Assembly (NCBI GenBank): GCA_944321345.1
Contig: CALUKY010000010.1
Location: 1 to 64,000 of the forward strand
Length of the DNA: 64,000 nucleotides
Origin: an uncultured Paraprevotella sp.
Lineage (GTDB): Bacteria; Bacteroidota; Bacteroidia; Bacteroidales; Bacteroidaceae
Direction of reading: 5' to 3'
Shown here: piece by piece, positions 1-64,000 of the stretch
How the letters are laid out: each line of letters starts with the position of its first letter
How positions within the stretch are numbered: position 1 is the stretch's first letter
Position numbers and translations under genes: made by a program
Notes under the pieces: model-generated
What the model saw: only the letters and a program-made list of their open reading frames with translations
Told to the model about the DNA's origin: nothing
Database searches by the model: none

Positions 1-272
1 ACACTATAAAGATACAACAATTTTCGCTAATCACCAATTTTACAACTACTTATAATTCATCGAACTCACGTTAGTTAAGAAGAATAACTGTGACTCTTTT
101 GTAAAAGTGCAACCGACTTGTGTGGAAATTATAATGATTTAATCTATTGTTTGGTTTGTGTTTTTCTTTCGTGGTACTATGATATCGAGTGGTGGTCGCA
201 AATTTTACGACTACCACTTGTACTTTCAACGCTTTACACATAGTGGTGCTGACTATAATAAAACGAACCCAT
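1..272. other. AT-rich left edge without a recognisable gene
   Basis: I see no convincing gene in this stretch. A minus-strand reading frame of 81 codons crosses it, but it runs through the Hsp20 terminator and its composition is unlike a protein (runs of Val, Thr, Lys). The only structure is an inverted repeat with 11-base arms and one mismatch, AGTGGTGGTCG at 188-198 and CGACTACCACT at 208-218. A further AGTGGT occurs near 241. It could be an operator for a gene to the left, but nothing here decides that. Confidence 0.5.
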
Positions 273-312
273 AAAAAAATCCCGCCCATGGAATTTCTTC
301 CACAGGCGGGAT
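273..312 (-). terminator. Intrinsic terminator of the Hsp20 gene
   Basis: Read on the minus strand, CCCGCC and GGCGGG arms flank a short loop and the stem is followed by a run of seven T. It begins about 20 bases after the Hsp20 stop codon. Confidence 0.85.
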
Positions 313-334
313 GCAATTGCTGAACTATTAAGAA

Positions 335-772
335 TTAGTGAATCTCAATAACACGGCTTACTTTGGCTTTTTCTTCCGGAGTGCGTTTTGGCAATTCGAT
401 GCTCAGCACACCGTCGTGAACCTCGGCACTGATCTTTTCTTTCTCTACATCGTCCGGCAAAATCAGGCTTTGCTGGAATTTGGTGTATGAGAATTCGCGA
501 CGCAGATATTTCTTGTTTTCCTTGTCCTCTTCCTTGTTTTCGGATTTCTTCTCCATGGAGATGGACAACTCGTTGTTTTCACCCAAATGGATGTTGAAGT
601 CGTCTTTCGTCATACCCGGAGCAGCCACCTCAACGGTGTAGCTTTTGTCGCTTTCTATTACGTTGATTGATGGAGCTGTTGCATTAGCCTTAACCATCCA
701 ATCAGTATCGAAAAAGTCATTGAAGATACTCGGTAACCAGTTCTGACCATAAGTTTTTCTCATCGGCATCAT
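335..772 (-). CDS. Hsp20/alpha-crystallin small heat-shock protein
   Basis: This 145-residue protein is a cytoplasmic ATP-independent holdase that keeps unfolded proteins soluble for refolding by other chaperones. The alpha-crystallin domain fills residues of about 33-140: the INVIESDKSYTVEVAAPGM strand pair is typical, a charged Lys/Glu-rich loop lies near residues 75-88, and the GVLSIELPK motif ends the domain. The C-terminal tail carries the V-I-E-I element that matches the I-x-I motif used in oligomer packing. Length is normal for bacterial Hsp20. It stands alone, with its own terminator at 273-312. The first Met could be residue 1 or 2 (two ATG codons). A weak promoter-like TGACAA...GCATTTG arrangement lies on the minus strand near 860-895, but I could not define it well. 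Confidence 0.95.
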   Translation of the reverse strand: MMPMRKTYGQNWLPSIFNDFFDTDWMVKANATAPSINVIESDKSYTVEVAAPGMTKDDFNIHLGENNELSISMEKKSENKEEDKENKKYLRREFSYTKFQQSLILPDDVEKEKISAEVHDGVLSIELPKRTPEEKAKVSRVIEIH

Positions 773-995
773 AATCTTAATCTCCTATTCTTTAGTTGTT
801 TATTTCAGTTTGTTTCTCTCTCGCATCCCCTTTCGGCTCTGCGATTCGCTAAGAATAGTACAAATGCTGTGCCGGATGTAATTTTGTCAGATGCTAGAGC
901 GGTTGAATTAAACTTGTAAAAACTTCTTTAAGTCATCTGGCGGGATTTTATACTCCCGAAAACTTTGTTTACTTTTTGGAGATGCCCGAGTGTAG

Positions 996-1035
996 ACAAA
1001 ATGGCACAACCCAAAGCCGGATTGTGCCATTTTGT
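996..1035 (-). terminator. Terminator of the metalloprotease gene
   Basis: The arms ACAAAATGGCACAA (996-1009) and TTGTGCCATTTTGT (1022-1035) pair perfectly around a 12-base loop, about 26 bases past the metalloprotease stop. A T-rich tail follows on both strands, so it could work in either direction. Confidence 0.85.
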
Positions 1036-1061
1036 TCTTTTTCTGTTTCCAGAATACCCTG

Positions 1062-3410
1062 TTATTTGATGGTCAATGCCCGTGTGATGGCATCATTCAG
1101 GTTGGCAAAGTGTGCCTGAGTGCTCTTGTTGACACTACGTGCATACTGTGCCGTACGGGTTTTCAGACCCTGAAGCGTCTGCAACACATAAGGGCGTGCT
1201 TTGGCGCTGACACCTGTGCGGTTCAGATAAGAAACCAGACTTTCTACAAACGTGTTCTGTAAGGCCTTTTCATAGGCACTTGGGTTGGCGGTGTTGCGGA
1301 AGGTCAGTCGGGTCAGGTCGGCCAGATACTCGTCGGCGGTATATTCCGGATTCAGTCCGTCAATCAGGCTGAACAGGCGGCTCACCATGCTCGTACCGAT
1401 GCTGGTGGTGTAGTTTTCCGGTTTTGAAGTGAAGCGGTTCATATACTCCGGCAACAGCCAGGTCGGTTCTGTAAAGATGTTGCGCTCAAAGTAAGCCAAC
1501 GCATTCTTCTGGCGCGCTTTTTCCACCGGAGTGTAGATGGCACCGCTTTCGTTCACCGTCTTGAAGTTGCTGTAATAACCACCGATGTTGCGCAACACAT
1601 GATTGTTGTAGCGGTAGAACTGGTTGCGGATCTGGTCGTACATTCCTTTCAGATTCTCATTATAGATATCCTTGTTGTCATAGGTCCATTTCGGAAGAGC
1701 CGCAATTTCTCGTTTCAGATTCAGAATACCATATTCGCTGGCTTTTACGGCATCATCACCCAAATCCTCGGTCTGGCAGCGAGGATCGTTCACCCGGTTG
1801 GTTTCTCCGTCGCCGAACCACAGACGCGGGTTGCCCGGCAGATTCTTCTGTACCAGTTCTTCGAGCATGGCATGGTCGCTGTCCTCGTCGGTAGCTCCGA
1901 TCATCGGACGGTAACCCCATTCGATGGCCCATATGTCATAATCGTTGATACGTGGGAAGATGCCGGCGCGCGAAATGCCGTCCTCCGGCTGTGCCACATA
2001 ATTGAAGCGGGCGTAATCCATGATACTGGGTGTATGACCGTATTTCTCCACCCATTCCTTGTTGCGCAGGCTGTCTACCGGCACCGTGCTGCTGGCGCCG
2101 AAGTTATGGCGCAAGCCCAAGGTGTGGCCCACCTCGTGCGAAGAAACAAAGCGGATCAGTTCGCCCATCAGTTCCTCGTCGAAGTTCATTTTCTGTGCGG
2201 CTTCATCAATGCTTCCGGCCTGTACCATATACCAGTCGTGCAGCAGATTCATCACATTGTGATACCAGCAGATGTGGCTTTCCAGAATCTCGCCCGAGCG
2301 TGGGTCGTGTACGTTCGGTCCGTAGGCATTCTCTATCGGAGAGGCCAGATAGCGGATTACCGAATAGCGTGCGTCTTCCATGCTCATGGTCGAGTCGTTT
2401 TCTGGCCATTCCTTACCGATGATGGCATTCTTGAAGCCGGCCTTTTCGAAAGCTTTCTGCCAGTCGTTGATACCTGCGATGAGATATTTTCGCCACTGTT
2501 TCGGAGTGGCCGGGTCAATGTAATACACAATCGGTTTGACGGGTTCCACCAGTTCGCCGCGTTTCATCTTTTCCACATCTTCGGGGCGTGGTTCCAGACG
2601 CCAGCGTACAATGAAACGCTTGCCCTTGACGCGCTGCTGGTCGTCGGAGAACTCGTTGAATCCGTCAGCGAAATAACCTACACGCGGATCGAAGTAACGG
2701 CGCATCATCGGCTTTTCGGGCAGCAGGATGAACGAGATGTTCAGTCCGAAGGTGGCGCGTCCGGTTGAGGAGGTGGCAGGCAGATTGCCCGTTGCCGAGT
2801 TCCAGGTCTTCACAAGGCGCACCTCTGTGTTCATCGGGAAGGTCTTGATGCTTTCGATAAACGACAGGTCGCCCACCTGAGTGCTCAGGTTATACTGCTT
2901 TTTCATATAGGCCGGCATACCTAATGCCGGATTGTCTTCATTAAAGAAAGAGGTCACCTTGATGCGGCTGGCCTTGCCCACCTTCTTTTCAACCTTGAAG
3001 GCACCGATAATCGGATTGTTGTTGCTTATGGTAATTGCCTTATAAATGTTTTCGGTAGAATCGGCGGTATTGATCAACAGCTCGGCGCGCAACAGAAGGC
3101 GTCCGTCGTTGCTTTTTTCCCAGTACACCACCTGTTCGTTCATCTGTTCGCCTCCGAACTTGCCGCAGTTGGCCGGAGTACTGGTGAATCGGGTTGTGGT
3201 GAGGAAACGGCGGCCGATCAGCGAGTCCGGAATCTGGAAGAACCAGTCTGTGCCCGATTTGACTACCTGAAACAGTCCCTCTCTGATATCCTCTTTGGGA
3301 GCTGCGTTTTCAACTTTCTCTTTGTCTTTCTTTTTTTTCCGCTTGGCATCTGCGGGAGCGGCCACCAGACCGGCGCAGAGCAGGAGCAGAATCATCCTTG
3401 ATTTTATCAT
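1062..3410 (-). CDS. Secreted zinc-dependent metalloprotease (DUF5117/DUF4953/DUF5118 type)
   Basis: This 782-residue exported protein has a signal peptide (MIKSRMILLLLCAGLVAAPADA) followed by a very basic KRKKKKDKEK stretch. The zincin signature HEVGHTLGLRHNF lies at about residues 424-436: two His and a Glu for zinc and catalysis, and a third His in the met-zincin spacing. N-terminal (FQVVKSGTDWFFQIPDSLIGR) and C-terminal regions match what I know of the large Bacteroidota family annotated with DUF5118, DUF5117 and DUF4953. Substrate is unknown for the family; a periplasmic or surface role is inferred. It is monocistronic, with a promoter at 3449-3456 and a terminator at 996-1035, and is divergent from the sigma-54 pump operon. 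A 389-codon antisense frame within it is a coding shadow. Confidence 0.93.
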   Translation of the reverse strand: MIKSRMILLLLCAGLVAAPADAKRKKKKDKEKVENAAPKEDIREGLFQVVKSGTDWFFQIPDSLIGRRFLTTTRFTSTPANCGKFGGEQMNEQVVYWEKSNDGRLLLRAELLINTADSTENIYKAITISNNNPIIGAFKVEKKVGKASRIKVTSFFNEDNPALGMPAYMKKQYNLSTQVGDLSFIESIKTFPMNTEVRLVKTWNSATGNLPATSSTGRATFGLNISFILLPEKPMMRRYFDPRVGYFADGFNEFSDDQQRVKGKRFIVRWRLEPRPEDVEKMKRGELVEPVKPIVYYIDPATPKQWRKYLIAGINDWQKAFEKAGFKNAIIGKEWPENDSTMSMEDARYSVIRYLASPIENAYGPNVHDPRSGEILESHICWYHNVMNLLHDWYMVQAGSIDEAAQKMNFDEELMGELIRFVSSHEVGHTLGLRHNFGASSTVPVDSLRNKEWVEKYGHTPSIMDYARFNYVAQPEDGISRAGIFPRINDYDIWAIEWGYRPMIGATDEDSDHAMLEELVQKNLPGNPRLWFGDGETNRVNDPRCQTEDLGDDAVKASEYGILNLKREIAALPKWTYDNKDIYNENLKGMYDQIRNQFYRYNNHVLRNIGGYYSNFKTVNESGAIYTPVEKARQKNALAYFERNIFTEPTWLLPEYMNRFTSKPENYTTSIGTSMVSRLFSLIDGLNPEYTADEYLADLTRLTFRNTANPSAYEKALQNTFVESLVSYLNRTGVSAKARPYVLQTLQGLKTRTAQYARSVNKSTQAHFANLNDAITRALTIK

Positions 3411-3448
3411 GTCCGTATTAAATTAGGTGATACATTTTATTCTGAAAA

Positions 3449-3456
3449 CAAAGATA
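3449..3456 (-). promoter_or_regulatory. -7 box of the metalloprotease promoter
   Basis: On the minus strand this reads TATCTTTG, an exact match to the Bacteroidota housekeeping -7 consensus TAnnTTTG, 38 bases before the metalloprotease ATG. No clear -33 TTTG is visible. Confidence 0.7.
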
Positions 3457-3504
3457 CTTTTTTATCCCGACACCGCCTTGTTTTGGACTCTGTTTTTCGA
3501 TTTT

Positions 3505-3541
3505 GTGTCCGAAAATGGACACACTGTCCATTTTCGGACAC
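3505..3541. promoter_or_regulatory. Palindromic operator upstream of the first sigma-54 promoter
   Basis: Two 17-base arms (3505-3521 and 3525-3541) form a perfect inverted repeat around CAC. Each arm is itself a dimer-type half palindrome, TGTCC-N6-GGACA, so the site can be read as two adjacent dimer sites. The right end is 45 bases before the -24 element of the sigma-54 promoter, a usual place for an NtrC-type activator. An almost identical site lies at 17864-17900. The likely ligand is the response regulator encoded at 15046, an inference from co-location. Confidence 0.8.
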
Positions 3542-3585
3542 TTGCGATTTTGCTTATCTGCTGGAATATCAACATTTTACGTTTT

Positions 3586-3601
3586 TGGCACGATTCTTGT
3601 T
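3586..3601 (+). promoter_or_regulatory. Sigma-54 (-24/-12) promoter of the efflux operon
   Basis: TGGCAC at 3586-3591 is followed after five bases by TTGTT, fitting the sigma-54 consensus TGGCAC-N5-TTGCW with one deviation. Transcription would start near 3612, giving a leader of about 26 bases to the ATG at 3638. The sequence from here to that ATG is nearly the same as at the second promoter (17945-18000). Confidence 0.82.
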
Positions 3602-3637
3602 ATATGAAAAGTAAAAATGATAAAAATAAACGTAAAT

Positions 3638-4882
3638 ATGGATCGTCCTATATCTCCTGTTGAAATCAGAAAACGGCGCATCAAGATTGCGCTTTCCGTA
3701 GTTTTGGGTGTCGCTGTATTGGCCGGCGCGGTTCTTTGGATCAGCGGCCAGCTTCAAACCGGTGTCAAGCAAACGTCTTTGGTCTTTTATACAGTAGATT
3801 CCGGCACTATCGAAACCGGCGTCAGCGCTTATGGTAAGGTAGTGCCGGCTTTCGAAGAACGTATCACTTCGCCGGTAGGTTCGCGCATTATGGAAGTGTA
3901 TGCCCGTGTCGGTGACACGGTAGAGGTGGGCACTCCGTTGCTGCGGCTCGATTTGCAGAGCATTGAAAACGATTATAAGAAGCTGCTGGACGAGGAAAAG
4001 ATGAAATGTTATCAGCTGGAGCAACAGCTGGGTAACGACAAGATTTATCTGAACGACCTGAATATGCAGATCCGGATTGCCGAAATGAAACTGGACCGCA
4101 TGAAGGTGGACTGGAACAATGAGCGTTATCTGGACAGTCTGGGATCGGGCACAGCCGATCAGGTGCGCCAGGCTGAGCTTTCTTATACGACCAGCCGCAT
4201 GGAGCTGGAGCAATTGCGTCAGAAAGTGGAGAACGAGCGTCAGGCACGCCGCACCGAACTAAAGATAAAACAGTTGGATCTGGAGATTTTCCGCCGGTCC
4301 ATGGAAGAGAAACGACGTACCTTAGAGGATGCCCGCATCCGTTCTCCGCGCCAGGCAGTGCTTACCTTTATAAATACACAGATAGGAGCCCAGGTGTCAC
4401 AAGGCGAAGAAGTGGCCGTAGTGTCCGATCTGAGTCATTTCCGGATTGAGGGCAGTCTGTCCGATACCTATGCCGATTTAATAAGAGTTGGAGCCAAAGT
4501 GTTGGTTAAGGTTAATGATCAGGTATTTCCCGGCATGGTATCCGGTGTAACTCCGTTGAGCGACAATGGGATGATTTCTTTTTCCGTACAGTTGGACGAT
4601 AAAGTATCATCCCGTTTACGCCCGGGAGTGAAGGCCGACCTGTATGTGGTGCATGCCGTGCGCGAAAACGCCGTACGTATGGCCAATGCTTCGTTCTATA
4701 CGGGCCCCGGAGAGTATCAGCTGTTTGTGCAGGATGGTGATGAGCTGGTGCGCCGCAGAGTGCGGTTGGGAGAATGTGACTTTGACCATGTGGAAGTGCT
4801 CGACGGACTGAAGGAGGGCGAACGTGTGGTGGTGAGCGACCTGAGTTCTTATAAGGATAAGATGGTTCTGAAAATACGCTGA
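3638..4882 (+). CDS. HlyD/MacA-like periplasmic adaptor of an efflux pump
   Basis: This membrane-fusion protein (414 residues from this start) should link the inner-membrane permeases to the TolC-like channel at 13468. A short basic N-terminus is followed by one membrane segment at about residues 16-37 (IALSVVLGVAVLAGAVLWIS). Then comes a split lipoyl/barrel-sandwich domain (VVPAFEERITSPVGSRIMEVYARVGDTVEVGTPLLRLD, written here as one family motif in two parts: residues near 75-95 and 95-112), a long coiled-coil hairpin rich in Glu/Lys/Arg at about 115-240, a beta-barrel domain and a C-terminal membrane-proximal domain. An upstream in-frame ATG at 3617 would sit only about 5 bases from the predicted sigma-54 start site, so I chose 3638, which also matches the conserved leader before the barrel gene at 18024. 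It is the first gene of the operon. Confidence 0.88.
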   Translation: MDRPISPVEIRKRRIKIALSVVLGVAVLAGAVLWISGQLQTGVKQTSLVFYTVDSGTIETGVSAYGKVVPAFEERITSPVGSRIMEVYARVGDTVEVGTPLLRLDLQSIENDYKKLLDEEKMKCYQLEQQLGNDKIYLNDLNMQIRIAEMKLDRMKVDWNNERYLDSLGSGTADQVRQAELSYTTSRMELEQLRQKVENERQARRTELKIKQLDLEIFRRSMEEKRRTLEDARIRSPRQAVLTFINTQIGAQVSQGEEVAVVSDLSHFRIEGSLSDTYADLIRVGAKVLVKVNDQVFPGMVSGVTPLSDNGMISFSVQLDDKVSSRLRPGVKADLYVVHAVRENAVRMANASFYTGPGEYQLFVQDGDELVRRRVRLGECDFDHVEVLDGLKEGERVVVSDLSSYKDKMVLKIR

Positions 4883-4960
4883 GGCTGCTGTCTGAAGGCA
4901 GACCGGTTTCTCTGTGAGTATTTTCCGGAAAAGTAATATAATGGAATAGAAAAGAAGAAC

Positions 4961-6259
4961 ATGATAAAAAGTTATTGGAAACAAACATGGGCCTTGCTGT
5001 GGCAGAACAAGCTTTTCGGAGGGCTTTATCTGATCGGGACGGCACTGCCGGTCACGATGACGATGATTGTAGTGATGTATTTTCATCTGCTGACGGCTCC
5101 CGTTTACCCGGAGTTGAACCGCGACCGGCTTTATGAGGTGCGTGCAGTAAAGACTTATAATGTCGACGGGGTGCTGATCGGTGGCGGTTACTGTTCGGAA
5201 GCTATGGTTCACCAGTGGTTTTATCCGTTACGTTCGGCCGGGAAGGTCACGGCCATTTATACGTATAACCGGAATCTGAATGACTGGCTTCAACTTGCAG
5301 ACGGAAAAAGTGAGCTGAAAGTACATACGAAATATACGGATCCGAATTTTTTTCGGGTATTCGATTTTGATTTTGTAGCCGGTGCTCCGTTCTCCTGGTC
5401 CGACTTGGAGAGCGCCCGCCCCTGTGGTGTGTTGTCCGCTTCCATGGCCCGTCGGCTGTTCGGTACGGAGCAGGCTGTAGGCAAGCGCTTTACCATGAAT
5501 TATATGGACTATACGGTTACGGGTGTGGTACGCGATGCCAGTAGTCTTACTCCGACAAGTTTTGCCCAGATCTGGCTGCCTTATACTCATGTTCCGGGTT
5601 ATGGAAACTATCAGGAAATCGGTTCCGGCGGGTTCACCACAGTCTTTCGGGTGCAAGACAAGAAGCAGGCCCGGCAGTTGCAGGCCGATGTCCGTGATCT
5701 GGTGCGCCGGTATAATGTGCTGCATGCCGATGAGAAACGGTTGGATGTTGATTGTCCGATGCCTGTGTGGAAACGGAATCTGGTTCCGGGAAACATGGAA
5801 GTCGATTTGCCGGCGATGATCCGTTTTTGGGGCGGACTGCTTCTGGCCTTTCTGATTGTTCCGGCCGTGAATCTGGGAGGTATGATTTCGGGGCGTATGG
5901 ACACCCGCCTTCCGGAACTGGGCATCAGCCGTGCTTTCGGAGCCGGACGGGGATATCTGTTGCGTCGGGTAGTACGTGAGAATCTGCTCATGACTTTAGC
6001 CGGAGGACTGTTGGGCCTGGTGCTTTCCTGGATGCTGTTGGGATGGGGGCACGACTGGATTATCGGTCTGTTCGATACCTATGGCCTCATGCAGGTAGAG
6101 AATGAAGAGATGCTGGTTACTCCGGCCATGCTGTTCTCGCCGGTACTTTTCCTGGCCGCCTTTCTATTTTGTCTGCTGCTTAATCTGGCTTCGGCACTCA
6201 TTCCGGCCTGGCGGGCTTTGCGTGTGCCGATTGTGCAGGCACTTTATGAAAAGAAATGA
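4961..6259 (+). CDS. MacB/FtsX-like ABC permease, pair 1 type A
   Basis: This 432-residue protein has the topology of MacB-type permeases without their ATPase domain: one membrane segment near the N-terminus (GGLYLIGTALPVTMTMIVV region, residues about 25-45), a large periplasmic MacB-PCD-like domain (about 50-275), and three membrane segments in the C-terminal FtsX domain. The conserved FtsX coupling loop is visible as GRMDTRLPELGISRAFGAGR. It belongs to a type A set with the genes at 8348 and 10911, which share the N-terminal K-Q-T-W-A and L-F-G motifs. It should form a heterodimer with the type B permease just downstream and be powered by the ATPase at 7642. Such pumps usually export small molecules, lipids or peptides; the substrate cannot be read from sequence. 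Confidence 0.87.
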   Translation: MIKSYWKQTWALLWQNKLFGGLYLIGTALPVTMTMIVVMYFHLLTAPVYPELNRDRLYEVRAVKTYNVDGVLIGGGYCSEAMVHQWFYPLRSAGKVTAIYTYNRNLNDWLQLADGKSELKVHTKYTDPNFFRVFDFDFVAGAPFSWSDLESARPCGVLSASMARRLFGTEQAVGKRFTMNYMDYTVTGVVRDASSLTPTSFAQIWLPYTHVPGYGNYQEIGSGGFTTVFRVQDKKQARQLQADVRDLVRRYNVLHADEKRLDVDCPMPVWKRNLVPGNMEVDLPAMIRFWGGLLLAFLIVPAVNLGGMISGRMDTRLPELGISRAFGAGRGYLLRRVVRENLLMTLAGGLLGLVLSWMLLGWGHDWIIGLFDTYGLMQVENEEMLVTPAMLFSPVLFLAAFLFCLLLNLASALIPAWRALRVPIVQALYEKK

Positions 6260-6305
6260 TTCGGCAATCTATCAGAAACATGAAAATATTAAAACGATAT
6301 AGCTT

Positions 6306-7571
6306 ATGTTACGCATGATATTTAAAATGCTGTGGGCCCGAAAAAGACGCTACGGATGGCTGCTTACCGAACTGGTGTTGGTCACGATGATTGTCTGGGT
6401 GCTGCTTGACCCTTTGGTCGTACTGCTGTCCATAGAGTCCATGCCCAATGGTTTTGATGAACGGAACCTTTATCGGGTGGTTCTTGCGGATTACAACAGT
6501 CACTCTTCCCGTTTTCGCTCCGAAGAGATGAATCCGGTGAAAGCCCGCGAAAACCGATGGAGCCAGCTCCGCAGGATTCGTGCTTATCCGGGAGTGGAGT
6601 CGGCCACGTTCTTTGGCAATACCGGTCCGTTCTGGCAAAGTTCCTATTATCTGCGCTTTCAGAAAGATACTCTGGTGACTGATGCCTGGGTTATGGAGGT
6701 CGTACCCGGTTCGGATTATTTTCAGACACTGCGCTTCACCGAGGTGGGAGGACAGACCAATGAACAGCTGGACCGTCTGTTGCAGGGCGAACCTTTTGAG
6801 CAGCCCGACCGGGTGGTGTTGAGTGATGCCGCCTTTCCCGGGCAATCGGCACGCGGCCTGAATGATACGGTGAACCAGCATCAGGTGGTCGGCACAACGG
6901 CGCTGGTGCGCATGCGTGTAGGAGGTGTTCCGATGCCGGTCACTTCGCGGCTGACTTATCCGAGCGGTCAGAGTATTCTGTTCCGGGTACGTGACGGAAT
7001 AGACGAAGACAAGTTCCTGCCCGCCTTTACCGAATGGGCCCGGAACAATCTGCAAGTCGGCAATTCTTATGTACGCAGTGTGCAATCGTTCCGTGATTTC
7101 ATGCACGAGGATGGCGACGAGGTAAGGCAAAACCTTCGGGTGCGTACCATATTGGCGGGCTTCTTCCTGTTCTTCCTTTTTATGGGAGTAACCGGTACTT
7201 TCTGGATGCAGACCCGCAGTCGGCGTGAGGAGATTGGTATTCTGAAAAGCTTTGGTGCCACACGGGGCACAATTGTCCGCTCCCTGTTGGCCGAAGGGGT
7301 TATTCTGGCAACTTTGGCCGTGATTATCGGCTGTTTCCTTTATTTGCAGTATGCCATGAAAGAAGGACTTTACAACCCATTGGGAAATAATGGAAACAAT
7401 ATCTATACGCTTTATTCGGGGCGTTTCTGGTTTGAGTATTTCAAGACCCATCTTACGGTTATCTCTCTGATCACCTGGGTACTGTTACAGCTGGTTGTTT
7501 GTCTGGGCATTTGGATACCGGCACGGAACCTCAGCCGTATACCTCCGACCGAAGCCTTGCATGAAGACTAA
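6306..7571 (+). CDS. MacB/FtsX-like ABC permease, pair 1 type B
   Basis: This 421-residue permease starts with the type B N-terminus (MLRMIFKMLWARKRRYGWL), then one membrane segment, a periplasmic domain and three C-terminal membrane segments. The coupling segment TRSRREEIGILKSFGATRG is the typical FtsX signature, and the C-terminus ends in PPTEALHED like the other type B copies. It lies 46 bases after its type A partner and 70 bases before the ATPase. It is clearly more diverged from the type B genes at 9636 and 12196 than those are from each other, so this pair is the older branch. Confidence 0.87.
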   Translation: MLRMIFKMLWARKRRYGWLLTELVLVTMIVWVLLDPLVVLLSIESMPNGFDERNLYRVVLADYNSHSSRFRSEEMNPVKARENRWSQLRRIRAYPGVESATFFGNTGPFWQSSYYLRFQKDTLVTDAWVMEVVPGSDYFQTLRFTEVGGQTNEQLDRLLQGEPFEQPDRVVLSDAAFPGQSARGLNDTVNQHQVVGTTALVRMRVGGVPMPVTSRLTYPSGQSILFRVRDGIDEDKFLPAFTEWARNNLQVGNSYVRSVQSFRDFMHEDGDEVRQNLRVRTILAGFFLFFLFMGVTGTFWMQTRSRREEIGILKSFGATRGTIVRSLLAEGVILATLAVIIGCFLYLQYAMKEGLYNPLGNNGNNIYTLYSGRFWFEYFKTHLTVISLITWVLLQLVVCLGIWIPARNLSRIPPTEALHED

Positions 7572-7641
7572 AGCGCTTTCAGAAGATTCATCAAAAAAGA
7601 AATGATCATATTAGAACAAACAAACTTAAAAAAATAAGATT

Positions 7642-8319
7642 ATGAGCAACATGATTCAATTGACCGGTATCAACAAGATTTACCGTACGAACGAGATCGA
7701 AACACAGGCATTGGAAAACGTAAACCTGAGTGTGGAAAAAGGAGAGTTTCTGAGTGTGATGGGACCATCCGGTTGCGGCAAATCCACTTTGCTGAACATT
7801 ATCGGTTTGCTGGATAACCCTACCAGCGGTACTCTGGAACTGGGAGGCACGCTGATTACTCCGAAGATGAGTGATCGCGAACAGGCTGCCTTCCGTAACC
7901 GTACTCTGGGCTTTGTATTCCAGTCTTTCCACCTGATCAATACGCTTAATGTGCTCGACAATGTAGAGCTTCCGTTGCTATTCCGCAAGATGTCCGGCAG
8001 CGAGCGTACCCGTCGCGCCAAAGAAGTGCTGGAGCGCGTGGGATTGAGCCACCGTATGCGTCACATGCCTTCGCAGCTTTCCGGCGGACAGTGTCAGCGT
8101 GTGGCCATCGCCCGTGCCATTATCGGTAATCCCGAAATCATTCTGGCCGATGAGCCGACGGGTAACCTGGATTCCAAGATGGGAGCCGAGGTTATGGACA
8201 TCCTTTGCCGTTTGAACAAGGAAGACGGACGTACCATCGTCATGGTAACGCACAATGAGGAGCAGGCGCGTCTTTCTTCACGCACCATCCATTTCTTCGA
8301 CGGTCGTCAGATAGACTGA
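7642..8319 (+). CDS. ABC transporter ATPase, MacB/LolD type
   Basis: This 225-residue nucleotide-binding subunit has Walker A GPSGCGKST at about residues 40-48, the Q-loop (FVFQSFHLI), the signature LSGGQCQRVAIARA, Walker B ILADEPTGNLDS and the switch His in MVTHNEE. These features place it in the MacB/LolD/FtsE-like class that drives FtsX-fold permeases. It is the only ATPase between 3.6 and 24 kb, while six permease subunits surround it, so it probably energises all three permease pairs. The signature has Cys in place of the usual Gln or Lys after GGQ, which is tolerated in this class. Confidence 0.93.
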   Translation: MSNMIQLTGINKIYRTNEIETQALENVNLSVEKGEFLSVMGPSGCGKSTLLNIIGLLDNPTSGTLELGGTLITPKMSDREQAAFRNRTLGFVFQSFHLINTLNVLDNVELPLLFRKMSGSERTRRAKEVLERVGLSHRMRHMPSQLSGGQCQRVAIARAIIGNPEIILADEPTGNLDSKMGAEVMDILCRLNKEDGRTIVMVTHNEEQARLSSRTIHFFDGRQID

Positions 8320-8347
8320 CTTTACCTTAACTAAATATATAGTGACC

Positions 8348-9631
8348 ATGATAAAACGATATATCAAACAGACGTGGGCCATGCTGCGGCAGCATAAGCT
8401 GTTCGGCGCGCTCTACATCATCGGTACGGCTATCCCGATAGCGATGACGATGATCGTCATCACCTTCCAGTATATCCGGGTGGGGGCCATCTATCCAGAG
8501 GAGCACCGCGATGAGATCTGGATTACCAATCGGACTCATTCACGGAGCTGGACAGGTCCGATTGGTTTATGGGTGGTGAAAGAGTGGTTTTATCCGATGA
8601 AGGGCGTGCAGGCTGTAACGGCTTTCGGAAACAATGGTGAAGGTAAGGTCCTGTTGCCCGACAGCAAAGCGAGTTTGCAGGTTCAGAGTAAAATAACTGA
8701 TCCGGGATTTTTCAAAGTGTTTGATTTTGATTTCCTGGCCGGCAAGCCTTTTACGGAAGCCGATCTGGCGAACGGCAATTTTCGTGCCGTGATTACCGCT
8801 TCTTTGTCACGCCGTCTGTTCGGTACAGAACAGGCTGTTGGGAAAACATTTGCGCTGGATCAGATCCGTTTTACCGTAGCGGGAGTCGTGCGCGATGTAA
8901 GTGCGCTGACACCGCTTACCCATGCTCAGGTGTATGTGCCCTACAGTTGTTTCCAGAAGGAAGAAAATGCCATGAGCCGGGATAATCTGATGGGGCCGTT
9001 TATAGTTTGCATGCGGATACCTTCGGGTGGAGGAGCGGCGGTACAGGCTTATATCGAGGAACGGAACCGTCTGTTCCAGCAGATGCATCAGATAAAGGCA
9101 CCCAATTACAGTTATGTGCAGCCGCCTTGTCCGTTGTGGAAATACAATGTGAACAATCAATCCATGGAACAAGATGATAACGTCAGCAAGGCACTTCGCC
9201 TTTTTGGAGGATTGGTGCTTGTTTTTCTGTTGGTTCCGGCTCTGAATCTGAGCGGTATGATTTCCAGCCGTATGGAAGGACGTTTGCCTGAGATGGGAAT
9301 TTACAAGGCTTTTGGAGCTACCCGTCGTTATCTGTTGGGACAGGTGTTGGGCGAGAATCTGGTATTGACTCTTTTGGGTGGACTGGTAGGATTGTTGCTT
9401 GCCTGGAGTGTTCTGGTTTGGGGGCGTAGCTGGATTTACAATTTTATCTTTCCCGGTATCTATCTGTGGAATGGTCCGGATGTTCTGGTTACGGCGGATA
9501 TGTTGTTCTCGCCCTGGGTATTCCTGTCCGCTTTCCTGATTTGTGTGGTGTTGAATGTGGCTTCAGCCCTGATTCCGGCATGGAATTCCTTGCGCTCGGA
9601 AATAGTCTATTCGTTGAACCAGAAAAAGTAA
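8348..9631 (+). CDS. MacB/FtsX-like ABC permease, pair 2 type A
   Basis: This is a 427-residue type A permease with one N-terminal membrane segment, a periplasmic domain and three C-terminal membrane segments. The coupling motif is GRLPEMGIYKAFGATRRYL. The frame is open from a GTG at 8342, but the copy at 10911 starts with the same MIKRYIKQTWAML, so the ATG at 8348 is preferred. The first 150 bases are nearly identical to those of the 10911 copy, and the last bases before the stop (TTGAACCAGAAAAAGTAAG) are also shared, which marks a tandem duplication of the A-B pair. The periplasmic domains differ more, as expected if each pair recognises a different substrate or partner. Confidence 0.87.
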   Translation: MIKRYIKQTWAMLRQHKLFGALYIIGTAIPIAMTMIVITFQYIRVGAIYPEEHRDEIWITNRTHSRSWTGPIGLWVVKEWFYPMKGVQAVTAFGNNGEGKVLLPDSKASLQVQSKITDPGFFKVFDFDFLAGKPFTEADLANGNFRAVITASLSRRLFGTEQAVGKTFALDQIRFTVAGVVRDVSALTPLTHAQVYVPYSCFQKEENAMSRDNLMGPFIVCMRIPSGGGAAVQAYIEERNRLFQQMHQIKAPNYSYVQPPCPLWKYNVNNQSMEQDDNVSKALRLFGGLVLVFLLVPALNLSGMISSRMEGRLPEMGIYKAFGATRRYLLGQVLGENLVLTLLGGLVGLLLAWSVLVWGRSWIYNFIFPGIYLWNGPDVLVTADMLFSPWVFLSAFLICVVLNVASALIPAWNSLRSEIVYSLNQKK

Positions 9632-9635
9632 GTTT

Positions 9636-10892
9636 ATGATACGTTTGGCATTGAAAAATATATGGGCCCGTAAAAAAAGAAGCGGTTGGCTGCTGGCCGA
9701 GCTGGTTGCCGTTGCTATCATATTGTGTCATCTGATGGACCCTCTGATTGTACAGACTTATGTGAACAGTTTGCCGGATGGTTATGATCCGGAAAACCTT
9801 TATCGTGTGGCCTTTCAGGAATATTCGGATGTTTCGATACGTTACGATAAGGATGCGGCAGAAGATGAGGTGCGTGAGAAGAACATGTGGTACATCCGTG
9901 ACCGGGTGGCCCGTTATCCCGGTGTCGAATCGGCTACATTTCAGGTTGGTAATACAACTCCGGGAAGTCTGTCTTATAGCGTGTCTGCTGTTTGGTGGAC
10001 CGATTCTTTGAAAGTGTCTGTGTTTTGTATCGGTTTTGTTCCCAAAAGCGATTATTTTACCACTTTCCGTTATCAGACTGTCGCGGGGGCTTCGCCACAG
10101 CAGCTTGACCGGATGGAACTTAAAGGTCGTGAACATATTCTCACGGAGACTTACATGCCCGACGGACCGATTTTTGGGCGGACGCTTAAAGACTTATTGG
10201 GAATATCTGACGAACCTGTGGTCGCCACCCTGCTTCCGGTTAAAATCAATATGAATATTCCGCCTCAGCAGGTTCAGTTTGAGAAAATGAATGCTCGGGA
10301 TGCCCAGGCTGTCGTTTTCCGCCTGCGCGATGATATTGATCCGGATAAATTTCTGGCAGATTTCCGTGAGTGGGCCGACAAGGAATTACAGCAGGGTAAT
10401 TACTATGTGAGCCGCGTAGATCCTTATCAGAACTTCGTCAAGTACAGTACTACGTATGTTGAGCAAGATTGTTTGCAGAAGATGATTCTGGCCAGCTTCT
10501 TCCTGTTCTGTATCTTCTTTGGCGTTTCGGGAACCTTCTGGATGCAGACCCGTAGCCGGTGCGAGGAAATCGGTATTCTGAAAAGTTTCGGTGCCACTTC
10601 CGGACGTATCCTGCGCCTTTTTCTGTTCGAGGGGCTCGGTCTGGTTACGGTGGCGGTTTTGCTGGGCTGTGTGATTTATCTGCAGTATGCTCTGAAGTCA
10701 GGACTTTACATGCCTCAAAATTTGTGTTGCAGTCCTTACGTGCACTATTGGTTTGAGTCTTTCAAGGAGCATTTCCTGATTGTTTCGGGCGTGGTCTGGT
10801 TGCTGATGGTTCTGATTGTCAGTTTCGGCATTTATGTCCCGATGCGGGGTATCAGTCGGATAGCACCGACAGAAGCGTTGCACGAAGAGTAA
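9636..10892 (+). CDS. MacB/FtsX-like ABC permease, pair 2 type B
   Basis: This 418-residue type B permease begins four bases after its type A partner, a sign of tight co-translation. The N-terminus MIRLALKNIWARKKRSGWL, the coupling motif TRSRCEEIGILKSFGATSG and the C-terminus ISRIAPTEALHEE are shared with the copy at 12196. One Cys replaces Arg in the R-R-E-E-I-G motif. Periplasmic residues of about 40-275 carry the diverged part. The role is the same as for the other type B permeases: partner in a heterodimeric mechanotransmitting ABC transporter. Confidence 0.87.
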   Translation: MIRLALKNIWARKKRSGWLLAELVAVAIILCHLMDPLIVQTYVNSLPDGYDPENLYRVAFQEYSDVSIRYDKDAAEDEVREKNMWYIRDRVARYPGVESATFQVGNTTPGSLSYSVSAVWWTDSLKVSVFCIGFVPKSDYFTTFRYQTVAGASPQQLDRMELKGREHILTETYMPDGPIFGRTLKDLLGISDEPVVATLLPVKINMNIPPQQVQFEKMNARDAQAVVFRLRDDIDPDKFLADFREWADKELQQGNYYVSRVDPYQNFVKYSTTYVEQDCLQKMILASFFLFCIFFGVSGTFWMQTRSRCEEIGILKSFGATSGRILRLFLFEGLGLVTVAVLLGCVIYLQYALKSGLYMPQNLCCSPYVHYWFESFKEHFLIVSGVVWLLMVLIVSFGIYVPMRGISRIAPTEALHEE

Positions 10893-10910
10893 TATATAAA
10901 GATAACGAAT

Positions 10911-12191
10911 ATGATAAAACGATATATCAAACAGACATGGGCCATGCTGAAGCAGCACAAGCTGTTCGGTTTGCTCTACATCATCGGTACGGCTATTCCG
11001 GTAGCGCTGACGATGATCGTCATCACCTTTCAGTATATCCGGGTGGGATCCATCTATCCGGAGGAGCACCGCGATGAGCTGTGGTGTTCCGAAACTATCT
11101 ATAATGGTAAGGGTGCCATGGGGTCTTTATCCCTAACGGCGGTTAACAAATGGTTTTATCCGCTTCAAAGTCCAAAGGCCGTGACTGCTATACACAGGGC
11201 TTATCCGGTTCTGGTGCAGCTCCCTGACGGAAAAAGCGTGCTTCAGGTAAAGACAATAGCCACTGATGCCGCATTCTTTCAGGTCTTTGATTTTCGGTTC
11301 CGTTCCGGCAAACCGTTTTCTGAATCTGATTTCCGCAACGGCAAACAGTGTGCCGTGATTTCGGAATCACTGGCTCGGCGGTTGTTTGGGGATGTGCAGG
11401 CTGTGGGACGGACCGTGCAGTTCAATTATGCCGATTATGTAGTGTCCGGTGTGGTGCGTGATGTCAGCAGTCTGACTCCGCGTACTTTTGCGCAGATTTA
11501 TATTCCTTACACCTGTCTGGATAAAAATCAGGATCCTTCAGCTTTGTGCGGATCGTATACTGTTGCTATTCGGGTTGACCGAAACAAAGGGCAACAGATG
11601 AGGGCTGAATTTGATGAGAAATTCCGTAAGTATCAGGTGGCAACGGGCGATACGTCGGTTGTGATTGAGAAACCCCTCCCGGCTTGGAAATATTCGGCAA
11701 AGGATTCGGGTGCGGGCGTGCTTCTTGTTGATGGCGATGATATGGTGCGCAAATCCCTGTACCTTTTCGGAGGACTGGTTCTGGTCTTTTTATTGGTTCC
11801 GGCTTTGAACCTGAGTGGCATGATTGCCGGTCGTATGGAAGACCGCTTGATGGAAATGGGTGTTTATAAGGCCTTTGGAGCCACCCGTGGCTATCTGTTG
11901 CGGCAAGTTCTGAATGAGAATCTGATTCTGACTTTGATGGGCGGACTGGTCGGATTGTTCTTGTCCTGGGCTTTGTTGGCGTGGGGAAAGGACTGGGTGT
12001 TCCGATTCTTTTCCATTGACTATTATCTGGACAATTCGGATATCCTGGTTACTGTGGAGATGCTTTTTTCACCCTGGATTTTCCTGTCCGCATTTCTGAT
12101 CTGTGTCGTATTGAATCTTGCCTCTGCCTTGCTTCCCGTATGGCACGCCCTTCGTGCGGAGATTGTTTATTCGTTGAACCAGAAAAAGTAA
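10911..12191 (+). CDS. MacB/FtsX-like ABC permease, pair 3 type A
   Basis: This 426-residue type A permease is a tandem copy of the gene at 8348. Both ends are nearly identical between the two at nucleotide level, and the periplasmic domain (about residues 50-275) is diverged. The coupling motif is DRLMEMGVYKAFGATRGYL. It begins 18 bases after the preceding type B gene and ends four bases before its own type B partner, the same spacing as in pair 2, showing that the whole A-B unit was duplicated. Confidence 0.87.
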   Translation: MIKRYIKQTWAMLKQHKLFGLLYIIGTAIPVALTMIVITFQYIRVGSIYPEEHRDELWCSETIYNGKGAMGSLSLTAVNKWFYPLQSPKAVTAIHRAYPVLVQLPDGKSVLQVKTIATDAAFFQVFDFRFRSGKPFSESDFRNGKQCAVISESLARRLFGDVQAVGRTVQFNYADYVVSGVVRDVSSLTPRTFAQIYIPYTCLDKNQDPSALCGSYTVAIRVDRNKGQQMRAEFDEKFRKYQVATGDTSVVIEKPLPAWKYSAKDSGAGVLLVDGDDMVRKSLYLFGGLVLVFLLVPALNLSGMIAGRMEDRLMEMGVYKAFGATRGYLLRQVLNENLILTLMGGLVGLFLSWALLAWGKDWVFRFFSIDYYLDNSDILVTVEMLFSPWIFLSAFLICVVLNLASALLPVWHALRAEIVYSLNQKK

Positions 12192-12195
12192 GCTT

Positions 12196-13449
12196 ATGAT
12201 ACGTTTGGCATTAAAGAATTTATGGGCCCGAAAGAGGCGTAACGGCTGGCTGATGGCCGAACTGATTGTGGTCAGTCTCATTCTGTGGCATTTTGCCGAT
12301 CCTGTGACGGTGCAGACTTATGTGAATATGTTGCCGGATGGTTTTACCTCGGAGAATCTGTACCGTATTTCCATTCAGGAGTATGATCCGTCTTCTTACC
12401 GCTACCGTGAAGAGGAGGCAGAGAGTGAGACACGACAGGAAAATATGTGGCGTATTCGGGATCGTGTCCGGAATTATCCCGGAGTGGAATCGGCTACATT
12501 TCAGATTGGAGGAGGCGGTCCGGGTGGTAGGTCGTACAGTGCGACATCAATTCAGGTTACTGAAGATATTTCAGTGTATCATATACAAGTTGATTTCGTT
12601 CCCAAAAGTGATTATTTTACCACTTTCCGCTATCAGACGGCCGGAGGACCTTCAACAGAGCAGATGGACCGGATGACTTTGGAGAATGGGGAATTGATTA
12701 TGACCGAGAACATTCTTCCGGATGCTCCTTCGTTCGGGCACAGTTATAAGAATGCTTCTGGAGATGAATTAAAGATTGTAGCTTCCGTTCGGCCTGTTAA
12801 AATACATTTGAACAAACCGCCCAAGCTAGTCCGTTTTGTGAAGTCTGGTGTTCAGAATGCGGAGGCTATTATTTTCCGTTTGCGCGATGATGTGGACCCG
12901 GATGCCTTCCTGACGGATTTTTGGGAGTGGGCCTTGCGGGAGCTGCAATTGGGTAACTATTTTGTGGTGCAGATCGAATCGTACGATCACTATATCAGTC
13001 AGGGATACTTTTCCAATACTTATGATTATGGGGTACAGCTTCTGTTAGGCTCGTTCTTCCTGTTCTGTATCTTCTTCGGAGTTTCCGGAAGTTTCTGGAT
13101 GCAGACACGTGCCCGGCGTGAAGAGATCGGTATCCTGAAAAGCTTTGGAGCCACTTCCGGGAAGATGGTGCGTCTGTTCCTGCTTGAGGGACTGATACTG
13201 ACCACCGTGTCTGTCTTCTTGGGGGCAGTTATTTATTTGCAATATGCTTTGCATACCGGATTGTACCAGCCGGAAAACACTTGCCTCAGTCCCTTTATGC
13301 ATTATTGGTATGAGTCTTTCAAACTGCACTATCTGATAGTTTCGGCTGTGGTCTGGCTGCTGATGGTATTGATTGTCAGTTTCGGCATTTATGTGCCTGT
13401 GCGTGGCATCAGCCGGATAGCACCGACGGAGGCGCTGCACGAAGAGTAA
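12196..13449 (+). CDS. MacB/FtsX-like ABC permease, pair 3 type B
   Basis: This 417-residue type B permease has the same architecture as the one at 9636: an N-terminal membrane segment within the first 45 residues, a periplasmic domain, and three C-terminal membrane segments with TRARREEIGILKSFGATSG. It ends 18 bases before the TolC-like gene. A glycine-rich insertion near residues 108-117 (QIGGGGPGGR) distinguishes its periplasmic domain from its paralogs. Confidence 0.87.
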   Translation: MIRLALKNLWARKRRNGWLMAELIVVSLILWHFADPVTVQTYVNMLPDGFTSENLYRISIQEYDPSSYRYREEEAESETRQENMWRIRDRVRNYPGVESATFQIGGGGPGGRSYSATSIQVTEDISVYHIQVDFVPKSDYFTTFRYQTAGGPSTEQMDRMTLENGELIMTENILPDAPSFGHSYKNASGDELKIVASVRPVKIHLNKPPKLVRFVKSGVQNAEAIIFRLRDDVDPDAFLTDFWEWALRELQLGNYFVVQIESYDHYISQGYFSNTYDYGVQLLLGSFFLFCIFFGVSGSFWMQTRARREEIGILKSFGATSGKMVRLFLLEGLILTTVSVFLGAVIYLQYALHTGLYQPENTCLSPFMHYWYESFKLHYLIVSAVVWLLMVLIVSFGIYVPVRGISRIAPTEALHEE

Positions 13450-13467
13450 CCCTTTTAATCTTCATAT

Positions 13468-15012
13468 ATGAAATCTTTACTGAAATATTCCGCCATTCCT
13501 TCCGGAGCAGCTATGTCTGTCAGTCCCTATTTGCTGTTCCGCCTGTTTCTGGCTGTTCTGTTCCTGTTTCTGGTTTCTCTGCTTCCGGCCCAGAAACTGA
13601 CACCGCGCACACTGACCTTGTCCGAAGCTATAGTGCTGGCCCGCAAGCAAAGTGTGGATGCCGCCTCTGCATTGGGGCAGTTGAAGTCGGCCTATTGGAG
13701 TTACCGCAGTTTCCGGGCGGAGCTGCTTCCGGAGGTGAACTTCTCGGCTACATTGCCCAGCTATCGCAAAAACTATAATGCCTATCAGCAGAGCGACGGT
13801 TCGCACACCTATGTGCGCAATGACTATATGAGTCTGAACGGAGCCATTTCTGTGGATCAGAGCATCTGGTTTACGGGAGGAACCCTTTCGCTCACCACGT
13901 CGCTCGATTATATGACCCAGTTCGGTACCGGCAGCCGCAACCATCAGTTTATGTCCGTACCGGTGGCCCTCACTCTGAACCAGCCTCTTTTCGGAGTAAA
14001 TTCGGTGAAGTGGGACCGCCGCATCGAACCGCTCCGCTATGCCGAGGCACAGGCCAACTTCCTTTCGGCTACCGAGCGCGTGACGATGACCGTCATTCAG
14101 TATTACTTCAACTTGCTGCTGGCCCGTGAGAATGTCAGCATTGCCCGTCAGAATCTTCAGAACGCCGAAAAACTCTGCGAGGTGGCCGAGAGCAAGCGGC
14201 GCATGGGAAAAATCAGCGAGAACGATCTGCTGCAGCTGAGACTGAATGTGCTCAATGCCCGTTCCACGCTTACGGCCAATGAGAGCAGTCTGAAATCGAA
14301 CATGTTCACACTGCGCTCGTTTCTGGCGTTGGGCGAAACGGAAGAACTGATTCCGGTGCTGCCCGACAGCGTGCCGCCGATTTCATTGGAGTATCACGAG
14401 GTGCTGAAGAAAGCTTTGGAGCATAACTCCATTTCCTATAATCTCCGTCGCCGTCAGCTGGAAGCCGACTATCAGGTGGCACAGGCCAAAGGCAACCGCA
14501 GACAGGTTTCGCTCTATGCCCAGGTGGGCTTTACGGGCAGTGACTCCGATTTCGGACGCACCTATACCGAGATGAAGGACAATCAGGTGGTTCAGGTTGG
14601 CGTGCAGGTGCCCATACTCGACTGGGGCAAACGCCGCGGACAGGTCAAGGTGGCAGAGAGCAACCGCGAGGTAGTGCGCCAGCAGCTGCGTAAGGAAGAG
14701 GCCGATTTCAGTCAGAGTCTTTTCGTGCTCACCGAGCAGTTCAACAATCAGGTGAACCAGTTGCAGATTGCTCTGGAGGCCGATGCCATTGCCCGCCGTC
14801 GTTATCAGAGCAACGTGGAAACCTTCCTGATCGGCAAGATCAGCACACTCGATCTGAACGACGCGCAGACCAGCAAGGATGAGGCGCGCCGCAAATACAT
14901 CAACGAATTGTTCTCCTACTGGTACTATTATTATCAGATTCGAAGCATCACCCTGTGGGATTTTGCCGCCCAGACCAATATTGATGCCGATTTTGAGGAA
15001 ATAGTCCGGTAA
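13468..15012 (+). CDS. TolC-like outer-membrane efflux channel
   Basis: This 514-residue outer-membrane factor should form the exit duct for the pump operon. The N-terminus has a long hydrophobic signal region (FLAVLFLFLVSLLPAQ), then the tandem OEP repeats: the first starts with LTLSEAIVLARKQSVDAASA, and the second contains the VPILDWGKRRGQVKVAE motif typical of TolC families. Coiled-coil helices rich in Ala, Gln and Glu follow each repeat. An internal ATG near 13513 would still leave a usable signal peptide. It is 18 bases after the last permease and 33 bases before the response regulator. A second, unrelated TolC-like gene lies at 53716. Confidence 0.9.
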   Translation: MKSLLKYSAIPSGAAMSVSPYLLFRLFLAVLFLFLVSLLPAQKLTPRTLTLSEAIVLARKQSVDAASALGQLKSAYWSYRSFRAELLPEVNFSATLPSYRKNYNAYQQSDGSHTYVRNDYMSLNGAISVDQSIWFTGGTLSLTTSLDYMTQFGTGSRNHQFMSVPVALTLNQPLFGVNSVKWDRRIEPLRYAEAQANFLSATERVTMTVIQYYFNLLLARENVSIARQNLQNAEKLCEVAESKRRMGKISENDLLQLRLNVLNARSTLTANESSLKSNMFTLRSFLALGETEELIPVLPDSVPPISLEYHEVLKKALEHNSISYNLRRRQLEADYQVAQAKGNRRQVSLYAQVGFTGSDSDFGRTYTEMKDNQVVQVGVQVPILDWGKRRGQVKVAESNREVVRQQLRKEEADFSQSLFVLTEQFNNQVNQLQIALEADAIARRRYQSNVETFLIGKISTLDLNDAQTSKDEARRKYINELFSYWYYYYQIRSITLWDFAAQTNIDADFEEIVR

Positions 15013-15030
15013 TAATCCAATAAAAAGAAG

Positions 15031-15038
15031 TAACTTTG
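15031..15038 (+). promoter_or_regulatory. Possible internal -7 box before the response regulator
   Basis: TAACTTTG matches TAnnTTTG but lies only 8 bases before the ATG at 15046 and has no -33 partner. It could give a basal, nearly leaderless transcript of the two regulatory genes independent of the sigma-54 promoter, which an autoactivated system would need. Confidence 0.35.
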
Positions 15039-15045
15039 TCTTATT

Positions 15046-16434
15046 ATGATACTGATAATAGATGACGATAGTGCGATACGCTCTTCGCTGACCCTGATGC
15101 TGAAAAGGGCCGGTAAAGACGTGATGGCCGTATCCGGTCCTGCCGAAGCGATGGACGTGGTACGTGCTTCAGCCCCGCGGCTGATACTTATGGATATGAA
15201 TTTCGGGCTTTCTACCAGCGGTGATGACGGACTCACCCTGCTGCGGCAGATCAAGCTGTTCCGCCCCGAGGTGCCGGTCATTCTGATGACCGCCTGGGGC
15301 AGCATCCAGCTGGCTGTAAAAGGCATGCAGGCCGGAGCCTTCGACTTTATCACCAAGCCCTGGAACAATGTGGCGCTGATGCAGCGCATAGAAACGGCTC
15401 TGGAACTGACGGCCGATCTGGCTGCCGCTCCGGCGGAGGATGTGTTCGACCGCAGCCTGATTGTGGGCGAGAGCAAGCCGCTGAAAGAAGTAATCGATGT
15501 GCTGCGGCGCATTGCCCGCACCAATGCCCCGGTGCTGATCAGCGGTGAGAACGGAACCGGCAAGGAACTGGTGGCCGAAACCATTCATCGCAACAGCATG
15601 CGTGCGTCCAATGCCTTTGTGAAGGTCAATCTGGGCGGTATTTCGCAGAGTCTGTTCGAGAGTGAGATGTTCGGACACAAGAAAGGAGCCTTTACCGATG
15701 CGGTGGCCGACCGTGTGGGCCGCTTCGAGCTGGCCGAAAAGGGAACCATCTTTCTGGATGAAATCGGCGAACTGGATCTGGCCTGTCAGGTCAAGTTGTT
15801 GCGGGTGCTTCAGGACCAGACCTATGAGGTGCTGGGCGACAGCTGTCAGCGCAAGGCCGATGTGCGGGTAATCAGTGCCACCAATGCCGACCTGCCCCGC
15901 ATGATCCGTGAGCATACCTTCCGTGAGGACCTTTTTTACCGTATCAATCTCATTACAGTGCGGCTGCCGGCTTTGCGGGAGCGCCGTGAGGATATTCCCT
16001 TGCTGGCTACCCATTTTCTGGATTTGCAATGCCGTCAGTATGGTCTTCAGCCGGCGGAACTGGAACCCGATGCCCGTCGTTACCTCATGTCCTTGCCTTA
16101 TCCCGGAAATATCCGCGAACTGAAGAACCTGGTGGAGCGCACGCTGCTCGTCTGTTGCAAATCCCGTTTGACAGCCAATGATTTCCGGGCGCACTATGTG
16201 CCGCCGGCCAATGAAAAAACTTCGGAAGAAGAGCATGGCGGGATGACTTCCCTGCAGGGACTTACGCTGGAGGAAGTGGAGCGTCAGGCCATACTCAACA
16301 CTTTGCGCCAGTTTGACGGCAACCTGAGTCAGGCGGCTCTGGTACTGGGCATCAGCCGGGGTGCCCTTTATCGTAGAATGGTAAAATATCAGATACAGAC
16401 CGATGATACGAAAACGGATACCGATACCGAATAG
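15046..16434 (+). CDS. NtrC-family sigma-54-dependent response regulator
   Basis: This 462-residue regulator has three parts. The receiver domain (1-120) has the acidic cluster D6-D8, phospho-acceptor D50 in LILMDMN, and conserved Thr (LMTAW) and Lys (TKPW). The AAA+ domain has Walker A GENGTGKE near residue 166, Walker B FLDEIGELD, and the sigma-54 contact loop, which reads GAFTDA near residue 214 in place of the canonical GAFTGA. The C-terminus is a Fis-type helix-turn-helix (GNLSQAALVLGISRGALYRRM). It overlaps its kinase gene by 32 bases. Its operon is preceded by a sigma-54 promoter (3586), as is the barrel pair (17945), so it very likely controls both and may autoactivate. Confidence 0.95.
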   Translation: MILIIDDDSAIRSSLTLMLKRAGKDVMAVSGPAEAMDVVRASAPRLILMDMNFGLSTSGDDGLTLLRQIKLFRPEVPVILMTAWGSIQLAVKGMQAGAFDFITKPWNNVALMQRIETALELTADLAAAPAEDVFDRSLIVGESKPLKEVIDVLRRIARTNAPVLISGENGTGKELVAETIHRNSMRASNAFVKVNLGGISQSLFESEMFGHKKGAFTDAVADRVGRFELAEKGTIFLDEIGELDLACQVKLLRVLQDQTYEVLGDSCQRKADVRVISATNADLPRMIREHTFREDLFYRINLITVRLPALRERREDIPLLATHFLDLQCRQYGLQPAELEPDARRYLMSLPYPGNIRELKNLVERTLLVCCKSRLTANDFRAHYVPPANEKTSEEEHGGMTSLQGLTLEEVERQAILNTLRQFDGNLSQAALVLGISRGALYRRMVKYQIQTDDTKTDTDTE

Positions 16435-17758
16435 TCTGCGCACGCTGCGCATCGGGTGGCTCTTCTGGCTCTGGGCTTTTCTGCTCGTGCTGGTAGGCCT
16501 GTTGCTCTATGTCCTGCTGCCGGTCACTGAGAGCGCCTTTTACTGGGCCGAGGGTATGGTGGTGTTCAGTCTGCTGTTCCTTTATTATTTCTACCGTAAG
16601 GCGGTGAAACCCCTTCAAACCATCGGCAATGCCATGGATCTGTTGAACGAACAGGATTTCAGCAGCCGTCTGGCACCGGTAGGGCAGCGCGAGGCCGACC
16701 GCATCGTGCAGTTGTTCAACCGCCTGATGGACCAGCTCAAGAATGAGCGTCTGCATGTGCGTGAGCAGAATCACTTTCTGGACCTGCTCATCAGCGCTTC
16801 GCCTATGGGAGTGATTCTTTTTGACTTTAATCTGAGAGTGACCGGCCTGAATGCGGCGGCCCTGCGCTTTTTAGGCGGACTGGCCGAGGCTGATGTCGTG
16901 GGGCATACCATGGCCGAGGTGCCTTCTCCTTTGGCGGCCAAGCTGGCCCAGATTCCGCGCGGAAGCATCGAAACGGTGCGTCTGAACGATGCCATGATCT
17001 ACCGTTGTTCTTCGCTGTCGTTTATCGACCGTGGTCTTTCCCATCCTTTTTTGCTGTTGGAGAGCCTTACCTCGGAGATTGTAAAGGCCGAGAAGAAAAC
17101 CTATGAGAAGGTTATCCGCATGATTGCCCACGAGGTGAACAACAGTGTGGCGGGCGTTACTTCCACTCTCGATTCCCTTTCTGATATTCTGGAACCCTAT
17201 GATGAGGGCGGTGATCTGCGTGCCGCCATGCAGGTCTGCTCGGAGCGTTGTTACGGAATGAACCATTTCATCGCCCGTCTGGCGGAGGTGGTCAAGATTC
17301 CTGATCCCAATTTGCAGACCGTTTCCCTGAACCGTCAGGTTGAGGCTTGCCGCCTGCTGATGGAGCATGTCTGCCGGCAGCATCAGATTTGTCTGTCTGC
17401 CGATCTGGACGCCGCCAATCCGCAGGTGCGGCTCGACACGGTGCTGTTTGAACAGGTGCTGGTCAATATTGTCAAGAACGCTGCCGAAAGTATCGGCACT
17501 GAGGGCGAGATCCGTATCCGTACCACAGCCCGTCCTCTTCAACTGGAGATTGCCGACAACGGAGCCGGTATCTCTCCCGAAGATGAAGACAAACTGTTTA
17601 CTCCTTTCTTTTCGACCAAGCCGACCGGTCAGGGCATTGGTCTGATTTTTATCCGAGAGATTCTGACCAAACACGACTGCGTCTTTTCTTTGAAAACCGA
17701 TTCCGACGGTTGGACCCGTTTCCGCATTTGCTTTCCGGAACCCGTGGTAGAGAAATAA
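16403..17758 (+). CDS. Sensor histidine kinase paired with the sigma-54 regulator
   Basis: This 451-residue membrane kinase has two membrane segments in the first 66 residues with almost no periplasmic loop, so it probably senses within the membrane or cytoplasm. A HAMP-like segment (about 66-115) and a PAS-like domain (about 120-215, ISASPMGVILFDFNLRVTG) follow. The phospho-acceptor His is in MIAHEVNNSVAG near residue 242, an HEVNN box. The ATPase domain shows the N box NIVKNAAESI, G1 DNGAGI and G2 GQGIGL. The H box and lack of an extended sensor are typical of NtrB/AtoS-like kinases paired with sigma-54 activators. The start lies inside the regulator gene, 32 bases before its stop. Confidence 0.93.
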   Translation: MIRKRIPIPNSLRTLRIGWLFWLWAFLLVLVGLLLYVLLPVTESAFYWAEGMVVFSLLFLYYFYRKAVKPLQTIGNAMDLLNEQDFSSRLAPVGQREADRIVQLFNRLMDQLKNERLHVREQNHFLDLLISASPMGVILFDFNLRVTGLNAAALRFLGGLAEADVVGHTMAEVPSPLAAKLAQIPRGSIETVRLNDAMIYRCSSLSFIDRGLSHPFLLLESLTSEIVKAEKKTYEKVIRMIAHEVNNSVAGVTSTLDSLSDILEPYDEGGDLRAAMQVCSERCYGMNHFIARLAEVVKIPDPNLQTVSLNRQVEACRLLMEHVCRQHQICLSADLDAANPQVRLDTVLFEQVLVNIVKNAAESIGTEGEIRIRTTARPLQLEIADNGAGISPEDEDKLFTPFFSTKPTGQGIGLIFIREILTKHDCVFSLKTDSDGWTRFRICFPEPVVEK

Positions 17759-17759
17759 A

Positions 17760-17823
17760 ATTACTTCCCCGTCAGTAATTCATTACTTTCTTGTCGGTAA
17801 TGGATTACCGACGGGGAAGTAAT
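17760..17823. repeat. 64-bp palindromic element, copy 1
   Basis: The outer 27 bases at each end pair with only two mismatches (17760-17786 with 17797-17823) around a 10-base loop. The arms contain ATTACTTCCCCGTC. It begins at the last base of the kinase stop region and could end transcription there. Its full 64 bases align in inverted orientation with the 64-bp element at 50858-50921, so this is a dispersed repeat family and not only a local hairpin. Confidence 0.8.
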
Positions 17824-17863
17824 GATCTTATCATCTTTGTTTTGTACACTTTTGTTCGGTTTT

Positions 17864-17900
17864 GTGTCCGAAAATGGACACACTGTCCATTTTCGGACGC
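17864..17900. promoter_or_regulatory. Palindromic operator upstream of the second sigma-54 promoter
   Basis: The same 37-base palindrome as at 3505-3541, with one base changed in the last position but one of the right arm (GGACGC for GGACAC). The arms are 17864-17880 and 17884-17900. The distance to the -24 box is 45 bases, identical to the first copy, which argues for conserved activator geometry. Confidence 0.8.
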
Positions 17901-17944
17901 TCGCTATTTCCTCTATTTTATGAAGAATCAGATACTTACGTTTT

Positions 17945-17960
17945 TGGCACGATTTTTGCT
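17945..17960 (+). promoter_or_regulatory. Sigma-54 (-24/-12) promoter of the outer-membrane barrel genes
   Basis: TGGCAC at 17945-17950, five bases, then TTGCT at 17956-17960: a full match to the sigma-54 consensus. The start site would be near 17971. The following 40 bases repeat the leader of the pump operon almost exactly. Confidence 0.88.
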
Positions 17961-18023
17961 TTTATGAAAAGTGAAAATGATAAAATAAACGTAAATATGG
18001 ATTTTTCTAAAAAGCTAATAACC

Positions 18024-21002
18024 ATGAAATATGTTATTTTGATACTCGTATTGTTGGGAAATCTGCAGGTACTTTCCGCTCAGGAGAAAGCAGATTCCTT
18101 GGTGCTGACCTTTACTTTGAACGACGCTGTTTCTTTGGATCGTTTGACCGACGCCCGGATTTCCGTTCTGGATGTGCGGGACAGCAGCCTTTTGGCTGAA
18201 GGGGAGCGTATTGACATCGTTTCCGGCAGTTTGTCGTTCAAGTCGGATACCTATGGAGCAAGGGTTTCCCGCAAAGGGAAATATCTGGTTCATGTGGAGA
18301 AAGAGGGTTACGAGTCTTCCTGGGAAACTGTGGAGGTGCCGGCCAGGCAGTATGGTCATCCGGTAACCGAATGGCCGGTCAATATCCTGCTTTACAAGGT
18401 GCTGACCCGTGAGCTGGGCGAGGTGAAGGTGAAGGCTTCCAAGATTCTGATGGTGCATAAGGGGGATACCTTGGAGTATGACGCTACCTACTTCAAGCTG
18501 GCCGACGGTTCGATGCTGGATGCTCTGATAGACAATCTTCCCGGCGTGCAGATGGATGAGTATGGGCGTATCAAGGTAAACGGAGAGTATGTAAGCAGTC
18601 TGCTGGTCAACGGGCGTGAGTTCTTCAAGGGCGATCCGAAAGTGGCGCTTCGCAACTTGCCTTCCTATACGGTGCGCAAAGTTCAGGTCTATCGGAAGCC
18701 GGAAGGTGACTCCTATCTTTTTCGTGAAAAACCGGGAACTTTGATTACAGATCCCCTGGTGATGGATGTACGGCTGAAGAAAGAGTATGAAGATAGCTGG
18801 ATTGCCAATGTGGAGCTGGCTGGCGGTGCGGAAAGCCGTAAGGCCGGGCGCGGCGTTTATCTGGGCAAGCTGTTTCTAATGCGGTATACCGATGTGTCCA
18901 GCTTGGCAGCGTTCGGCAATGTCAACAACCTGAGTGACCTGAGTGTGGCCGACAGCAAGGGTAACTGGCGTTTGCCTGATCCGGCGTCCGGCGTGGTCGA
19001 GTCCCAGACAGGCGGTATCAGTTATGGATGGAACAACAAGAAAGGAACAATTCTGAACTCTGCCCTGAAGGCAGAGCACCGGAACACTGACCGCCTTTCT
19101 GAGGATGCCGGAGAAAACTTTATGGAAAACGGAAATATATTCAGCAGGATGCGTAACCGGAATTACAATGAAAACATCAGTCTGAACTGGAAAAATGATT
19201 TTTCTCTTTATCGCGACAGGTATGCTTTGACCATATACAATATTTCCATGAATTACAGTCATACGGACAACCGTTCGCTGAGCCGTTCGGCATCTTTCAA
19301 CTCCTTTCCTTATGAAAATTATGCGAATGCCGCATTGGACAGCCTTTTTGACGGTCCGGAAAGTACCTTGTTGGAGGAGAGTCTGGTCAACCGGATTGAA
19401 AGGATGCGGACAGGCCGGCAAAAGGATTTTGTGGCCAAAGGGAACGGTTCGTTCTCCTTTAAGGCATTTCCCTGGATGAAATCCGCTATCGGTACCAGTT
19501 TCTCAGGAGAATATGGCTTTAAGAAAGAAGATGATTATCTGAATGAGAATACTGTTTATGGTTCGCTGTCCGATGGTTCATCCGGATATGAACTGAATCA
19601 GTATAGCCGTTTGCCGGAAAGACATTTTGAGTATAGTTTCGGTACGGGAATTCCTTTGTTCAAAAAATCTGTTCCCTTTGGTAAAGTAACAGACGGAAAA
19701 AAGAACAATCTTTTTATTGACTTAGATCTGGTTTATCGTTTCGAGGATTCTTATCGTTCCGGTAAAAGAACCCTTTATCAGTTGGATAGTCTGGAATCTT
19801 GGACGTGCCCCGGATATGGCGGAGCGTTTTATGATGAGGTGAAAAATGAGTTGGAAGAATTTGGTGGTAATTTGGATCAGGTCATTGATTTAAAAAATTC
19901 TTATGAAACCACGGAGCGTAATTTCAGCCATCAGTTACAACCGAAAATGAGGTTTCAGGACTTGTTTGTTCCAGATCTTTATTTCTACTTTAATGCGAAT
20001 GTTTTGTTTCGTAATGAATCGGTCAGAGATTTTCGAAATGAATTTGTTCGTAACAAGCGCATACGGAATATAAGTTTTGATCCTCAGATTATAGTGCAGT
20101 ACAGGGAGCTTTATCTTACATATTATCATCAAGAGATGATACCGGATTTGCTTTACTATCTGGATGTACGTGATGACAGTAATCCCTTGTTTCTGACTTT
20201 GGGTAACAGTGAGCTGGAAAACACGGTAAGAGACTTTTGGAATATTTCTTATCGCAAGTCTACTACAAAGTTCCAAAGAAACTTCAGTATTCAGAATCAA
20301 TTCGCACTATACAGAAATCAGGTGACTCAAGCTATTGCTTATGACCGGAAGACCGGCAAAACGGTACGTAAACCGATAAATACGGATGGAGCCTGGATAA
20401 ATTATTTTTCAGGTAATTACGGGCAGCGTCTGGATGCCGCAGGCAAATGGGCGTTTGATGCCTATACGGGGTATCAGATAACTCATACCACAGATTATTT
20501 TACAGACAGCGGCGTTTTAGGCGAAGGCCGCCAGCAGACTTTATTACACAAATGGAACAACGAGTTGCGCCTTACCTACCGCTTCGACGAGCGTACGCGT
20601 GTGAATGCGAAAGCCAAGGCCGACTGGCAGGTGGTGCGGAACGACCGTCCGGATGTCGAGGACATCCGTGCCACGGACTTTTCTTATGGAGTGACCCTGA
20701 CCACCCAGCTTCCGGGCCGTCTGGATCTGGATACGGATCTGATGATGTACAGCCGCCGGGGATATCAGGACGCTTCGATGAACGACAACAGTCTGGTGTG
20801 GAATCTGAGTCTGGCCCGTACTTTTGGAAAGACCAAAAACTGGATTGTGAAGGCTTCGGGCATGGACCTGCTGCATCAGATATCGAATGTGCGCCGGGTC
20901 ATCAATTCTTACGGCCGCAGCGAGACGCGATATAATACCATGCCTTCGTATGTGATGCTGCATTTGATTTACCGTCTGGACGTGAAACCTAAGAAAAAAT
21001 GA
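18024..21002 (+). CDS. TonB-receptor-like outer-membrane beta-barrel protein, copy 1
   Basis: This 992-residue protein has a signal peptide (MKYVILILVLLGNLQVLSAQ), an N-terminal beta-sandwich domain of carboxypeptidase-regulatory type (about 25-135), a plug-like domain (about 140-250: ILMVHKGDTLEYDA, LDALIDNLPGVQMDEYGRI, VNGREFFKGDP), then a long beta-barrel rich in aromatic residues ending in YRLDVKPKKK. This arrangement fits the outer membrane beta-barrel family seen in Bacteroidota, related to TonB-dependent receptors but with no SusD partner here. In-frame ATGs at 17964, 17997 and 17862 exist; the signal peptide decides for 18024, although 17997 matches the conserved leader. The middle part (about 19.1-20.5 kb) looks richer in A/T than both ends, suggesting a mosaic gene. 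Confidence 0.82.
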   Translation: MKYVILILVLLGNLQVLSAQEKADSLVLTFTLNDAVSLDRLTDARISVLDVRDSSLLAEGERIDIVSGSLSFKSDTYGARVSRKGKYLVHVEKEGYESSWETVEVPARQYGHPVTEWPVNILLYKVLTRELGEVKVKASKILMVHKGDTLEYDATYFKLADGSMLDALIDNLPGVQMDEYGRIKVNGEYVSSLLVNGREFFKGDPKVALRNLPSYTVRKVQVYRKPEGDSYLFREKPGTLITDPLVMDVRLKKEYEDSWIANVELAGGAESRKAGRGVYLGKLFLMRYTDVSSLAAFGNVNNLSDLSVADSKGNWRLPDPASGVVESQTGGISYGWNNKKGTILNSALKAEHRNTDRLSEDAGENFMENGNIFSRMRNRNYNENISLNWKNDFSLYRDRYALTIYNISMNYSHTDNRSLSRSASFNSFPYENYANAALDSLFDGPESTLLEESLVNRIERMRTGRQKDFVAKGNGSFSFKAFPWMKSAIGTSFSGEYGFKKEDDYLNENTVYGSLSDGSSGYELNQYSRLPERHFEYSFGTGIPLFKKSVPFGKVTDGKKNNLFIDLDLVYRFEDSYRSGKRTLYQLDSLESWTCPGYGGAFYDEVKNELEEFGGNLDQVIDLKNSYETTERNFSHQLQPKMRFQDLFVPDLYFYFNANVLFRNESVRDFRNEFVRNKRIRNISFDPQIIVQYRELYLTYYHQEMIPDLLYYLDVRDDSNPLFLTLGNSELENTVRDFWNISYRKSTTKFQRNFSIQNQFALYRNQVTQAIAYDRKTGKTVRKPINTDGAWINYFSGNYGQRLDAAGKWAFDAYTGYQITHTTDYFTDSGVLGEGRQQTLLHKWNNELRLTYRFDERTRVNAKAKADWQVVRNDRPDVEDIRATDFSYGVTLTTQLPGRLDLDTDLMMYSRRGYQDASMNDNSLVWNLSLARTFGKTKNWIVKASGMDLLHQISNVRRVINSYGRSETRYNTMPSYVMLHLIYRLDVKPKKK

Positions 21003-21076
21003 TTAAATTTAGACGTTCATACTGTTGTAACCGTTCCGAAGGCAGTAGGGAAGAGTAACCTTTAAATGAGCAAACC

Positions 21077-24037
21077 ATGAGTATCAGGCATTTCATCGTT
21101 GGGTTGCAACTTTTCGTTGTATCAGTCTTGGCAAATGCCCAAGCGCAGCGTCCGGATTCTCTGACTTTAGATGTCTTTCTGGAGGATTTTGTGAGTCTGA
21201 AACCGGTAGAAGAGGCAAAAGTGACTTTGTTGCACGGAAAAGATACCACCTTTTTGGGAACCGGACAGTATCGCTATATATATAAGGAGCCGGCTTGGTC
21301 TTATTTCTTCACGGCACGACTGCCGCTGCTTTCGTCCTGCTTTGTCAAGGTGGAGGCCGAGGGTTATGAGAGCGCTTTTGAGAAAGTGGATATTCCGAAA
21401 GACAAATATAAATTTGCGCCCACCCGTTACTGGCAAACCAAGATTCGTCTGTTCCCGATCCGAGAAGAGACACTGGGCAATGTGGAGGTTACGGCTTCCA
21501 AAATCCTGATGGTCAATAAAGGGGATACTCTGGAGTATAATGCCGAAGCGCTTCAGCTTTCGGACGGGGATATGCTGGAAACGCTGATCCGGAATCTGCC
21601 CGGAGTGCGGATTGATGAGCACGGTCGTATCACGGTAAACGGAGAGTTTGTCAGTAGCTTGCTGATCAACGGAAAGGATTTCTTTAGCGGAGATCCGAGT
21701 GTGGCGCTCAAGGCACTGCCTGCCTATACCGTGCAGAAGGTAAAGGTGTATCGCAAGACTCCGTTGGGAGAGTTTGAGGATGTGTCCCGTGAACAGAAAG
21801 ATCTGGTGATGGATGTGGGGTTGAAACGGAAATATATGGGCAGCTGGCTGCTGGAAGCAACCCTTTCGGGGGGAGCGGAAACTTCCGCACCGGCCACCGG
21901 ACTCTATGCCGGAAGCTTGTCCCTGATGCGATATACCGACCGCTCGAACATCGCTTTGTTTGGAAATGTGAACAATATCAACGATCTGTGGGCCACCACA
22001 CAAATGGGAACTATCTGGGCTATAAATCCGGATATGGAATGGAATAAGGTTCAGATTGGCGGCTTGGGATTCAGTTTTGACGAGAACAGGAAATTCCGGA
22101 TGGCGACGGATTTGCTGGCTGTCTGCACGCAAGGCGACCTCCGTACGGAAACCGGTTCGGAAAGTTATGTGGAACATGGAAACATTTACAGAAAGTCGGC
22201 ATTGAGCCGGTATAACGACAAGACAGATCTGAAATGGAAAGGCTGGATGGAATATAAGAATGAAGACTTTATTTTCTATCTGAAAGAACTGTCCCTGAAT
22301 TACAGGCGCACGGATCATCACGCACAAAGCCGTTCGGTGTCCTTGGGAGCAGATGAAAAAGGCGAATATCCGGATGGTGAGCTGGACGACTTCTTTGCCC
22401 CTATGGGCAGTGAGGCCTACTTGCAAAGCCTGATTAACCGGCGGCAGCAGATGACCTTGGGCATTCAGGAGGAACTGGGAGGCAAACTTACCGGAAACAT
22501 TTCCCTGCGCGATCCGTGGTGGGGTAAGAAATATACCCTGCGCTGGGGCGGCAACTACAAGAATACGCGCGACAAAAGTTATCAGGACGACCGTACGGAA
22601 TACGGTGCGGCCGGTGCTACTGCCGGTACGGACGGCTTCCGGCAGAACCGTTATGAAACGGCTCCGGTTACCCAATACGGTTATTATGCCTCTTTGGCCT
22701 TTCAGCCGGTAAACCGGAGTGTCCGGACCGACCGGAACCGGGAGTGGGGACTGACTCTGGATTTCTCGTACAAAGGCTCCTTTGAATATAAATCCGGCGA
22801 ACGGTCGCTCTATCGTCTGGAAAATGTGGACGGATGGCAGGCACCCGACTGGGACTGCACGGACTGGAGTGATTTTGAAAACACTTTGCGGGGAACCGGC
22901 GACAGCTGGCAGGATGCGGTGGACTTGAACAACACCTGGCATACCGTAGAACGGAATTTCTGGCAGGATTTGCAGATCCGTTTCGGCAGCCGTGAAAAGC
23001 AGAACGGAAAATTCAGCTTCAGTATGTCACCGAACTTCCACTTCCTGCGTGCGGAGATCGAGGATCTGCGCGGAAACCAGGCACGCACCATAAGTCGCCG
23101 TTATGTCTTGCCGGAACCAAGTGTGCGGATGGCGTATGGCGGATTCAGCCTGAACTACCGCTATCGGGAAACAGCGCCCACACTGCTTTATCTGCTCGAT
23201 GTGCGCGATGACAGCGACCCGCTTCATGTGTCTTTGGGAAATCCCGATTTGAGAAAGATGAAAAGCAATCAGGTGGGAGTCCGCTTCGAAAAGAGGACCA
23301 CTGTGCGGCAGCGCATCTATTCTGTCAATGCCGGATATGAATGGAACCGGGATGTCACGGTGATGGCCCGCACGTATGACCGCAATACCGGACAGACGGT
23401 GACCCAACCGTTGAACACCGATGGCGACTGGCTGGCCACTGTAGGGGCCAACTACGGGCAGCGTCTGGACGAGGACGGCAAGCTGACGATGGATGCATCC
23501 GGCGCTTTCCGGCTGGGACATAGTGTGGATTATGTGTCCGACACTCCGGAAATGGGCACCGGAAGGCAGAATGTGCAGAACATTTCCTGGACCAATGATC
23601 TCAAACTGACCTACAGCTTTACCCGGCGCACCCGTCTGAAAGCTTTGGCCAATGCCAAATGGAGCCATGTGGACGGCGACCGTGCCGACTTTGTGAAGAT
23701 CAAGGCTACAGATTTTTCTTATGGACTGGATTTCACGACCCAGTTGCCGGGCAAGCTGGATTTCGATACGAAAATCACGATGTACAGCCGTAGGGGATAT
23801 GTCGATCCTTCCATGAACGACGATTGTCTGGTGTGGAATGTCGGTCTGGCGCGTACTTTCGGAAAGAACAAGAACTGGATTGTCAAGGCTTCGGCCAATG
23901 ACCTGCTTCGCCAGATCTCCAATGTGCGCAACACCATCAATGCCTACGGACGTACGGAGGTCCGTTATCAGACCCTGTCATCCTATGTCCTGCTGAAGGT
24001 GACCTATCGTCTGAATGTGGAGCCGAAAAAGAACTGA
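21077..24037 (+). CDS. TonB-receptor-like outer-membrane beta-barrel protein, copy 2
   Basis: This 986-residue paralog of the preceding gene has a signal peptide (ending near LANAQAQ), an N-terminal beta-sandwich domain, the plug-like segment (ILMVNKGDTLEYNA, LETLIRNLPGVRIDEHGRI, INGKDFFSGDP) and a C-terminal barrel. The last 110 residues and the plug are highly similar in the two proteins (for example MYSRRGY and ARTFGK-NKNWIVKAS), while the barrel middle differs. It follows 74 bases after copy 1 and is probably co-transcribed from the sigma-54 promoter at 17945. Function is inferred as uptake, receptor or envelope remodelling under the condition sensed by the kinase. Confidence 0.82.
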   Translation: MSIRHFIVGLQLFVVSVLANAQAQRPDSLTLDVFLEDFVSLKPVEEAKVTLLHGKDTTFLGTGQYRYIYKEPAWSYFFTARLPLLSSCFVKVEAEGYESAFEKVDIPKDKYKFAPTRYWQTKIRLFPIREETLGNVEVTASKILMVNKGDTLEYNAEALQLSDGDMLETLIRNLPGVRIDEHGRITVNGEFVSSLLINGKDFFSGDPSVALKALPAYTVQKVKVYRKTPLGEFEDVSREQKDLVMDVGLKRKYMGSWLLEATLSGGAETSAPATGLYAGSLSLMRYTDRSNIALFGNVNNINDLWATTQMGTIWAINPDMEWNKVQIGGLGFSFDENRKFRMATDLLAVCTQGDLRTETGSESYVEHGNIYRKSALSRYNDKTDLKWKGWMEYKNEDFIFYLKELSLNYRRTDHHAQSRSVSLGADEKGEYPDGELDDFFAPMGSEAYLQSLINRRQQMTLGIQEELGGKLTGNISLRDPWWGKKYTLRWGGNYKNTRDKSYQDDRTEYGAAGATAGTDGFRQNRYETAPVTQYGYYASLAFQPVNRSVRTDRNREWGLTLDFSYKGSFEYKSGERSLYRLENVDGWQAPDWDCTDWSDFENTLRGTGDSWQDAVDLNNTWHTVERNFWQDLQIRFGSREKQNGKFSFSMSPNFHFLRAEIEDLRGNQARTISRRYVLPEPSVRMAYGGFSLNYRYRETAPTLLYLLDVRDDSDPLHVSLGNPDLRKMKSNQVGVRFEKRTTVRQRIYSVNAGYEWNRDVTVMARTYDRNTGQTVTQPLNTDGDWLATVGANYGQRLDEDGKLTMDASGAFRLGHSVDYVSDTPEMGTGRQNVQNISWTNDLKLTYSFTRRTRLKALANAKWSHVDGDRADFVKIKATDFSYGLDFTTQLPGKLDFDTKITMYSRRGYVDPSMNDDCLVWNVGLARTFGKNKNWIVKASANDLLRQISNVRNTINAYGRTEVRYQTLSSYVLLKVTYRLNVEPKKN

Positions 24038-24097
24038 TCAGAAGCGTCTGATTAGGAATCTTTGAGCCTTTTTAGGCAACATTCTCTATTTTAATAT

Positions 24098-24105
24098 TAT
24101 CTTTG
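24098..24105 (+). promoter_or_regulatory. -7 box before the AAA-ATPase-like gene
   Basis: TATCTTTG matches TAnnTTTG exactly. It overlaps the TTG at 24103 that would give the longest frame, so translation must begin downstream, at 24130. Confidence 0.7.
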
Positions 24106-24129
24106 CGTCAGGAACAAAAACAGAAGATC

Positions 24130-25698
24130 ATGATGAAATATCCGATAGGTATTCAGAGCTTTGACCAGCTTATAGAAGATGATTATGTATATGTGGACAA
24201 GACCGACCTGATTTACAAACTGACCCATGAAGGGAAAATTTACTTTCTGAGTCGTCCGCGCCGTTTTGGCAAGAGTCTGCTGGTTTCCACCCTGGAGAAC
24301 TATTATCTGGGGCGGAAGGAACTGTTCCGGGGCCTGGCCATGGAACGGCTGGAGACGGAATGGGCGGTGTATCCGGTGTTTTATGTGGACTTCAACGGCA
24401 TGAACTTTACCAAAGGCGGTGTTTTGGAAGCGATGCTTTTGGATTATGTCCGGAAATGGGAAAAAGCATATTCCTTACAAGCCAACGAAACTCTGGATAT
24501 CGGTCTTCGTTTCATCAAAGTGTTGGAAGCGGCCCACCAACAGAGCGGTCGCCGGGCAGTGGTGCTTATCGATGAGTACGACAAGCCGATTCTGGATGTG
24601 CTGGATGTGGATGCCGCTCTGGAGGAGCAGCACCGCAACATACTGAAGGCATTCTATTCCGTATTCAAAGGTGCGGACAGCCATTTGCAGTTTGTGCTGT
24701 TGACGGGAGTGACCAAGTTCTCTCAGGTGAGTGTGTTCAGCGGGTTCAACCAGCCTAAGGATATCAGTATGGATGCCCGTTACGAGGCTTTGTGTGGCAT
24801 TACGCAGGAAGAGATTGACCGCAATTTTGCAGAACCGATAGCTGCTATGGCGGCCGAATACAAATGTACTCCGGAAGAAATGCGCCGGAAATTGAAAGCA
24901 CACTACGACGGTTATCACTTCAGCGACCGTATGACGGATATTTATAATCCGTTCAGTCTGCTCAATGCATTGGACAGTCTTCGTATTCGTGACTATTGGT
25001 TCAGCACAGGCACACCGACCTATCTGATTCGTCTGCTTTCTCATTTCAAGGAGAATATGAACGAACTGACAGGCAAGTATTACCCCCCGGAGGAGTTTAT
25101 CGACTACAAGGTCGATGTGGAGCGCCCTCTGCCGATGATTTACCAGAGCGGTTATCTGACGGTGAAGGCTTATGACCGGGATTTCAATACTTTTCTGCTC
25201 GACTTTCCGAACAATGAGGTGAAGAACGGATTCCTTACGATGCTTTCAGCTGCTTATCTGCAACCGAAGGAAGAAACGGGTGGTTGGATCCGAAGTCTGG
25301 TAGTGGCTTTGCGCCAGGGCGATTTGGATCGGGTGCATACCCTGTTTACTTCTTTCCTTTCGAGCATTCCCTATACGATGCGGCGCAAGGAAGATGAGGC
25401 GGAGCGGGAGCGTTATTTCCAATATACGTTCTATCTGATCCTTCGTCTGGTGAGCGTCTATACGGTCTATGTGGAAAAGGTGCAGAGCCAAGGTCGTGTG
25501 GACTGTGTGCTGGAAACGGCCGACTATGTCTATATCTTTGAGTTCAAACTGGACGGTACGGCTGAAGAAGCCTTGCAGCAGATTGAGGAGAATGGCTATG
25601 CCCGCGAATATGCTGCCGACAACCGAAAACTGTACTGCATCGGTGCCGGTTTCTCTTCGGAAACGGGCACGATCGGTGACTGGGCCGTGCGTTTCTGA
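24130..25698 (+). CDS. AAA-ATPase-like protein with C-terminal PD-(D/E)XK nuclease-like domain
   Basis: This 522-residue protein starts with the typical YPIGIQSFDQLIEDDYVYVDKT segment, followed by FLSRPRRFGKSLLVSTL, the P-loop variant (R-R-F-G-K-S) of the AAA-ATPase-like family (PF09820), and a Walker B-like VLIDEYDKPI near residue 155. The C-terminus (about 385-510) holds a PD-(D/E)XK-like domain with YIFEFKLDGTAEEALQQI, in which E-F-K matches the E-x-K part of the nuclease core. The family is found in many copies in Bacteroidota genomes; its cellular role is unknown, with a defence or DNA-processing role sometimes suggested by the fold. It is monocistronic, with its own promoter (24098) and terminator (25750). 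Confidence 0.9.
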   Translation: MMKYPIGIQSFDQLIEDDYVYVDKTDLIYKLTHEGKIYFLSRPRRFGKSLLVSTLENYYLGRKELFRGLAMERLETEWAVYPVFYVDFNGMNFTKGGVLEAMLLDYVRKWEKAYSLQANETLDIGLRFIKVLEAAHQQSGRRAVVLIDEYDKPILDVLDVDAALEEQHRNILKAFYSVFKGADSHLQFVLLTGVTKFSQVSVFSGFNQPKDISMDARYEALCGITQEEIDRNFAEPIAAMAAEYKCTPEEMRRKLKAHYDGYHFSDRMTDIYNPFSLLNALDSLRIRDYWFSTGTPTYLIRLLSHFKENMNELTGKYYPPEEFIDYKVDVERPLPMIYQSGYLTVKAYDRDFNTFLLDFPNNEVKNGFLTMLSAAYLQPKEETGGWIRSLVVALRQGDLDRVHTLFTSFLSSIPYTMRRKEDEAERERYFQYTFYLILRLVSVYTVYVEKVQSQGRVDCVLETADYVYIFEFKLDGTAEEALQQIEENGYAREYAADNRKLYCIGAGFSSETGTIGDWAVRF

Positions 25699-25749
25699 TA
25701 AATTTCCTTTTGGGAATTTGCAAGTCTCATCATTTTTTACGAATATTGC

Positions 25750-25787
25750 AAACAGGTGGTCCATGCGTGGGCTGCCTGTTTTGTTTT
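25750..25787 (+). terminator. Terminator after the AAA-ATPase-like gene
   Basis: AAACAGG and CCTGTTT arms with GC-rich inner pairs, followed by TTTTGTTTT. It lies 52 bases past the stop and 20 bases before the transporter ATG, so that gene may depend on readthrough or a promoter I cannot see. Confidence 0.65.
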
Positions 25788-25807
25788 ACAATTAAAAAAG
25801 AAATACC

Positions 25808-27256
25808 ATGACAACACCCCGCTTTGAATCTTTGAAGCTGAACCGAAGGCAGATGATCATGCTGCCGGTAATTGTACTTGTGACTGCCTTTCTGTGGCTG
25901 GTGCCGACTTCCTTTTACGGCATCGACGGACTGACAATTGTGGAACAGCGCACCATCGCGCTTTTTGCCTTTGCCGCCCTGATGTGGATGTTCGAGGTGA
26001 TTCCTACCTGGACCACTTCCGTGATTCTGATTGTAACCATGCTGCTGACCATTTCCGATAGCAGTCTGCGTTTCCTGCGCGAAGGTCCTCCGTTAGAGGA
26101 ACTCGGTTCTCTGGTCAGCTACAAGGCCATTCTGTCTACTTTTGCCGATCCGGTGATCATGCTCTTTTTGGGTGGTTTCATTCTGGCTATTGCCGCTACC
26201 AAAGTGGGGCTTGATGTGCAGTTGGCCAAATGGCTGCTCTGGCCCTTTGGTAACAAACCGCAGAATGTGTTGCTCGGTTTTTTGCTGATTATCGGACTGT
26301 TTTCCATGTTTATGAGTAATACGGCCACGGCTGCCATGATGCTTACTTTCTTAGCTCCCGTGCTGAAAACGCTGCCGGCCGATGGAAAAGGACGTATCGG
26401 ACTGGCGATGGCCATTCCCGTAGCGGCCAACCTGGGAGGTATCGGTACACCGATCGGCACCCCGCCCAATGCTATAGCCCTGAGTTATCTGAACGAACAC
26501 CTGCACATGAACGTGGGTTTCAGTGACTGGACATTAGTGATGTTTCCTTATGTGGTGGTGATGCTGCTCATTTCCTGGCGTGTACTGCTTTGGCTCTATC
26601 CGTTTAAGGCCAAGACTGTGGAGTTGCATATTGAGAGTAAAGGTGTGAAAGGAGTGCGTACCTATATTGTATGGGGCACTTTTGCGGTGACCATCCTGCT
26701 GTGGATGTTTGACAAGCTGACCGGTGTGAACTCCAATGTGGTAGCCATGATTCCGGTAGGTGTGTTCTGTGCTACGGGTATCATCACGAAAGAAGACCTG
26801 AAGGAAATCAACTGGAGCGTGCTGTGGATGGTAGCCGGAGGTATCGCTCTGGGTGTGGCTATGAACAAGACCGGTTTGGCAGAACATCTGGTAGAGTCTA
26901 TTCCGTTTGATACCTGGATTCCGCTGGTAGTGCTGATCGTATCCGGACTGCTGGGTTATTTCATTTCCAACTTTATTTCCAATACGGCGGCTGCCAATCT
27001 GATTGTGCCGATTCTGAGTGCCGTGGCTGTGGGTATGGGTGAGTCGCTGAACGCAGTGGGAGGCGTGAAAACCTTGTTGGTCGGTGTGGCTCTGTCTACT
27101 TCCTTAGCTATGCTCTTCCCGATTTCCACACCGCCGAACGCGCTGACTCATTCTACAGGACTGACCACCACGCGCGATATGACACAGGTGGGACTGATTA
27201 TCGGTTTTGTCGGTTTCGTTCTGGGTTATGCGCTGCTCATCTTTGTGGGCATCTGA
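25808..27256 (+). CDS. SLC13/DASS-family sodium-anion symporter
   Basis: This 482-residue inner-membrane transporter has about a dozen hydrophobic segments. Two inverted halves each carry the DASS hairpin signature: SNTATAAMM near residue 170, followed by GGIGTPIGTPPNAIAL, and SNFISNTAAANLIVP near 390, followed by PISTPPNALTHSTG. These S-N-T motifs bind sodium and the carboxylate or sulfate substrate in VcINDY-type proteins. Likely substrates are C4-dicarboxylates, citrate or sulfate; sequence alone does not separate these. It is single, with a strong terminator at 27286-27321. Confidence 0.92.
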   Translation: MTTPRFESLKLNRRQMIMLPVIVLVTAFLWLVPTSFYGIDGLTIVEQRTIALFAFAALMWMFEVIPTWTTSVILIVTMLLTISDSSLRFLREGPPLEELGSLVSYKAILSTFADPVIMLFLGGFILAIAATKVGLDVQLAKWLLWPFGNKPQNVLLGFLLIIGLFSMFMSNTATAAMMLTFLAPVLKTLPADGKGRIGLAMAIPVAANLGGIGTPIGTPPNAIALSYLNEHLHMNVGFSDWTLVMFPYVVVMLLISWRVLLWLYPFKAKTVELHIESKGVKGVRTYIVWGTFAVTILLWMFDKLTGVNSNVVAMIPVGVFCATGIITKEDLKEINWSVLWMVAGGIALGVAMNKTGLAEHLVESIPFDTWIPLVVLIVSGLLGYFISNFISNTAAANLIVPILSAVAVGMGESLNAVGGVKTLLVGVALSTSLAMLFPISTPPNALTHSTGLTTTRDMTQVGLIIGFVGFVLGYALLIFVGI

Positions 27257-27285
27257 GAAAGTGTTTGATTTTTATTTGAAATATG

Positions 27286-27321
27286 AAAGGCCGGAGTCTG
27301 AGTGCAGATTCCGGCCTTTTT
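27286..27321 (+). terminator. Terminator after the DASS transporter
   Basis: The stem AAAGGCCGGAGTCTG pairs with CAGATTCCGGCCTTT, with one mismatch, and runs into TTTTT. It is a textbook intrinsic terminator. Confidence 0.92.
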
Positions 27322-27374
27322 GCGACAAACGGAACATAAGAAAAGAAAAAAGGGATATAAGTAGAGAAAAATTG

Positions 27375-27382
27375 TATATTTG
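27375..27382 (+). promoter_or_regulatory. -7 box of the glycosyltransferase operon
   Basis: TATATTTG matches TAnnTTTG; the predicted start near 27390 leaves a leader of about 35 bases before the ATG at 27426. Confidence 0.65.
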
Positions 27383-27425
27383 CAATGTAATGATGATTGA
27401 TAATAAATTAATGTGTATAAATTAA

Positions 27426-28574
27426 ATGTTCGGAATATTCAATGATTGCTTTCCTCCGGTGATGGATGGCGTTTCTGTAGCTACACGCAATTATGCTTAT
27501 TGGCTGCATCAAAAAGGGGAGCAGGTTTGTGTGGTGACCCCTTCGGCAGATGAGTATGAAGACCGGGAACCGTTTCCCGTATTGCGCTATTGTTCCATCC
27601 CTTTGATTTTTCGGAATCCTTACCGGATGGGACTTCCACAGTTTGACCGCCATATCCGCAAATCTCTGAATGAGATGCCTTTTTCACTGGTACATGCCCA
27701 TTGTCCCTTTTCTTCTGGAAAACTGGCTTTGGAACAGGCACGCATGCGCCATATCCCTATGGTAGCCACGTTTCATTCCAAATATCGTGCCGACTTTGAG
27801 CGCTGTATGCCGATTAAGGCAGTAGTAGACTATCTGATCCGGGATGTGGTGGATTTTTATAATCAGGCCGATGAGGTGTGGATCCCTCAGGCTTCGGTAG
27901 AGGAAACACTTCGTGAGTATGGCTATCGGGGCAAAATAGAAGTGGTGGACAATGGAAATGACTTTGCCGGTACTTATTCGGACGAAGAGCGCGAACAGGT
28001 GCGTCTGCAATTGGGTTTAAAAGCCAACGAACCTCTGCTGCTTTTTGTAGGGCAGCATATCTATGAAAAGAATCTGGATTTTCTGCTTCGTTCGGTGGCA
28101 TTGCTGAAGGACATGCCTTTCCGTATGTTCTTTATCGGTACCGGATATGCGGCTTCGGACTTGCAGGATCTGGCCCGGCATTTGGGACTGGGAGATCGCG
28201 TGAGTTTTCTGGGACGTATTATTGAGCGCGATCAGTTGCGCCGTTATTATCTGGCGGCCGATCTGTTCCTGTTTCCGTCGCGTTATGACAATGCTCCGCT
28301 TGTGGTGCGCGAGGCCGCAGCTCTGCATACCCCTTCGCTGATGCTGGAAGGATCGACCGCTTCGGCAGTTATCCGAAACGGAGAGAACGGGTTCCTGACC
28401 ACAGAGAATACCGAAGAGTATGCCGGACGGATTCGCTCTATCTTACAGGACCCTGATTTGCTGGCACGGGTGGCACAGGGAGCATCCGACTCATTGGCCC
28501 GTTCGTGGGAAGATATTGCCGGCGAGGTGGCCGACCGTTATCGTAATCTGATGAACCGTTTTTCCAGAAAATAA
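27426..28574 (+). CDS. Family 4 glycosyltransferase, lipid-glycosyltransferase-like
   Basis: This 382-residue GT-B enzyme has an N-terminal acceptor domain starting FGIFNDCFPPVMDGVSVATRN, with the PPVxDGV motif of the diacylglycerol glucosyltransferase/PimB-like branch of GT4. The C-terminal nucleotide-sugar domain shows LLLFVGQHIYEKNLDFLLR and FPSRYDNAPLVVREAAAL, where the E-x7-E-like motif is partly changed. It is followed 44 bases later by a flippase-like membrane protein, a pairing that suggests glycolipid synthesis and membrane handling. The acceptor is inferred, not proven. Confidence 0.85.
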   Translation: MFGIFNDCFPPVMDGVSVATRNYAYWLHQKGEQVCVVTPSADEYEDREPFPVLRYCSIPLIFRNPYRMGLPQFDRHIRKSLNEMPFSLVHAHCPFSSGKLALEQARMRHIPMVATFHSKYRADFERCMPIKAVVDYLIRDVVDFYNQADEVWIPQASVEETLREYGYRGKIEVVDNGNDFAGTYSDEEREQVRLQLGLKANEPLLLFVGQHIYEKNLDFLLRSVALLKDMPFRMFFIGTGYAASDLQDLARHLGLGDRVSFLGRIIERDQLRRYYLAADLFLFPSRYDNAPLVVREAAALHTPSLMLEGSTASAVIRNGENGFLTTENTEEYAGRIRSILQDPDLLARVAQGASDSLARSWEDIAGEVADRYRNLMNRFSRK

Positions 28575-28618
28575 GGTGAACGGAAAATGCAAGTGTTCTA
28601 TTTCAATCCATTCCTTTT

Positions 28619-29641
28619 ATGAAGAATGAAGTTTTATTCAATCCGTTTTATATTGCCATTCCGATTGTCTTGGGACTGTCGGTAATCGGCTATCTGTTTT
28701 GGAAGGAGTTTGACCCTTCGCTTTTCGAAACGCTGCGCCCCACGGCCCGTATGTGGACGGGGATTCTGCTGGCTGTGTTTTTTATGCTTTGCCAGAATTT
28801 TGCTTTGACGCAACGTTTCAAGGTATTGGTAGGACGGAAACTCTCCTGGAAACAGGCATTCCGGGTGAACATGCTCTGTGAGTTTACTTCGGCAGCTACA
28901 CCTTCGGCTGTGGGAGGCAGCAGTCTGATTGCCGTTTATCTGCATCAGGAAGGATTGTCGGGTGGAGAGGGGACCTCAATTATGATCGCCAATCTGTTCT
29001 TGGACGAACTGTTTCTGTCTTTGGCTTGTATTCTTGTTCTTCTTTTGGTACCTACCGGTATTCTGTTTCCGGTTTCGGTACCTTTGGATGCCGGATTTCA
29101 GTTCATTTTTATTGCAGTAGTTGTCGTGGTGAGCCTTTGGACGCTTATTCTCTATATTGCTTTGTTTCATAAAGCGAAATGGATCAGCAATATGCTTAAT
29201 GCATTGTTTTCTTTACCTTTGTTGAGAAGATGGAAACCGGCGGTAGAGAAGCTGGGACAGGATCTGATAACCAGTTCTGAGGAAATCAGTAAGCGTTCGC
29301 GCGGATTCTGGTTCAAATGCTTCCTGATTACGGCTTGGGCCTGGTGCTCCCGTTATTGGGTTGTCAATGCTTTGCTTTACGGCTTTGCAACCGGAGGAGA
29401 TCATGTTCTGGCTTTTGTCCGTCAGCTGGTCATCTGGATGGTGCTGGTGGTGACTCCTACTCCGGGAGGAAGCGGCTTTGGAGAATACATGTTCCAGTCC
29501 TATTACAGTGACTTTTTCCAAATAGCCGGAACTGCTTTGGTGGTGGCCTGCCTGTGGCGCATCATTACTTATTATTCTTATCTGATAGGAGGAGTCTGCA
29601 TCCTGCCGGGATGGTTGAGACAGATCAAGAAGCAGAAATAA
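28619..29641 (+). CDS. Lysylphosphatidylglycerol synthase TM-region (UPF0104) family membrane protein
   Basis: This 340-residue integral membrane protein has about eight hydrophobic segments. The conserved ATPSAVGGSSLIAVYL in the first half and VVTPTPGGSGFGEYMF in the second half are the repeated P-x-G-G/G-x-G-E motifs of the LPG_synthase_TM family (related to the MprF flippase half). It has no aminoacyl-transferase domain. In a pair with the GT4 gene it could flip the product glycolipid across the inner membrane; this is inferred from context. Confidence 0.85.
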   Translation: MKNEVLFNPFYIAIPIVLGLSVIGYLFWKEFDPSLFETLRPTARMWTGILLAVFFMLCQNFALTQRFKVLVGRKLSWKQAFRVNMLCEFTSAATPSAVGGSSLIAVYLHQEGLSGGEGTSIMIANLFLDELFLSLACILVLLLVPTGILFPVSVPLDAGFQFIFIAVVVVVSLWTLILYIALFHKAKWISNMLNALFSLPLLRRWKPAVEKLGQDLITSSEEISKRSRGFWFKCFLITAWAWCSRYWVVNALLYGFATGGDHVLAFVRQLVIWMVLVVTPTPGGSGFGEYMFQSYYSDFFQIAGTALVVACLWRIITYYSYLIGGVCILPGWLRQIKKQK

Positions 29642-29690
29642 ATCGGGTGGCACGATTCTATGAATCTATATCCGGATGCTTTGGAGTATT

Positions 29691-29756
29691 GTGCCGATCG
29701 TTTTGATTAGTCGTGCTGATCATTTTGAAAAATCATGCTGATCATTTTGGAATCTC
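29691..29756. repeat. Three tandem 22-bp units
   Basis: Units start at 29691, 29713 and 29735. The shared core is TGCYGATCRTTTTG; units 2 and 3 have the same 14-base core and unit 1 differs at two positions. A 22-base period keeps the units on one face of the helix, as expected for a cooperative protein-binding array. Confidence 0.65.
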
Positions 29757-29841
29757 TTCAGTGGGATAATTTATTACTCTGCTCGGAGTAATTTGTCAAT
29801 GTCCGCCAAAAGAAGACTGGAGAAATAGTTTAATAGGGAAA

Positions 29842-29885
29842 AATCCCCGGGAACTGTACTTAAATAAGTATAGCTCCCGGGGATT
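29842..29885. terminator. Strong hairpin terminator
   Basis: AATCCCCGGGA (29842-29852) and TCCCGGGGATT (29875-29885) pair perfectly, with further pairing inside, and short T tracts exist in both directions. It separates the glycosyltransferase operon from the sialidase gene. Confidence 0.75.
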
Positions 29886-30012
29886 CTTTGTAGATAAGAA
29901 CTCCTTTTCATACCAGTTTCCTTTTATAGAAGGCATTAATGCAAAAGAATATTTATTTGATTTAAAATGATGTAATTTTCTTTTTGAGTTTTCTTTTGTA
30001 TAAAATATTATT

Positions 30013-30020
30013 TATATTTG
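30013..30020 (+). promoter_or_regulatory. -7 box of the sialidase gene
   Basis: TATATTTG matches TAnnTTTG. The leader to the ATG at 30179 would be about 150 bases and very A/T-rich, with a perfect 16-base A/T palindrome near 30030-30048. Confidence 0.6.
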
Positions 30021-30178
30021 CCTTATTAAATAAAATATTTTATTAAATAAAGGGTAGATAAATATTTTACGGCTATATAAGTCTTTAAAACTTTAAATAA
30101 TATAATCTGAGTCTTTATCTTTTATTTATGAACCAACGCTCTGTTGAAGAATGCGTACAGAGTAAAAATGTTTTTAGC

Positions 30179-33100
30179 ATGAAAAACAAATGGACAACAG
30201 TTTTGGCCTGTTTCTTTTTAGGTGGATTGCCTGCTCAGGCAGACCAGGCCTTCAGAAACCATCGTTATGATGGTTTCAAAGTCTTGCCTACTAATGGTGA
30301 GCAGATCGTATTTATCGGGAACAGCATCACGAATATGCATGAATGGTGTGAGGCCTTTGGTAATCATAATGTGATCAATCGTGGTACTTCTGGAGCCGTT
30401 AGTGATGAAGTGGTTGATAATCTGGAATCAATGATTGCCGGAAATCCCAAGAAGGCATTCATTATGATCGGTACGAATGATTTGGGTACTTCCGGTATCA
30501 ATAATGCGGCCCATGTGGCAGGTAATGCCCGTCTGATTATTGATTATATTCAAAAAACATCTCCAGAAACTGAAATTTATGTGCAGAGCATCTTACCAAG
30601 CAGATTGAGAAATCTGCAACTTCAGCAGGAAACTAATGATTCGTTGAAGAATATTTGCCGTGATTTTGAGGTAACTTACATTGATTTATGGGATAAACTG
30701 TTGAGTGTAAGCCAAAACAATACACATACATTGGATGGTTTGCATCTGAGTGCTACGGGCTACAGAATATGGTGTAATACAATTGCCGGTTATGTAGGTT
30801 CTTCGTGTATGTATCCTGAAGATGCACAGAACCAGACCGGAGGATTGGGTGGTTCATATGGCATGCGTCTTAGTGCCTTTGGTATGCAGAAGGTAAATGC
30901 CGAAGATATTCTGTTGATTGGAGATGAAGTGATTCATGGAGGAGAATGGCATGAACTGTTCAGAAGTGCTAAGGTAAAGAACAGAGGTACCGGTTGGGGA
31001 TGGCCCGGACCGGGAATCGCAGATGTAACGCGGGAAATTCCTGTAATTCTGAAAGGACGCAGTGATAATGAAGAACCTCAGAAAATATTTCTTTCTGTAG
31101 GTGCTGCTGATATTAATGGGACTGCCGCCCTGTCAACACTCAAGGATTCATACGATAAGATGGTACAAGCGGTGCGTGAACTGGCACCCAATACGGAAAT
31201 CTATATTCAGTCGGTTTTACCGTTTGCTGCATCGGCTACCAATACGAGTCGAACGGAACCTTTTAATGAGATGTTGAAGGAAATAGCCGGAAAATATGAA
31301 AAGGTAACTTATGTAGATACGTATACGGAAATGGCTGATAACCATGCGGCACGGAGTACCTATTTTACCGGTAATTATCTGTACGGAAAGGGTTATGTCA
31401 AATTGGCCCAAATACTGGCTCAGTATATGGGGGATGATGTAAATCCCGTTTCTGAACAGGAAGCGGAAAAAATATATGCCTTGATTTCTGCCCGTCAGAA
31501 TCTGGCAGATGTAGTTATTGAATCCAAGAAACTCCGTTTTGGAAAAGAGGTGGGAGAGATTGATCCAGAGAAAGGGCTGAAACTGAAAGAGGCGGTGTCC
31601 TTGGCCGAGAAGATGTTGAGTCAGGATCAGAATGTCGTTGAAGAGTTGAATGAAACGGCAACTCAACTGTTACAGTTGAAAGAAGAAGCGATGCAGGGCA
31701 TTAATCAACCAAAAGTCAGCGCTGCCGGAGAGGAATACTGGTATAAGATCTATACTCCTAACCGTGACTACCGTTATCTGACTTCCAACGGTGCAGGAAA
31801 TGCTGTTGTCGGAGAACCGGACCGGAACTATGCGCGGGCTATGTGGAAGTTTGAGAAGAGAGAAAAGGACGGAGACTATAATATCGTGAACCGTGCGGAT
31901 CATTCCTATCTTAACCCGAACGCTGCTTACAATGCAGCTGTGTCTACTCAAAAGGATGAGCCGGAGAAAGGTTGGTCTCTGAGTTATTCTAATGCTCCGG
32001 GTACCTATATCATTACGAGCGGAACCGTGGAATTGAATCAGACCAGAGAGAACATGAATTATGCAATTTATAACTGGAGCAGCAACCAGGCCGGAACAGA
32101 CCGTACAGACTCCGGATGCCAGTTTGCCTTGAGTGAAGCCGGTGAACCTACGGAAGAACCGGTGGTAGATGAAAAACCGATGTTGACCTATACAAATATA
32201 GAAATGGACGGTACTGCACCGTTCCGAATTCCGGATGCCGATGCCGAACAAGTGAAGAAGGCGAGAACATTGAGTGTTGTGATTGACTTTACTTCCGAAT
32301 CCTTACCGGTAGATACGGCTTTTCTGGTAGCAAGCAGTAATGAGAATGAGGAAAACTATTTTGGAGTAGTGCTTCAGGAACGTACAAAGTACGGTGTGAA
32401 GTATATTGGTGATAACGGCTTAAAAGGATGGTATACACAAAATGGTATAGACTTTTCCCAACGTAAGCAGATGGTGATTACGATGGACGGAGAAACCGAA
32501 TCGTATGCTTATTATACAGACGGCAAGCTGGACCGTACCGTTTCGGGAATGGGAGCTTATGGCTACCGTGTGTTTGGAAACGTGCCGGGAGTGACCGGAC
32601 TTTTCCTTGGAGGCATTGTTACAGAAGACCACATCAAGTTCGCATTTAAAGGTACGATTCACTCCATTCGTTTTTATAACAGAAAACTTTCCGCATCAGA
32701 AATTGCTGCTTTGGAATACGAAAATCAGGAAAAACCGGAACAAGGAGATTCTATTACGGTAAGTATGGGATACGGAAAGTTTGTATCTGGTAATGGAAAT
32801 TGGAACAAAACCTGGCAGAGTACGAGTGATTCACCACAGTTGACCTTTGATTCCGGTTATAACAATATGACTTCCAGTGGAGATAATCTGGTGGGATATG
32901 TGGGAATGTACAGCCCTCAGAACTATACCTTGTCGGTTCCGGCCGGATATATCATTGAGGGATATACCTTTGATTTCTGTATTCATAACAATGGTACGCC
33001 GATTACCCTGACCGTTGACGGAAAGACTTATACTTCAAAAACGGAAGATCAGTCTGTGGCTGTAAGTGGTTTGGACAAATCTGTGGCCACCTTTACCTTG

Positions 33101-35125
33101 AGTGGGGCGAACAAGGGTATTATATTTAAGAACTTCCGGGTACATGTGATCAAGGATAACCGTCCGCAGGAACCACGTGTAGAGATCTTTACAACGGCCG
33201 CCGGTGCCTCAATACCTTATCGTATCCCGGCCATAACCAGAATGCACAACGGAGATGTGATCGCTGTGGCCGATTACCGTCATAGCGGACAGGATATCGG
33301 TATTGTCAAGAATGGCAGAATAGACCTGCATGCCCGAATTTCAAAAGATAACGGAAAAACTTGGGGGGAGTTGTTCCCTGTTGTAGAAGGTTTGGGGGCC
33401 AATTATGCGGAAGCAGGGAAAAGCGATTTCTGGGTGGCATTCGGTGATCCTTGCATTGCAGCCGACAGGGAGAGCGACCGTGTGTTGTTGATGAGTTGTG
33501 CCGGAAATGTAAGTTTCCCGGCTGGAACAAGAGATAATCATCAGGGTATTGCAGTGTTCCATAGTGAAGATAACGGAGCGACTTGGGCAGAACCGAAAGA
33601 TGTGTCCGAAAATATATATGCTCAGTTTGACAAGAGTCAGAGAGGACCGGTGCGTGCTATGTTTATCGGTTCCGGTAAGATTCATCAGAGTAGATGGACC
33701 AAGGTGAAGGATTATTATCGTTTGTATGCGGCTGTTCTGGTGAAAGATGTCAATGGAGTCAACTGCAACTACGTGATTTATTCTGATGACTTTGGTGATA
33801 CATGGAAGGTTTTGGGTGATCCGAATGTGCCGGCCATTCCAAGTGGCGGTGATGAGCCTAAGGCAGAAGAACTTCCGGATGGAAGCGTATTGATCAGTTC
33901 ACGTTGTAGCGGAGGAAGATACTATAATATATTCTCTTTCTCTGACAGTGAAAAGGCATTGGGTTGCTGGGGGACCATGGCATTCTCCGGAGAATCCAAT
34001 CAGGGAGTTACGGCACAGTCAAACAGTTGTAACGGAGAAATCATGATTGTTCCGGCACGTCGTAAATCCGATCAGAAAAAGCTGTATGTGGCCTTGCAGT
34101 CTGTGCCTTTCGGACCAGGACGTTCTAATGTCGGTATCTATTATAAAGAACTGGAAAGTCTTGAAGATTTTTCCGAACCGGAGCATTTTGCAAAAGAATG
34201 GGACGGAAAGCACCAGGCTAGTGTGATGAATTCCGGCTATTCGACAATGACTTTGCAGGCAGACCACACAATAGGCTTCCTGTTCGAGGAATCTACCTAT
34301 GGCCGTGACTATACCATTATCTATAAAAACTATAGTCTGGAAACCATTACAGACAGTTTATATGTATATGATGAGGAAGTTGTTGCAGACGATATTGTTA
34401 AGGATGGATTTGAAGAGAAACTGAATGCGATTAAAGAATGTGTCGGAAAGAATGTCGGAAACATAAAGGAAACCTGTGCTTCTGCAATTGAAACGGCCGG
34501 TGAAAAATATCTGCAACAACCGTCAAAGGCAGCTTATGAGGCATTCAATCAGGCTGTACAGACAGCTGAACAGGTTGAAATTGAGTCTGGAAAGTATTAT
34601 CGCTTGCGAAATGCGGAACGTCAGGAAGGAACGCTGTATTTAATACTCGATCCGGAGGGCATGAGTGCTTCTCTCTTAGAACGGGAAGATACGCGCCAGC
34701 TTTTTCTGTTTCAGAAAGATGAGTCCTCAGAAGGATATCGTGTAATCTGTAAGGATAATGAACTTTATATTGGAACAACTCCGGATTTATATGCCGAAAT
34801 ACCAGTAACAGAATCTGTTACCGGAGCCGGAGTTTTTTCTGTCAGTTCAACCTTGAAAGGGTTAAGCACAGTGACTTGTAACAATGGAGTGAATGCATCC
34901 TATGCTTCCATACATTTGGATGCTTCGGGTAAACTGGTGCCTTGGACAATGTCTTCGGAGGCTTCACAATGGTTTGTTGAGCCCACAGAGGTGGTTACGG
35001 ATGTGGAACTACTTTCTCCGGATGCACAGAAAAAATATCCTGTATATGATTTGACCGGGAGGAGGGTGCTTTCTCTCCAAAAGGGAATTTATATTCAGGG
35101 AGGACATAAATTTATCATAAAATAG
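30179..35125 (+). CDS. Multidomain protein: two SGNH esterase-like domains fused to a GH33 sialidase
   Basis: This 1648-residue secreted protein probably removes acetyl groups and then sialic acid from host glycans. Order: signal peptide (MKNKWTTVLACFFLGGLPAQA); SGNH hydrolase 1 with GNSITN near residue 47, GTNDLG near 100 and DGLHLS near 186; a second SGNH-like domain from about 245 in which GDEVIH replaces the GDS motif; a helical linker; a YWYKIYTP-type domain (about 515-660) shared with the next gene; a lectin-like sialidase N-domain (about 667-850); a beta-sandwich; and the GH33 propeller with YRIPAI near 1014 and Asp boxes SKDNGKTW, SEDNGATW and SDDFGDTW. The C-terminus has a helical segment, a trefoil-like part and the YDLTGRRV...GIYI tail common in Bacteroidales. 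The frame opens at 30128, but the signal peptide fixes the start at 30179. Confidence 0.88.
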   Translation: MKNKWTTVLACFFLGGLPAQADQAFRNHRYDGFKVLPTNGEQIVFIGNSITNMHEWCEAFGNHNVINRGTSGAVSDEVVDNLESMIAGNPKKAFIMIGTNDLGTSGINNAAHVAGNARLIIDYIQKTSPETEIYVQSILPSRLRNLQLQQETNDSLKNICRDFEVTYIDLWDKLLSVSQNNTHTLDGLHLSATGYRIWCNTIAGYVGSSCMYPEDAQNQTGGLGGSYGMRLSAFGMQKVNAEDILLIGDEVIHGGEWHELFRSAKVKNRGTGWGWPGPGIADVTREIPVILKGRSDNEEPQKIFLSVGAADINGTAALSTLKDSYDKMVQAVRELAPNTEIYIQSVLPFAASATNTSRTEPFNEMLKEIAGKYEKVTYVDTYTEMADNHAARSTYFTGNYLYGKGYVKLAQILAQYMGDDVNPVSEQEAEKIYALISARQNLADVVIESKKLRFGKEVGEIDPEKGLKLKEAVSLAEKMLSQDQNVVEELNETATQLLQLKEEAMQGINQPKVSAAGEEYWYKIYTPNRDYRYLTSNGAGNAVVGEPDRNYARAMWKFEKREKDGDYNIVNRADHSYLNPNAAYNAAVSTQKDEPEKGWSLSYSNAPGTYIITSGTVELNQTRENMNYAIYNWSSNQAGTDRTDSGCQFALSEAGEPTEEPVVDEKPMLTYTNIEMDGTAPFRIPDADAEQVKKARTLSVVIDFTSESLPVDTAFLVASSNENEENYFGVVLQERTKYGVKYIGDNGLKGWYTQNGIDFSQRKQMVITMDGETESYAYYTDGKLDRTVSGMGAYGYRVFGNVPGVTGLFLGGIVTEDHIKFAFKGTIHSIRFYNRKLSASEIAALEYENQEKPEQGDSITVSMGYGKFVSGNGNWNKTWQSTSDSPQLTFDSGYNNMTSSGDNLVGYVGMYSPQNYTLSVPAGYIIEGYTFDFCIHNNGTPITLTVDGKTYTSKTEDQSVAVSGLDKSVATFTLSGANKGIIFKNFRVHVIKDNRPQEPRVEIFTTAAGASIPYRIPAITRMHNGDVIAVADYRHSGQDIGIVKNGRIDLHARISKDNGKTWGELFPVVEGLGANYAEAGKSDFWVAFGDPCIAADRESDRVLLMSCAGNVSFPAGTRDNHQGIAVFHSEDNGATWAEPKDVSENIYAQFDKSQRGPVRAMFIGSGKIHQSRWTKVKDYYRLYAAVLVKDVNGVNCNYVIYSDDFGDTWKVLGDPNVPAIPSGGDEPKAEELPDGSVLISSRCSGGRYYNIFSFSDSEKALGCWGTMAFSGESNQGVTAQSNSCNGEIMIVPARRKSDQKKLYVALQSVPFGPGRSNVGIYYKELESLEDFSEPEHFAKEWDGKHQASVMNSGYSTMTLQADHTIGFLFEESTYGRDYTIIYKNYSLETITDSLYVYDEEVVADDIVKDGFEEKLNAIKECVGKNVGNIKETCASAIETAGEKYLQQPSKAAYEAFNQAVQTAEQVEIESGKYYRLRNAERQEGTLYLILDPEGMSASLLEREDTRQLFLFQKDESSEGYRVICKDNELYIGTTPDLYAEIPVTESVTGAGVFSVSSTLKGLSTVTCNNGVNASYASIHLDASGKLVPWTMSSEASQWFVEPTEVVTDVELLSPDAQKKYPVYDLTGRRVLSLQKGIYIQGGHKFIIK

Positions 35126-35140
35126 TACTGATCAGTCAGG

Positions 35141-35172
35141 AAAGACAGTCTTGTAAAATAGGACTGTCTTTT
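35141..35172 (+). terminator. Terminator after the sialidase gene
   Basis: AGACAGTC and GGACTGTCT arms around a loop, followed by TTTT, 15 bases past the stop. Some readthrough to the GH20 gene is possible, since no separate promoter is obvious for it. Confidence 0.75.
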
Positions 35173-35213
35173 CTGATTCTTAAATCAGAAGTTTTTAAAT
35201 AAGATATGGAATT

Positions 35214-38200
35214 ATGAAAATAAAGTTATCTGCGTCTTTTTTGTTTGCTTTGCTTTTTCCTGTTTATACGGAAGGTAAGGTAAAAGATTTGTTGCCACGC
35301 CCTCAGCAAATCGAAATGTCAGCAGAAAATGAGTCATTTCTTCTGCATCGGTCTGTTGCATTGGAAGATCCTACGGACTGTGGACTGTTGAAGCTGTTTC
35401 TGCAACAGCATCAGTGTACTTTAGATGATGGGGCAGAGGCACGTATCCAGGTGGAACTTTGTACAGAAATTCCAGGAAGTTATGATTATCTGCTTCCGGG
35501 TTTTGAGAGCGAAGTTTACCAAATCAAAGTAGAAAAGAACCTTGTTTCTATAAAGGCTCTGTCAGAAGTGGGAGTGATTCGTGCCGTGCAGACTCTGCAA
35601 CAGATGGCAGAAGGTTATGATTCTGCTACTACTGCTTTGGAGTCGCTTACTATAACTGACTGGCCGGCTTTCAAACTTCGTGGACTGATGCACGATGTAG
35701 GCCGTTCATTTGTCAGTATAGAAGAACTGAAAAAGGAGATAGATTTGCTTTCTCGTTTTAAAATTAATGTCTTTCACTGGCATTTGACAGAAAAACTGGC
35801 GTGGAGATTTGAGGTAAAAGCTTATCCACAACTTACGGCAGCCGAGAATATGGTCCGTTATCCGGGATGTTATTATACTCAGGAAGAATGTCGCGAACTG
35901 CAGGACTATGCGGCAGAACGAGGTGTAACAGTAATTCCGGAAATTGATATGCCGGGACATAGTGACGCTTTCCGCAAGGCTATGGGGTTTGATATGCAGA
36001 GTGATGAGGGAGTAGCCGCTTTGAAAAATATTCTTGATGAGGTGATCCGTACTTTTTCTAAGGCACCCTATATTCATATTGGAGGTGATGAAGTAAGAAT
36101 CACTTATCCGAATTTCTTGGAAACGATGGCAGCCTATGTCAGGGGACAGGGACGGAAGGTTGTTGTCTGGAATCGTCTGGTTTCCGGTCCTCCGACTACG
36201 GCTGTGGCGGATATGACACAAATGTGGGCCAGTTCCGGTCAGAAGGTTTCCGGTATTCCGAATATTGATTGCCGTTATAATTACATCAATCATTTTGATG
36301 TATATGCCGATGTTGTCGGTATTTATAAAAGCAATATTTATTATGAAGAGCAAGGAAATGAGGATATCGCCGGAACAATTACAGCTATATGGAATGATAC
36401 CAAGACAGAAACTCAGGAAGATATCGTGCGCCAGAACAACTTATACGCCAACGCACTGGCTACGGCGGAAAGAGCTTGGATTGGTGGCGGAAAACAGTAT
36501 ATCGAGACAGGAGGAACTTCTTTACCTTCGTCTGGTGAAGAATATGAGGAATTTGCTGATTGGGAGCGGCGTTTTCTCTTCCATAAGAATCATTCTTTGA
36601 AAGACGAGCCGATTCCTTATGTACGTCAATGTAATGTGAAGTGGCGGATTACTGACCCATTTCCGAACGAAGGGGACCCTCAAAAGGTTTTGCCGCCTGA
36701 AACGGATGATAGTGACCTGTTGCCTATTTCCTTTGATTATGACGGTAAGAAGTATTTTTCATCTGTGGCAACCGGTGCCGGTATTTATCTGAAGCATATC
36801 TGGCATCCGCGTGTACCTTCTTTCTATTCATCTCCGGATAACGGACTGACGGCTTATGCTTGGACTTATGTTTATTCTCCCGTAGAGCAAAAGGTCGGTG
36901 CACAGGTGGAGTTTTATACTTATAGTCGCTCTGGTAATGAGAAAGCTCCGGAAAAGGGATGTTGGGATCGCAGAGGGTCGCGTCTTTGGGTGAATGATCA
37001 GGAGATTGCCGCTCCGGAATGGAAACAGCCGGGTAAGAATATTTTGCAGGATCATGCTACTGAAGGATTGACCAATGAGAATTTTACGGCACGTCCGGTT
37101 GTTCCTTTGACTTTGAAGCAGGGATGGAATAAGATTTTTATGAAATTGCCACATGCCAGCAATGGCGGTACAGGAAGAGACAAATGGCAGTTTACTTTCG
37201 TGATTACCGATCCGGAAGGTAAGGATGCGGTAGACGGATTGATTTATTCGCCTTCCAAATCCATGGATGACAGTTCTCAGGAACTTGCCGTCTATGTGGA
37301 TTCTTTGTTTCGTTATGTCGCTGAGAATTTCAGGACAGAAGTAGGATACTATGATGAGGCCTTGGCCAGACCTCTTAAATCAAAGTTGGAAGAAGTATAT
37401 GCTTCCTTGGGAGAATCTATGTCCGAGGCCGAGCGCTGGGAGCAGAAAGAGGATTTACAGAATCTGCTGGGCTCTCTGAAAAATCAGATGCAGCAAGCTG
37501 AAATCAATCAGCCGGTAGCTTCTACTGATGTAGAAGAGGTCTGGTATGTTTTGAATACCCCGTTACGTGGAAACCGTTATCCTTCTTCTCAAGGTGCAGG
37601 TAAGGATCTGGTGGGGGAAACAGGAGCCGGAAAGTCGTCTACCTGGAAGTTTGTTTTGCGAAAAGACGGAACCTATAATATTGTGAATGCTGCCGATGGT
37701 GGATTTGTTTCTCCTGTAGCCTCAGAAAATTCGCCTTTAAAGATGTCCGCTACGGAGCCGGATAAGGGGTGGAGTATTTCGGCTTCGGATGAAAAGGGGC
37801 TGGTTATCTTGACTTCCGGTACTGTTCAATGGAATCAGACCAATAATTCTCAGCAAGGATATAAAATCTTCAATTGGGGAGGCGGACAAAATATAACGGA
37901 CACGGGATGCAAATATAAGGTAGAGCGGACTAGTTTGCCGGCTGCTCCGAAAACAAGTTCAGATAAGGTGTTCTATTGGTATAAGATTTCTACTCCGCTT
38001 CGGGATAATCTGTTTGTTACGTCAAAAGGAGATAATAATTCCTTGATCGGAGCGCAGAATCAGGATTCCGATGCGGTTCTTTGGAAGCTGGTAGAACGTG
38101 AAGATGGGAATCTTAATCTGGTGAACCGGTTGGATCAGACATTTATTTCACCTGAGGCACCCAATAATACTCCATTGCATACTGTTATCGAAGAACCGGA

Positions 38201-38543
38201 AAGAGGATGGAAGTTGCAACCGGCAAATACGGAAGGTTATTACATTATAGTCAGTGGATCAAGTCAAATGAACCAGACAAACGGAGGACTTGATTATCAG
38301 ATCTATAATTGGGGAGAAGGTAAGAATATTACAGATACCGGATGCCAGTTTGCCTTTACCTTTTGGGGGAAGGAGGAAGGAGAAACCACTGAGATTTACA
38401 CTCCGCAATCATCTTTTTCCGATCCTTCCGCTGAAGGAAGATATTTTACGTTAGACGGGCGTGAACTTTTTGAACGCCCCACTCAAAAAGGGATTTATTT
38501 ATTCCTGTCCGGCTCTGAAGTTCGTAAAGTGATGATAAAATAA
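35214..38543 (+). CDS. Multidomain GH20 beta-N-acetylhexosaminidase
   Basis: This 1109-residue secreted enzyme should remove terminal beta-GlcNAc or beta-GalNAc. After a signal peptide comes a GH20b domain (about 25-145) and the GH20 barrel (about 150-470): LRGLMHDVGRSF, NVFHWHLTEKLAWRFE, PEIDMPGHSDAF, and the catalytic Asp-Glu pair in HIGGDEV near residues 290-296. A beta-sandwich at about 545-690 is followed by a helical linker and two YWYKI-type domains (starting near 775 and 922), homologous to the one in the sialidase. The C-terminus carries the RYFTLDGRELF...KGIYLF tail. It lies 88 bases after the sialidase and precedes a ROK regulator, a setting suited to stepwise trimming of sialylated host glycans. 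Confidence 0.92.
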   Translation: MKIKLSASFLFALLFPVYTEGKVKDLLPRPQQIEMSAENESFLLHRSVALEDPTDCGLLKLFLQQHQCTLDDGAEARIQVELCTEIPGSYDYLLPGFESEVYQIKVEKNLVSIKALSEVGVIRAVQTLQQMAEGYDSATTALESLTITDWPAFKLRGLMHDVGRSFVSIEELKKEIDLLSRFKINVFHWHLTEKLAWRFEVKAYPQLTAAENMVRYPGCYYTQEECRELQDYAAERGVTVIPEIDMPGHSDAFRKAMGFDMQSDEGVAALKNILDEVIRTFSKAPYIHIGGDEVRITYPNFLETMAAYVRGQGRKVVVWNRLVSGPPTTAVADMTQMWASSGQKVSGIPNIDCRYNYINHFDVYADVVGIYKSNIYYEEQGNEDIAGTITAIWNDTKTETQEDIVRQNNLYANALATAERAWIGGGKQYIETGGTSLPSSGEEYEEFADWERRFLFHKNHSLKDEPIPYVRQCNVKWRITDPFPNEGDPQKVLPPETDDSDLLPISFDYDGKKYFSSVATGAGIYLKHIWHPRVPSFYSSPDNGLTAYAWTYVYSPVEQKVGAQVEFYTYSRSGNEKAPEKGCWDRRGSRLWVNDQEIAAPEWKQPGKNILQDHATEGLTNENFTARPVVPLTLKQGWNKIFMKLPHASNGGTGRDKWQFTFVITDPEGKDAVDGLIYSPSKSMDDSSQELAVYVDSLFRYVAENFRTEVGYYDEALARPLKSKLEEVYASLGESMSEAERWEQKEDLQNLLGSLKNQMQQAEINQPVASTDVEEVWYVLNTPLRGNRYPSSQGAGKDLVGETGAGKSSTWKFVLRKDGTYNIVNAADGGFVSPVASENSPLKMSATEPDKGWSISASDEKGLVILTSGTVQWNQTNNSQQGYKIFNWGGGQNITDTGCKYKVERTSLPAAPKTSSDKVFYWYKISTPLRDNLFVTSKGDNNSLIGAQNQDSDAVLWKLVEREDGNLNLVNRLDQTFISPEAPNNTPLHTVIEEPERGWKLQPANTEGYYIIVSGSSQMNQTNGGLDYQIYNWGEGKNITDTGCQFAFTFWGKEEGETTEIYTPQSSFSDPSAEGRYFTLDGRELFERPTQKGIYLFLSGSEVRKVMIK

Positions 38544-38630
38544 GATTCTGTATATCGCTGTTCTTTTTGTTATCATAGGTTTTGCTGAATAAGTTATGAA
38601 CATTATACCATATTTTTCTTGGAAAAATAT

Positions 38631-38638
38631 TAATTTTG
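38631..38638 (+). promoter_or_regulatory. -7 box before the ROK regulator
   Basis: TAATTTTG matches TAnnTTTG, 64 bases upstream of the ROK start. No -33 partner at the usual distance is clear. Confidence 0.5.
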
Positions 38639-38701
38639 TTGCTGATAGATTTCTTTTGTAGAAAATATACTGTCAGATTTAATTTTAATGCCCTTTAAAG
38701 G

Positions 38702-39916
38702 ATGTTACTTGATTTGTTAAAAGAACAGGAAAACGGAAATAAGAATATCTTGATTCAAAGAAGGATAATCTCTTATTATGCCCATCATAAGACATCAACA
38801 ATTCCCAATCTGGCACGTGAACTGAAGTTGAGTGTTCCTACGGTAACCAAGGCACTTTTGGAAATGTGTAAGGAGGGGTATATTCTGAACTATGGGAAAG
38901 TAGAGACCACTGAAGGACGTCCGCCTACGCTTTACGGACTAAATCCGGATATAGCCTATTTTATTGGGGTTGACGTTCATCTTTTCGAACTGAATATCGG
39001 AATTATGGATCTTTCCGGAGAGCTGAAACAACTCTCCATGAATTTGCCTTATCGTTTGGAGAATAGTGATATCGCCAGGGATCAGGTCCGTCAGTATATA
39101 GCGCAATTTGTTCAGAATTCTCATTTGAGTCGGGAAAAGATTCTGAATGTCGGCATCAATATTCCCGGACGTGTAAATCCGATGAGCGGATACAGTTACA
39201 GTTGCTTTAATCAGACAGATGTTCCTTTGACGAAATGGTTTTCCGATCACTTGAAAGTTCCGGTAACGATAGATAATGACACTCGTGCCATGATTTACGG
39301 AGAACAGTTGAATGGTTGTGCCAGAGGGTATGAGAACGTTATTTTCATCAATTTGAGTTGGGGGCTTGGTGCCGGATTCATTTTGAATGGTGAAGTATAT
39401 ACCGGCAGATCGGGCTTTTCCGGCGAATTGGGACATTGCAATGTTTTTGACAATGAAATCCTGTGTCATTGTGGAAAGAAGGGCTGTCTCGAAACGGAAG
39501 TTTCCGGTATGGCTTTGCACCTCATGGTTTTGGAAAACTTGAAAAAAGGAAAAGCCTCTATTTTGCAGCAAAAATTTTCATCAAATGAAGAACTGACTCT
39601 TGCGGATATTATTGAAGCAATTTGTGCGGAGGATCCTTTATGCTTGGAGCTTTTAGAAGAAATTGCTGTGAAGCTGGGGCGTTATTTGTCTGCGTTGTTG
39701 AACCTGTTAAATCCTGAACTGGTGGTAATCGGTGGCACATTGGCAGCTGCGGGTGAGTTCTTACTGGCTCCGCTACGAAATTCAGTTCGGAAAAATACAT
39801 TAAGTCTGATATATCACGATTCAAAAATCGTGTTGTCGGACTTGCAAGAGCGATCTGGTCTTATTGGAGCCTGCACGTTGGCACGAAGAAAGATTTTTAA
39901 TCGTTTTATGGATTGA
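38702..39916 (+). CDS. ROK-family transcriptional regulator (NagC/XylR-like)
   Basis: This 404-residue protein has an N-terminal winged helix-turn-helix (TIPNLARELKLSVPTVTKALLEM, split by the family into helix 2 and 3, about residues 35-57) followed by a ROK sugar-kinase-like domain. The ROK signature is clear: NLSWGLGAGFILNG, FSGELGHCNV and the zinc cluster CHCGKKGCLETE near residues 258-270. The kinase catalytic Asp region (INIPGRVNPMSG, TIDNDTRAM) is also recognisable. Members sense sugars such as GlcNAc or its phosphate. Sitting after a sialidase and hexosaminidase, it is a good candidate to control the release and use of amino sugars. Confidence 0.93.
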   Translation: MLLDLLKEQENGNKNILIQRRIISYYAHHKTSTIPNLARELKLSVPTVTKALLEMCKEGYILNYGKVETTEGRPPTLYGLNPDIAYFIGVDVHLFELNIGIMDLSGELKQLSMNLPYRLENSDIARDQVRQYIAQFVQNSHLSREKILNVGINIPGRVNPMSGYSYSCFNQTDVPLTKWFSDHLKVPVTIDNDTRAMIYGEQLNGCARGYENVIFINLSWGLGAGFILNGEVYTGRSGFSGELGHCNVFDNEILCHCGKKGCLETEVSGMALHLMVLENLKKGKASILQQKFSSNEELTLADIIEAICAEDPLCLELLEEIAVKLGRYLSALLNLLNPELVVIGGTLAAAGEFLLAPLRNSVRKNTLSLIYHDSKIVLSDLQERSGLIGACTLARRKIFNRFMD

Positions 39917-39963
39917 AAACGATATTTTTCTCTGTGAAATCAGGAAAAACTTCATGATAACGG

Positions 39964-40007
39964 ACTCGCCCGAAAGATTTGGCTTTCGGGCGAGTTGTTT
40001 TTGTTAT
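39964..40007 (+). terminator. Terminator after the ROK gene
   Basis: ACTCGCCCGAAAG (39964-39976) pairs with CTTTCGGGCGAGT (39983-39995) without a mismatch and is followed by a T-rich tail. It also lies just past the stop of the convergent small gene at 40012 and may serve both. Confidence 0.9.
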
Positions 40008-40011
40008 TATA

Positions 40012-40149
40012 TTATGCTTTTTTTTCCTGAATACGAATCTGTGCTTCTTTTCGAATATCCGTTTTCTTGATCGAAATAACGATTCCCTGAATTTCTTCCG
40101 AGTATCGGGCGCGAACTTTTTTACCGTTTATATATTGTATGTTTTTCAT
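40012..40149 (-). CDS. Small basic protein of 45 residues
   Basis: A short minus-strand gene translates to a 45-residue Lys/Arg-rich protein beginning MKNIQYINGKKVRARYSEE and ending RIQEKKA. It contains an Ile-rich beta-like middle (GIVISIKK). I do not recognise the family. It is supported by a good promoter on the same strand: TTGACA at 40205-40210 and TACTTTTG at 40180-40187, with a 17-base gap and about 30 bases of leader. It ends within a few bases of the ROK terminator. It sits between the ROK gene (convergent) and the DUF6377 regulator (same strand, upstream). No signal peptide or membrane segment is seen. Confidence 0.6.
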   Translation of the reverse strand: MKNIQYINGKKVRARYSEEIQGIVISIKKTDIRKEAQIRIQEKKA

Positions 40150-40179
40150 TGTATATTTGTTTTTGCAATGTTTCAATCG

Positions 40180-40210
40180 CAAAAGTATTTCAGACCTTTC
40201 TTTCTGTCAA
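40180..40210 (-). promoter_or_regulatory. Promoter of the 45-codon gene
   Basis: On the minus strand, TTGACA (40205-40210), 17 bases, then TACTTTTG (40180-40187), an exact TAnnTTTG. It is the best-formed promoter of the minus strand in this region. Confidence 0.7.
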
Positions 40211-40305
40211 TAGACCATAAACCGTATCATAAATCCTGTAATTGGATAAGTGGATGCAAATTAGTGTATTAAATCGTGAAATATAGAGCCGATCATAAAA
40301 TACAA
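40211..40305 (-). promoter_or_regulatory. Repeated TTATGAT-type motif region, copy 1
   Basis: Read on the minus strand, the segment contains TTTATGATCGGCTCTAT (40285-40301), GGATTTATGATACGG (40222-40236) and GGTTTATGGTC. The first matches 49068-49085 in 17 of 18 positions, and ATACGGTTTA also recurs there. The position, just upstream of a -7 box in both cases, suggests binding sites of a shared regulator. Confidence 0.5.
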
Positions 40306-40323
40306 CAATATTCGATAAGGAAA

Positions 40324-41943
40324 TTAGAGCGCAATCTGTAACACCTGTTCTTCGAAAGTATCCCGATTCACCGCCTTATTCTTGAGTCTGTTCCGGTAAA
40401 AATAAACCGTATTGACTGAGATGTCCAGAATAGTAGCGATGCGACTGCTGTCTGATATTCCAAGCTTTAACAAGGCCAACAGGCGCAGTTCATTGTTGAG
40501 CAGTTCATTATCGGGTGTTTCTATTTGACACTCCTCTTTGAGCAGTGCGTTTACCTGTTTCTGAAAATCCGGATATAAACGGGTAAAGGCGATGTCAAAG
40601 CGGTGCAGCAGATTTTTCTGGTTTCGGGCCAGATTGGTATCTCCCTTAAATAAAGCCGCCAACTGTTCTATTTCTTTAGAACGTATTTTGTTCATTACCG
40701 TATGGCGCATGGCTCCCAGTTCGTAGATGGAATCTATACTGATGGAGAGAAAATGCATCAGACCCTCTGATAAGGATTTCATGGATTCTTCCTGCTGATT
40801 TCCTTTCATTACTGCGGTTTTGTACATTTGCTTTTCCTGTTCCAATAGATTTTTCAGATTCAGTTTTTGTTTTTTGTGTTTCTTCATTCCGTACCAAAAG
40901 CCGCCTGCTAGTACAGCCAGTATTCCGATGATTGAGCCGAAAATCACCAGATTTCTTTTTCTTATGGCTTTTTCATGAGCCAGACATTTTTCAAGAATGG
41001 GCGACAATTCATAACTTTGTGACCGTGCTCTGTAGAAAATGGCTCTTTTGCTGGCTTCCTGTGCATAGCGTGTTGCCCGTTCCCAGTCTCCACGGTCCAT
41101 CATCAGTGTTGCCAGACGCACCAATGCCGAACTGGTCATTTTATGCACTTCTACATCATAGATAGCTGCCATAGCCCAAAATCTGTTTCTTTCTTCCAGT
41201 TTATTCTGTTGCTGGCATTTTCCGGCGATGATCATGGCATAAGCCGCCTTTTCTGTATTGTTGTCGGATTGGGACAGACTTACTTTCAGTCGGTCAATTA
41301 TTTCCTGCTCACTGTTGTTCCGGTATTTCAGACGAAGTAGCCGGCTATTGGGTTCGTGATCGTATTTGCTGACTGAGTCTTCCAGAGTTTCCATCTGGAT
41401 ATAGTTTCGGGTTACCAGATCATTGGGCAGATCCTGATTCTGAAACTGTTCCAGAATATCAATTTTAGACTTATAAACTTCATTCATTGAATAGCGATCC
41501 AATGGCGTTTTCAAAAGAGAATCCAGCAAGATTTCTCCTTCCCAAGGGAGACCGCTGAGTGCATAAGCTATAGCTTTCCGGCAAATCATCTGATTTTCCG
41601 TACTTTTATCATTTTGTTCTTTGGACAGTTTGATGGCCAGATTCGCATAGTGCAGACACGAATCTGATTGGTAAAAAAGAAAATGCTCTACAAGAATCCG
41701 GGTTTGCAGGATTTTTTCTTGAGGTGTCCGGGCATTCGCTTGCAATATTTTGGTTTCCTGAATCTTGTCAAGATGTTTCTTTTTGTATTGGTCTGTGTGA
41801 GTCAGACGCAGATCCAATTCCTGAAGCAGTTTCTCGAACGAATCATTCAGACTGATTGGCTGTTGCGCATACAAGGAAAAGCTGCTTAAGATACAGCACA
41901 AGGCTGCATAAAATTTTATATATCGTTTTATCGGATACAGCAT
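40324..41943 (-). CDS. DUF6377-type membrane-anchored LuxR-like regulator
   Basis: This 539-residue protein has a signal peptide (about 1-26, ending SLYAQ), a long TPR-like helical region in the periplasm (about 30-325), one membrane segment near 330-350 (NLVIFGSIIGILAVLAGGFWY), a coiled linker and a C-terminal helix-turn-helix (LLALLKLGISDSSRIATIL, then DISVNTVYFYRNRLK, near 490-520). This arrangement fits the DUF6377 proteins of Bacteroidales, thought to couple a periplasmic signal to transcription in the manner of membrane-bound regulators. It lies beside glycan-degradation genes and is followed on the same strand by the small gene at 40149, though that has its own promoter. Confidence 0.83.
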   Translation of the reverse strand: MLYPIKRYIKFYAALCCILSSFSLYAQQPISLNDSFEKLLQELDLRLTHTDQYKKKHLDKIQETKILQANARTPQEKILQTRILVEHFLFYQSDSCLHYANLAIKLSKEQNDKSTENQMICRKAIAYALSGLPWEGEILLDSLLKTPLDRYSMNEVYKSKIDILEQFQNQDLPNDLVTRNYIQMETLEDSVSKYDHEPNSRLLRLKYRNNSEQEIIDRLKVSLSQSDNNTEKAAYAMIIAGKCQQQNKLEERNRFWAMAAIYDVEVHKMTSSALVRLATLMMDRGDWERATRYAQEASKRAIFYRARSQSYELSPILEKCLAHEKAIRKRNLVIFGSIIGILAVLAGGFWYGMKKHKKQKLNLKNLLEQEKQMYKTAVMKGNQQEESMKSLSEGLMHFLSISIDSIYELGAMRHTVMNKIRSKEIEQLAALFKGDTNLARNQKNLLHRFDIAFTRLYPDFQKQVNALLKEECQIETPDNELLNNELRLLALLKLGISDSSRIATILDISVNTVYFYRNRLKNKAVNRDTFEEQVLQIAL

Positions 41944-41989
41944 AGGTAGTAAGGGAATTTTTAATGATCTGTATTTTTAAGCGTTACTG

Positions 41990-41997
41990 CAAAAATA
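41990..41997 (-). promoter_or_regulatory. -7 box of the DUF6377 gene
   Basis: On the minus strand it reads TATTTTTG, matching TAnnTTTG, 46 bases before the ATG. The rest of 41998-42160 holds nothing I recognise. Confidence 0.6.
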
Positions 41998-42162
41998 GGC
42001 AAAAAATGATAGATTTCCTTTGGATTAATTCTGTTTTTCGGTATTGTAACTAAAATTTATTTTATGGATTATAGGTTTGGAGTGGAGATTGGTCTTTGTT
42101 TTTCAAGAGTAAGGTTTTTAATTTTGGGCGCGTTTATAGTGTTGACTATAAATCTAATGATT

Positions 42163-42207
42163 AAAAAAACAGCTCAATCCAAATGTTATGGAGTGAGCTG
42201 TTTTTTT
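42163..42207 (-). terminator. Terminator of the GH89-GH20-GH29 operon
   Basis: AAAAAAACAGCTCA (42163-42176) and TGAGCTGTTTTTTT (42194-42207) form a perfect stem with A/T tails on both sides, so it can act on both strands. Confidence 0.92.
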
Positions 42208-42250
42208 GATATCCGACATATGAAGGTCTAAGTATCTTTTGAATGGGATA

Positions 42251-43294
42251 CTATAGATCCAAACGCTTCTTCAAGGCCTGCAGGATTTCGATATCCTTGT
42301 CACGGAGTTTTCCTTCACGGGTTGGAGGACAGTTCAGAATCAGAATATTCTGGTTCTTGGTACATTGTCTGTACAGTTTTTCCAGTTCGTCAACCGATTT
42401 GAAGTCTTTGTCTGTGGAATTATAGAACCAGCATTTGCTGATGCATACGGTAGATTCCCATGGCATATAGTATTGGTTGCCGCTGAATGTGAATGTTTTG
42501 GGATCCTGATCTGTTGGCAAGAACGGATCACCCAAACGGAAGTCGCTGGGGAAGTAACGGATCGGATAGCCGGTTTTCTGCTTGTCGGGAGTAACCGGAT
42601 GGGCATCCGCGTTCTCCGGAGAACCAATGCTCCAGTTTACCCCGACCTGGCAGTCCGGCATCTGTCTTTTGATGGTCTGATACAGATCCATAATGGGCCA
42701 GCGATAGTTCTCCTTGGTCCATCCGCCGTCGAACCAGAATTCCACAATCGGAGTATGCTTGCGGGTTATATGGATCAGTTCATTGATCTGATTGATCATA
42801 TATTGGTTGTAAGCCGCGTCCTGTTCCTGTTTGTCTACTTGTGGGTTCACTTTTCTGTCCCACAGAGAATAGTAGAGTCCCAGTCCGATGTCATACTTCT
42901 TGCAGGCTTTGGCTACAGCCTCAACCACATTGGTCGGATTGCCGGAGCTGGCCACATCATATTCCGTATATTTGCTGTCCCACAGACAGAAACCATCGTG
43001 ATGCTTGGTGATGAGAATCACATATTTCATGCCGGCGTCTTTTGCACTTTTGATCCATTGTTCCGCGTCAATAGCCGATGGATTATAAGATGAGGCCGGT
43101 TTGGAGCCGTCTGTCCACTCTTCATCATGGAATGTGTTGATTCCAAAGTGGATAAACATGCCATATTTGCGCTCGATCTGTTTCATTTGCGCTTTGCTGG
43201 GCTCGGTTGACGGTTTGGGCAAGATGATTTTCTGTGCCATGCTTTCTCCCCACAGGAAGCAGGAGAGACAGGCGATCCATAGTTGTTTCTTCAT
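42251..43294 (-). CDS. GH29 alpha-L-fucosidase
   Basis: This 347-residue secreted enzyme releases alpha-L-fucose from host glycans. After a signal peptide (ending WGESMAQ) the barrel begins YGMFIHFGINTFHDEEW, includes LITKHHDGFCLWDS and YYSLWDR, and has the nucleophile Asp in VEFWFDGGW near residue 190. It lacks the extra C-terminal beta-domain of many GH29A enzymes. The overall pattern fits the GH29B branch, specific for alpha-1,3/1,4 linkages as in Lewis antigens, a family inference. It is the last gene of a three-gene minus-strand operon, 44 bases after the GH20 gene. Confidence 0.92.
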   Translation of the reverse strand: MKKQLWIACLSCFLWGESMAQKIILPKPSTEPSKAQMKQIERKYGMFIHFGINTFHDEEWTDGSKPASSYNPSAIDAEQWIKSAKDAGMKYVILITKHHDGFCLWDSKYTEYDVASSGNPTNVVEAVAKACKKYDIGLGLYYSLWDRKVNPQVDKQEQDAAYNQYMINQINELIHITRKHTPIVEFWFDGGWTKENYRWPIMDLYQTIKRQMPDCQVGVNWSIGSPENADAHPVTPDKQKTGYPIRYFPSDFRLGDPFLPTDQDPKTFTFSGNQYYMPWESTVCISKCWFYNSTDKDFKSVDELEKLYRQCTKNQNILILNCPPTREGKLRDKDIEILQALKKRLDL

Positions 43295-43338
43295 GATGTT
43301 TTTTATTAGAAAAAAGTTAATAATACAGGTGATTCCGT

Positions 43339-45360
43339 TTATTTGTCTGCTTCTACGGCCGAGAAATCCTGATAGGGTGCCAGCGAGAAGATGACGTTTC
43401 CGTATGATTCCGTACCGGCATATCCGGATACTTCCGCGCGCAAGGTATATCGGGCCTGAGGCTTATAGTCTTTCACATCCAAAAAGTACAGATAGTTTTT
43501 AGGTTTTGAGGTGGCACGGGTTTCGTCGGCAAATCCACGGTGTGTGTCTTCCGCAATAACTTTTCCGTTTTCCAGCAACTGCATTTTTTTGATGTTCAGT
43601 TTGTTTTTTCCTTGGGTATAGAACAGACCGGCCATGGCTCTTCCGTTGGCATATACCTTTGGGGTTACATCCCATTCCCAAACCACATAATCATTGGTCT
43701 TGACGTCTTTGGGTTCCCAGGTGGCGATGATATGTCCGCCCGGACGGTAATAATCAATCTTCAGGGCATCCAGACGCTTATATTGCGGAGCCAGTCTGTT
43801 CTCAAAATCATGAAAATCCTTTTTGCCGTCGGCCCAGGCGATTTCGGCGAGTGCCAGCAGACGGGGGAAATTCTGTACATTGATGTCCTTGACTTCCTGC
43901 GGTACGGCCGGCCACATATTGGCCTGTACGCCCAACAGGCATTTCTGTTCCTGATCTGTCAGTCCGTTTGCCGGATCATATTCGTATACATTCTGTAACG
44001 AAATGACATGGGCATAAGCCAGATCTGCCAACAAACCATCGTCCCGGCTTCCCTGGCGGATGTCGAAATACAGATGGCTGCTCGGTGTCGCAATGGTCGG
44101 GAAACCATATTGGGCGGCGTCCTTTACAGCAGAGCTTCCTATCCACGACATGATATTCGTGCCTTTAGGCAGATTCTTGGCATCGCTCAGAATATCGTTC
44201 CAACCGATAGGCTGCTTTCCTTTGCTTCGGATGATCTTGGAAACACGGCTTACGAAGTAGCTTTGCAGTTCTTCTACCCGTTTCATGCCTTTGTCGGCCA
44301 TGAACTGTTTGATGCGCGGTTCGTTTTGCCATACGGAGTGCACCACTTCGTCTCCACCGAAGTGGATGTATTCTGATGGGAAAATCTCGACCAGTTCGGT
44401 AAATACGTCATCCAGAAACTGATATACCTTCTCACTGGTCGGGTCGAGTGTGTTCGGGGTGAACTGATGTCCCCAGACATGGTATGTGGCACAGAAAGGC
44501 ATCACATAGTCCGGATACAGGTTGGAACTTACCGCCAGTTCCGGATAATTGATGAGAACCGGCCAGCAGTGTCCCGGAACGTCTATTTCGGGAACAATCC
44601 GGATGTGCCTTGCAGCGGCATAAGCCACCAGATCCTTCAGCTCTTCCTGAGTATAGAATCCGCTGCGTTTCTCCGGTTGCTTGTATTCATCGGGGAATCG
44701 TGTCGCCTTTTCCGAGGTCAGGCGCGGATATTTCTTTATTTCAATACGCCAGCCCTGATCATCGGTCAGATGCAGATGCAGGGTATTGAGTTTGTAGAGC
44801 GACATGACATCTATATATTTCTTCAGAACATCTATCGAATAGAAGGTGCGGCTCACATCCTGCATATAGCCGCGCCATTTGAACCGGGGGCTGTCCTGAA
44901 CCGTGAGTGAAGGAAGAGACGTTTCCTGGATATTTCCTTTGCCTTCCAGCACTTCTGCCGGTAATAATTGATTTAATGTCTGGGCTCCATAGAACAGTCC
45001 GGCTTCTCCCTGGCTTTGTATCAATACTCTTTTGGGAGTGATATTCAGGCTGTAGCTTTCTGTGTCGGTCGTTTTCTCCGGCAGTACGAAGCAGATACCC
45101 TGCTTGTTGGCGGCACGTGAGGTTACTTTTAGCGGCAGTTCCAGACCGGTTCCTTGGCGCAAGGTAGCCGCCCACAGTTCGGCAGTGGCCGAAGCCTGAG
45201 GAGTGGTATAAATCACGGTCTTTGTATTTATCAGAAACCCTTTTTCATCCTGCACGGATATATGAGCAGGTTTGGGAAGTATACAAGCAATTTCGTCCGC
45301 CTGCATCCAGAAAGGGAACAGACAGAACAAGAACATGATTAACAGATTCTTTTTATTCAT
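43339..45360 (-). CDS. GH20 beta-N-acetylhexosaminidase
   Basis: This 673-residue secreted enzyme has a signal peptide, a GH20b domain (about 28-150) and a GH20 barrel (about 155-500): FKWRGYMQDVSRTFYS, LHLHLTDDQGWRIEIK, PEIDVPGHCW, and the catalytic pair in HFGGDEVVH near residues 340-345. A C-terminal beta-domain (about 560-665) resembles the chitobiase C-domain. It is simpler than the 1109-residue GH20 at 35214 and lacks the YWYKI repeats, so the two probably act on different glycans or at different cell locations. Gaps of 19 and 44 bases to its neighbours make it the middle gene of the operon. Confidence 0.93.
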   Translation of the reverse strand: MNKKNLLIMFLFCLFPFWMQADEIACILPKPAHISVQDEKGFLINTKTVIYTTPQASATAELWAATLRQGTGLELPLKVTSRAANKQGICFVLPEKTTDTESYSLNITPKRVLIQSQGEAGLFYGAQTLNQLLPAEVLEGKGNIQETSLPSLTVQDSPRFKWRGYMQDVSRTFYSIDVLKKYIDVMSLYKLNTLHLHLTDDQGWRIEIKKYPRLTSEKATRFPDEYKQPEKRSGFYTQEELKDLVAYAAARHIRIVPEIDVPGHCWPVLINYPELAVSSNLYPDYVMPFCATYHVWGHQFTPNTLDPTSEKVYQFLDDVFTELVEIFPSEYIHFGGDEVVHSVWQNEPRIKQFMADKGMKRVEELQSYFVSRVSKIIRSKGKQPIGWNDILSDAKNLPKGTNIMSWIGSSAVKDAAQYGFPTIATPSSHLYFDIRQGSRDDGLLADLAYAHVISLQNVYEYDPANGLTDQEQKCLLGVQANMWPAVPQEVKDINVQNFPRLLALAEIAWADGKKDFHDFENRLAPQYKRLDALKIDYYRPGGHIIATWEPKDVKTNDYVVWEWDVTPKVYANGRAMAGLFYTQGKNKLNIKKMQLLENGKVIAEDTHRGFADETRATSKPKNYLYFLDVKDYKPQARYTLRAEVSGYAGTESYGNVIFSLAPYQDFSAVEADK

Positions 45361-45379
45361 AATGATTTTTTTTGGTTAT

Positions 45380-47533
45380 TTATAAATTTCGGAAAACTTC
45401 TGTTGCTGTTTCTACTGCGTCCCCCTCCGGTTCTGAGGAGTAAGGATTATGTTGCAGGGTCCAGGGCTCTTCCAACGCGTAATAATCGGGGTCGGCCACT
45501 TGCTTGCCGTTCAGACGCTGGCGCAAAATATCAAAGTAGGTGTTCCATCTCATTTTGTAGAAATCCCGGAGCAGACCGTTCCATTCGCGATGCGCATAGT
45601 CACGCAGTCCGCCCTGATCGGCCGCCGTGCGGTTTCCCCAGGTGGTAATCTGCACTCGGGCATTCCATTCATAAAGATTCTTTTCCGCTTCGGTGTGTCC
45701 CAGTTTGCGGGCCGCCTGCAACCAGGTTCCCACCTTGAATTCCGGACGGGTTGCCAGCAGTTTGTCCTGCATGTCAATCAGACGGATAAAGCGTTCGGCC
45801 GCCTGATTGAAGAGCTCTTTCTCACCGCTTTTGTAAGTGCTGACTACGATCGGGTAGACCAACCGTCCTTTTTCGGCTACAGCCTGGCGCACGATGTCCA
45901 CCAGGTCGTATTCAAAATTATTGTTTCCCCGGAATGCCGGAGCGGCCTCCACCATCAGACGGGCTGCCTGAATCACATCCTGCGGATTGTAATAGTCGCT
46001 CATTTCCGACCAGCTTGACGCCTGATAGGCGTTCAGCGACGGACGGGCACAGAAGAGCGATTCATGAGTGCCCTGCTGTGTGGATTTCTCCGGACAATTA
46101 TAGATGGAGTTGCTCAGAATTGTCCATGCTTTCAATACACGTTCATCCTTTTTTCCATATCGGGCGGCGACATAACCTTCCAGCCATTGTTCCTTGGTAA
46201 AGGAAGTACTGCGCCAGGGCAGTTCGCATAAGAGTTCGTACATTACCGGATTGTTTTCAATGCCTTCCATGGTCAGACCTACGCCTTTGAGTGTAGCGCC
46301 GAAGCGGCTTTCCTTGGCCTGATAGAATTTTCGGATTACGGTTTCCATCTTGCCGTGCAGTCCCACATTACCGCCATAGTTCAGGAGCATACAGTACAGC
46401 CACTCGTGGCCGTCAAATCCGTTTTCGCGTTTCCATCCGGAGTTCGGGTCACCCCATTGCGGACGGCTTTCCGAAAACAGATCAAGCACGATCAAATCCC
46501 CTTTGGGAATCCCCCCGATCAGTTGCGGGCGTGGATTGTTCTGCCAGGCCTGAACGATCCATACCGCATTTTTATTGGTCTGTTTCATGGCTTTCCAGAT
46601 GGCTATTCCGGCCGCATTCAGGTCCACACCGGCCACGTTTCCCCCTTCGTGGAAGGGGTCCATGCTATAATAGTCTGCCTTACCATAAAGACGGGTCAGT
46701 TCCTGATAATACAGTTGGGCGATGCGTTCGAAATTCGGATCTGTGGGTTGCAGGAATGCCGGACGCCGATAACCGCACCAGGTTCCCGGATCTGATACAT
46801 TGACTCCCAGGCGCTCACGGGCGTCATGTGGCAACATGCCCGAATATCCCGGGAGTACCGGTTTGATACCCAGTTCGCGCATCCGTTTCAGAATCTTTTT
46901 CTGCAAGTCCGCACGATCCTTGTACCAGCTCTTGGGATTCGGTCCTCCCCAGCCTTCCAGATTATTCATCAGCCACCAGGCCTGAAAGCCCGGTCCGGCA
47001 ATGAATTCTCCGATTTCCTTTTCCGAGTATCCCAGTTTGTCCAGTACCCGATACCACACTTCTTCCATACCGACTATGGCCAGCGGCAGGTTAATGCCAT
47101 GCAGGGCCATCCAGTCAATTTCACGCTCCCAGCGTTCCCAGTCCCAGAAAGCCATGGAGTAGGAGTGCGTGCAATAGTTCAGATAGTAACGCTCCACCTG
47201 ATCGGTACAGTGCCGTTCCGGTTGGGTTACAGGAGGGAGTACCTCCGGAAGATCCGCTTTCATGTTGTTCCATGAAAGATGGATGCCGGCATAATATTTC
47301 AGATACCAGTTGATACCGGTGGCGATGCTGACGGGATTGTTTCCACGCACCACCACTTTCTGGCCTTTCTGGTCCAGTTCAAAAAAATCCTGTCTGGAAG
47401 AACTGTTTACTTCTTCGGTGATAAACTTTTTGGAAGCACCCTTGTCGATACGTTCCAGAAGATTGTCAATAGGGGAAGCCCAAGCGATAGATGAGGTCCA
47501 TACCATAAGGAAAAGTGTTTTTATCTTTTTCAT
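45380..47533 (-). CDS. GH89 alpha-N-acetylglucosaminidase (NAGLU-like)
   Basis: This 717-residue secreted enzyme removes terminal alpha-GlcNAc, as found in gastric-type mucin O-glycans and heparan sulfate. Diagnostic parts: NYCTHSYSMAFWDWERWEREIDWMALHGINL (here split into its CTHSYSMAFWDW and IDWMALHGINLPLA motifs near residues 115-145), GPGFQAWWLMNNLEGWGGP near 180, MLPHDARERLG, and YYSMDPFHEGG near 290. The signal peptide ends near SIAWA. Length equals the family norm. It is the first gene of the operon; upstream lies a hairpin at 47669-47718, and no exact TAnnTTTG is visible. Confidence 0.94.
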   Translation of the reverse strand: MKKIKTLFLMVWTSSIAWASPIDNLLERIDKGASKKFITEEVNSSSRQDFFELDQKGQKVVVRGNNPVSIATGINWYLKYYAGIHLSWNNMKADLPEVLPPVTQPERHCTDQVERYYLNYCTHSYSMAFWDWERWEREIDWMALHGINLPLAIVGMEEVWYRVLDKLGYSEKEIGEFIAGPGFQAWWLMNNLEGWGGPNPKSWYKDRADLQKKILKRMRELGIKPVLPGYSGMLPHDARERLGVNVSDPGTWCGYRRPAFLQPTDPNFERIAQLYYQELTRLYGKADYYSMDPFHEGGNVAGVDLNAAGIAIWKAMKQTNKNAVWIVQAWQNNPRPQLIGGIPKGDLIVLDLFSESRPQWGDPNSGWKRENGFDGHEWLYCMLLNYGGNVGLHGKMETVIRKFYQAKESRFGATLKGVGLTMEGIENNPVMYELLCELPWRSTSFTKEQWLEGYVAARYGKKDERVLKAWTILSNSIYNCPEKSTQQGTHESLFCARPSLNAYQASSWSEMSDYYNPQDVIQAARLMVEAAPAFRGNNNFEYDLVDIVRQAVAEKGRLVYPIVVSTYKSGEKELFNQAAERFIRLIDMQDKLLATRPEFKVGTWLQAARKLGHTEAEKNLYEWNARVQITTWGNRTAADQGGLRDYAHREWNGLLRDFYKMRWNTYFDILRQRLNGKQVADPDYYALEEPWTLQHNPYSSEPEGDAVETATEVFRNL

Positions 47534-47668
47534 AAAGGTCAGGTTGTTTATAGATTGGTTTTTCGTATGTATTTGATACTACAAAAATTGAAAAAAAAAT
47601 CCATATCCGCAAGGAAACGACAAGGAACCTTGTCTGTAATCTCATATTGTATGATTTTGAAATGATAA

Positions 47669-47718
47669 ACCCATCAACAGAAAGCAAAGAACGAGCTTTG
47701 ACTTTTCTGCCGATGGGT
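47669..47718 (-). terminator. Hairpin after the broken alpha-galactosidase gene
   Basis: ACCCATC...CAGAAA and TTTCTG...GATGGGT arms pair around an inner loop. The T tract on the minus strand is weak, so termination may be inefficient. Confidence 0.5.
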
Positions 47719-47757
47719 CGTTATGCAAAGGTGAGAAATTGATTTCAAACAATATGT

Positions 47758-48967
47758 TTATTTGACTTTCTTCAGATAAACCGAAGCACTGTCAAAGCGT
47801 TTGCTGCAAGTAAAGGACAGGCCTTTTTCCATCAGTTCCTTGCCGCTGAGAGTCTGTCCGTTCTGCCGGCAGGCTGCTTTTTCGGCGCTGTCGATATTCA
47901 CTTCCTCAATGAGATAATGAATATTCGGGTCCAGTCCCTCCAGTTTCACGGTAACACCTTCCGAGTCGTCTTTTACCTGATAGCAGAACACTACGGCATG
48001 TTCCTTTTTGTCTTCTTCTACGAAAGACACTACCGAGCGTGAAGTTTCGTATGGAGAAACAAGCCGGTACAGATCGCCGAGCTGAACCACCGGACGAATC
48101 TTTTCCTTATATACCTTTACGGCTCTGCGGGTAAATTCCTGATCTTCCTTGCTCATGGTCACCGGGTTGGCGTCCATACCCAGACAGCCGCTCATCGCCA
48201 CATCAAAAGCGAATTTGAAAGGCTGGTTACCCATGTGAGTGACTGATGTCCGTCGCGGATGCCATAGTTGCGTGCCCAGCGGTGCAGATTCCGGCTGGCT
48301 TCTCCTTTTCCCTTGCTGCTGAAGGTGTAAATCAGAGCCGGAGTGCTGAAACGTTCTCCTCGGGGCAGTGTATAATCCGAAGCCCACGGGTTGATGCCCG
48401 CCTGAACAGACAGTTTTCCCGAATTGTCCTTTTCGAAGAGCAGACGGTAATTGCCCGACCAGGCCAGGGTGCCCGCCAACACTTCACCCTGATTCTCCTG
48501 AGGCTTCCCGCTTAGAGAGATCATGAAATGCTGCTGCTTTTGTCGGTAGGCAACACTTCGAGCACCGCCTGATTGACACCTTTCAGATCCGCTTTCAATA
48601 AGAAAGGATCGTTACCTTTGCGCATGACAGGCGATTCGGCCAGCACTTTATTGTCGCCACTGATACGGAATATTACGGACGCTCTGGGTTCTACCTCGTC
48701 ATCCACGCCCACGAGTGCCTGAAAGGACTGTGCCTTGCCTTGCAGGGATACAATCATTTTGCTGTAAGCATGTGTGCCTACTCCCTTATAGGTTTTGCCA
48801 TTGATGGTGAGCGGACGGTTTTCGCAGCTTCGGTCAGCCCGTACACGACCATATTCTGTGCTCATAAGGTTCAGGTTTAAGGTATTCAGATGAACCTTGT
48901 TCTGTGCTTTCACCAGTACGGAGCATAATAAAGCTACCGCACTGAAAACCTGAATCAGTATTTTCAT
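47758..48967 (-). pseudogene. Broken NPCBM/GH36-like alpha-galactosidase
   Basis: Three minus-strand pieces belong to one former gene. The first (48967-48521) has a signal peptide and an NPCBM domain (LTINGKTYKGVGTHAYSKM) and ends out of frame. The second (48530-48200) is in another frame and carries part of a GH36 N-terminal domain (GEVLAGTLAWSGNYRLLFE, TFSSKGKGEASRNLHRWARNYG). The third (about 48245-47758) is in a further frame and holds the C-terminal part (HMGNQPFKFAFDVAMSGCLG). The catalytic barrel expected between ARNYG and HMGNQ is missing, and a piece is also missing between the NPCBM domain and QQHFMISLSGK. Hence internal deletions plus frame changes. The promoter at 49017 remains. 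The original enzyme would have released alpha-galactose. Confidence 0.8.
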
Positions 48968-49016
48968 CTCTTTTGTTGGGTTTTAGTGACTGTTGTTTCA
49001 TGGCGTTGTTTGTCTG

Positions 49017-49024
49017 CAAAAGTA
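49017..49024 (-). promoter_or_regulatory. -7 box of the broken alpha-galactosidase
   Basis: On the minus strand it reads TACTTTTG, identical to the -7 box of the 45-codon gene, 50 bases before the ATG at 48967. Confidence 0.6.
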
Positions 49025-49030
49025 TAAGTA

Positions 49031-49087
49031 AACCGTATTCAAATCAACCGGTCATAAGTCGGTCATAGAGCCTATCATAAAATGTGA
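49031..49087 (-). promoter_or_regulatory. Repeated TTATGAC/T-type motif region, copy 2
   Basis: Read on the minus strand: TTTTATGATAGGCTCTATG, then ACTTATGACCGG, spaced by about one helical turn, then ATACGGTTTA just before the -7 box. The same elements occur at 40211-40305. A regulator site that outlived the gene it controlled is the likely explanation. Confidence 0.5.
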
Positions 49088-49189
49088 TTTAATTAATTTG
49101 TTGATAAATAGATATTTACGTTGTTGCTATCATAAAGACAGATAAAGACGGAGGATGAGAGATAAACCTGTGGAACAATCTTTCGGAAT

Positions 49190-49233
49190 AAAAAAATCCT
49201 GCTTTTAAAGGCAAATAGACCTCTAAAAGCAGG
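49190..49233 (-). terminator. Terminator of the truncated permease
   Basis: CCTGCTTTTAAAGG (49198-49211) pairs with CCTCTAAAAGCAGG (49220-49233), followed on the minus strand by seven T. Confidence 0.88.
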
Positions 49234-49258
49234 GCTTTGAAAAATATTTTACAAACGA

Positions 49259-50299
49259 CTATACAAAAAACTTCAATACAAAGATGGCAGCCAGAATCAG
49301 CATGCCCGGAGTGAGTTTTTTGAAGTTTCCGCAAATCATATTGATGAGCACGTAGCTGATCAGACCCAATACAATGCCGTCGGAGATGCTGTAGGCCAGC
49401 GGCATGAAGATGACACAGATAAAGGCCGGGATAGACTCCGAGTAGTCCGAAAAATCGATTTTCTGTACGGCCGATACCATCATCAGACCCACCAGAATCA
49501 GCACCGGTGCGGTAGCGGCGCCCGGAACAGCCAGAAAGAACGGCGCGAAGAAAAGCGATACGAGGAAACACAGAGCGGTGACAAAGGCTGTCAGTCCGCT
49601 GCGTCCGCCTTCACCTACTCCCGAGGCGCTTTCCACAAATGTGGTGATGGTACTGGTACCCAGCATGGCTCCGGCAGTTGTACCTACGGCATCGACCAGA
49701 AAAGCCTGTTTCAGATGCGGAATCTTGCCGTCTTCACGGATCATACCCGCTTTGGTGGTGACACCAACCAAAGTTCCGATAGTGTCGAACATATCCACAA
49801 ACAGGAAGGTAAACACCACGATGACCATCTCCTTTGTAAAGATATGCCGCCATTCAAACTGCATGAAGAGCGGTTTGATGGAAGGAGGTGCGCTGAAGAG
49901 CCCGTTCATCTGGGTGATGCCCATCGGGATACCGATCAGTGTGGTGAGCAGAATACCGATCAGTAACGCTCCCTTTACCTTCTTGACCAAAAGGATGGAA
50001 GTGATGAGCAGACCGATGAGTCCCAACAGGGCCGGTCCGGAAGTGATATGTCCCAAGCTGATGAGGGTGGCATCATTGCGGATGATAATCCCGGCATTCT
50101 GCAGACCGATAAAGGCAATGAAAAGTCCGATACCCGCACCGATGGCATTCTTGATGCTCATGGGCAGTGCGTCGACAATCTTTTCGCGCAGATTGGTCGC
50201 GGTGAGCAGAATGAAAATCAGTCCCTCCAGTAATACGGCGGTCAGGGCAAACTGCCAGCTATAGCCCAATGTAAGACACACGGTGTAGGCAAAGAACGC
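49259..50299 (-). pseudogene. 5'-truncated NCS2/AzgA-type purine permease
   Basis: The readable part covers the C-terminal three quarters of a nucleobase permease: TVCLTLGYSWQFALTAVLLEGL, LREKIVDALP, KNAIGAGIGLFIAFIGLQNAG, FLFVDMFDTIGTLVGV and the normal end. Family members are about 430 residues and begin with roughly 100 more, including the first membrane helices. Here homology starts abruptly at AFFAY (near 50299), directly preceded on the minus strand by a promoter-like TATCTTTG (50301-50308). Upstream the frame has no ATG before a stop near 50370. The first possible start is a GTG at 50281. A deletion therefore seems to have fused the old promoter to the middle of the gene. Confidence 0.82.
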
Positions 50300-50326
50300 G
50301 CAAAGATAGTGAATTTCTTTGGTCTC

Positions 50327-50357
50327 TTGACTTTTGCTTTGAAAAAGAGTATCTTTG
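50327..50357 (+). promoter_or_regulatory. Promoter of the DUF6078 gene
   Basis: TTGAC (50327-50331), 18 bases, then TATCTTTG (50350-50357), a good Bacteroidota promoter, with a leader of about 35-40 bases to the ATG at 50401. Confidence 0.75.
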
Positions 50358-50400
50358 TATGTGAATACTCATTATTATAAACCTTTAAAATCAAACAACT

Positions 50401-50829
50401 ATGTCAAAAATACTGTCTAAAGAAGTTCCTGAGAACTATGCCTTGTGCCTGCGCGAAGATTGTCCGTGCGCTTCCACCTGTCTGCGTCGTTTGGCGTGTA
50501 AACCCATGATGGAGCGTTCCACTTATCTGCGTGTGCTCAATCCCGACCGTTGCGTTCCGGGAGCTTCCTGTCCTTATTACCGGAATTCCGCTCCGGTGGT
50601 TTATGCCCGTGGCTTTAAGGGGATGCAGGAGCGGATGCTTCCGGCACAATATCAGAAATTCCGTGCTCTGTTGCTGAATCATTTTAGTCAGAATACTTTC
50701 TATGAGCGTCGCCGTGGCGACTTTGCTCTTTCTCCCGAGGAGCAGAAAATGGTGTTACAGGCGTTGCATCAGGCTGGAGTGATGGAAGATTTGTCTTTTG
50801 ACCGTTATGAGGAAAGTATTTGCTGGTAA
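50401..50829 (+). CDS. DUF6078 family protein
   Basis: This 142-residue cytoplasmic protein of unknown function is rich in Cys in its first 60 residues (CLREDCPCASTCLRRLAC, then CVPGASCPYY). Seven of those Cys have spacing suited to metal or Fe-S binding, which is an inference. The C-terminal half is helical and charged. I recognise the pattern as the DUF6078 family found in Bacteroidales. It has its own promoter and is followed by the 64-bp palindrome. Confidence 0.8.
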   Translation: MSKILSKEVPENYALCLREDCPCASTCLRRLACKPMMERSTYLRVLNPDRCVPGASCPYYRNSAPVVYARGFKGMQERMLPAQYQKFRALLLNHFSQNTFYERRRGDFALSPEEQKMVLQALHQAGVMEDLSFDRYEESICW

Positions 50830-50857
50830 AATATACCATTCATATCGGTTCCTGAAA

Positions 50858-50921
50858 ATTACTCCCCCGTCAGTAATCCGTTACTGACAGGGAAGTAATG
50901 AATTACTGACGGGGGAGTAAT
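50858..50921. repeat. 64-bp palindromic element, copy 2
   Basis: The outer 20 bases pair perfectly (50858-50877 with 50902-50921; arm ATTACTCCCCCGTCAGTAAT). The inner 24 bases match the reverse complement of the inner 24 bases of copy 1 (17760-17823) at 20 positions. Length is the same, 64 bases. It lies between the DUF6078 stop and the sulfatase promoter and may also act as a terminator. Confidence 0.8.
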
Positions 50922-50934
50922 TCCATAAAAAGGT

Positions 50935-50942
50935 TATCTTTG
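50935..50942 (+). promoter_or_regulatory. -7 box of the sulfatase gene
   Basis: TATCTTTG matches TAnnTTTG; it begins 14 bases after the palindrome, so the -33 region overlaps the right arm of the element. Confidence 0.7.
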
Positions 50943-50981
50943 CGACAGTTTATAATAACTTTAAATGAATATCTATATTAG

Positions 50982-52520
50982 ATGATGAACAGAAATAAGC
51001 TTTTATTCTCCATTGCTTTGCTGGGAGGTGGTGCTGCCTTATGGGCTCAGAATACGGCACGCCCGAATGTACTTTTGATTTATGCCGATGATTTGGGCTA
51101 TGGTGATCTGGAATGCTATGATGCCAAGAATGTAAAGACTCCCAATGTGAACGCCTTGGCACAGGATGGTATCCTGTTTACCAATGCACACGCTGTGGCT
51201 GCTACCAGTACTCCCTCGCGTTACTCTCTGCTTACGGGCGAGTATGCCTGGCGTAAGAAAGGTACGGATGTGGCAGCCGGAAATGCCGGTATGATTATCA
51301 AACCCGGACAATATACGCTGGCAGATGTGTTCAAGAATTCCGGTTATGTTACTGCGGCCATCGGCAAGTGGCACTTAGGTCTGGGAGCGGAGAGCGGAAA
51401 ACAGGACTGGAATGCTCCGCTGCCGACTCATCCCGGTGATTTGGGCTTTGACTATTCCTATATTATGGCTGCTACGGGCGACCGTGTGCCTTGTGTCTTT
51501 ATCGAGAACGGTATGGTGGCCAACTATGATCCGAGTGCTCCGATAGAGGTGAGCTATGCGAAACCTTTCCCCGGCGAACCGTTGGGAAAAGACCATCCGG
51601 AACTGCTGTACAATCTGAAACCCTCGCACGGACATGATCAGGCCATTGTGAACGGCATCAGCCGTATCGGTTATATGAAAGGAGGAGGAAAAGCTCTGTG
51701 GAAGGATGAGAATATTGCGGATTCCATAACGGTTCACGCCTTGGATTTTATCGACAAGAATAAGGACAAACCTTTCTTTATGTACTTGGCTACCAATGAT
51801 GTGCACGTGCCCCGTTTCCCGCATGAACGCTTCCGTGGAAAGAATCCGATGGGACTTCGTGGCGATGCTATTGCCCAGTTTGACTGGACGGTGGGGCAGG
51901 TAATCGATTACCTGAAAAAGAACGGACTGTATGAGAATACCCTGATCATCCTGTCGAGCGATAACGGTCCGGTACTGGACGACGGATATGCGGATCAGGC
52001 TGCCGAGCTGTTGGACGGACATTCTCCAACCCGTGGATTGCGTGGTAATAAATACAGTGCCTTTGAGGGAGGAACGCGGATTCCGTTTATTGTTTCCTGG
52101 CCACAGCATATCCGTAAAGGCAAAACATCGGACGCGCTGTTCTCACAGATTGACTTGTTCCGTTCTTTTGGAGAATTGCTTCAGGCCCGTCTGCCACAGG
52201 GATCGGCACCGGACAGCGAGAACCATCTGGCAACTCTGTTGGGCGATGATGTGCAGGGACGCGATTATGTGATTGAACAGTCTTATAATCATACCTTATC
52301 TATACGCGATAAGGAGTGGAAATATATCGAGCCGAGCGACGGTCCGGCCGGCATTCCCTGGGGACCGGCCATTGAATCGGGAAACAGCAAGGAACCTCAG
52401 TTGTATCATTTGTCAAAAGATCGTGAGGAAAAGAAAAACGTCATAGACAAGAACGGGCAGAAAGCTCAGGAACTGAAGGCAAAGCTTCAGGCTGTGAGAG
52501 AGGGACGGATGCAGCAATAG
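50982..52520 (+). CDS. Serine-type S1-family arylsulfatase
   Basis: This 512-residue periplasmic enzyme hydrolyses sulfate esters on host glycans. The signal peptide ends at ALWAQ. Metal-binding residues show in NVLLIYADDLGYGD. The formylglycine site is S-T-P-S-R near residues 75-79, followed by YSLLTG; Ser in first position means maturation by the radical-SAM anSME enzyme, the usual Bacteroidota route. IGKWHLG (near 128) and SSDNGP (near 326) are further active-site motifs. Both ATG codons at 50982 and 50985 are usable. It is monocistronic, near remnants of alpha-galactosidase and an intact GH20/GH89/GH29 set. Confidence 0.94.
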   Translation: MMNRNKLLFSIALLGGGAALWAQNTARPNVLLIYADDLGYGDLECYDAKNVKTPNVNALAQDGILFTNAHAVAATSTPSRYSLLTGEYAWRKKGTDVAAGNAGMIIKPGQYTLADVFKNSGYVTAAIGKWHLGLGAESGKQDWNAPLPTHPGDLGFDYSYIMAATGDRVPCVFIENGMVANYDPSAPIEVSYAKPFPGEPLGKDHPELLYNLKPSHGHDQAIVNGISRIGYMKGGGKALWKDENIADSITVHALDFIDKNKDKPFFMYLATNDVHVPRFPHERFRGKNPMGLRGDAIAQFDWTVGQVIDYLKKNGLYENTLIILSSDNGPVLDDGYADQAAELLDGHSPTRGLRGNKYSAFEGGTRIPFIVSWPQHIRKGKTSDALFSQIDLFRSFGELLQARLPQGSAPDSENHLATLLGDDVQGRDYVIEQSYNHTLSIRDKEWKYIEPSDGPAGIPWGPAIESGNSKEPQLYHLSKDREEKKNVIDKNGQKAQELKAKLQAVREGRMQQ

Positions 52521-52623
52521 ACAGCATTTGAAAAGTATAGGTTCCATGAAATAGTATTCAAGGGCCTTGCCGCACACGGTCGTAAAGTCTTTCGTTACAA
52601 GCGACTTCTGTCGTAGAAAAGAA

Positions 52624-52675
52624 AATCCCCTCCTTCTAAAAACTGCTTTAAAACAGTTTTTAGAAGGAGGGGATT
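52624..52675. terminator. Bidirectional terminator between sulfatase and LuxR-type genes
   Basis: AATCCCCTCCTTCTAAAAA pairs with TTTTTAGAAGGAGGGGATT without mismatch, extended by CTG/CAG, between two convergent genes. Confidence 0.9.
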
Positions 52676-52736
52676 ACTGTATGTATTGGTTTTCCGGAGC
52701 ATCAATCATCAGTCAGTATATAGGACAGATGATGAA

Positions 52737-53177
52737 TTAAAAAAGTCTTTTGTTGGTGCAGTAGATAATAGCTTCGGACATGTTCTTGACGCGCAATTTC
52801 TGAAACAGTATTTTTTTCCTCTTTTTTATGGCACTCTCGGACAGCAGTAACTTGTCAGACATTTCCTTTTCTGTGAATCCCTGAATGGATAATCTGACAA
52901 TTTCCTTTTCCTTCTCGCTCAATTGAGGTCTTTGAAATTCCTCCCAACATCTTGTTTTCCGATTCCAAGTTATCTCTTTTTCGCCTATTTTGGCCATAAT
53001 GATTCCCGGACACCTTTGTTCCGTTAGGGAGACTTTACACAGTGCCCAGGCTATTTCCTGCCGCTTGTTCTTGACCAGCGGAATCAGAGTGTGATGTACA
53101 GGTAAATAAATGTCCCTGTTTTTGATGCGGAAATCATAAGATATATAACTGTCTTTTTCGCAATCCTTTTTTGACAA
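52737..53177 (-). CDS. LuxR-type helix-turn-helix regulator, N-terminus uncertain
   Basis: This 146-residue reading has a C-terminal LuxR-type DNA-binding domain at about 85-146: LSEKEKEIVRLSIQGFTEKEM, then DKLLLSESAIKKRKK. The part before it resembles the end of a PAS-like domain of Bacteroidales regulators (DFRIKNRDIYLPVHHTLIPL, WALCKVSLTEQRCPG). The first in-frame start is TTG at 53177. Upstream, sensible sequence continues for 17 codons (FLFEGNEISYRKYQDL) to a stop at 53229-53231, with no ATG. The gene therefore either starts at a non-AUG codon or has lost its N-terminal portion. It lies beside and divergent from the GG-leader export cluster, so it may control it if functional. Confidence 0.65.
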   Translation of the reverse strand: MSKKDCEKDSYISYDFRIKNRDIYLPVHHTLIPLVKNKRQEIAWALCKVSLTEQRCPGIIMAKIGEKEITWNRKTRCWEEFQRPQLSEKEKEIVRLSIQGFTEKEMSDKLLLSESAIKKRKKILFQKLRVKNMSEAIIYCTNKRLF

Positions 53178-53231
53178 GTCCTGATATTTTCGGTAACTTA
53201 TTTCGTTGCCTTCGAATAAAAAATGAGTTTA

Positions 53232-53640
53232 TGTCTCATTATCTAATTCTATTCATATTTTTAGATTTTGTATAAAGAATAATATAGAAGTTTTTGTCTT
53301 TGTAATTTTGTTTATAAAATATATTTATGATTATTATAATATTAGGTAAAATTTATGTTATCTATATATTATAACTATTTTGAAAAACATATTAATATGC
53401 TTTATTCCTAATTTTATATATAATTTATATTTGATCTTTATCCTTAGAAAGGTGTTTGTCTCAATCTTGTGTACCAATATTTAATTGTAAATATATGTAA
53501 TTCATTTGTTTATACTGAAAAATAGTAGATTTATTTTTCTTTTATATGTTTCTTATTATATTTTATAAACATAAGATTATTGTTTTATATGTTGTTTGAT
53601 GTAATATATTATACTTTTTTTTTTTTGAAAAAAATACAGA
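53232..53640. other. Very A/T-rich non-coding stretch
   Basis: I find no gene here. It is an extremely A/T-rich region with long T runs between the LuxR-type gene and the export cluster, including one TAATTTTG at 53303-53310 that is too far from a start to assign. The composition contrasts with the preceding GC-richer genes and marks the border of the export cluster. Confidence 0.6.
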
Positions 53641-53648
53641 TATATTTG
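53641..53648 (+). promoter_or_regulatory. Possible -7 box of the GG-leader export cluster
   Basis: TATATTTG matches TAnnTTTG, about 65 bases before the TolC-like start. In such A/T-rich DNA a chance match is possible. Confidence 0.45.
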
Positions 53649-53715
53649 TTGTTTATGTTTTTTTGTATTAATATTGCGCTATATTTATTTTATAGAAAAA
53701 TAAAGCATGTGTTAT

Positions 53716-55200
53716 ATGAGGATTCATGTTGCAAGACATATTTCATTAGTACCTCTATTTTTAGCTGTTTTTTTGCTAAAAAGTCAGGATGGTGTGGGGC
53801 GAACCATTTCGCTGGAATTCGTCTTGCAACATTTTGTACCAGAGATTCCGGAAATGAAGAGATTGTATTTGGATTTGGAGAACCGCAAGCTTTCTTATGA
53901 AAACTACCGCAAGGGTTTCCTTCCTGCAATATCTTTTCAGTGGGATTCTTTCCAATTTAACCGTTCCATACAACGTTTGCAGAATGCTTTTGATGGCAGT
54001 TATAATTACGTAGAGGATTATTCAGCATCTACGGGATTAAATGTTGCTTTGCAGCAATCATTAGGTATCACAGGGGGAACCGTACGAATCGGTACTTCCT
54101 TGGATTATTTACATGAATTTTCTTCAAATAAGAACAATTATACGACACGTCCTTTTTATATCAACTTATCGCAGCCTTTATGGGGTGGTCGTAAAGAATA
54201 TCAGTTTAGCAGGGATCTGGCCCGTATGGGTTATGAGTTGGCTTTTCGTCGTTTTGTTCAGGAGCGCTCCGCTTTGGAGGAGCAAGCTGTGACACTTTAT
54301 CTGAATGCGTTTTTGACGCGTTTGTCACAAGAACATGCCGTGCGAATGAAATTGTCCTCTGATACATTGTTGAATGTGTCTCGTCTGGCCTTACAGCATG
54401 GTCGTATTACCGATTATGAATTTAATCAGGTGGAATTGGAGTGTGCGGAGTCAGAGCACGCGGTCATCCAGACACGTGCCTCTTATGAAGAGGCTTTACG
54501 TGCAATTCAGAGTTTTTTGTGTTGCTCTTCTCCGCTTGTTCTTTCAGACAGTCTTTCAGTTGATTTCCCAAAGATTAGTGCAGACGAAGTGCTCCGATAT
54601 GCGATGGAAAACAATCCTGAAATGTTGAATCGGGAATATACGGTGCTTCAGGCCCGTTATCAGAGCTGGCAAACGAAGCGTGAGAACCGTCTTCAGGGGA
54701 ATATTTCAATAGATTATGGAGTAAATCGTTATGCCTCCTCTTTTTCGGCGGCTTATCGCCATCCGGAGAATCGCCAGAATATATCTGTAAGTTTGACTTT
54801 TCCTCTTTTTGACTGGGGGATAGGCCACAATAAGATTCGTATGGCACGGAACGAGACCGCGATGGCTGAACTGGATGCGGAACGTTCTTTGAAGAATCTG
54901 GAACAGAATGTCTTTGAAAAAGTTTCGTTATATAATACGGCTTTGTCCGGTTATGCTCTGGCCCGTAGGAGTTATGAGCTATCCATATCCAATTATGAAC
55001 TGATGTTACGGCGTTTCGATATATCTCGCATCACGGTGTCTGAACTGTTGGATTCACGGCGTTCAGTTTATTCATTTCAAGAGCAGTATTATGAATCACT
55101 TTACACACTATATACCTATTATTATCAGTTGAGGACGCTTTGCCTGTATGATTTTAAAAGGCATTGTGATATGAGTGAATTATTTGTTTATAATTATTAA
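53716..55200 (+). CDS. TolC-like outer-membrane channel of the GG-leader export cluster
   Basis: This outer-membrane factor (494 residues from 53716; an ATG at 53707 is also in frame) has a signal segment (HISLVPLFLAVFLLKSQ), then two OEP-type repeats. The second has the LTFPLFDWGIGHNKIRMARNE motif, equivalent to the V-P-I-L-D-W-G motif of the channel at 13468. Coiled-coil helices rich in Glu, Leu and Arg follow each repeat. It begins the cluster and ends 17 bases before the GG-leader gene, so channel and cargo are probably co-transcribed. It should pair with HlyD (62175) and the C39 exporter (63498). Confidence 0.87.
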   Translation: MRIHVARHISLVPLFLAVFLLKSQDGVGRTISLEFVLQHFVPEIPEMKRLYLDLENRKLSYENYRKGFLPAISFQWDSFQFNRSIQRLQNAFDGSYNYVEDYSASTGLNVALQQSLGITGGTVRIGTSLDYLHEFSSNKNNYTTRPFYINLSQPLWGGRKEYQFSRDLARMGYELAFRRFVQERSALEEQAVTLYLNAFLTRLSQEHAVRMKLSSDTLLNVSRLALQHGRITDYEFNQVELECAESEHAVIQTRASYEEALRAIQSFLCCSSPLVLSDSLSVDFPKISADEVLRYAMENNPEMLNREYTVLQARYQSWQTKRENRLQGNISIDYGVNRYASSFSAAYRHPENRQNISVSLTFPLFDWGIGHNKIRMARNETAMAELDAERSLKNLEQNVFEKVSLYNTALSGYALARRSYELSISNYELMLRRFDISRITVSELLDSRRSVYSFQEQYYESLYTLYTYYYQLRTLCLYDFKRHCDMSELFVYNY

Positions 55201-55217
55201 TTTAAAAATTTAAGATC

Positions 55218-56123
55218 ATGAAGACTATTACAAAAAGAAGTTTGGATGAATTGGCGAAGGAAATGCCTGTATTGAGTGAAATGGATTTGCGTGGTATGGT
55301 TGGTGGAACCGGAACTTTTACTGAAGAGGAGTTTTTGAGTATGTATATTACTAATGAGTGGGAAGGAGGACAAGTTGAAGGTTGGGGAAGTCTAGGTAAA
55401 TCTTTTGATTCTGTTTCAATGATCAGCGGAGAGCTTTATATTGACGGAAAAAATAAGGACGGAGAATTGGCACCTGATTTTCTAGAAGATGAGGATACAG
55501 GTTTTCAAGATGATCCTTTTGCAACGGATTCGGGCTTTTCTGGTGATTCCGGTATTGTGGATAGTAATGATTATCAGTTGGAAACCTTGATAAGTCAATT
55601 GTCTACCGAAGAGCGGCAATTGTTAGAGAAATATGATGCAGAGATTGTTATAGATCCAAATTGTACTAGGGCTGGGGAATTTCATGAATCTTCAAATAAG
55701 ATTGTGTTAAAGTCTTATGACTTATATGTTTTACGAGCAGAATTAATTCATTTAAAACAGGTGGATTTAGGTGCGATAGGAAATGAAAATCCTAGTTTTT
55801 CTAATGCAGAATTTCAAGAAGGAATTATGTCTTACTTTATGAAGGCTTGTTCTGGTAATGTACCTGCAGCAGTTCCAGTACAAGATTCTAAATTTGTAGA
55901 TTGGGCTGCTAGTGTAACTCATAACTTTGACAAATCCCAACCTTTGGATTTAAAAGCTTTTAATAATGGTGTAGGCTATTTTTATGATGTTTATAGACAA
56001 GAAATGTATCAAAAATATTTAGAAACAGGTAATAAGGACTATCTGAAGAATTCTGGGGAGCCTAATACTGAATACCAATGGAACTGGTTGAAAATGTTTA
56101 GTTATGCAGGGTTTAGCTATTAA
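55218..56123 (+). CDS. Double-glycine leader protein with degenerate zincin-like core
   Basis: This 301-residue protein is the likely exported substrate of the cluster. Residues 1-30 form a leader: helical, charged, with LDELAKEMPVLSEMDLRGMV and a cleavage site at G29-G30, followed by TGTF. Residues 31-120 are acidic and Gly/Asp-rich. Residues 125-220 look like a small metallopeptidase fold: VIDPN, then KIVLKSYDLYVLRAELIHLKQ, in which A174-E175-x-x-H178 keeps Glu and the second His of the HExxH motif but has Ala for the first His; a downstream F-Q-E-G (199-202) could supply a third ligand. There is no Sec signal. Codon and base usage are A/T-richer than in the neighbouring transport genes. 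It may be a toxin, bacteriocin-like effector or surface protein; function unknown. Confidence 0.75.
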   Translation: MKTITKRSLDELAKEMPVLSEMDLRGMVGGTGTFTEEEFLSMYITNEWEGGQVEGWGSLGKSFDSVSMISGELYIDGKNKDGELAPDFLEDEDTGFQDDPFATDSGFSGDSGIVDSNDYQLETLISQLSTEERQLLEKYDAEIVIDPNCTRAGEFHESSNKIVLKSYDLYVLRAELIHLKQVDLGAIGNENPSFSNAEFQEGIMSYFMKACSGNVPAAVPVQDSKFVDWAASVTHNFDKSQPLDLKAFNNGVGYFYDVYRQEMYQKYLETGNKDYLKNSGEPNTEYQWNWLKMFSYAGFSY

Positions 56124-56318
56124 TGCGGATTTAAGAATAATTTATGGTAGATACTAATAGCTTTTTGATAGACTTGTTTTATTTATATTGATATTTTTTA
56201 ATTTAATTTTTATACTTTGATATGAATAGAGTTTTTATTAAATAAAAATATAAACTAAAAAAAAGATTTTTAAATTGTTATCTTGCCGATGATTGTTTGA
56301 CTTTTTTAGAAAATTATT

Positions 56319-57083
56319 ATGAATAAGATTATGTTAAATTATATTTTTTTATTGCTTTTTAGTCTTGTTTCTGTAATATTAAAGGCGCAAGATCCTGTCT
56401 CAAAAGAAGTTTGTAACTTTGTGGTAGAGGACTCTCAGCAGTATGACTATCAGCCGGAGTTCGCGGTCGATATGAAATTGATTTGCTTTCACTTTTTAAA
56501 GTGGCCCGAAGGTTATCCTTCTGAGCGGCCTTTGTCTGCGGAGATACGTTTCACAATTGGTTCGGATGGTGAAATAACAGATATCGTTCCAGATGCCGAT
56601 TCACCGGAAGTGAAGGGTGAGATAGAGCGGATGTTCTCCTCTCTGCCCAAGGCTTTGCCAGCATGGCAGGATGGTAAGGCTGTAGTCAGCACTTGTGTGC
56701 TGCGTTTGCACATGGACAAATCGGCATGGGACCGCTATCAACGGAAAGAAGCTGAGACCGACAGCCTAATACGGTTTGGTCGAGTTCATGTGAATCCGGA
56801 ACTTCCAGCCATCCCGTCTGACGGAATGGACATATTCCAAAACTACTTGACAACTCTCTTGCCTGAGAAATCCTCTGGAAAATTGTTTTATTCTTTTGTG
56901 GTAAAGAAGGACGGACGAATGAGTGAAATCACATGCGTCAGAAATTCTACGAAGGATCAGGAACTGGAGAAAAAAGTGACCAAAGCACTGATAACGATGA
57001 GTGAAAAATTTCGTTGGCGTCCAGCATCTGCTGGTTTTGCTTTTGTGGATAGTAAGCTTTCTATTCCAATAACACTAAAATGA
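56319..57083 (+). CDS. Secreted protein with tandem TonB-C-like domains, copy 1
   Basis: This 254-residue protein has a signal peptide (ending VILKAQ) and two TonB-C-like domains (about 40-140 and 150-254). Each has the beta-hairpin F/Y-x-x-G-x-x-x-D/E-I pattern: EIRFTIGSDGEITDI in the first and FYSFVVKKDGRMSEI followed by CVRNSTKDQELEKKV in the second, with W-R-P near the end. There is no anchoring helix as in an energy-coupling TonB, so it is probably a free periplasmic protein. Its stop overlaps the start of the truncated LanC-like gene (ATGA). A 195-base A/T-rich gap separates it from the GG-leader gene. A paralog lies at 57363. Confidence 0.75.
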   Translation: MNKIMLNYIFLLLFSLVSVILKAQDPVSKEVCNFVVEDSQQYDYQPEFAVDMKLICFHFLKWPEGYPSERPLSAEIRFTIGSDGEITDIVPDADSPEVKGEIERMFSSLPKALPAWQDGKAVVSTCVLRLHMDKSAWDRYQRKEAETDSLIRFGRVHVNPELPAIPSDGMDIFQNYLTTLLPEKSSGKLFYSFVVKKDGRMSEITCVRNSTKDQELEKKVTKALITMSEKFRWRPASAGFAFVDSKLSIPITLK

Positions 57084-57340
57084 AACCTAAATATTCTTAT
57101 TCTGCCAGTCCTGTATTTGCGGGGCTGGTAGATTACCTGAAAATGAACGCGACCACATTAGGCGGGAGTGGTTATGATCAGGGAAGAAGCGGTTTCTCCT
57201 TATTGTTCTTTGAGCTGGCTGATTTTCTGAATGATGCTGCGTTGGAAGATTTGGCATCGGACTTGTTGATGCAGGTTTTATTGTACCGTAAAGACTTCGC
57301 AATAAGGTCTTGTTTTTGTTGGGTATATAGAAATATATGA
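57080..57340 (+). pseudogene. Truncated copy of the LanC-like gene
   Basis: The first 68 codons match the start of the gene at 59051; 131 bases (57089-57219) are identical to 59060-59190. From 57220 to about 57285 similarity drops, then it ends and the frame continues into unrelated sequence (YRKDFAIRSCFCW) to a stop. About 250 residues of the full protein are missing, so this is a remnant. It overlaps the upstream stop by ATGA. Confidence 0.85.
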
Positions 57341-57362
57341 TTAATCCTTAAAAAAAAACATT

Positions 57363-58139
57363 ATGAGAGAAATATTGAAACTTTTGGAAATAAGTCTCTG
57401 TATGCTTGTTTCTATAGCCTTGAATGCTCAGGAGCGCTCCAGCGAAATCTGTACTTCTTTGGAAGTGGAAGATTCTTCTTTTTATGATTATCTACCGGAG
57501 TTTCCGATTGATCCTCATACATTATGCCGGTTTCGTCTGGACAAGTGGCCGACAGACAGTCTGCCTGATCAGAGGCTGACCGCCGAGATCCGTTTTCAGG
57601 TTTCTGCGGATGGAAGCATTGAAAACGCAACTTGTCTGTATTCTTCTCCCATTATAAGGCAGAACCTGAAACAATTATCATCCAACTTACCTAAAATGTT
57701 GCCGGCATGGAAGAATGGTGCTCCTGTGGGATGTTCTTGTGTGCTTAAAGTGCGTCTGAATAAGGCGGAATGGGACAGAGCACAGGAAATGAATGCGAAA
57801 ATTGACAGCATTTCAGAGGTGAGAGTTGTTTTTCATCCAATTTCAACTAATCCGGAGCCGTCCGACGGTTGGGGTTCTTTCTGGGATTATATCTATAGTC
57901 GCCTTCCTAAAGATATTTCCGGAAGGTTGATTTATACCTTTACAATATGTTCCGATGGAAGGATGGTTGACGTGAAGTGTGTCAGAAATACCACGAAAAA
58001 TGAGGAGTTCCAGAAAATGACGGATCGTATTTTGGCGGAGTATAGTCAGAAATACCGATGGTTCCCAAGCGTTTATAAACGTTCTCTCAAATTTGAGGAT
58101 TGTGGCTATTGTATCGCTATTGAAAGGAATTATCGTTAA
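57363..58139 (+). CDS. Secreted protein with tandem TonB-C-like domains, copy 2
   Basis: This 258-residue paralog of the protein at 56319 has a signal peptide (ending SIALNAQ), the shared start VEDSSFYDYLPEFPID, a first domain with EIRFQVSADGSIENA and LPAWKNG, and a second with LIYTFTICSDGRMVDV and CVRNTTKNEEF. Identity with copy 1 is moderate, so the duplication is not recent, in contrast to the LanC-like repeat next to it. Several Cys are conserved between the two copies, suggesting periplasmic disulfides. The role in the cluster is unknown. Confidence 0.75.
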   Translation: MREILKLLEISLCMLVSIALNAQERSSEICTSLEVEDSSFYDYLPEFPIDPHTLCRFRLDKWPTDSLPDQRLTAEIRFQVSADGSIENATCLYSSPIIRQNLKQLSSNLPKMLPAWKNGAPVGCSCVLKVRLNKAEWDRAQEMNAKIDSISEVRVVFHPISTNPEPSDGWGSFWDYIYSRLPKDISGRLIYTFTICSDGRMVDVKCVRNTTKNEEFQKMTDRILAEYSQKYRWFPSVYKRSLKFEDCGYCIAIERNYR

Positions 58140-58161
58140 ACAAATTTAAAAATATAGAGCC

Positions 58162-59046
58162 ATGAGAACGAATATGAAAACTTTAAGCTGGTTGCCGGTC
58201 TTGTTCGTGCTGGCATTTGCCTGTTCCCTTGATTTATCCGCCCAATTATGGAAGAGGCATGTCTTCTCTTTCCAGAACTCCCCGGACTCCGTAACTTGTG
58301 TCTATAAGGCGAATACGAACGAACTGATCGTGTCGGGTTTCGACACGGATGGCAAGGGCACATTCTATTTCCTGGGCGGCAGCCCGCTGACGGTTACCTG
58401 TTACGAACAGGGCAAGCTGGCCTATCGTCGTCCGTTGGGTATCCGCTTTTCGGGCATGGTGAGTTTCCGTCTGATCGGCGATTCGCTTTATCTGATCCAT
58501 CGCGAGGACCATGCCATGTATCGAATGCACTGTGACAATAAGGGGGCTGTTGATTGTATCCCATTGAAAACGCCTCCCTTTGAAAGATGCTTTATCGGTC
58601 CCATTGATGCCGAGCCGTCCTTTAAGTTGTCTAATGTAAAGAACAGCATAACCAGTAGCCGTATTTATGACTTTCACCAGAATCTTCTTCGGGAATATTC
58701 CTGCCGTACCGGGGATGAACTGCTGTATGATTCCGTCTATCAGCATATCCCGGATAATTTGGAGTATTTCGGACGTTATAAGGGGTATCGTGTATGTATG
58801 AAGGATTATGCCACAATTGTTTTGGTGGATGATAGCGGTGAAATCGTCCGTCAGACCGGCCGCACCTATGAAGAGCTGGATTGCTGGTATGTACTGAATT
58901 CCAGAAGTGATACGATTGAGAACTGGGGAGCAACCGCAGAAGTCCGTGTCCTTAGAAACAACCATTTCTATATGCCTACTTTCAATGCGAAGAAAGAACT
59001 GGTGGTATGGGATGTGAATGTAGACGCGCTTTGGAAGGATTATTAA
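58162..59046 (+). CDS. Exported protein of unknown function
   Basis: I do not recognise the family of this 294-residue protein. The N-terminus (MKTLSWLPVLFVLAFACSLDLSAQ) is a signal peptide; the Cys in LAFAC could make it a lipoprotein, although the box is imperfect. The body has repeated beta-strand segments (SFQNSPDSVTCVYKANTNELIVSGFD; split at SGFD, and FRLIGDSLYLIHREDHAMYRM near residues 100-120), reminiscent of a beta-propeller or other all-beta fold. An ATG at 58174 is an alternative start. It lies between the TonB-C-like and LanC-like genes, spaced 22 and 4 bases from them, hence in the same operon. Confidence 0.65.
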   Translation: MRTNMKTLSWLPVLFVLAFACSLDLSAQLWKRHVFSFQNSPDSVTCVYKANTNELIVSGFDTDGKGTFYFLGGSPLTVTCYEQGKLAYRRPLGIRFSGMVSFRLIGDSLYLIHREDHAMYRMHCDNKGAVDCIPLKTPPFERCFIGPIDAEPSFKLSNVKNSITSSRIYDFHQNLLREYSCRTGDELLYDSVYQHIPDNLEYFGRYKGYRVCMKDYATIVLVDDSGEIVRQTGRTYEELDCWYVLNSRSDTIENWGATAEVRVLRNNHFYMPTFNAKKELVVWDVNVDALWKDY

Positions 59047-59050
59047 GGTT

Positions 59051-60061
59051 ATGACACTGAAATATTCTTATTCTGCCAGTCCTGTATTTGCGGGGCTGGT
59101 AGATTACCTGAAAATGAACGCGACCACATTAGGCGGGAGTGGTTATGATCAGGGAAGAAGCGGTTTCTCCTTATTGTTCTTTGAGCTGGCGGCTTTTCTG
59201 AAGGATTCCGCATTGGAGGATTGGGCTTCGGAATTGTTGATGCAGGCTTTATTAACCCAAACCCGGAATATCAGTTTTGATAAAGGCTTATCTGGAGTCG
59301 GCTATGTTCTGGAATATTTGATACAGAACCGTCTGGTGGATGCAAGGTTTGATGAATTGTTTTCGGCACAGACAGAGCTTGTCGTATCGGAGTTGGAGCG
59401 TATCATGAAAGAGGATCTGTCAAAGTGCCTCTCTCAAGTACGTACCTTGCGTTTCCTTCTTGGTTCGGGAAATTGTGAGTACATTTCTTTGGCAATTTCA
59501 TACTTGAATGTTTTACAGGAACGGATTAACGAGGTCTTTCAGCAGATTCTTTCAAGGGACAGGATCTATAATCTTGATCAGCTGGCAAATGTCTGGAACT
59601 GCTTGCTTTATATTATATCCCTTTTGAAGGATTACCCTATCCGTAAGGATGTCCTGAAAAACTATGGGCATCTTTATCGCTCCGGAATGTTTAAATATGA
59701 TTTTGAGACCCGATATTGGTTTCAGATTTTGGGCATGGAAGAGCGGTGGATGGAAACCCCGGCGGACCTATCCGGCAGAATCTTGTGGGAGCAAAGGATG
59801 TCCGATGTATTCTTGTCCGGTCTGAGGGAACACTCCCATTTTCTGGTCATCCATGGCCATGATTCCTTGCTGGAAGGATTGGAGCAAAAGCTTCTTGTCG
59901 GAGATAAAGACAAAATGGAAAAGGAACTGGAGCGTATTGTTCCGGGAAAGACAAAAAAACTGAGTCTTCGGAATGGAATCCCCAGATTGGTGTTGTCTTT
60001 GATTTATATGAATTCAGAGCCTTCAGTCCGCAAAAGACTGTGGTCGGTATTAATGGATTAA
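59051..60061 (+). CDS. LanC-like (lanthionine cyclase-related) protein lacking zinc ligands
   Basis: This 336-residue protein begins with the pattern seen in LanC-like proteins of Bacteroidota peptide clusters: a helical start, GGSGYDQGRSGFSLLFFELAA near residue 30-50, and FDKGLSGVGYVLEYLIQN near 75-95, the G-x-x-G helix-turn motif of the LanC alpha-toroid. The Cys and Cys-His-Gly zinc ligands of true cyclases are absent in the C-terminal half, and the protein is shorter than typical LanC (about 400). It may therefore be a non-catalytic or altered member. It starts 4 bases after the preceding stop and is followed by two glycosyltransferases. Family assignment is by motif only. Confidence 0.6.
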   Translation: MTLKYSYSASPVFAGLVDYLKMNATTLGGSGYDQGRSGFSLLFFELAAFLKDSALEDWASELLMQALLTQTRNISFDKGLSGVGYVLEYLIQNRLVDARFDELFSAQTELVVSELERIMKEDLSKCLSQVRTLRFLLGSGNCEYISLAISYLNVLQERINEVFQQILSRDRIYNLDQLANVWNCLLYIISLLKDYPIRKDVLKNYGHLYRSGMFKYDFETRYWFQILGMEERWMETPADLSGRILWEQRMSDVFLSGLREHSHFLVIHGHDSLLEGLEQKLLVGDKDKMEKELERIVPGKTKKLSLRNGIPRLVLSLIYMNSEPSVRKRLWSVLMD

Positions 60062-60071
60062 ACCAAAAGAT

Positions 60072-61331
60072 ATGATGAGAAAAGATCATTTTGTCCGAAA
60101 GCAGATTGTGGTTATGGTCATGAGTGATGAGAGTAACTTTTCCGGCGTAGGGCGCTTTCTACAATGTCTGCTGGATGGACTTTCTTCTTTGGAGAAAATC
60201 AGATTCTGTTATATACATCTGGTTCAGGATAAGAATCAGATTTTTGTTAAAAAGATAAAACATCCTCATTTTGTGGAAGTACGTATCCCCCTTCCTTTAA
60301 ATATGAGCGAGATGATCCGTCAGGGATATTGGAACGAAGCATATAATTTGTCGATATATCCTTATTTGAAGGATTTGTTGGAGGATGGATGTATTTTGCA
60401 TCTGAATACTGTGAATCTGATCGATCTGGCATTGTTTCTGAAAAAAAGAAAACGGTGCAGCATCGTTTCTCATCTTCATTGTCTGCCATGGAAGGCTAAT
60501 TATAACACGAATCGGCAGAAGTTTAATATGCTATATGAACTGCAACGTAGTGGAAAAGTAGAACAGAAAGACATATCACGCTTTTTTCAGATACGTTCTG
60601 AGGCTGATTTTTATTTTAAATCTGATCGTATTGTCTGTGTTACAGAATGTGCTCGGAAATTTTTGCGCGATATTTTGCGGATACCGGATTCAAAGATACG
60701 TGTGGTTTATAATGGAATGAGGGACAAGGCGGGGGAGGTTGTCCACAGGTCAGATACCAGCCTTTTTCAATTGGTTTATGTAGGAACTTTGTCTGCGAGT
60801 AAAGGATTGCCATTTATTTTGGAAGCTTTGAAACTGGTTCAATCCTGGGGGTATCGGGCCAAACTGAAAATAGCCGGAAAGACGACTGACAGAATGCGGG
60901 GCTTCTTACAGTCAAAATATAGTCATCTTGATTTGGATTTTTTGGGTTTGGTGCCTTTTGAGGTATTGGCTGATATATATAGGACAAGTGATGCCGGAAT
61001 CATTGCTTCCTTGCAGGAACAGTGTAGCTATGCGGCTATAGAAATGATGATGTTCGGACTTCCAGTTGTCTCAACCGAAGTTGATGGACTGAGGGAATTG
61101 TTTAGCGATAAGGCAAATGCTTTGCTTGTACCAGTAAAATTTTCTTTGTTAAAAGGGCTTAGAGCAGATATTGAAAGGATGGCAAAGCAGATTGTTTACC
61201 TGATGACTCATCGTTTGCAAACTTTGTGTATGGGACGCAACGGGCGGAAACAATATGAGAACCGATATACTGAGGAAGTGATGATGAAAAATATAATGGA
61301 TGTTTTTTGTGAATTAGATGACAATTTGTAG
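60072..61331 (+). CDS. Family 4 glycosyltransferase of the GG-leader cluster
   Basis: This 419-residue GT-B enzyme has an N-terminal domain with FSGVGRFLQCLLDGL and a C-terminal domain with LVYVGTLSASKGLPFILEAL and IIASLQEQCSYAAIEMMMFGLPVVSTEVDGL (motif E-Q-C-S-Y-A-A-I-E, the GT4 E-x7-E region). Similar enzymes occur in Bacteroidota ribosomal-peptide clusters. Whether it modifies the exported cargo or a surface glycan is unknown. It starts 10 bases after the LanC-like gene and is followed 3 bases later by a GT2 gene. Confidence 0.85.
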   Translation: MMRKDHFVRKQIVVMVMSDESNFSGVGRFLQCLLDGLSSLEKIRFCYIHLVQDKNQIFVKKIKHPHFVEVRIPLPLNMSEMIRQGYWNEAYNLSIYPYLKDLLEDGCILHLNTVNLIDLALFLKKRKRCSIVSHLHCLPWKANYNTNRQKFNMLYELQRSGKVEQKDISRFFQIRSEADFYFKSDRIVCVTECARKFLRDILRIPDSKIRVVYNGMRDKAGEVVHRSDTSLFQLVYVGTLSASKGLPFILEALKLVQSWGYRAKLKIAGKTTDRMRGFLQSKYSHLDLDFLGLVPFEVLADIYRTSDAGIIASLQEQCSYAAIEMMMFGLPVVSTEVDGLRELFSDKANALLVPVKFSLLKGLRADIERMAKQIVYLMTHRLQTLCMGRNGRKQYENRYTEEVMMKNIMDVFCELDDNL

Positions 61332-61334
61332 ACT

Positions 61335-62165
61335 ATGAGAGTAAATGTCAGTGTTTTGATGCCGGTTTTTAATGGAGAAAAATGGATTGCGGAAGCGATA
61401 GACAGTGTATTGAATCAGAGTTATACGGATTTTGAGCTTTTGATTCTGAACGATGGTTCTACGGATAGTACAGAGCAAGTCATTCTTTCATATAAGGATA
61501 AGCGGATAAAATATGTGAAAAGGAATCATGATTTCATTTCTGCTTTAAACGATGGCTTGAGGATGGCACAAGGAAAATATATTGCCCGGATGGATGCGGA
61601 TGATGTGATGCATCCGGACCGATTGAAGATTCAGGTGTCTTTAATGGAAAGAAATCCGGAGATAGATTTCTGTAATTCCTGGTTTACCTTGCTTACGAAC
61701 GAGGAGCATAATCATATGGTAGTCCGGAAGCACAGTGGCTTGGTACTTAGGCCGTCGTTAGTTCTGTTGGGTGAGAATATATTTTGTCATTCTGCGATGA
61801 TGATGAAACGTTCTTTTCTGGTCCGGCATGCATTGGAATATGAAAAGGATTTTATCTATGCTGAAGATTATCGAATGTGGACAAGAGCAGCAGAGTATGG
61901 AGCTGTTTTTTATGTTGAACCCCAGTCTTTGCTTTTTTATCGTTATTCATCTGAACAGGTATCAAGGACTAAGGCTTCTCAGCAACGGATTTCCGGGCAA
62001 AAGGTTAAAGAGGAACTCGTAAACTGGATGGTAGGTCAAGTTCATGAAAAGGAACTTGTGGAGCGATTCTACGCGTTATTGAAAGAGATGAAATCCAAAA
62101 ATATGCTCAGTGAAGAATTACTTTATAGATATGTCTACATGTTGTTCAAACAGAATCTGTCATAA
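61335..62165 (+). CDS. Family 2 glycosyltransferase of the GG-leader cluster
   Basis: This 276-residue GT-A enzyme has VSVLMPVFNGEKWIAEAIDS, QSYTDFELLILNDGSTDST and the D-x-D type motif ARMDADDVMHP near residues 84-94, followed by YAEDYRMWTRA as acceptor-side motif. It has no membrane segment. It is co-transcribed with the GT4 gene (3-base gap) and the HlyD gene (9-base gap). Its place inside an export operon suggests glycosylation of the cargo or of a cell-surface receptor. Confidence 0.9.
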   Translation: MRVNVSVLMPVFNGEKWIAEAIDSVLNQSYTDFELLILNDGSTDSTEQVILSYKDKRIKYVKRNHDFISALNDGLRMAQGKYIARMDADDVMHPDRLKIQVSLMERNPEIDFCNSWFTLLTNEEHNHMVVRKHSGLVLRPSLVLLGENIFCHSAMMMKRSFLVRHALEYEKDFIYAEDYRMWTRAAEYGAVFYVEPQSLLFYRYSSEQVSRTKASQQRISGQKVKEELVNWMVGQVHEKELVERFYALLKEMKSKNMLSEELLYRYVYMLFKQNLS

Positions 62166-62174
62166 TTAGGTTTT

Positions 62175-63491
62175 ATGAGTCAAATGAACGAGGAACATGA
62201 TGCTTTAAATAGGCAAAAGCATAATTATAGCGAGGAAGTGCGGGATATCGTAGACCGCATGCCTACCCGTTGGGCGATGTGGACGGCACTGATTACTTTT
62301 ATTCTGATTGGTGTGGTGTTCATATTGAGTTTTGTCATCAAGTATCCAGATACAGTGCTTGGTGAAATTACTGTTACTTCGGAATCCGCTCCGGTCCGGT
62401 TGAGCGCGCAGTCTTCCGGCCGTTTGCGTTTGGTGCGTCGGAACGGGGAGAATCTGAAGAAAGGGGATTATGTAGCTTATATGGAGAGCGGGGTAGACTA
62501 TCCGGACTTTCTGTGGCTGGACCGTTTTCTGGATACGGTGGATATTCATAAATCCTTTATGATTCCTAACCGTAAGCTTTTGTTGGGGGATATGACTTCC
62601 GCCTACAACAGTTTCGCACAGAGTAAATGGAAATTGGATCTGTTGCGTCATTCGGGACTGTATGACAATATGCGTTCTTCTTTGAGAGAGCAGATCCGCG
62701 CCGACCGCGCCCTGATGGAAAGCCTGCTTCGTGAAAGGGAGGTAAAGCGGGAACTGCTGGACGGAGCCGGAAAACTGTTGCATGAAGACAGTCTGCTGAT
62801 GCTGGAGAAAGGGATCAGCAAGGAGGCTTATCAGAGCCGGCGGGATGAATGGCTGAACCGTAGGGAGGCCTGTCAGAACGTAGAAAGCAACAGGCTGGTC
62901 AAAGAGGCGGATATCAGTCGGAGTAATTTGGAGCTGGTTCGTACCGATATAGAAGAACAGGAAGCTTTGCTGTCCGCGTATTCTGAACTGGAGTCGGCAT
63001 TCAACGCTTTGTGCAATGTGGTACGTTTGTGGAAGGAGCATTACCTTTTTGTTTCTCCCGTTTCCGGGGAACTGGAATATTTAGGCTTTTGGAAAGAATA
63101 TGCTTTTGTAGACGCGGCGCAGGAGTTGTTTTGTATTATTCCCGAGGAAGGCAGAATTGTGGGTGAGGTATATCTTTCACCTTCCGGTGCGGGAAAGGTA
63201 AAAACAGGTCAGGAAGCTGGAGTAAAGCTGATGGATTATCCGTATGATGAGTTCGGGAAACTGACCGGACGGGTGGCCTCCGTATCCATGATGACTCGTA
63301 AAATTGGTACTCAGGAAGGAACTGCAGAGGTTTATCTGGCACTGATTGATTTCCCGGATGGAGCGAAAACCAATTTCGGACAACGGCTCAGACTGAATCC
63401 GGAGAGCAAGGGAACTATAGAAATCATTACCAAACCGAAAAGGTTGATCCAGCGTCTGTTTGACAACCTTAAATCAAAAACCGAGAAATAA
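62175..63491 (+). CDS. HlyD-family adaptor of the C39 exporter
   Basis: This 438-residue membrane-fusion protein has a cytoplasmic N-terminus, one membrane segment (about 36-57, ALITFILIGVVFILSFV), a barrel-sandwich domain (SAPVRLSAQSSGRLRLV and DYVAYMES), a long helical hairpin (about 120-285) and a beta-barrel end (GRIVGEVYLSPSGAGKVKTGQEAGVKL; motif G-x-V-K-x-G-Q near residue 345). It is the type used with peptidase-containing ABC exporters. It ends 6 bases before the exporter gene. Together with the TolC-like protein at 53716 it completes a type 1 secretion path. Confidence 0.9.
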   Translation: MSQMNEEHDALNRQKHNYSEEVRDIVDRMPTRWAMWTALITFILIGVVFILSFVIKYPDTVLGEITVTSESAPVRLSAQSSGRLRLVRRNGENLKKGDYVAYMESGVDYPDFLWLDRFLDTVDIHKSFMIPNRKLLLGDMTSAYNSFAQSKWKLDLLRHSGLYDNMRSSLREQIRADRALMESLLREREVKRELLDGAGKLLHEDSLLMLEKGISKEAYQSRRDEWLNRREACQNVESNRLVKEADISRSNLELVRTDIEEQEALLSAYSELESAFNALCNVVRLWKEHYLFVSPVSGELEYLGFWKEYAFVDAAQELFCIIPEEGRIVGEVYLSPSGAGKVKTGQEAGVKLMDYPYDEFGKLTGRVASVSMMTRKIGTQEGTAEVYLALIDFPDGAKTNFGQRLRLNPESKGTIEIITKPKRLIQRLFDNLKSKTEK

Positions 63492-63497
63492 CCGCTT

Positions 63498-64000
63498 ATG
63501 TTTAAACGTTTTCCTATTGAATATCAGATGGACTCACAAGATTGTGGGCCCGCCTCCCTGAAGATGATTGCCAAATTTTATGGTAAGTACTATTCTTTGC
63601 AATATCTTAGAGACAAATGTGGCATTACCAAACAGGGAGTGTCCCTGCTGGATATCAGTACCGGAGCCGAGTCTATCGGCTTGCGTACACTTGCCTTGCG
63701 GTGCAGCCTGGATGATGTGGTCTATAAGGTGCCCTTTCCTGCCATTCTTTTCTGGAACGAGAATCATTTTATCGTAGTTTATCGGGCAGACAAGAAACAC
63801 GTGTGGGTGGCCGATCCCATGAAAGGGCGTGTGCGCTATACACACGAAGAGTTTGCCAAGGGATGGTGTGATCGGGAAACTCATTTGGGGGTTCTGTTGG
63901 CTGTGGAGCCTACAGCGGGATTCAAGGACTCCAAAGCTGAAAAAGAAATGCAGAAAAACAGTTTTCTCAGCATCCTGAAATATTTCTATCCTTATAAAGG
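63498..64000 (+). CDS. C39-peptidase ABC exporter, cut by the window end
   Basis: The 167 visible residues form an N-terminal C39 peptidase domain: the catalytic Cys16 in SQDCGPASLKMIAKFYG, with Gln10 as the oxyanion-hole residue six positions before it, the His in NENHFIVVY near residue 89 and the Asp in VADP near 105. This domain cleaves after the Gly-Gly of leader peptides. The membrane and ATPase domains should follow past 64000. Its presence explains the G29-G30 leader of the 55218 product. The gene is incomplete only because the window ends. Confidence 0.93.
   Translation, partial: MFKRFPIEYQMDSQDCGPASLKMIAKFYGKYYSLQYLRDKCGITKQGVSLLDISTGAESIGLRTLALRCSLDDVVYKVPFPAILFWNENHFIVVYRADKKHVWVADPMKGRVRYTHEEFAKGWCDRETHLGVLLAVEPTAGFKDSKAEKEMQKNSFLSILKYFYPYK

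What the first reader, a model, noticed from the sequence alone, without database searches (positions are those of the whole stretch)
53716..64000. Export cluster for a large GG-leader protein with zincin-like remnants, LanC-like protein and glycosyltransferases
The window shows a complete secretion path (TolC-like, HlyD, C39-peptidase exporter) in one gene string with a 301-residue protein that has a clear double-glycine leader but is far larger than a usual bacteriocin. The string also holds a LanC-like protein without zinc ligands, two glycosyltransferases, two secreted TonB-C-like proteins and an unknown exported protein. C39 exporters cleave GG leaders (established). That this exporter handles this cargo, and that the cargo is modified, is inference. 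I do not know a described system with this gene set.
Basis: partly seen in the sequence, partly recalled or inferred. Interest (0 to 1): 0.85.

Follow-up and report, generated by a model that had tools for sequence, protein, structure and literature searches.

The report
Bacterial toxin-and-antidote export locus
A gut Paraprevotella genome carries a gene string that probably exports mix-and-match antibacterial proteins and keeps matching antidotes, delivered by a secretion route not usually linked to such weapons; this is a prediction from comparing genomes, not yet tested.

Summary
In detail: TolC-like, HlyD-like and C39-ABC exporter genes, a 301-aa GG-leader protein, a LanC-fold protein without conserved zinc ligands, glycosyltransferases and exported proteins lie in one string of a Paraprevotella genome. 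It continues past the window to a second cargo with a CHAP domain whose leader is interrupted by a stop.

Best reading: a polymorphic toxin-immunity system exported by a C39 type I secretion system. Related GG-leader cargos share the leader but end in different toxin-like domains (Toxin-JAB1, Tox-MPTase2, CHAP, DUF5675, HExxH). The next gene is exported in 38 of 43 cases against 112 of 339 control ORFs. Cargo and partner families co-vary: 14 pairs; none of 2000 permutations exceeds 5. The window's TonB-C-like proteins are candidate immunity proteins; the second one and the unknown exported protein form an inserted cassette between 203-bp LanC repeats. An orphan gene elsewhere fuses a TonB-C half to a CHAP-partner half.

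Cargo 1 keeps a zincin-like layout but lacks the first zinc histidine. Export, cleavage, toxicity and glycosylation are inferred, untested. Novelty: new variant of a known kind.

The parts
52737..53177 (-). LuxR-type regulator, N-terminal ~88 residues missing relative to the 249-aa copy in G008
   Evidence: tblastn of the G008 copy: only residues 89-249 match, 92.5%
53716..55200 (+). TolC-like outer membrane efflux protein (OEP)
   Evidence: PF02321 E=7.2e-30; start as in G008 gene
55218..56123 (+). Cargo 1: GG leader (1-30), post-GG motif, acidic Ser/Gly linker, zincin-like C-terminal domain with AELIH in place of HExxH
   Evidence: GC 0.355 vs window 0.464
56319..57083 (+). TonBC_a: exported TonB_C-like protein (two TonB_C-like repeats by eye), candidate cognate immunity protein of cargo 1
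   Evidence: PF03544 at the cut-off; directly follows the cargo also in G008; 73% identical to the C-terminal half of the orphan fusion on C24
57080..57282 (+). Direct repeat 1: LanC 5' end, 93.1% identical to 59051-59253
57080..57340 (+). Truncated LanC-like ORF (86 aa), inferred remnant of the cassette insertion
57363..58139 (+). TonBC_b: second exported TonB_C-like protein, candidate orphan immunity
   Evidence: PF03544 E=1.3e-5; 38% to TonBC_a; absent from the L083 locus
58162..59046 (+). EXP1: exported protein, candidate orphan immunity
   Evidence: weak match E=4e-4 to L188:7555, which sits beside a TonBC homologue in G003
59051..59253 (+). Direct repeat 2: 5' end of intact LanC gene
59051..60061 (+). 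LanC-fold protein without conserved zinc ligands; inferred helper of cargo maturation or export
60072..61331 (+). GT4 glycosyltransferase, TIGR04157-like (below that family's cut-off)
   Evidence: TIGR04157 E=1.6e-62, 211.8 bits vs cut-off 400
61335..62165 (+). GT2 glycosyltransferase
   Evidence: PF00535 E=8e-35
62175..63491 (+). HlyD-like periplasmic adaptor
   Evidence: TIGR01843 E=1.9e-21, PF13437
63498..64000 (+). C39-peptidase ABC exporter, first 167 residues in the window; 728 aa in all (ends at contig position 65684)

Best explanation
The locus is a polymorphic toxin-immunity system whose toxins leave the cell by a C39-type type I secretion system. Shown by sequence: a C39-ABC exporter, HlyD adaptor and TolC-like channel lie beside large GG-leader proteins; relatives share the leader (about a third also a short post-GG motif) but carry interchangeable C-terminal domains, many of them of kinds known from toxins; the gene after the cargo usually encodes an exported protein that changes together with the cargo's C-terminus. 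Inferred: the C39 domain cuts the leader after GG, the protein is pushed out through HlyD/TolC and acts in the envelope of competing Bacteroidota (peptidoglycan or envelope proteins), and the exported partner (TonBC_a for cargo 1) protects the producer in its periplasm. TonBC_b and EXP1 are orphan immunity genes picked up by recombination. The LanC-fold protein, having lost its zinc site, is more likely a binding or scaffold subunit for the GT4/GT2 enzymes than a cyclase; glycosylation of the Ser/Gly linker is a guess.
For: Next gene after cargo exported 38 of 43 vs 112 of 339 control ORFs, Fisher p=2e-12 (home-made hydrophobicity rule; near-identical loci not removed there). Cargo and partner homology co-vary: 14 of 38 homologous inter-locus cargo pairs, from 10 cargo groups, also have homologous partners; permutations mean 0.91, max 5, 0 of 2000 reach 14. 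Pfam on 47 mature cargos at E <= 0.05: CHAP 4 (best 5e-11), Toxin-JAB1 3 (1e-19), Tox-MPTase2 3 (7e-7), DUF5675 2 (1e-18), C70 2, C39_2 2; HExxH in 11 of 47 vs shuffled mean 0.13, max 2. Tandem cargos in L043: 118 of the first 120 aligned positions identical, 40 of the next 103, with repeated GT2 3' ends between them. The cargo-1 domain recurs behind other N-termini, each time followed by a gene that looks exported by eye. Inserted cassette 57283-59050 between 203-bp repeats, absent from the L083 locus. Orphan 512-aa protein on C24 fuses a CHAP-partner-like half (E 1e-31) to a half 73% identical to TonBC_a. Cargo 1 GC 0.355 vs 0.464.
Against: No experiment. 24 of 38 homologous cargo pairs have partners without detectable similarity; among them window cargo 1 with L019, L020, L183 and L185, whose partners (family A5) are not detectably related to TonBC_a (hhalign probability 2.5%). 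Seventeen pairs share partners without sharing cargo, and the 14 pairs are not independent. No partner matched a Pfam immunity family named as such at E <= 1e-6 (49 of 59 partners scanned; of 53 families at 0.05 only 25 were shown); one matched Rce1-like PF02517, which PMC4573289 (passages) calls CAAX self-immunity. Five of 43 first downstream ORFs failed the export rule, two of which (L083, L095) look exported by eye. Cargo 1 lacks the first zinc histidine, so its activity is doubtful. G017 has a GG-leader cargo but no C39 exporter was found. Sampling anchored on the exporter or LanC makes exporter-cargo linkage partly circular. Only about a third of the 47 cargos have a telling Pfam match.
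Confidence: 0.72

Rival explanations
1. A RiPP-like (modified peptide) cluster: the GG-leader protein is a precursor modified by LanC-like and glycosyltransferase enzymes and exported as a natural product.
For: GT4 resembles TIGR04157, a family named for CFB peptide maturation; similar Bacteroidales clusters with zinc-less LanC-like proteins and long-core precursors were listed as candidate RiPP clusters in PMC10352776. LanC-like proteins match the cyclase part of class III/IV synthetases weakly.
Against: Mature cargos are 120-429 aa, some with recognisable enzyme domains; no rSAM, LanB or LanM family among the matches shown for 10 window and 5 L005 genes in NCBIfam; LanC zinc ligands not conserved; cargo 1 and five other cargos match no NCBIfam family.
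Confidence: 0.1
2. Secreted housekeeping or host-directed enzymes (peptidases, peptidoglycan hydrolases) rather than weapons; the exported neighbours are chaperones, inhibitors or co-substrates.
For: Recognised domains are mostly peptidase- or amidase-like; partners could be periplasmic inhibitors of self-digestion without a role in competition.
Against: C-terminal swapping, partner homologues without cargo (L188, C24), a row of four related partner ORFs (L020) and a partner fusion look like conflict systems.
Confidence: 0.13
3. A decaying locus: cargo 1 is an inactive pseudo-enzyme and cargo 2 has a broken leader, so the system no longer works in this genome and only immunity is kept.
For: Cargo 1 has AELIH; cargo 2 has a stop as its fourth codon; the LuxR gene is truncated; extra immunity-like genes are present.
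Against: The exporter, LanC, GT and cargo-1 reading frames are open, and cargo 1 is 89% identical and full-length in G008. E, second H, Q and the EFQ glutamate are invariant in all 9 aligned relatives although 6 of the 9 lack the first His, which suggests a kept function.
Confidence: 0.2

Closest known systems
Polymorphic toxin systems (Zhang et al. 2012, PMC3482391; passages seen)
   Same: Constant N-terminus, swapping C-terminal toxin domains (Toxin-JAB1 and Tox-MPTase2 occur here too), adjacent immunity, orphan immunity loci and polyimmunity fusions.
   Different: Trafficking by a C39 T1SS with GG leader; in the first 300,000 characters held of that paper the terms T1SS, type I or type 1 secretion, TolC, HlyD, double-glycine and leader peptide give no hit. 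Partners here are mostly exported; the paper calls Imm65, a lipoprotein, exceptional.
Candidate RiPP clusters BGC3-5 of Bacteroidales (PMC10352776; section 3.2 read)
   Same: Zinc-less LanC-like proteins, glycosyltransferases or CAZymes, GG-type leaders; BGC5 has two long-core precursors each followed by another protein.
   Different: Those contain radical SAM and pseudo-rSAM genes; no homologue of a described immunity protein was reported; BGC3 and BGC5 lack a C39 exporter. No rSAM match appeared for the genes scanned here.
Bacteroidetocins (PMC6671954; passages seen) and class II microcins (recalled)
   Same: GG leader and C39 peptidase-ABC exporter.
   Different: Bacteroidetocin mature peptides are 42-48 aa; here 271 aa, with exported immunity-like partners.
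TIGR04157 CFB glycosyltransferases
   Same: GT4 enzymes of the window and L005 match along nearly their whole length.
   Different: About 211 bits against a cut-off of 400; the cargo is a large protein.

Membership tests
Polymorphic toxin system | Conserved N-terminus with variable C-terminal toxin-like domains | tested here: met
   L043 tandem cargos; varied Pfam domains behind one leader family
Polymorphic toxin system | Adjacent immunity gene that co-varies with the toxin domain | tested here: met
   Met for the family; for window cargo 1 the TonBC pairing was seen only in G000 and G008
Polymorphic toxin system | Recombining cassettes, orphan immunity genes, polyimmunity | tested here: met
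   (immunity function itself inferred)
Polymorphic toxin system | Toxicity to competitors and protection by partner | not testable with these tools
   needs bench work
C39-type type I secretion system | C39-ABC, HlyD adaptor, TolC-like channel | tested here: met
C39-type type I secretion system | Substrate with GG leader cleaved by C39 | tested here: inconclusive
   Leader present with family-wide hydrophobic pattern; cleavage not testable
Lanthipeptide cluster | LanC zinc ligands (C...CH triad, as stated in PMC10352776) | tested here: not met
   No invariant or nearly invariant Cys or His in A9
Lanthipeptide cluster | LanB/LanM dehydratase in the cluster | tested here: not met
   None among matches shown for 10 window and 5 L005 genes; the L005 71-aa ORF was not scanned
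LanC fold superfamily | LanC fold | tested here: met
Zincin metallopeptidase | HExxH | tested here: not met
   AELIH in cargo 1; intact in 3 of 9 aligned relatives
Zincin metallopeptidase | Zincin fold | tested here: inconclusive
TIGR04157 glycosyltransferase | Curated cut-off 400 bits | tested here: not met
   211.8 and 211.3 bits
Class II microcin | Mature peptide under 10 kDa (recalled definition) | tested here: not met
   Mature cargo 271 aa

The most novel reading that the evidence does not exclude
A widespread, unnamed class of antibacterial weapon in Bacteroidota: folded protein toxins exported by a C39 type I system, carried with a dead LanC-fold subunit that presents the cargo's acidic Ser/Gly linker to dedicated glycosyltransferases, so that the weapon is a glycoprotein; and within it a zincin-like toxin lineage that has given up the first zinc histidine while keeping E, H, Q and E, implying an altered metal site or a non-proteolytic action.
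Probability: 0.3. Interest if true: 0.88.

Novelty: new variant of a known kind. Interest (0 to 1): 0.7.

Why it matters
It offers a function for many unannotated GG-leader proteins, zinc-less LanC-like proteins and exported TonB_C-like, DUF3828-like or erythromycin-esterase-like neighbours in Bacteroidota, some of which were so far listed as odd RiPP clusters. If true, a secretion route known mainly for small bacteriocins also carries swappable protein toxins, and the immunity genes become markers of strain warfare in gut communities. Toxin-immunity pairs can be tested directly in laboratory E. coli.

Tried and rejected
Ser-Gly linker as glycosylation site: SG per 100 aa is 2.46 in cargos of loci with GT4 (25) and 1.64 without (22), p=0.056: inconclusive, kept only as a guess. 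GT14 'Branch' enzymes beside cargos in L186 (PF02485) and, by eye, L020, L021, L187 suggested another linker-modifying enzyme; none was seen in the window's string; not pursued.

Homology of TonBC_a with partner family A5 of the other zincin cargos: not supported. Solved-structure searches with cargo alignment A6 and partner alignment A5 gave no convincing hit. Viral contigs: no relative of TonBC or LanC confirmed. Foldseek gave no match under E 0.001 for either model. Literature: nine searches of an open-licence library; in the rows listed I saw no paper describing large GG-leader polymorphic toxins with C39 export. Not every matching row was listed, and subscription papers and preprints are not held, so absence in print is not shown. 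Passages of PMC8939145 and PMC13289728 were also seen and did not change the reading. Loci with short LanC (about 200-240 aa) and exporters around 43% identical were set aside as another system.

Full report
What is there. The window is G000:C10:1-64000 of a 75,427-bp contig in a 2.90-Mb, 91% complete genome. The nearest named relative found is Candidatus Paraprevotella stercoravium (L083, exporter 98% identical), whose contig has the length of that of same-genus genome G008, so the organism is taken to be a Paraprevotella. On the + strand from 53,716 run: TolC-like OEP, cargo 1, TonB_C-like TonBC_a, a LanC fragment, TonBC_b, exported EXP1, LanC-like, GT4, GT2, HlyD, C39-ABC. Beyond the window (L005) follow a second GG-leader cargo with a C-terminal CHAP domain (PF05257 E=1.2e-10), an exported erythromycin-esterase-like protein, a second LanC-like, GT4 and GT2, and a further glycosyltransferase GT_c. 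The second cargo has a TGA as its fourth codon, so in this assembly its leader is broken.

Exporter. The 728-aa ABC protein aligns with PCAT1 (4ry2) over query residues 3-719, starts with a C39 domain that has Cys16 in QDCGPAS (catalytic role recalled), and is flanked by HlyD with OEP upstream. The best 80 of 120 relatives were fetched from named genomes; their titles name Bacteroidota apart from one titled Candidatus Cloacimonadota.

Cargo family. A leader model made from 11 cargos found 69 candidates in the fetched loci; after the drops given under Tried and rejected 47 remained, mature length 120-429 aa, median 169. In the 34 that come from loci not used for the model, LIVMF stands at -12 in 33, -15 in 28, -13 in 27, -3 in 27, -4 in 23. 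Fifteen of 47 also have a W-x-GG-type motif soon after the leader. C-termini differ: at E <= 0.05 CHAP 4, Toxin-JAB1 3, Tox-MPTase2 3, DUF5675 2, Peptidase_C70 2, Peptidase_C39_2 2 of 47, and twelve further families with one member each, several likely chance; some of these members are close relatives (L121/L122, L070/L090). HExxH occurs in 11 of 47 against 0.13 expected from 500 shuffles, at most 2. In L043 two tandem cargos agree at 118 of the first 120 aligned positions and at 40 of the next 103.

Partners. The first downstream ORF within 500 bp is exported by a simple rule in 38 of 43 cargos (4 of 47 had none), against 112 of 339 other ORFs of 100-450 aa in the same loci, Fisher p=2e-12. 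With 54 cargos and their first partner, 38 of 1,416 inter-locus pairs have homologous C-termini, and 14 of these also have homologous partners; shuffling partners gives 0.91 on average, at most 5 in 2,000. The 14 pairs fall in 10 cargo groups, so they are not all independent. Twenty-four homologous cargo pairs have partners without detectable similarity and 17 pairs share partners only. Partner families include TonB_C, erythromycin-esterase-like, DUF5030 and DUF3828 proteins. At E <= 1e-6 none of the 49 scanned partners matched a Pfam family called immunity; one matched Rce1-like PF02517, a family that PMC4573289 ties to CAAX self-immunity (passages).

Immunity cassettes. Against L083 the window has an extra 1,768 bp, 57283-59050, holding TonBC_b and EXP1, between a 203-bp repeat of the LanC start (57080-57282 and 59051-59253, 93.1%); in L083/G008 TonBC_a runs straight into LanC. 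Contig positions about 65667-71970 (cargo 2 to GT2_b) are also absent from the L083 locus. On contig C24 an orphan 512-aa protein joins a half related to the partners of CHAP cargos (L070, E=1e-31) to a half 73% identical to TonBC_a (TonB_C 2.3e-7); G008 has the same kind of fusion (L194). G003 has a TonBC homologue beside an EXP1-like gene. These look like the orphan and polyimmunity patterns that Zhang et al. 2012 describe (passages).

Known work. PMC10352776 (section 3.2 read) lists Bacteroidales clusters with zinc-less LanC-like proteins and, in BGC5, two long-core precursors each followed by another protein; it reads them as RiPP candidates, with rSAM genes, and reports no homologue of described immunity proteins. 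The window differs in showing no rSAM match among the scanned genes and in having the whole exporter. Bacteroidetocins (PMC6671954, passages) share leader and exporter type but are 42-48 aa.

Verdict. Function is untested, and cargo 1's own activity is the weakest point.

Noticed in passing
L005:2720-3925 (contig C10:65719-66924): Second GG-leader cargo with CHAP domain; a stop as the fourth codon breaks the leader in this assembly.
   Followed up: partly
L006:10211-11749 (contig C24): Orphan 512-aa protein that looks like a fusion of two immunity-type halves, next to a LuxR-type gene like that at window 52737; G008 has the same fusion (L194).
   Followed up: partly
L020:11448-13870: Four related (by chained matches) exported-looking ~205-aa ORFs in a row after a zincin cargo: a possible immunity array.
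   Followed up: partly
L186, L187, L021: Leaderless proteins with the post-GG motif and zincin or JAB-like C-termini beside a GT14-methyltransferase fusion (PF02485 E=5e-13 in L186; the others by eye); export route unknown.
   Followed up: partly
L005, L024, L026, L050, L065, L071, L076, L142 (by model); L029, L046 (by eye): Erythromycin-esterase-like proteins recur in these clusters, in several right after cargos with hydrophobic C-termini.
   Followed up: no
window 52737-53177: LuxR-type regulator lacking its N-terminal part relative to the G008 copy.
   Followed up: partly
L142:2-3727: 1241-aa ORF with a LanC match; its start looks glycosyltransferase-like by eye, so it may be a fusion.
   Followed up: no
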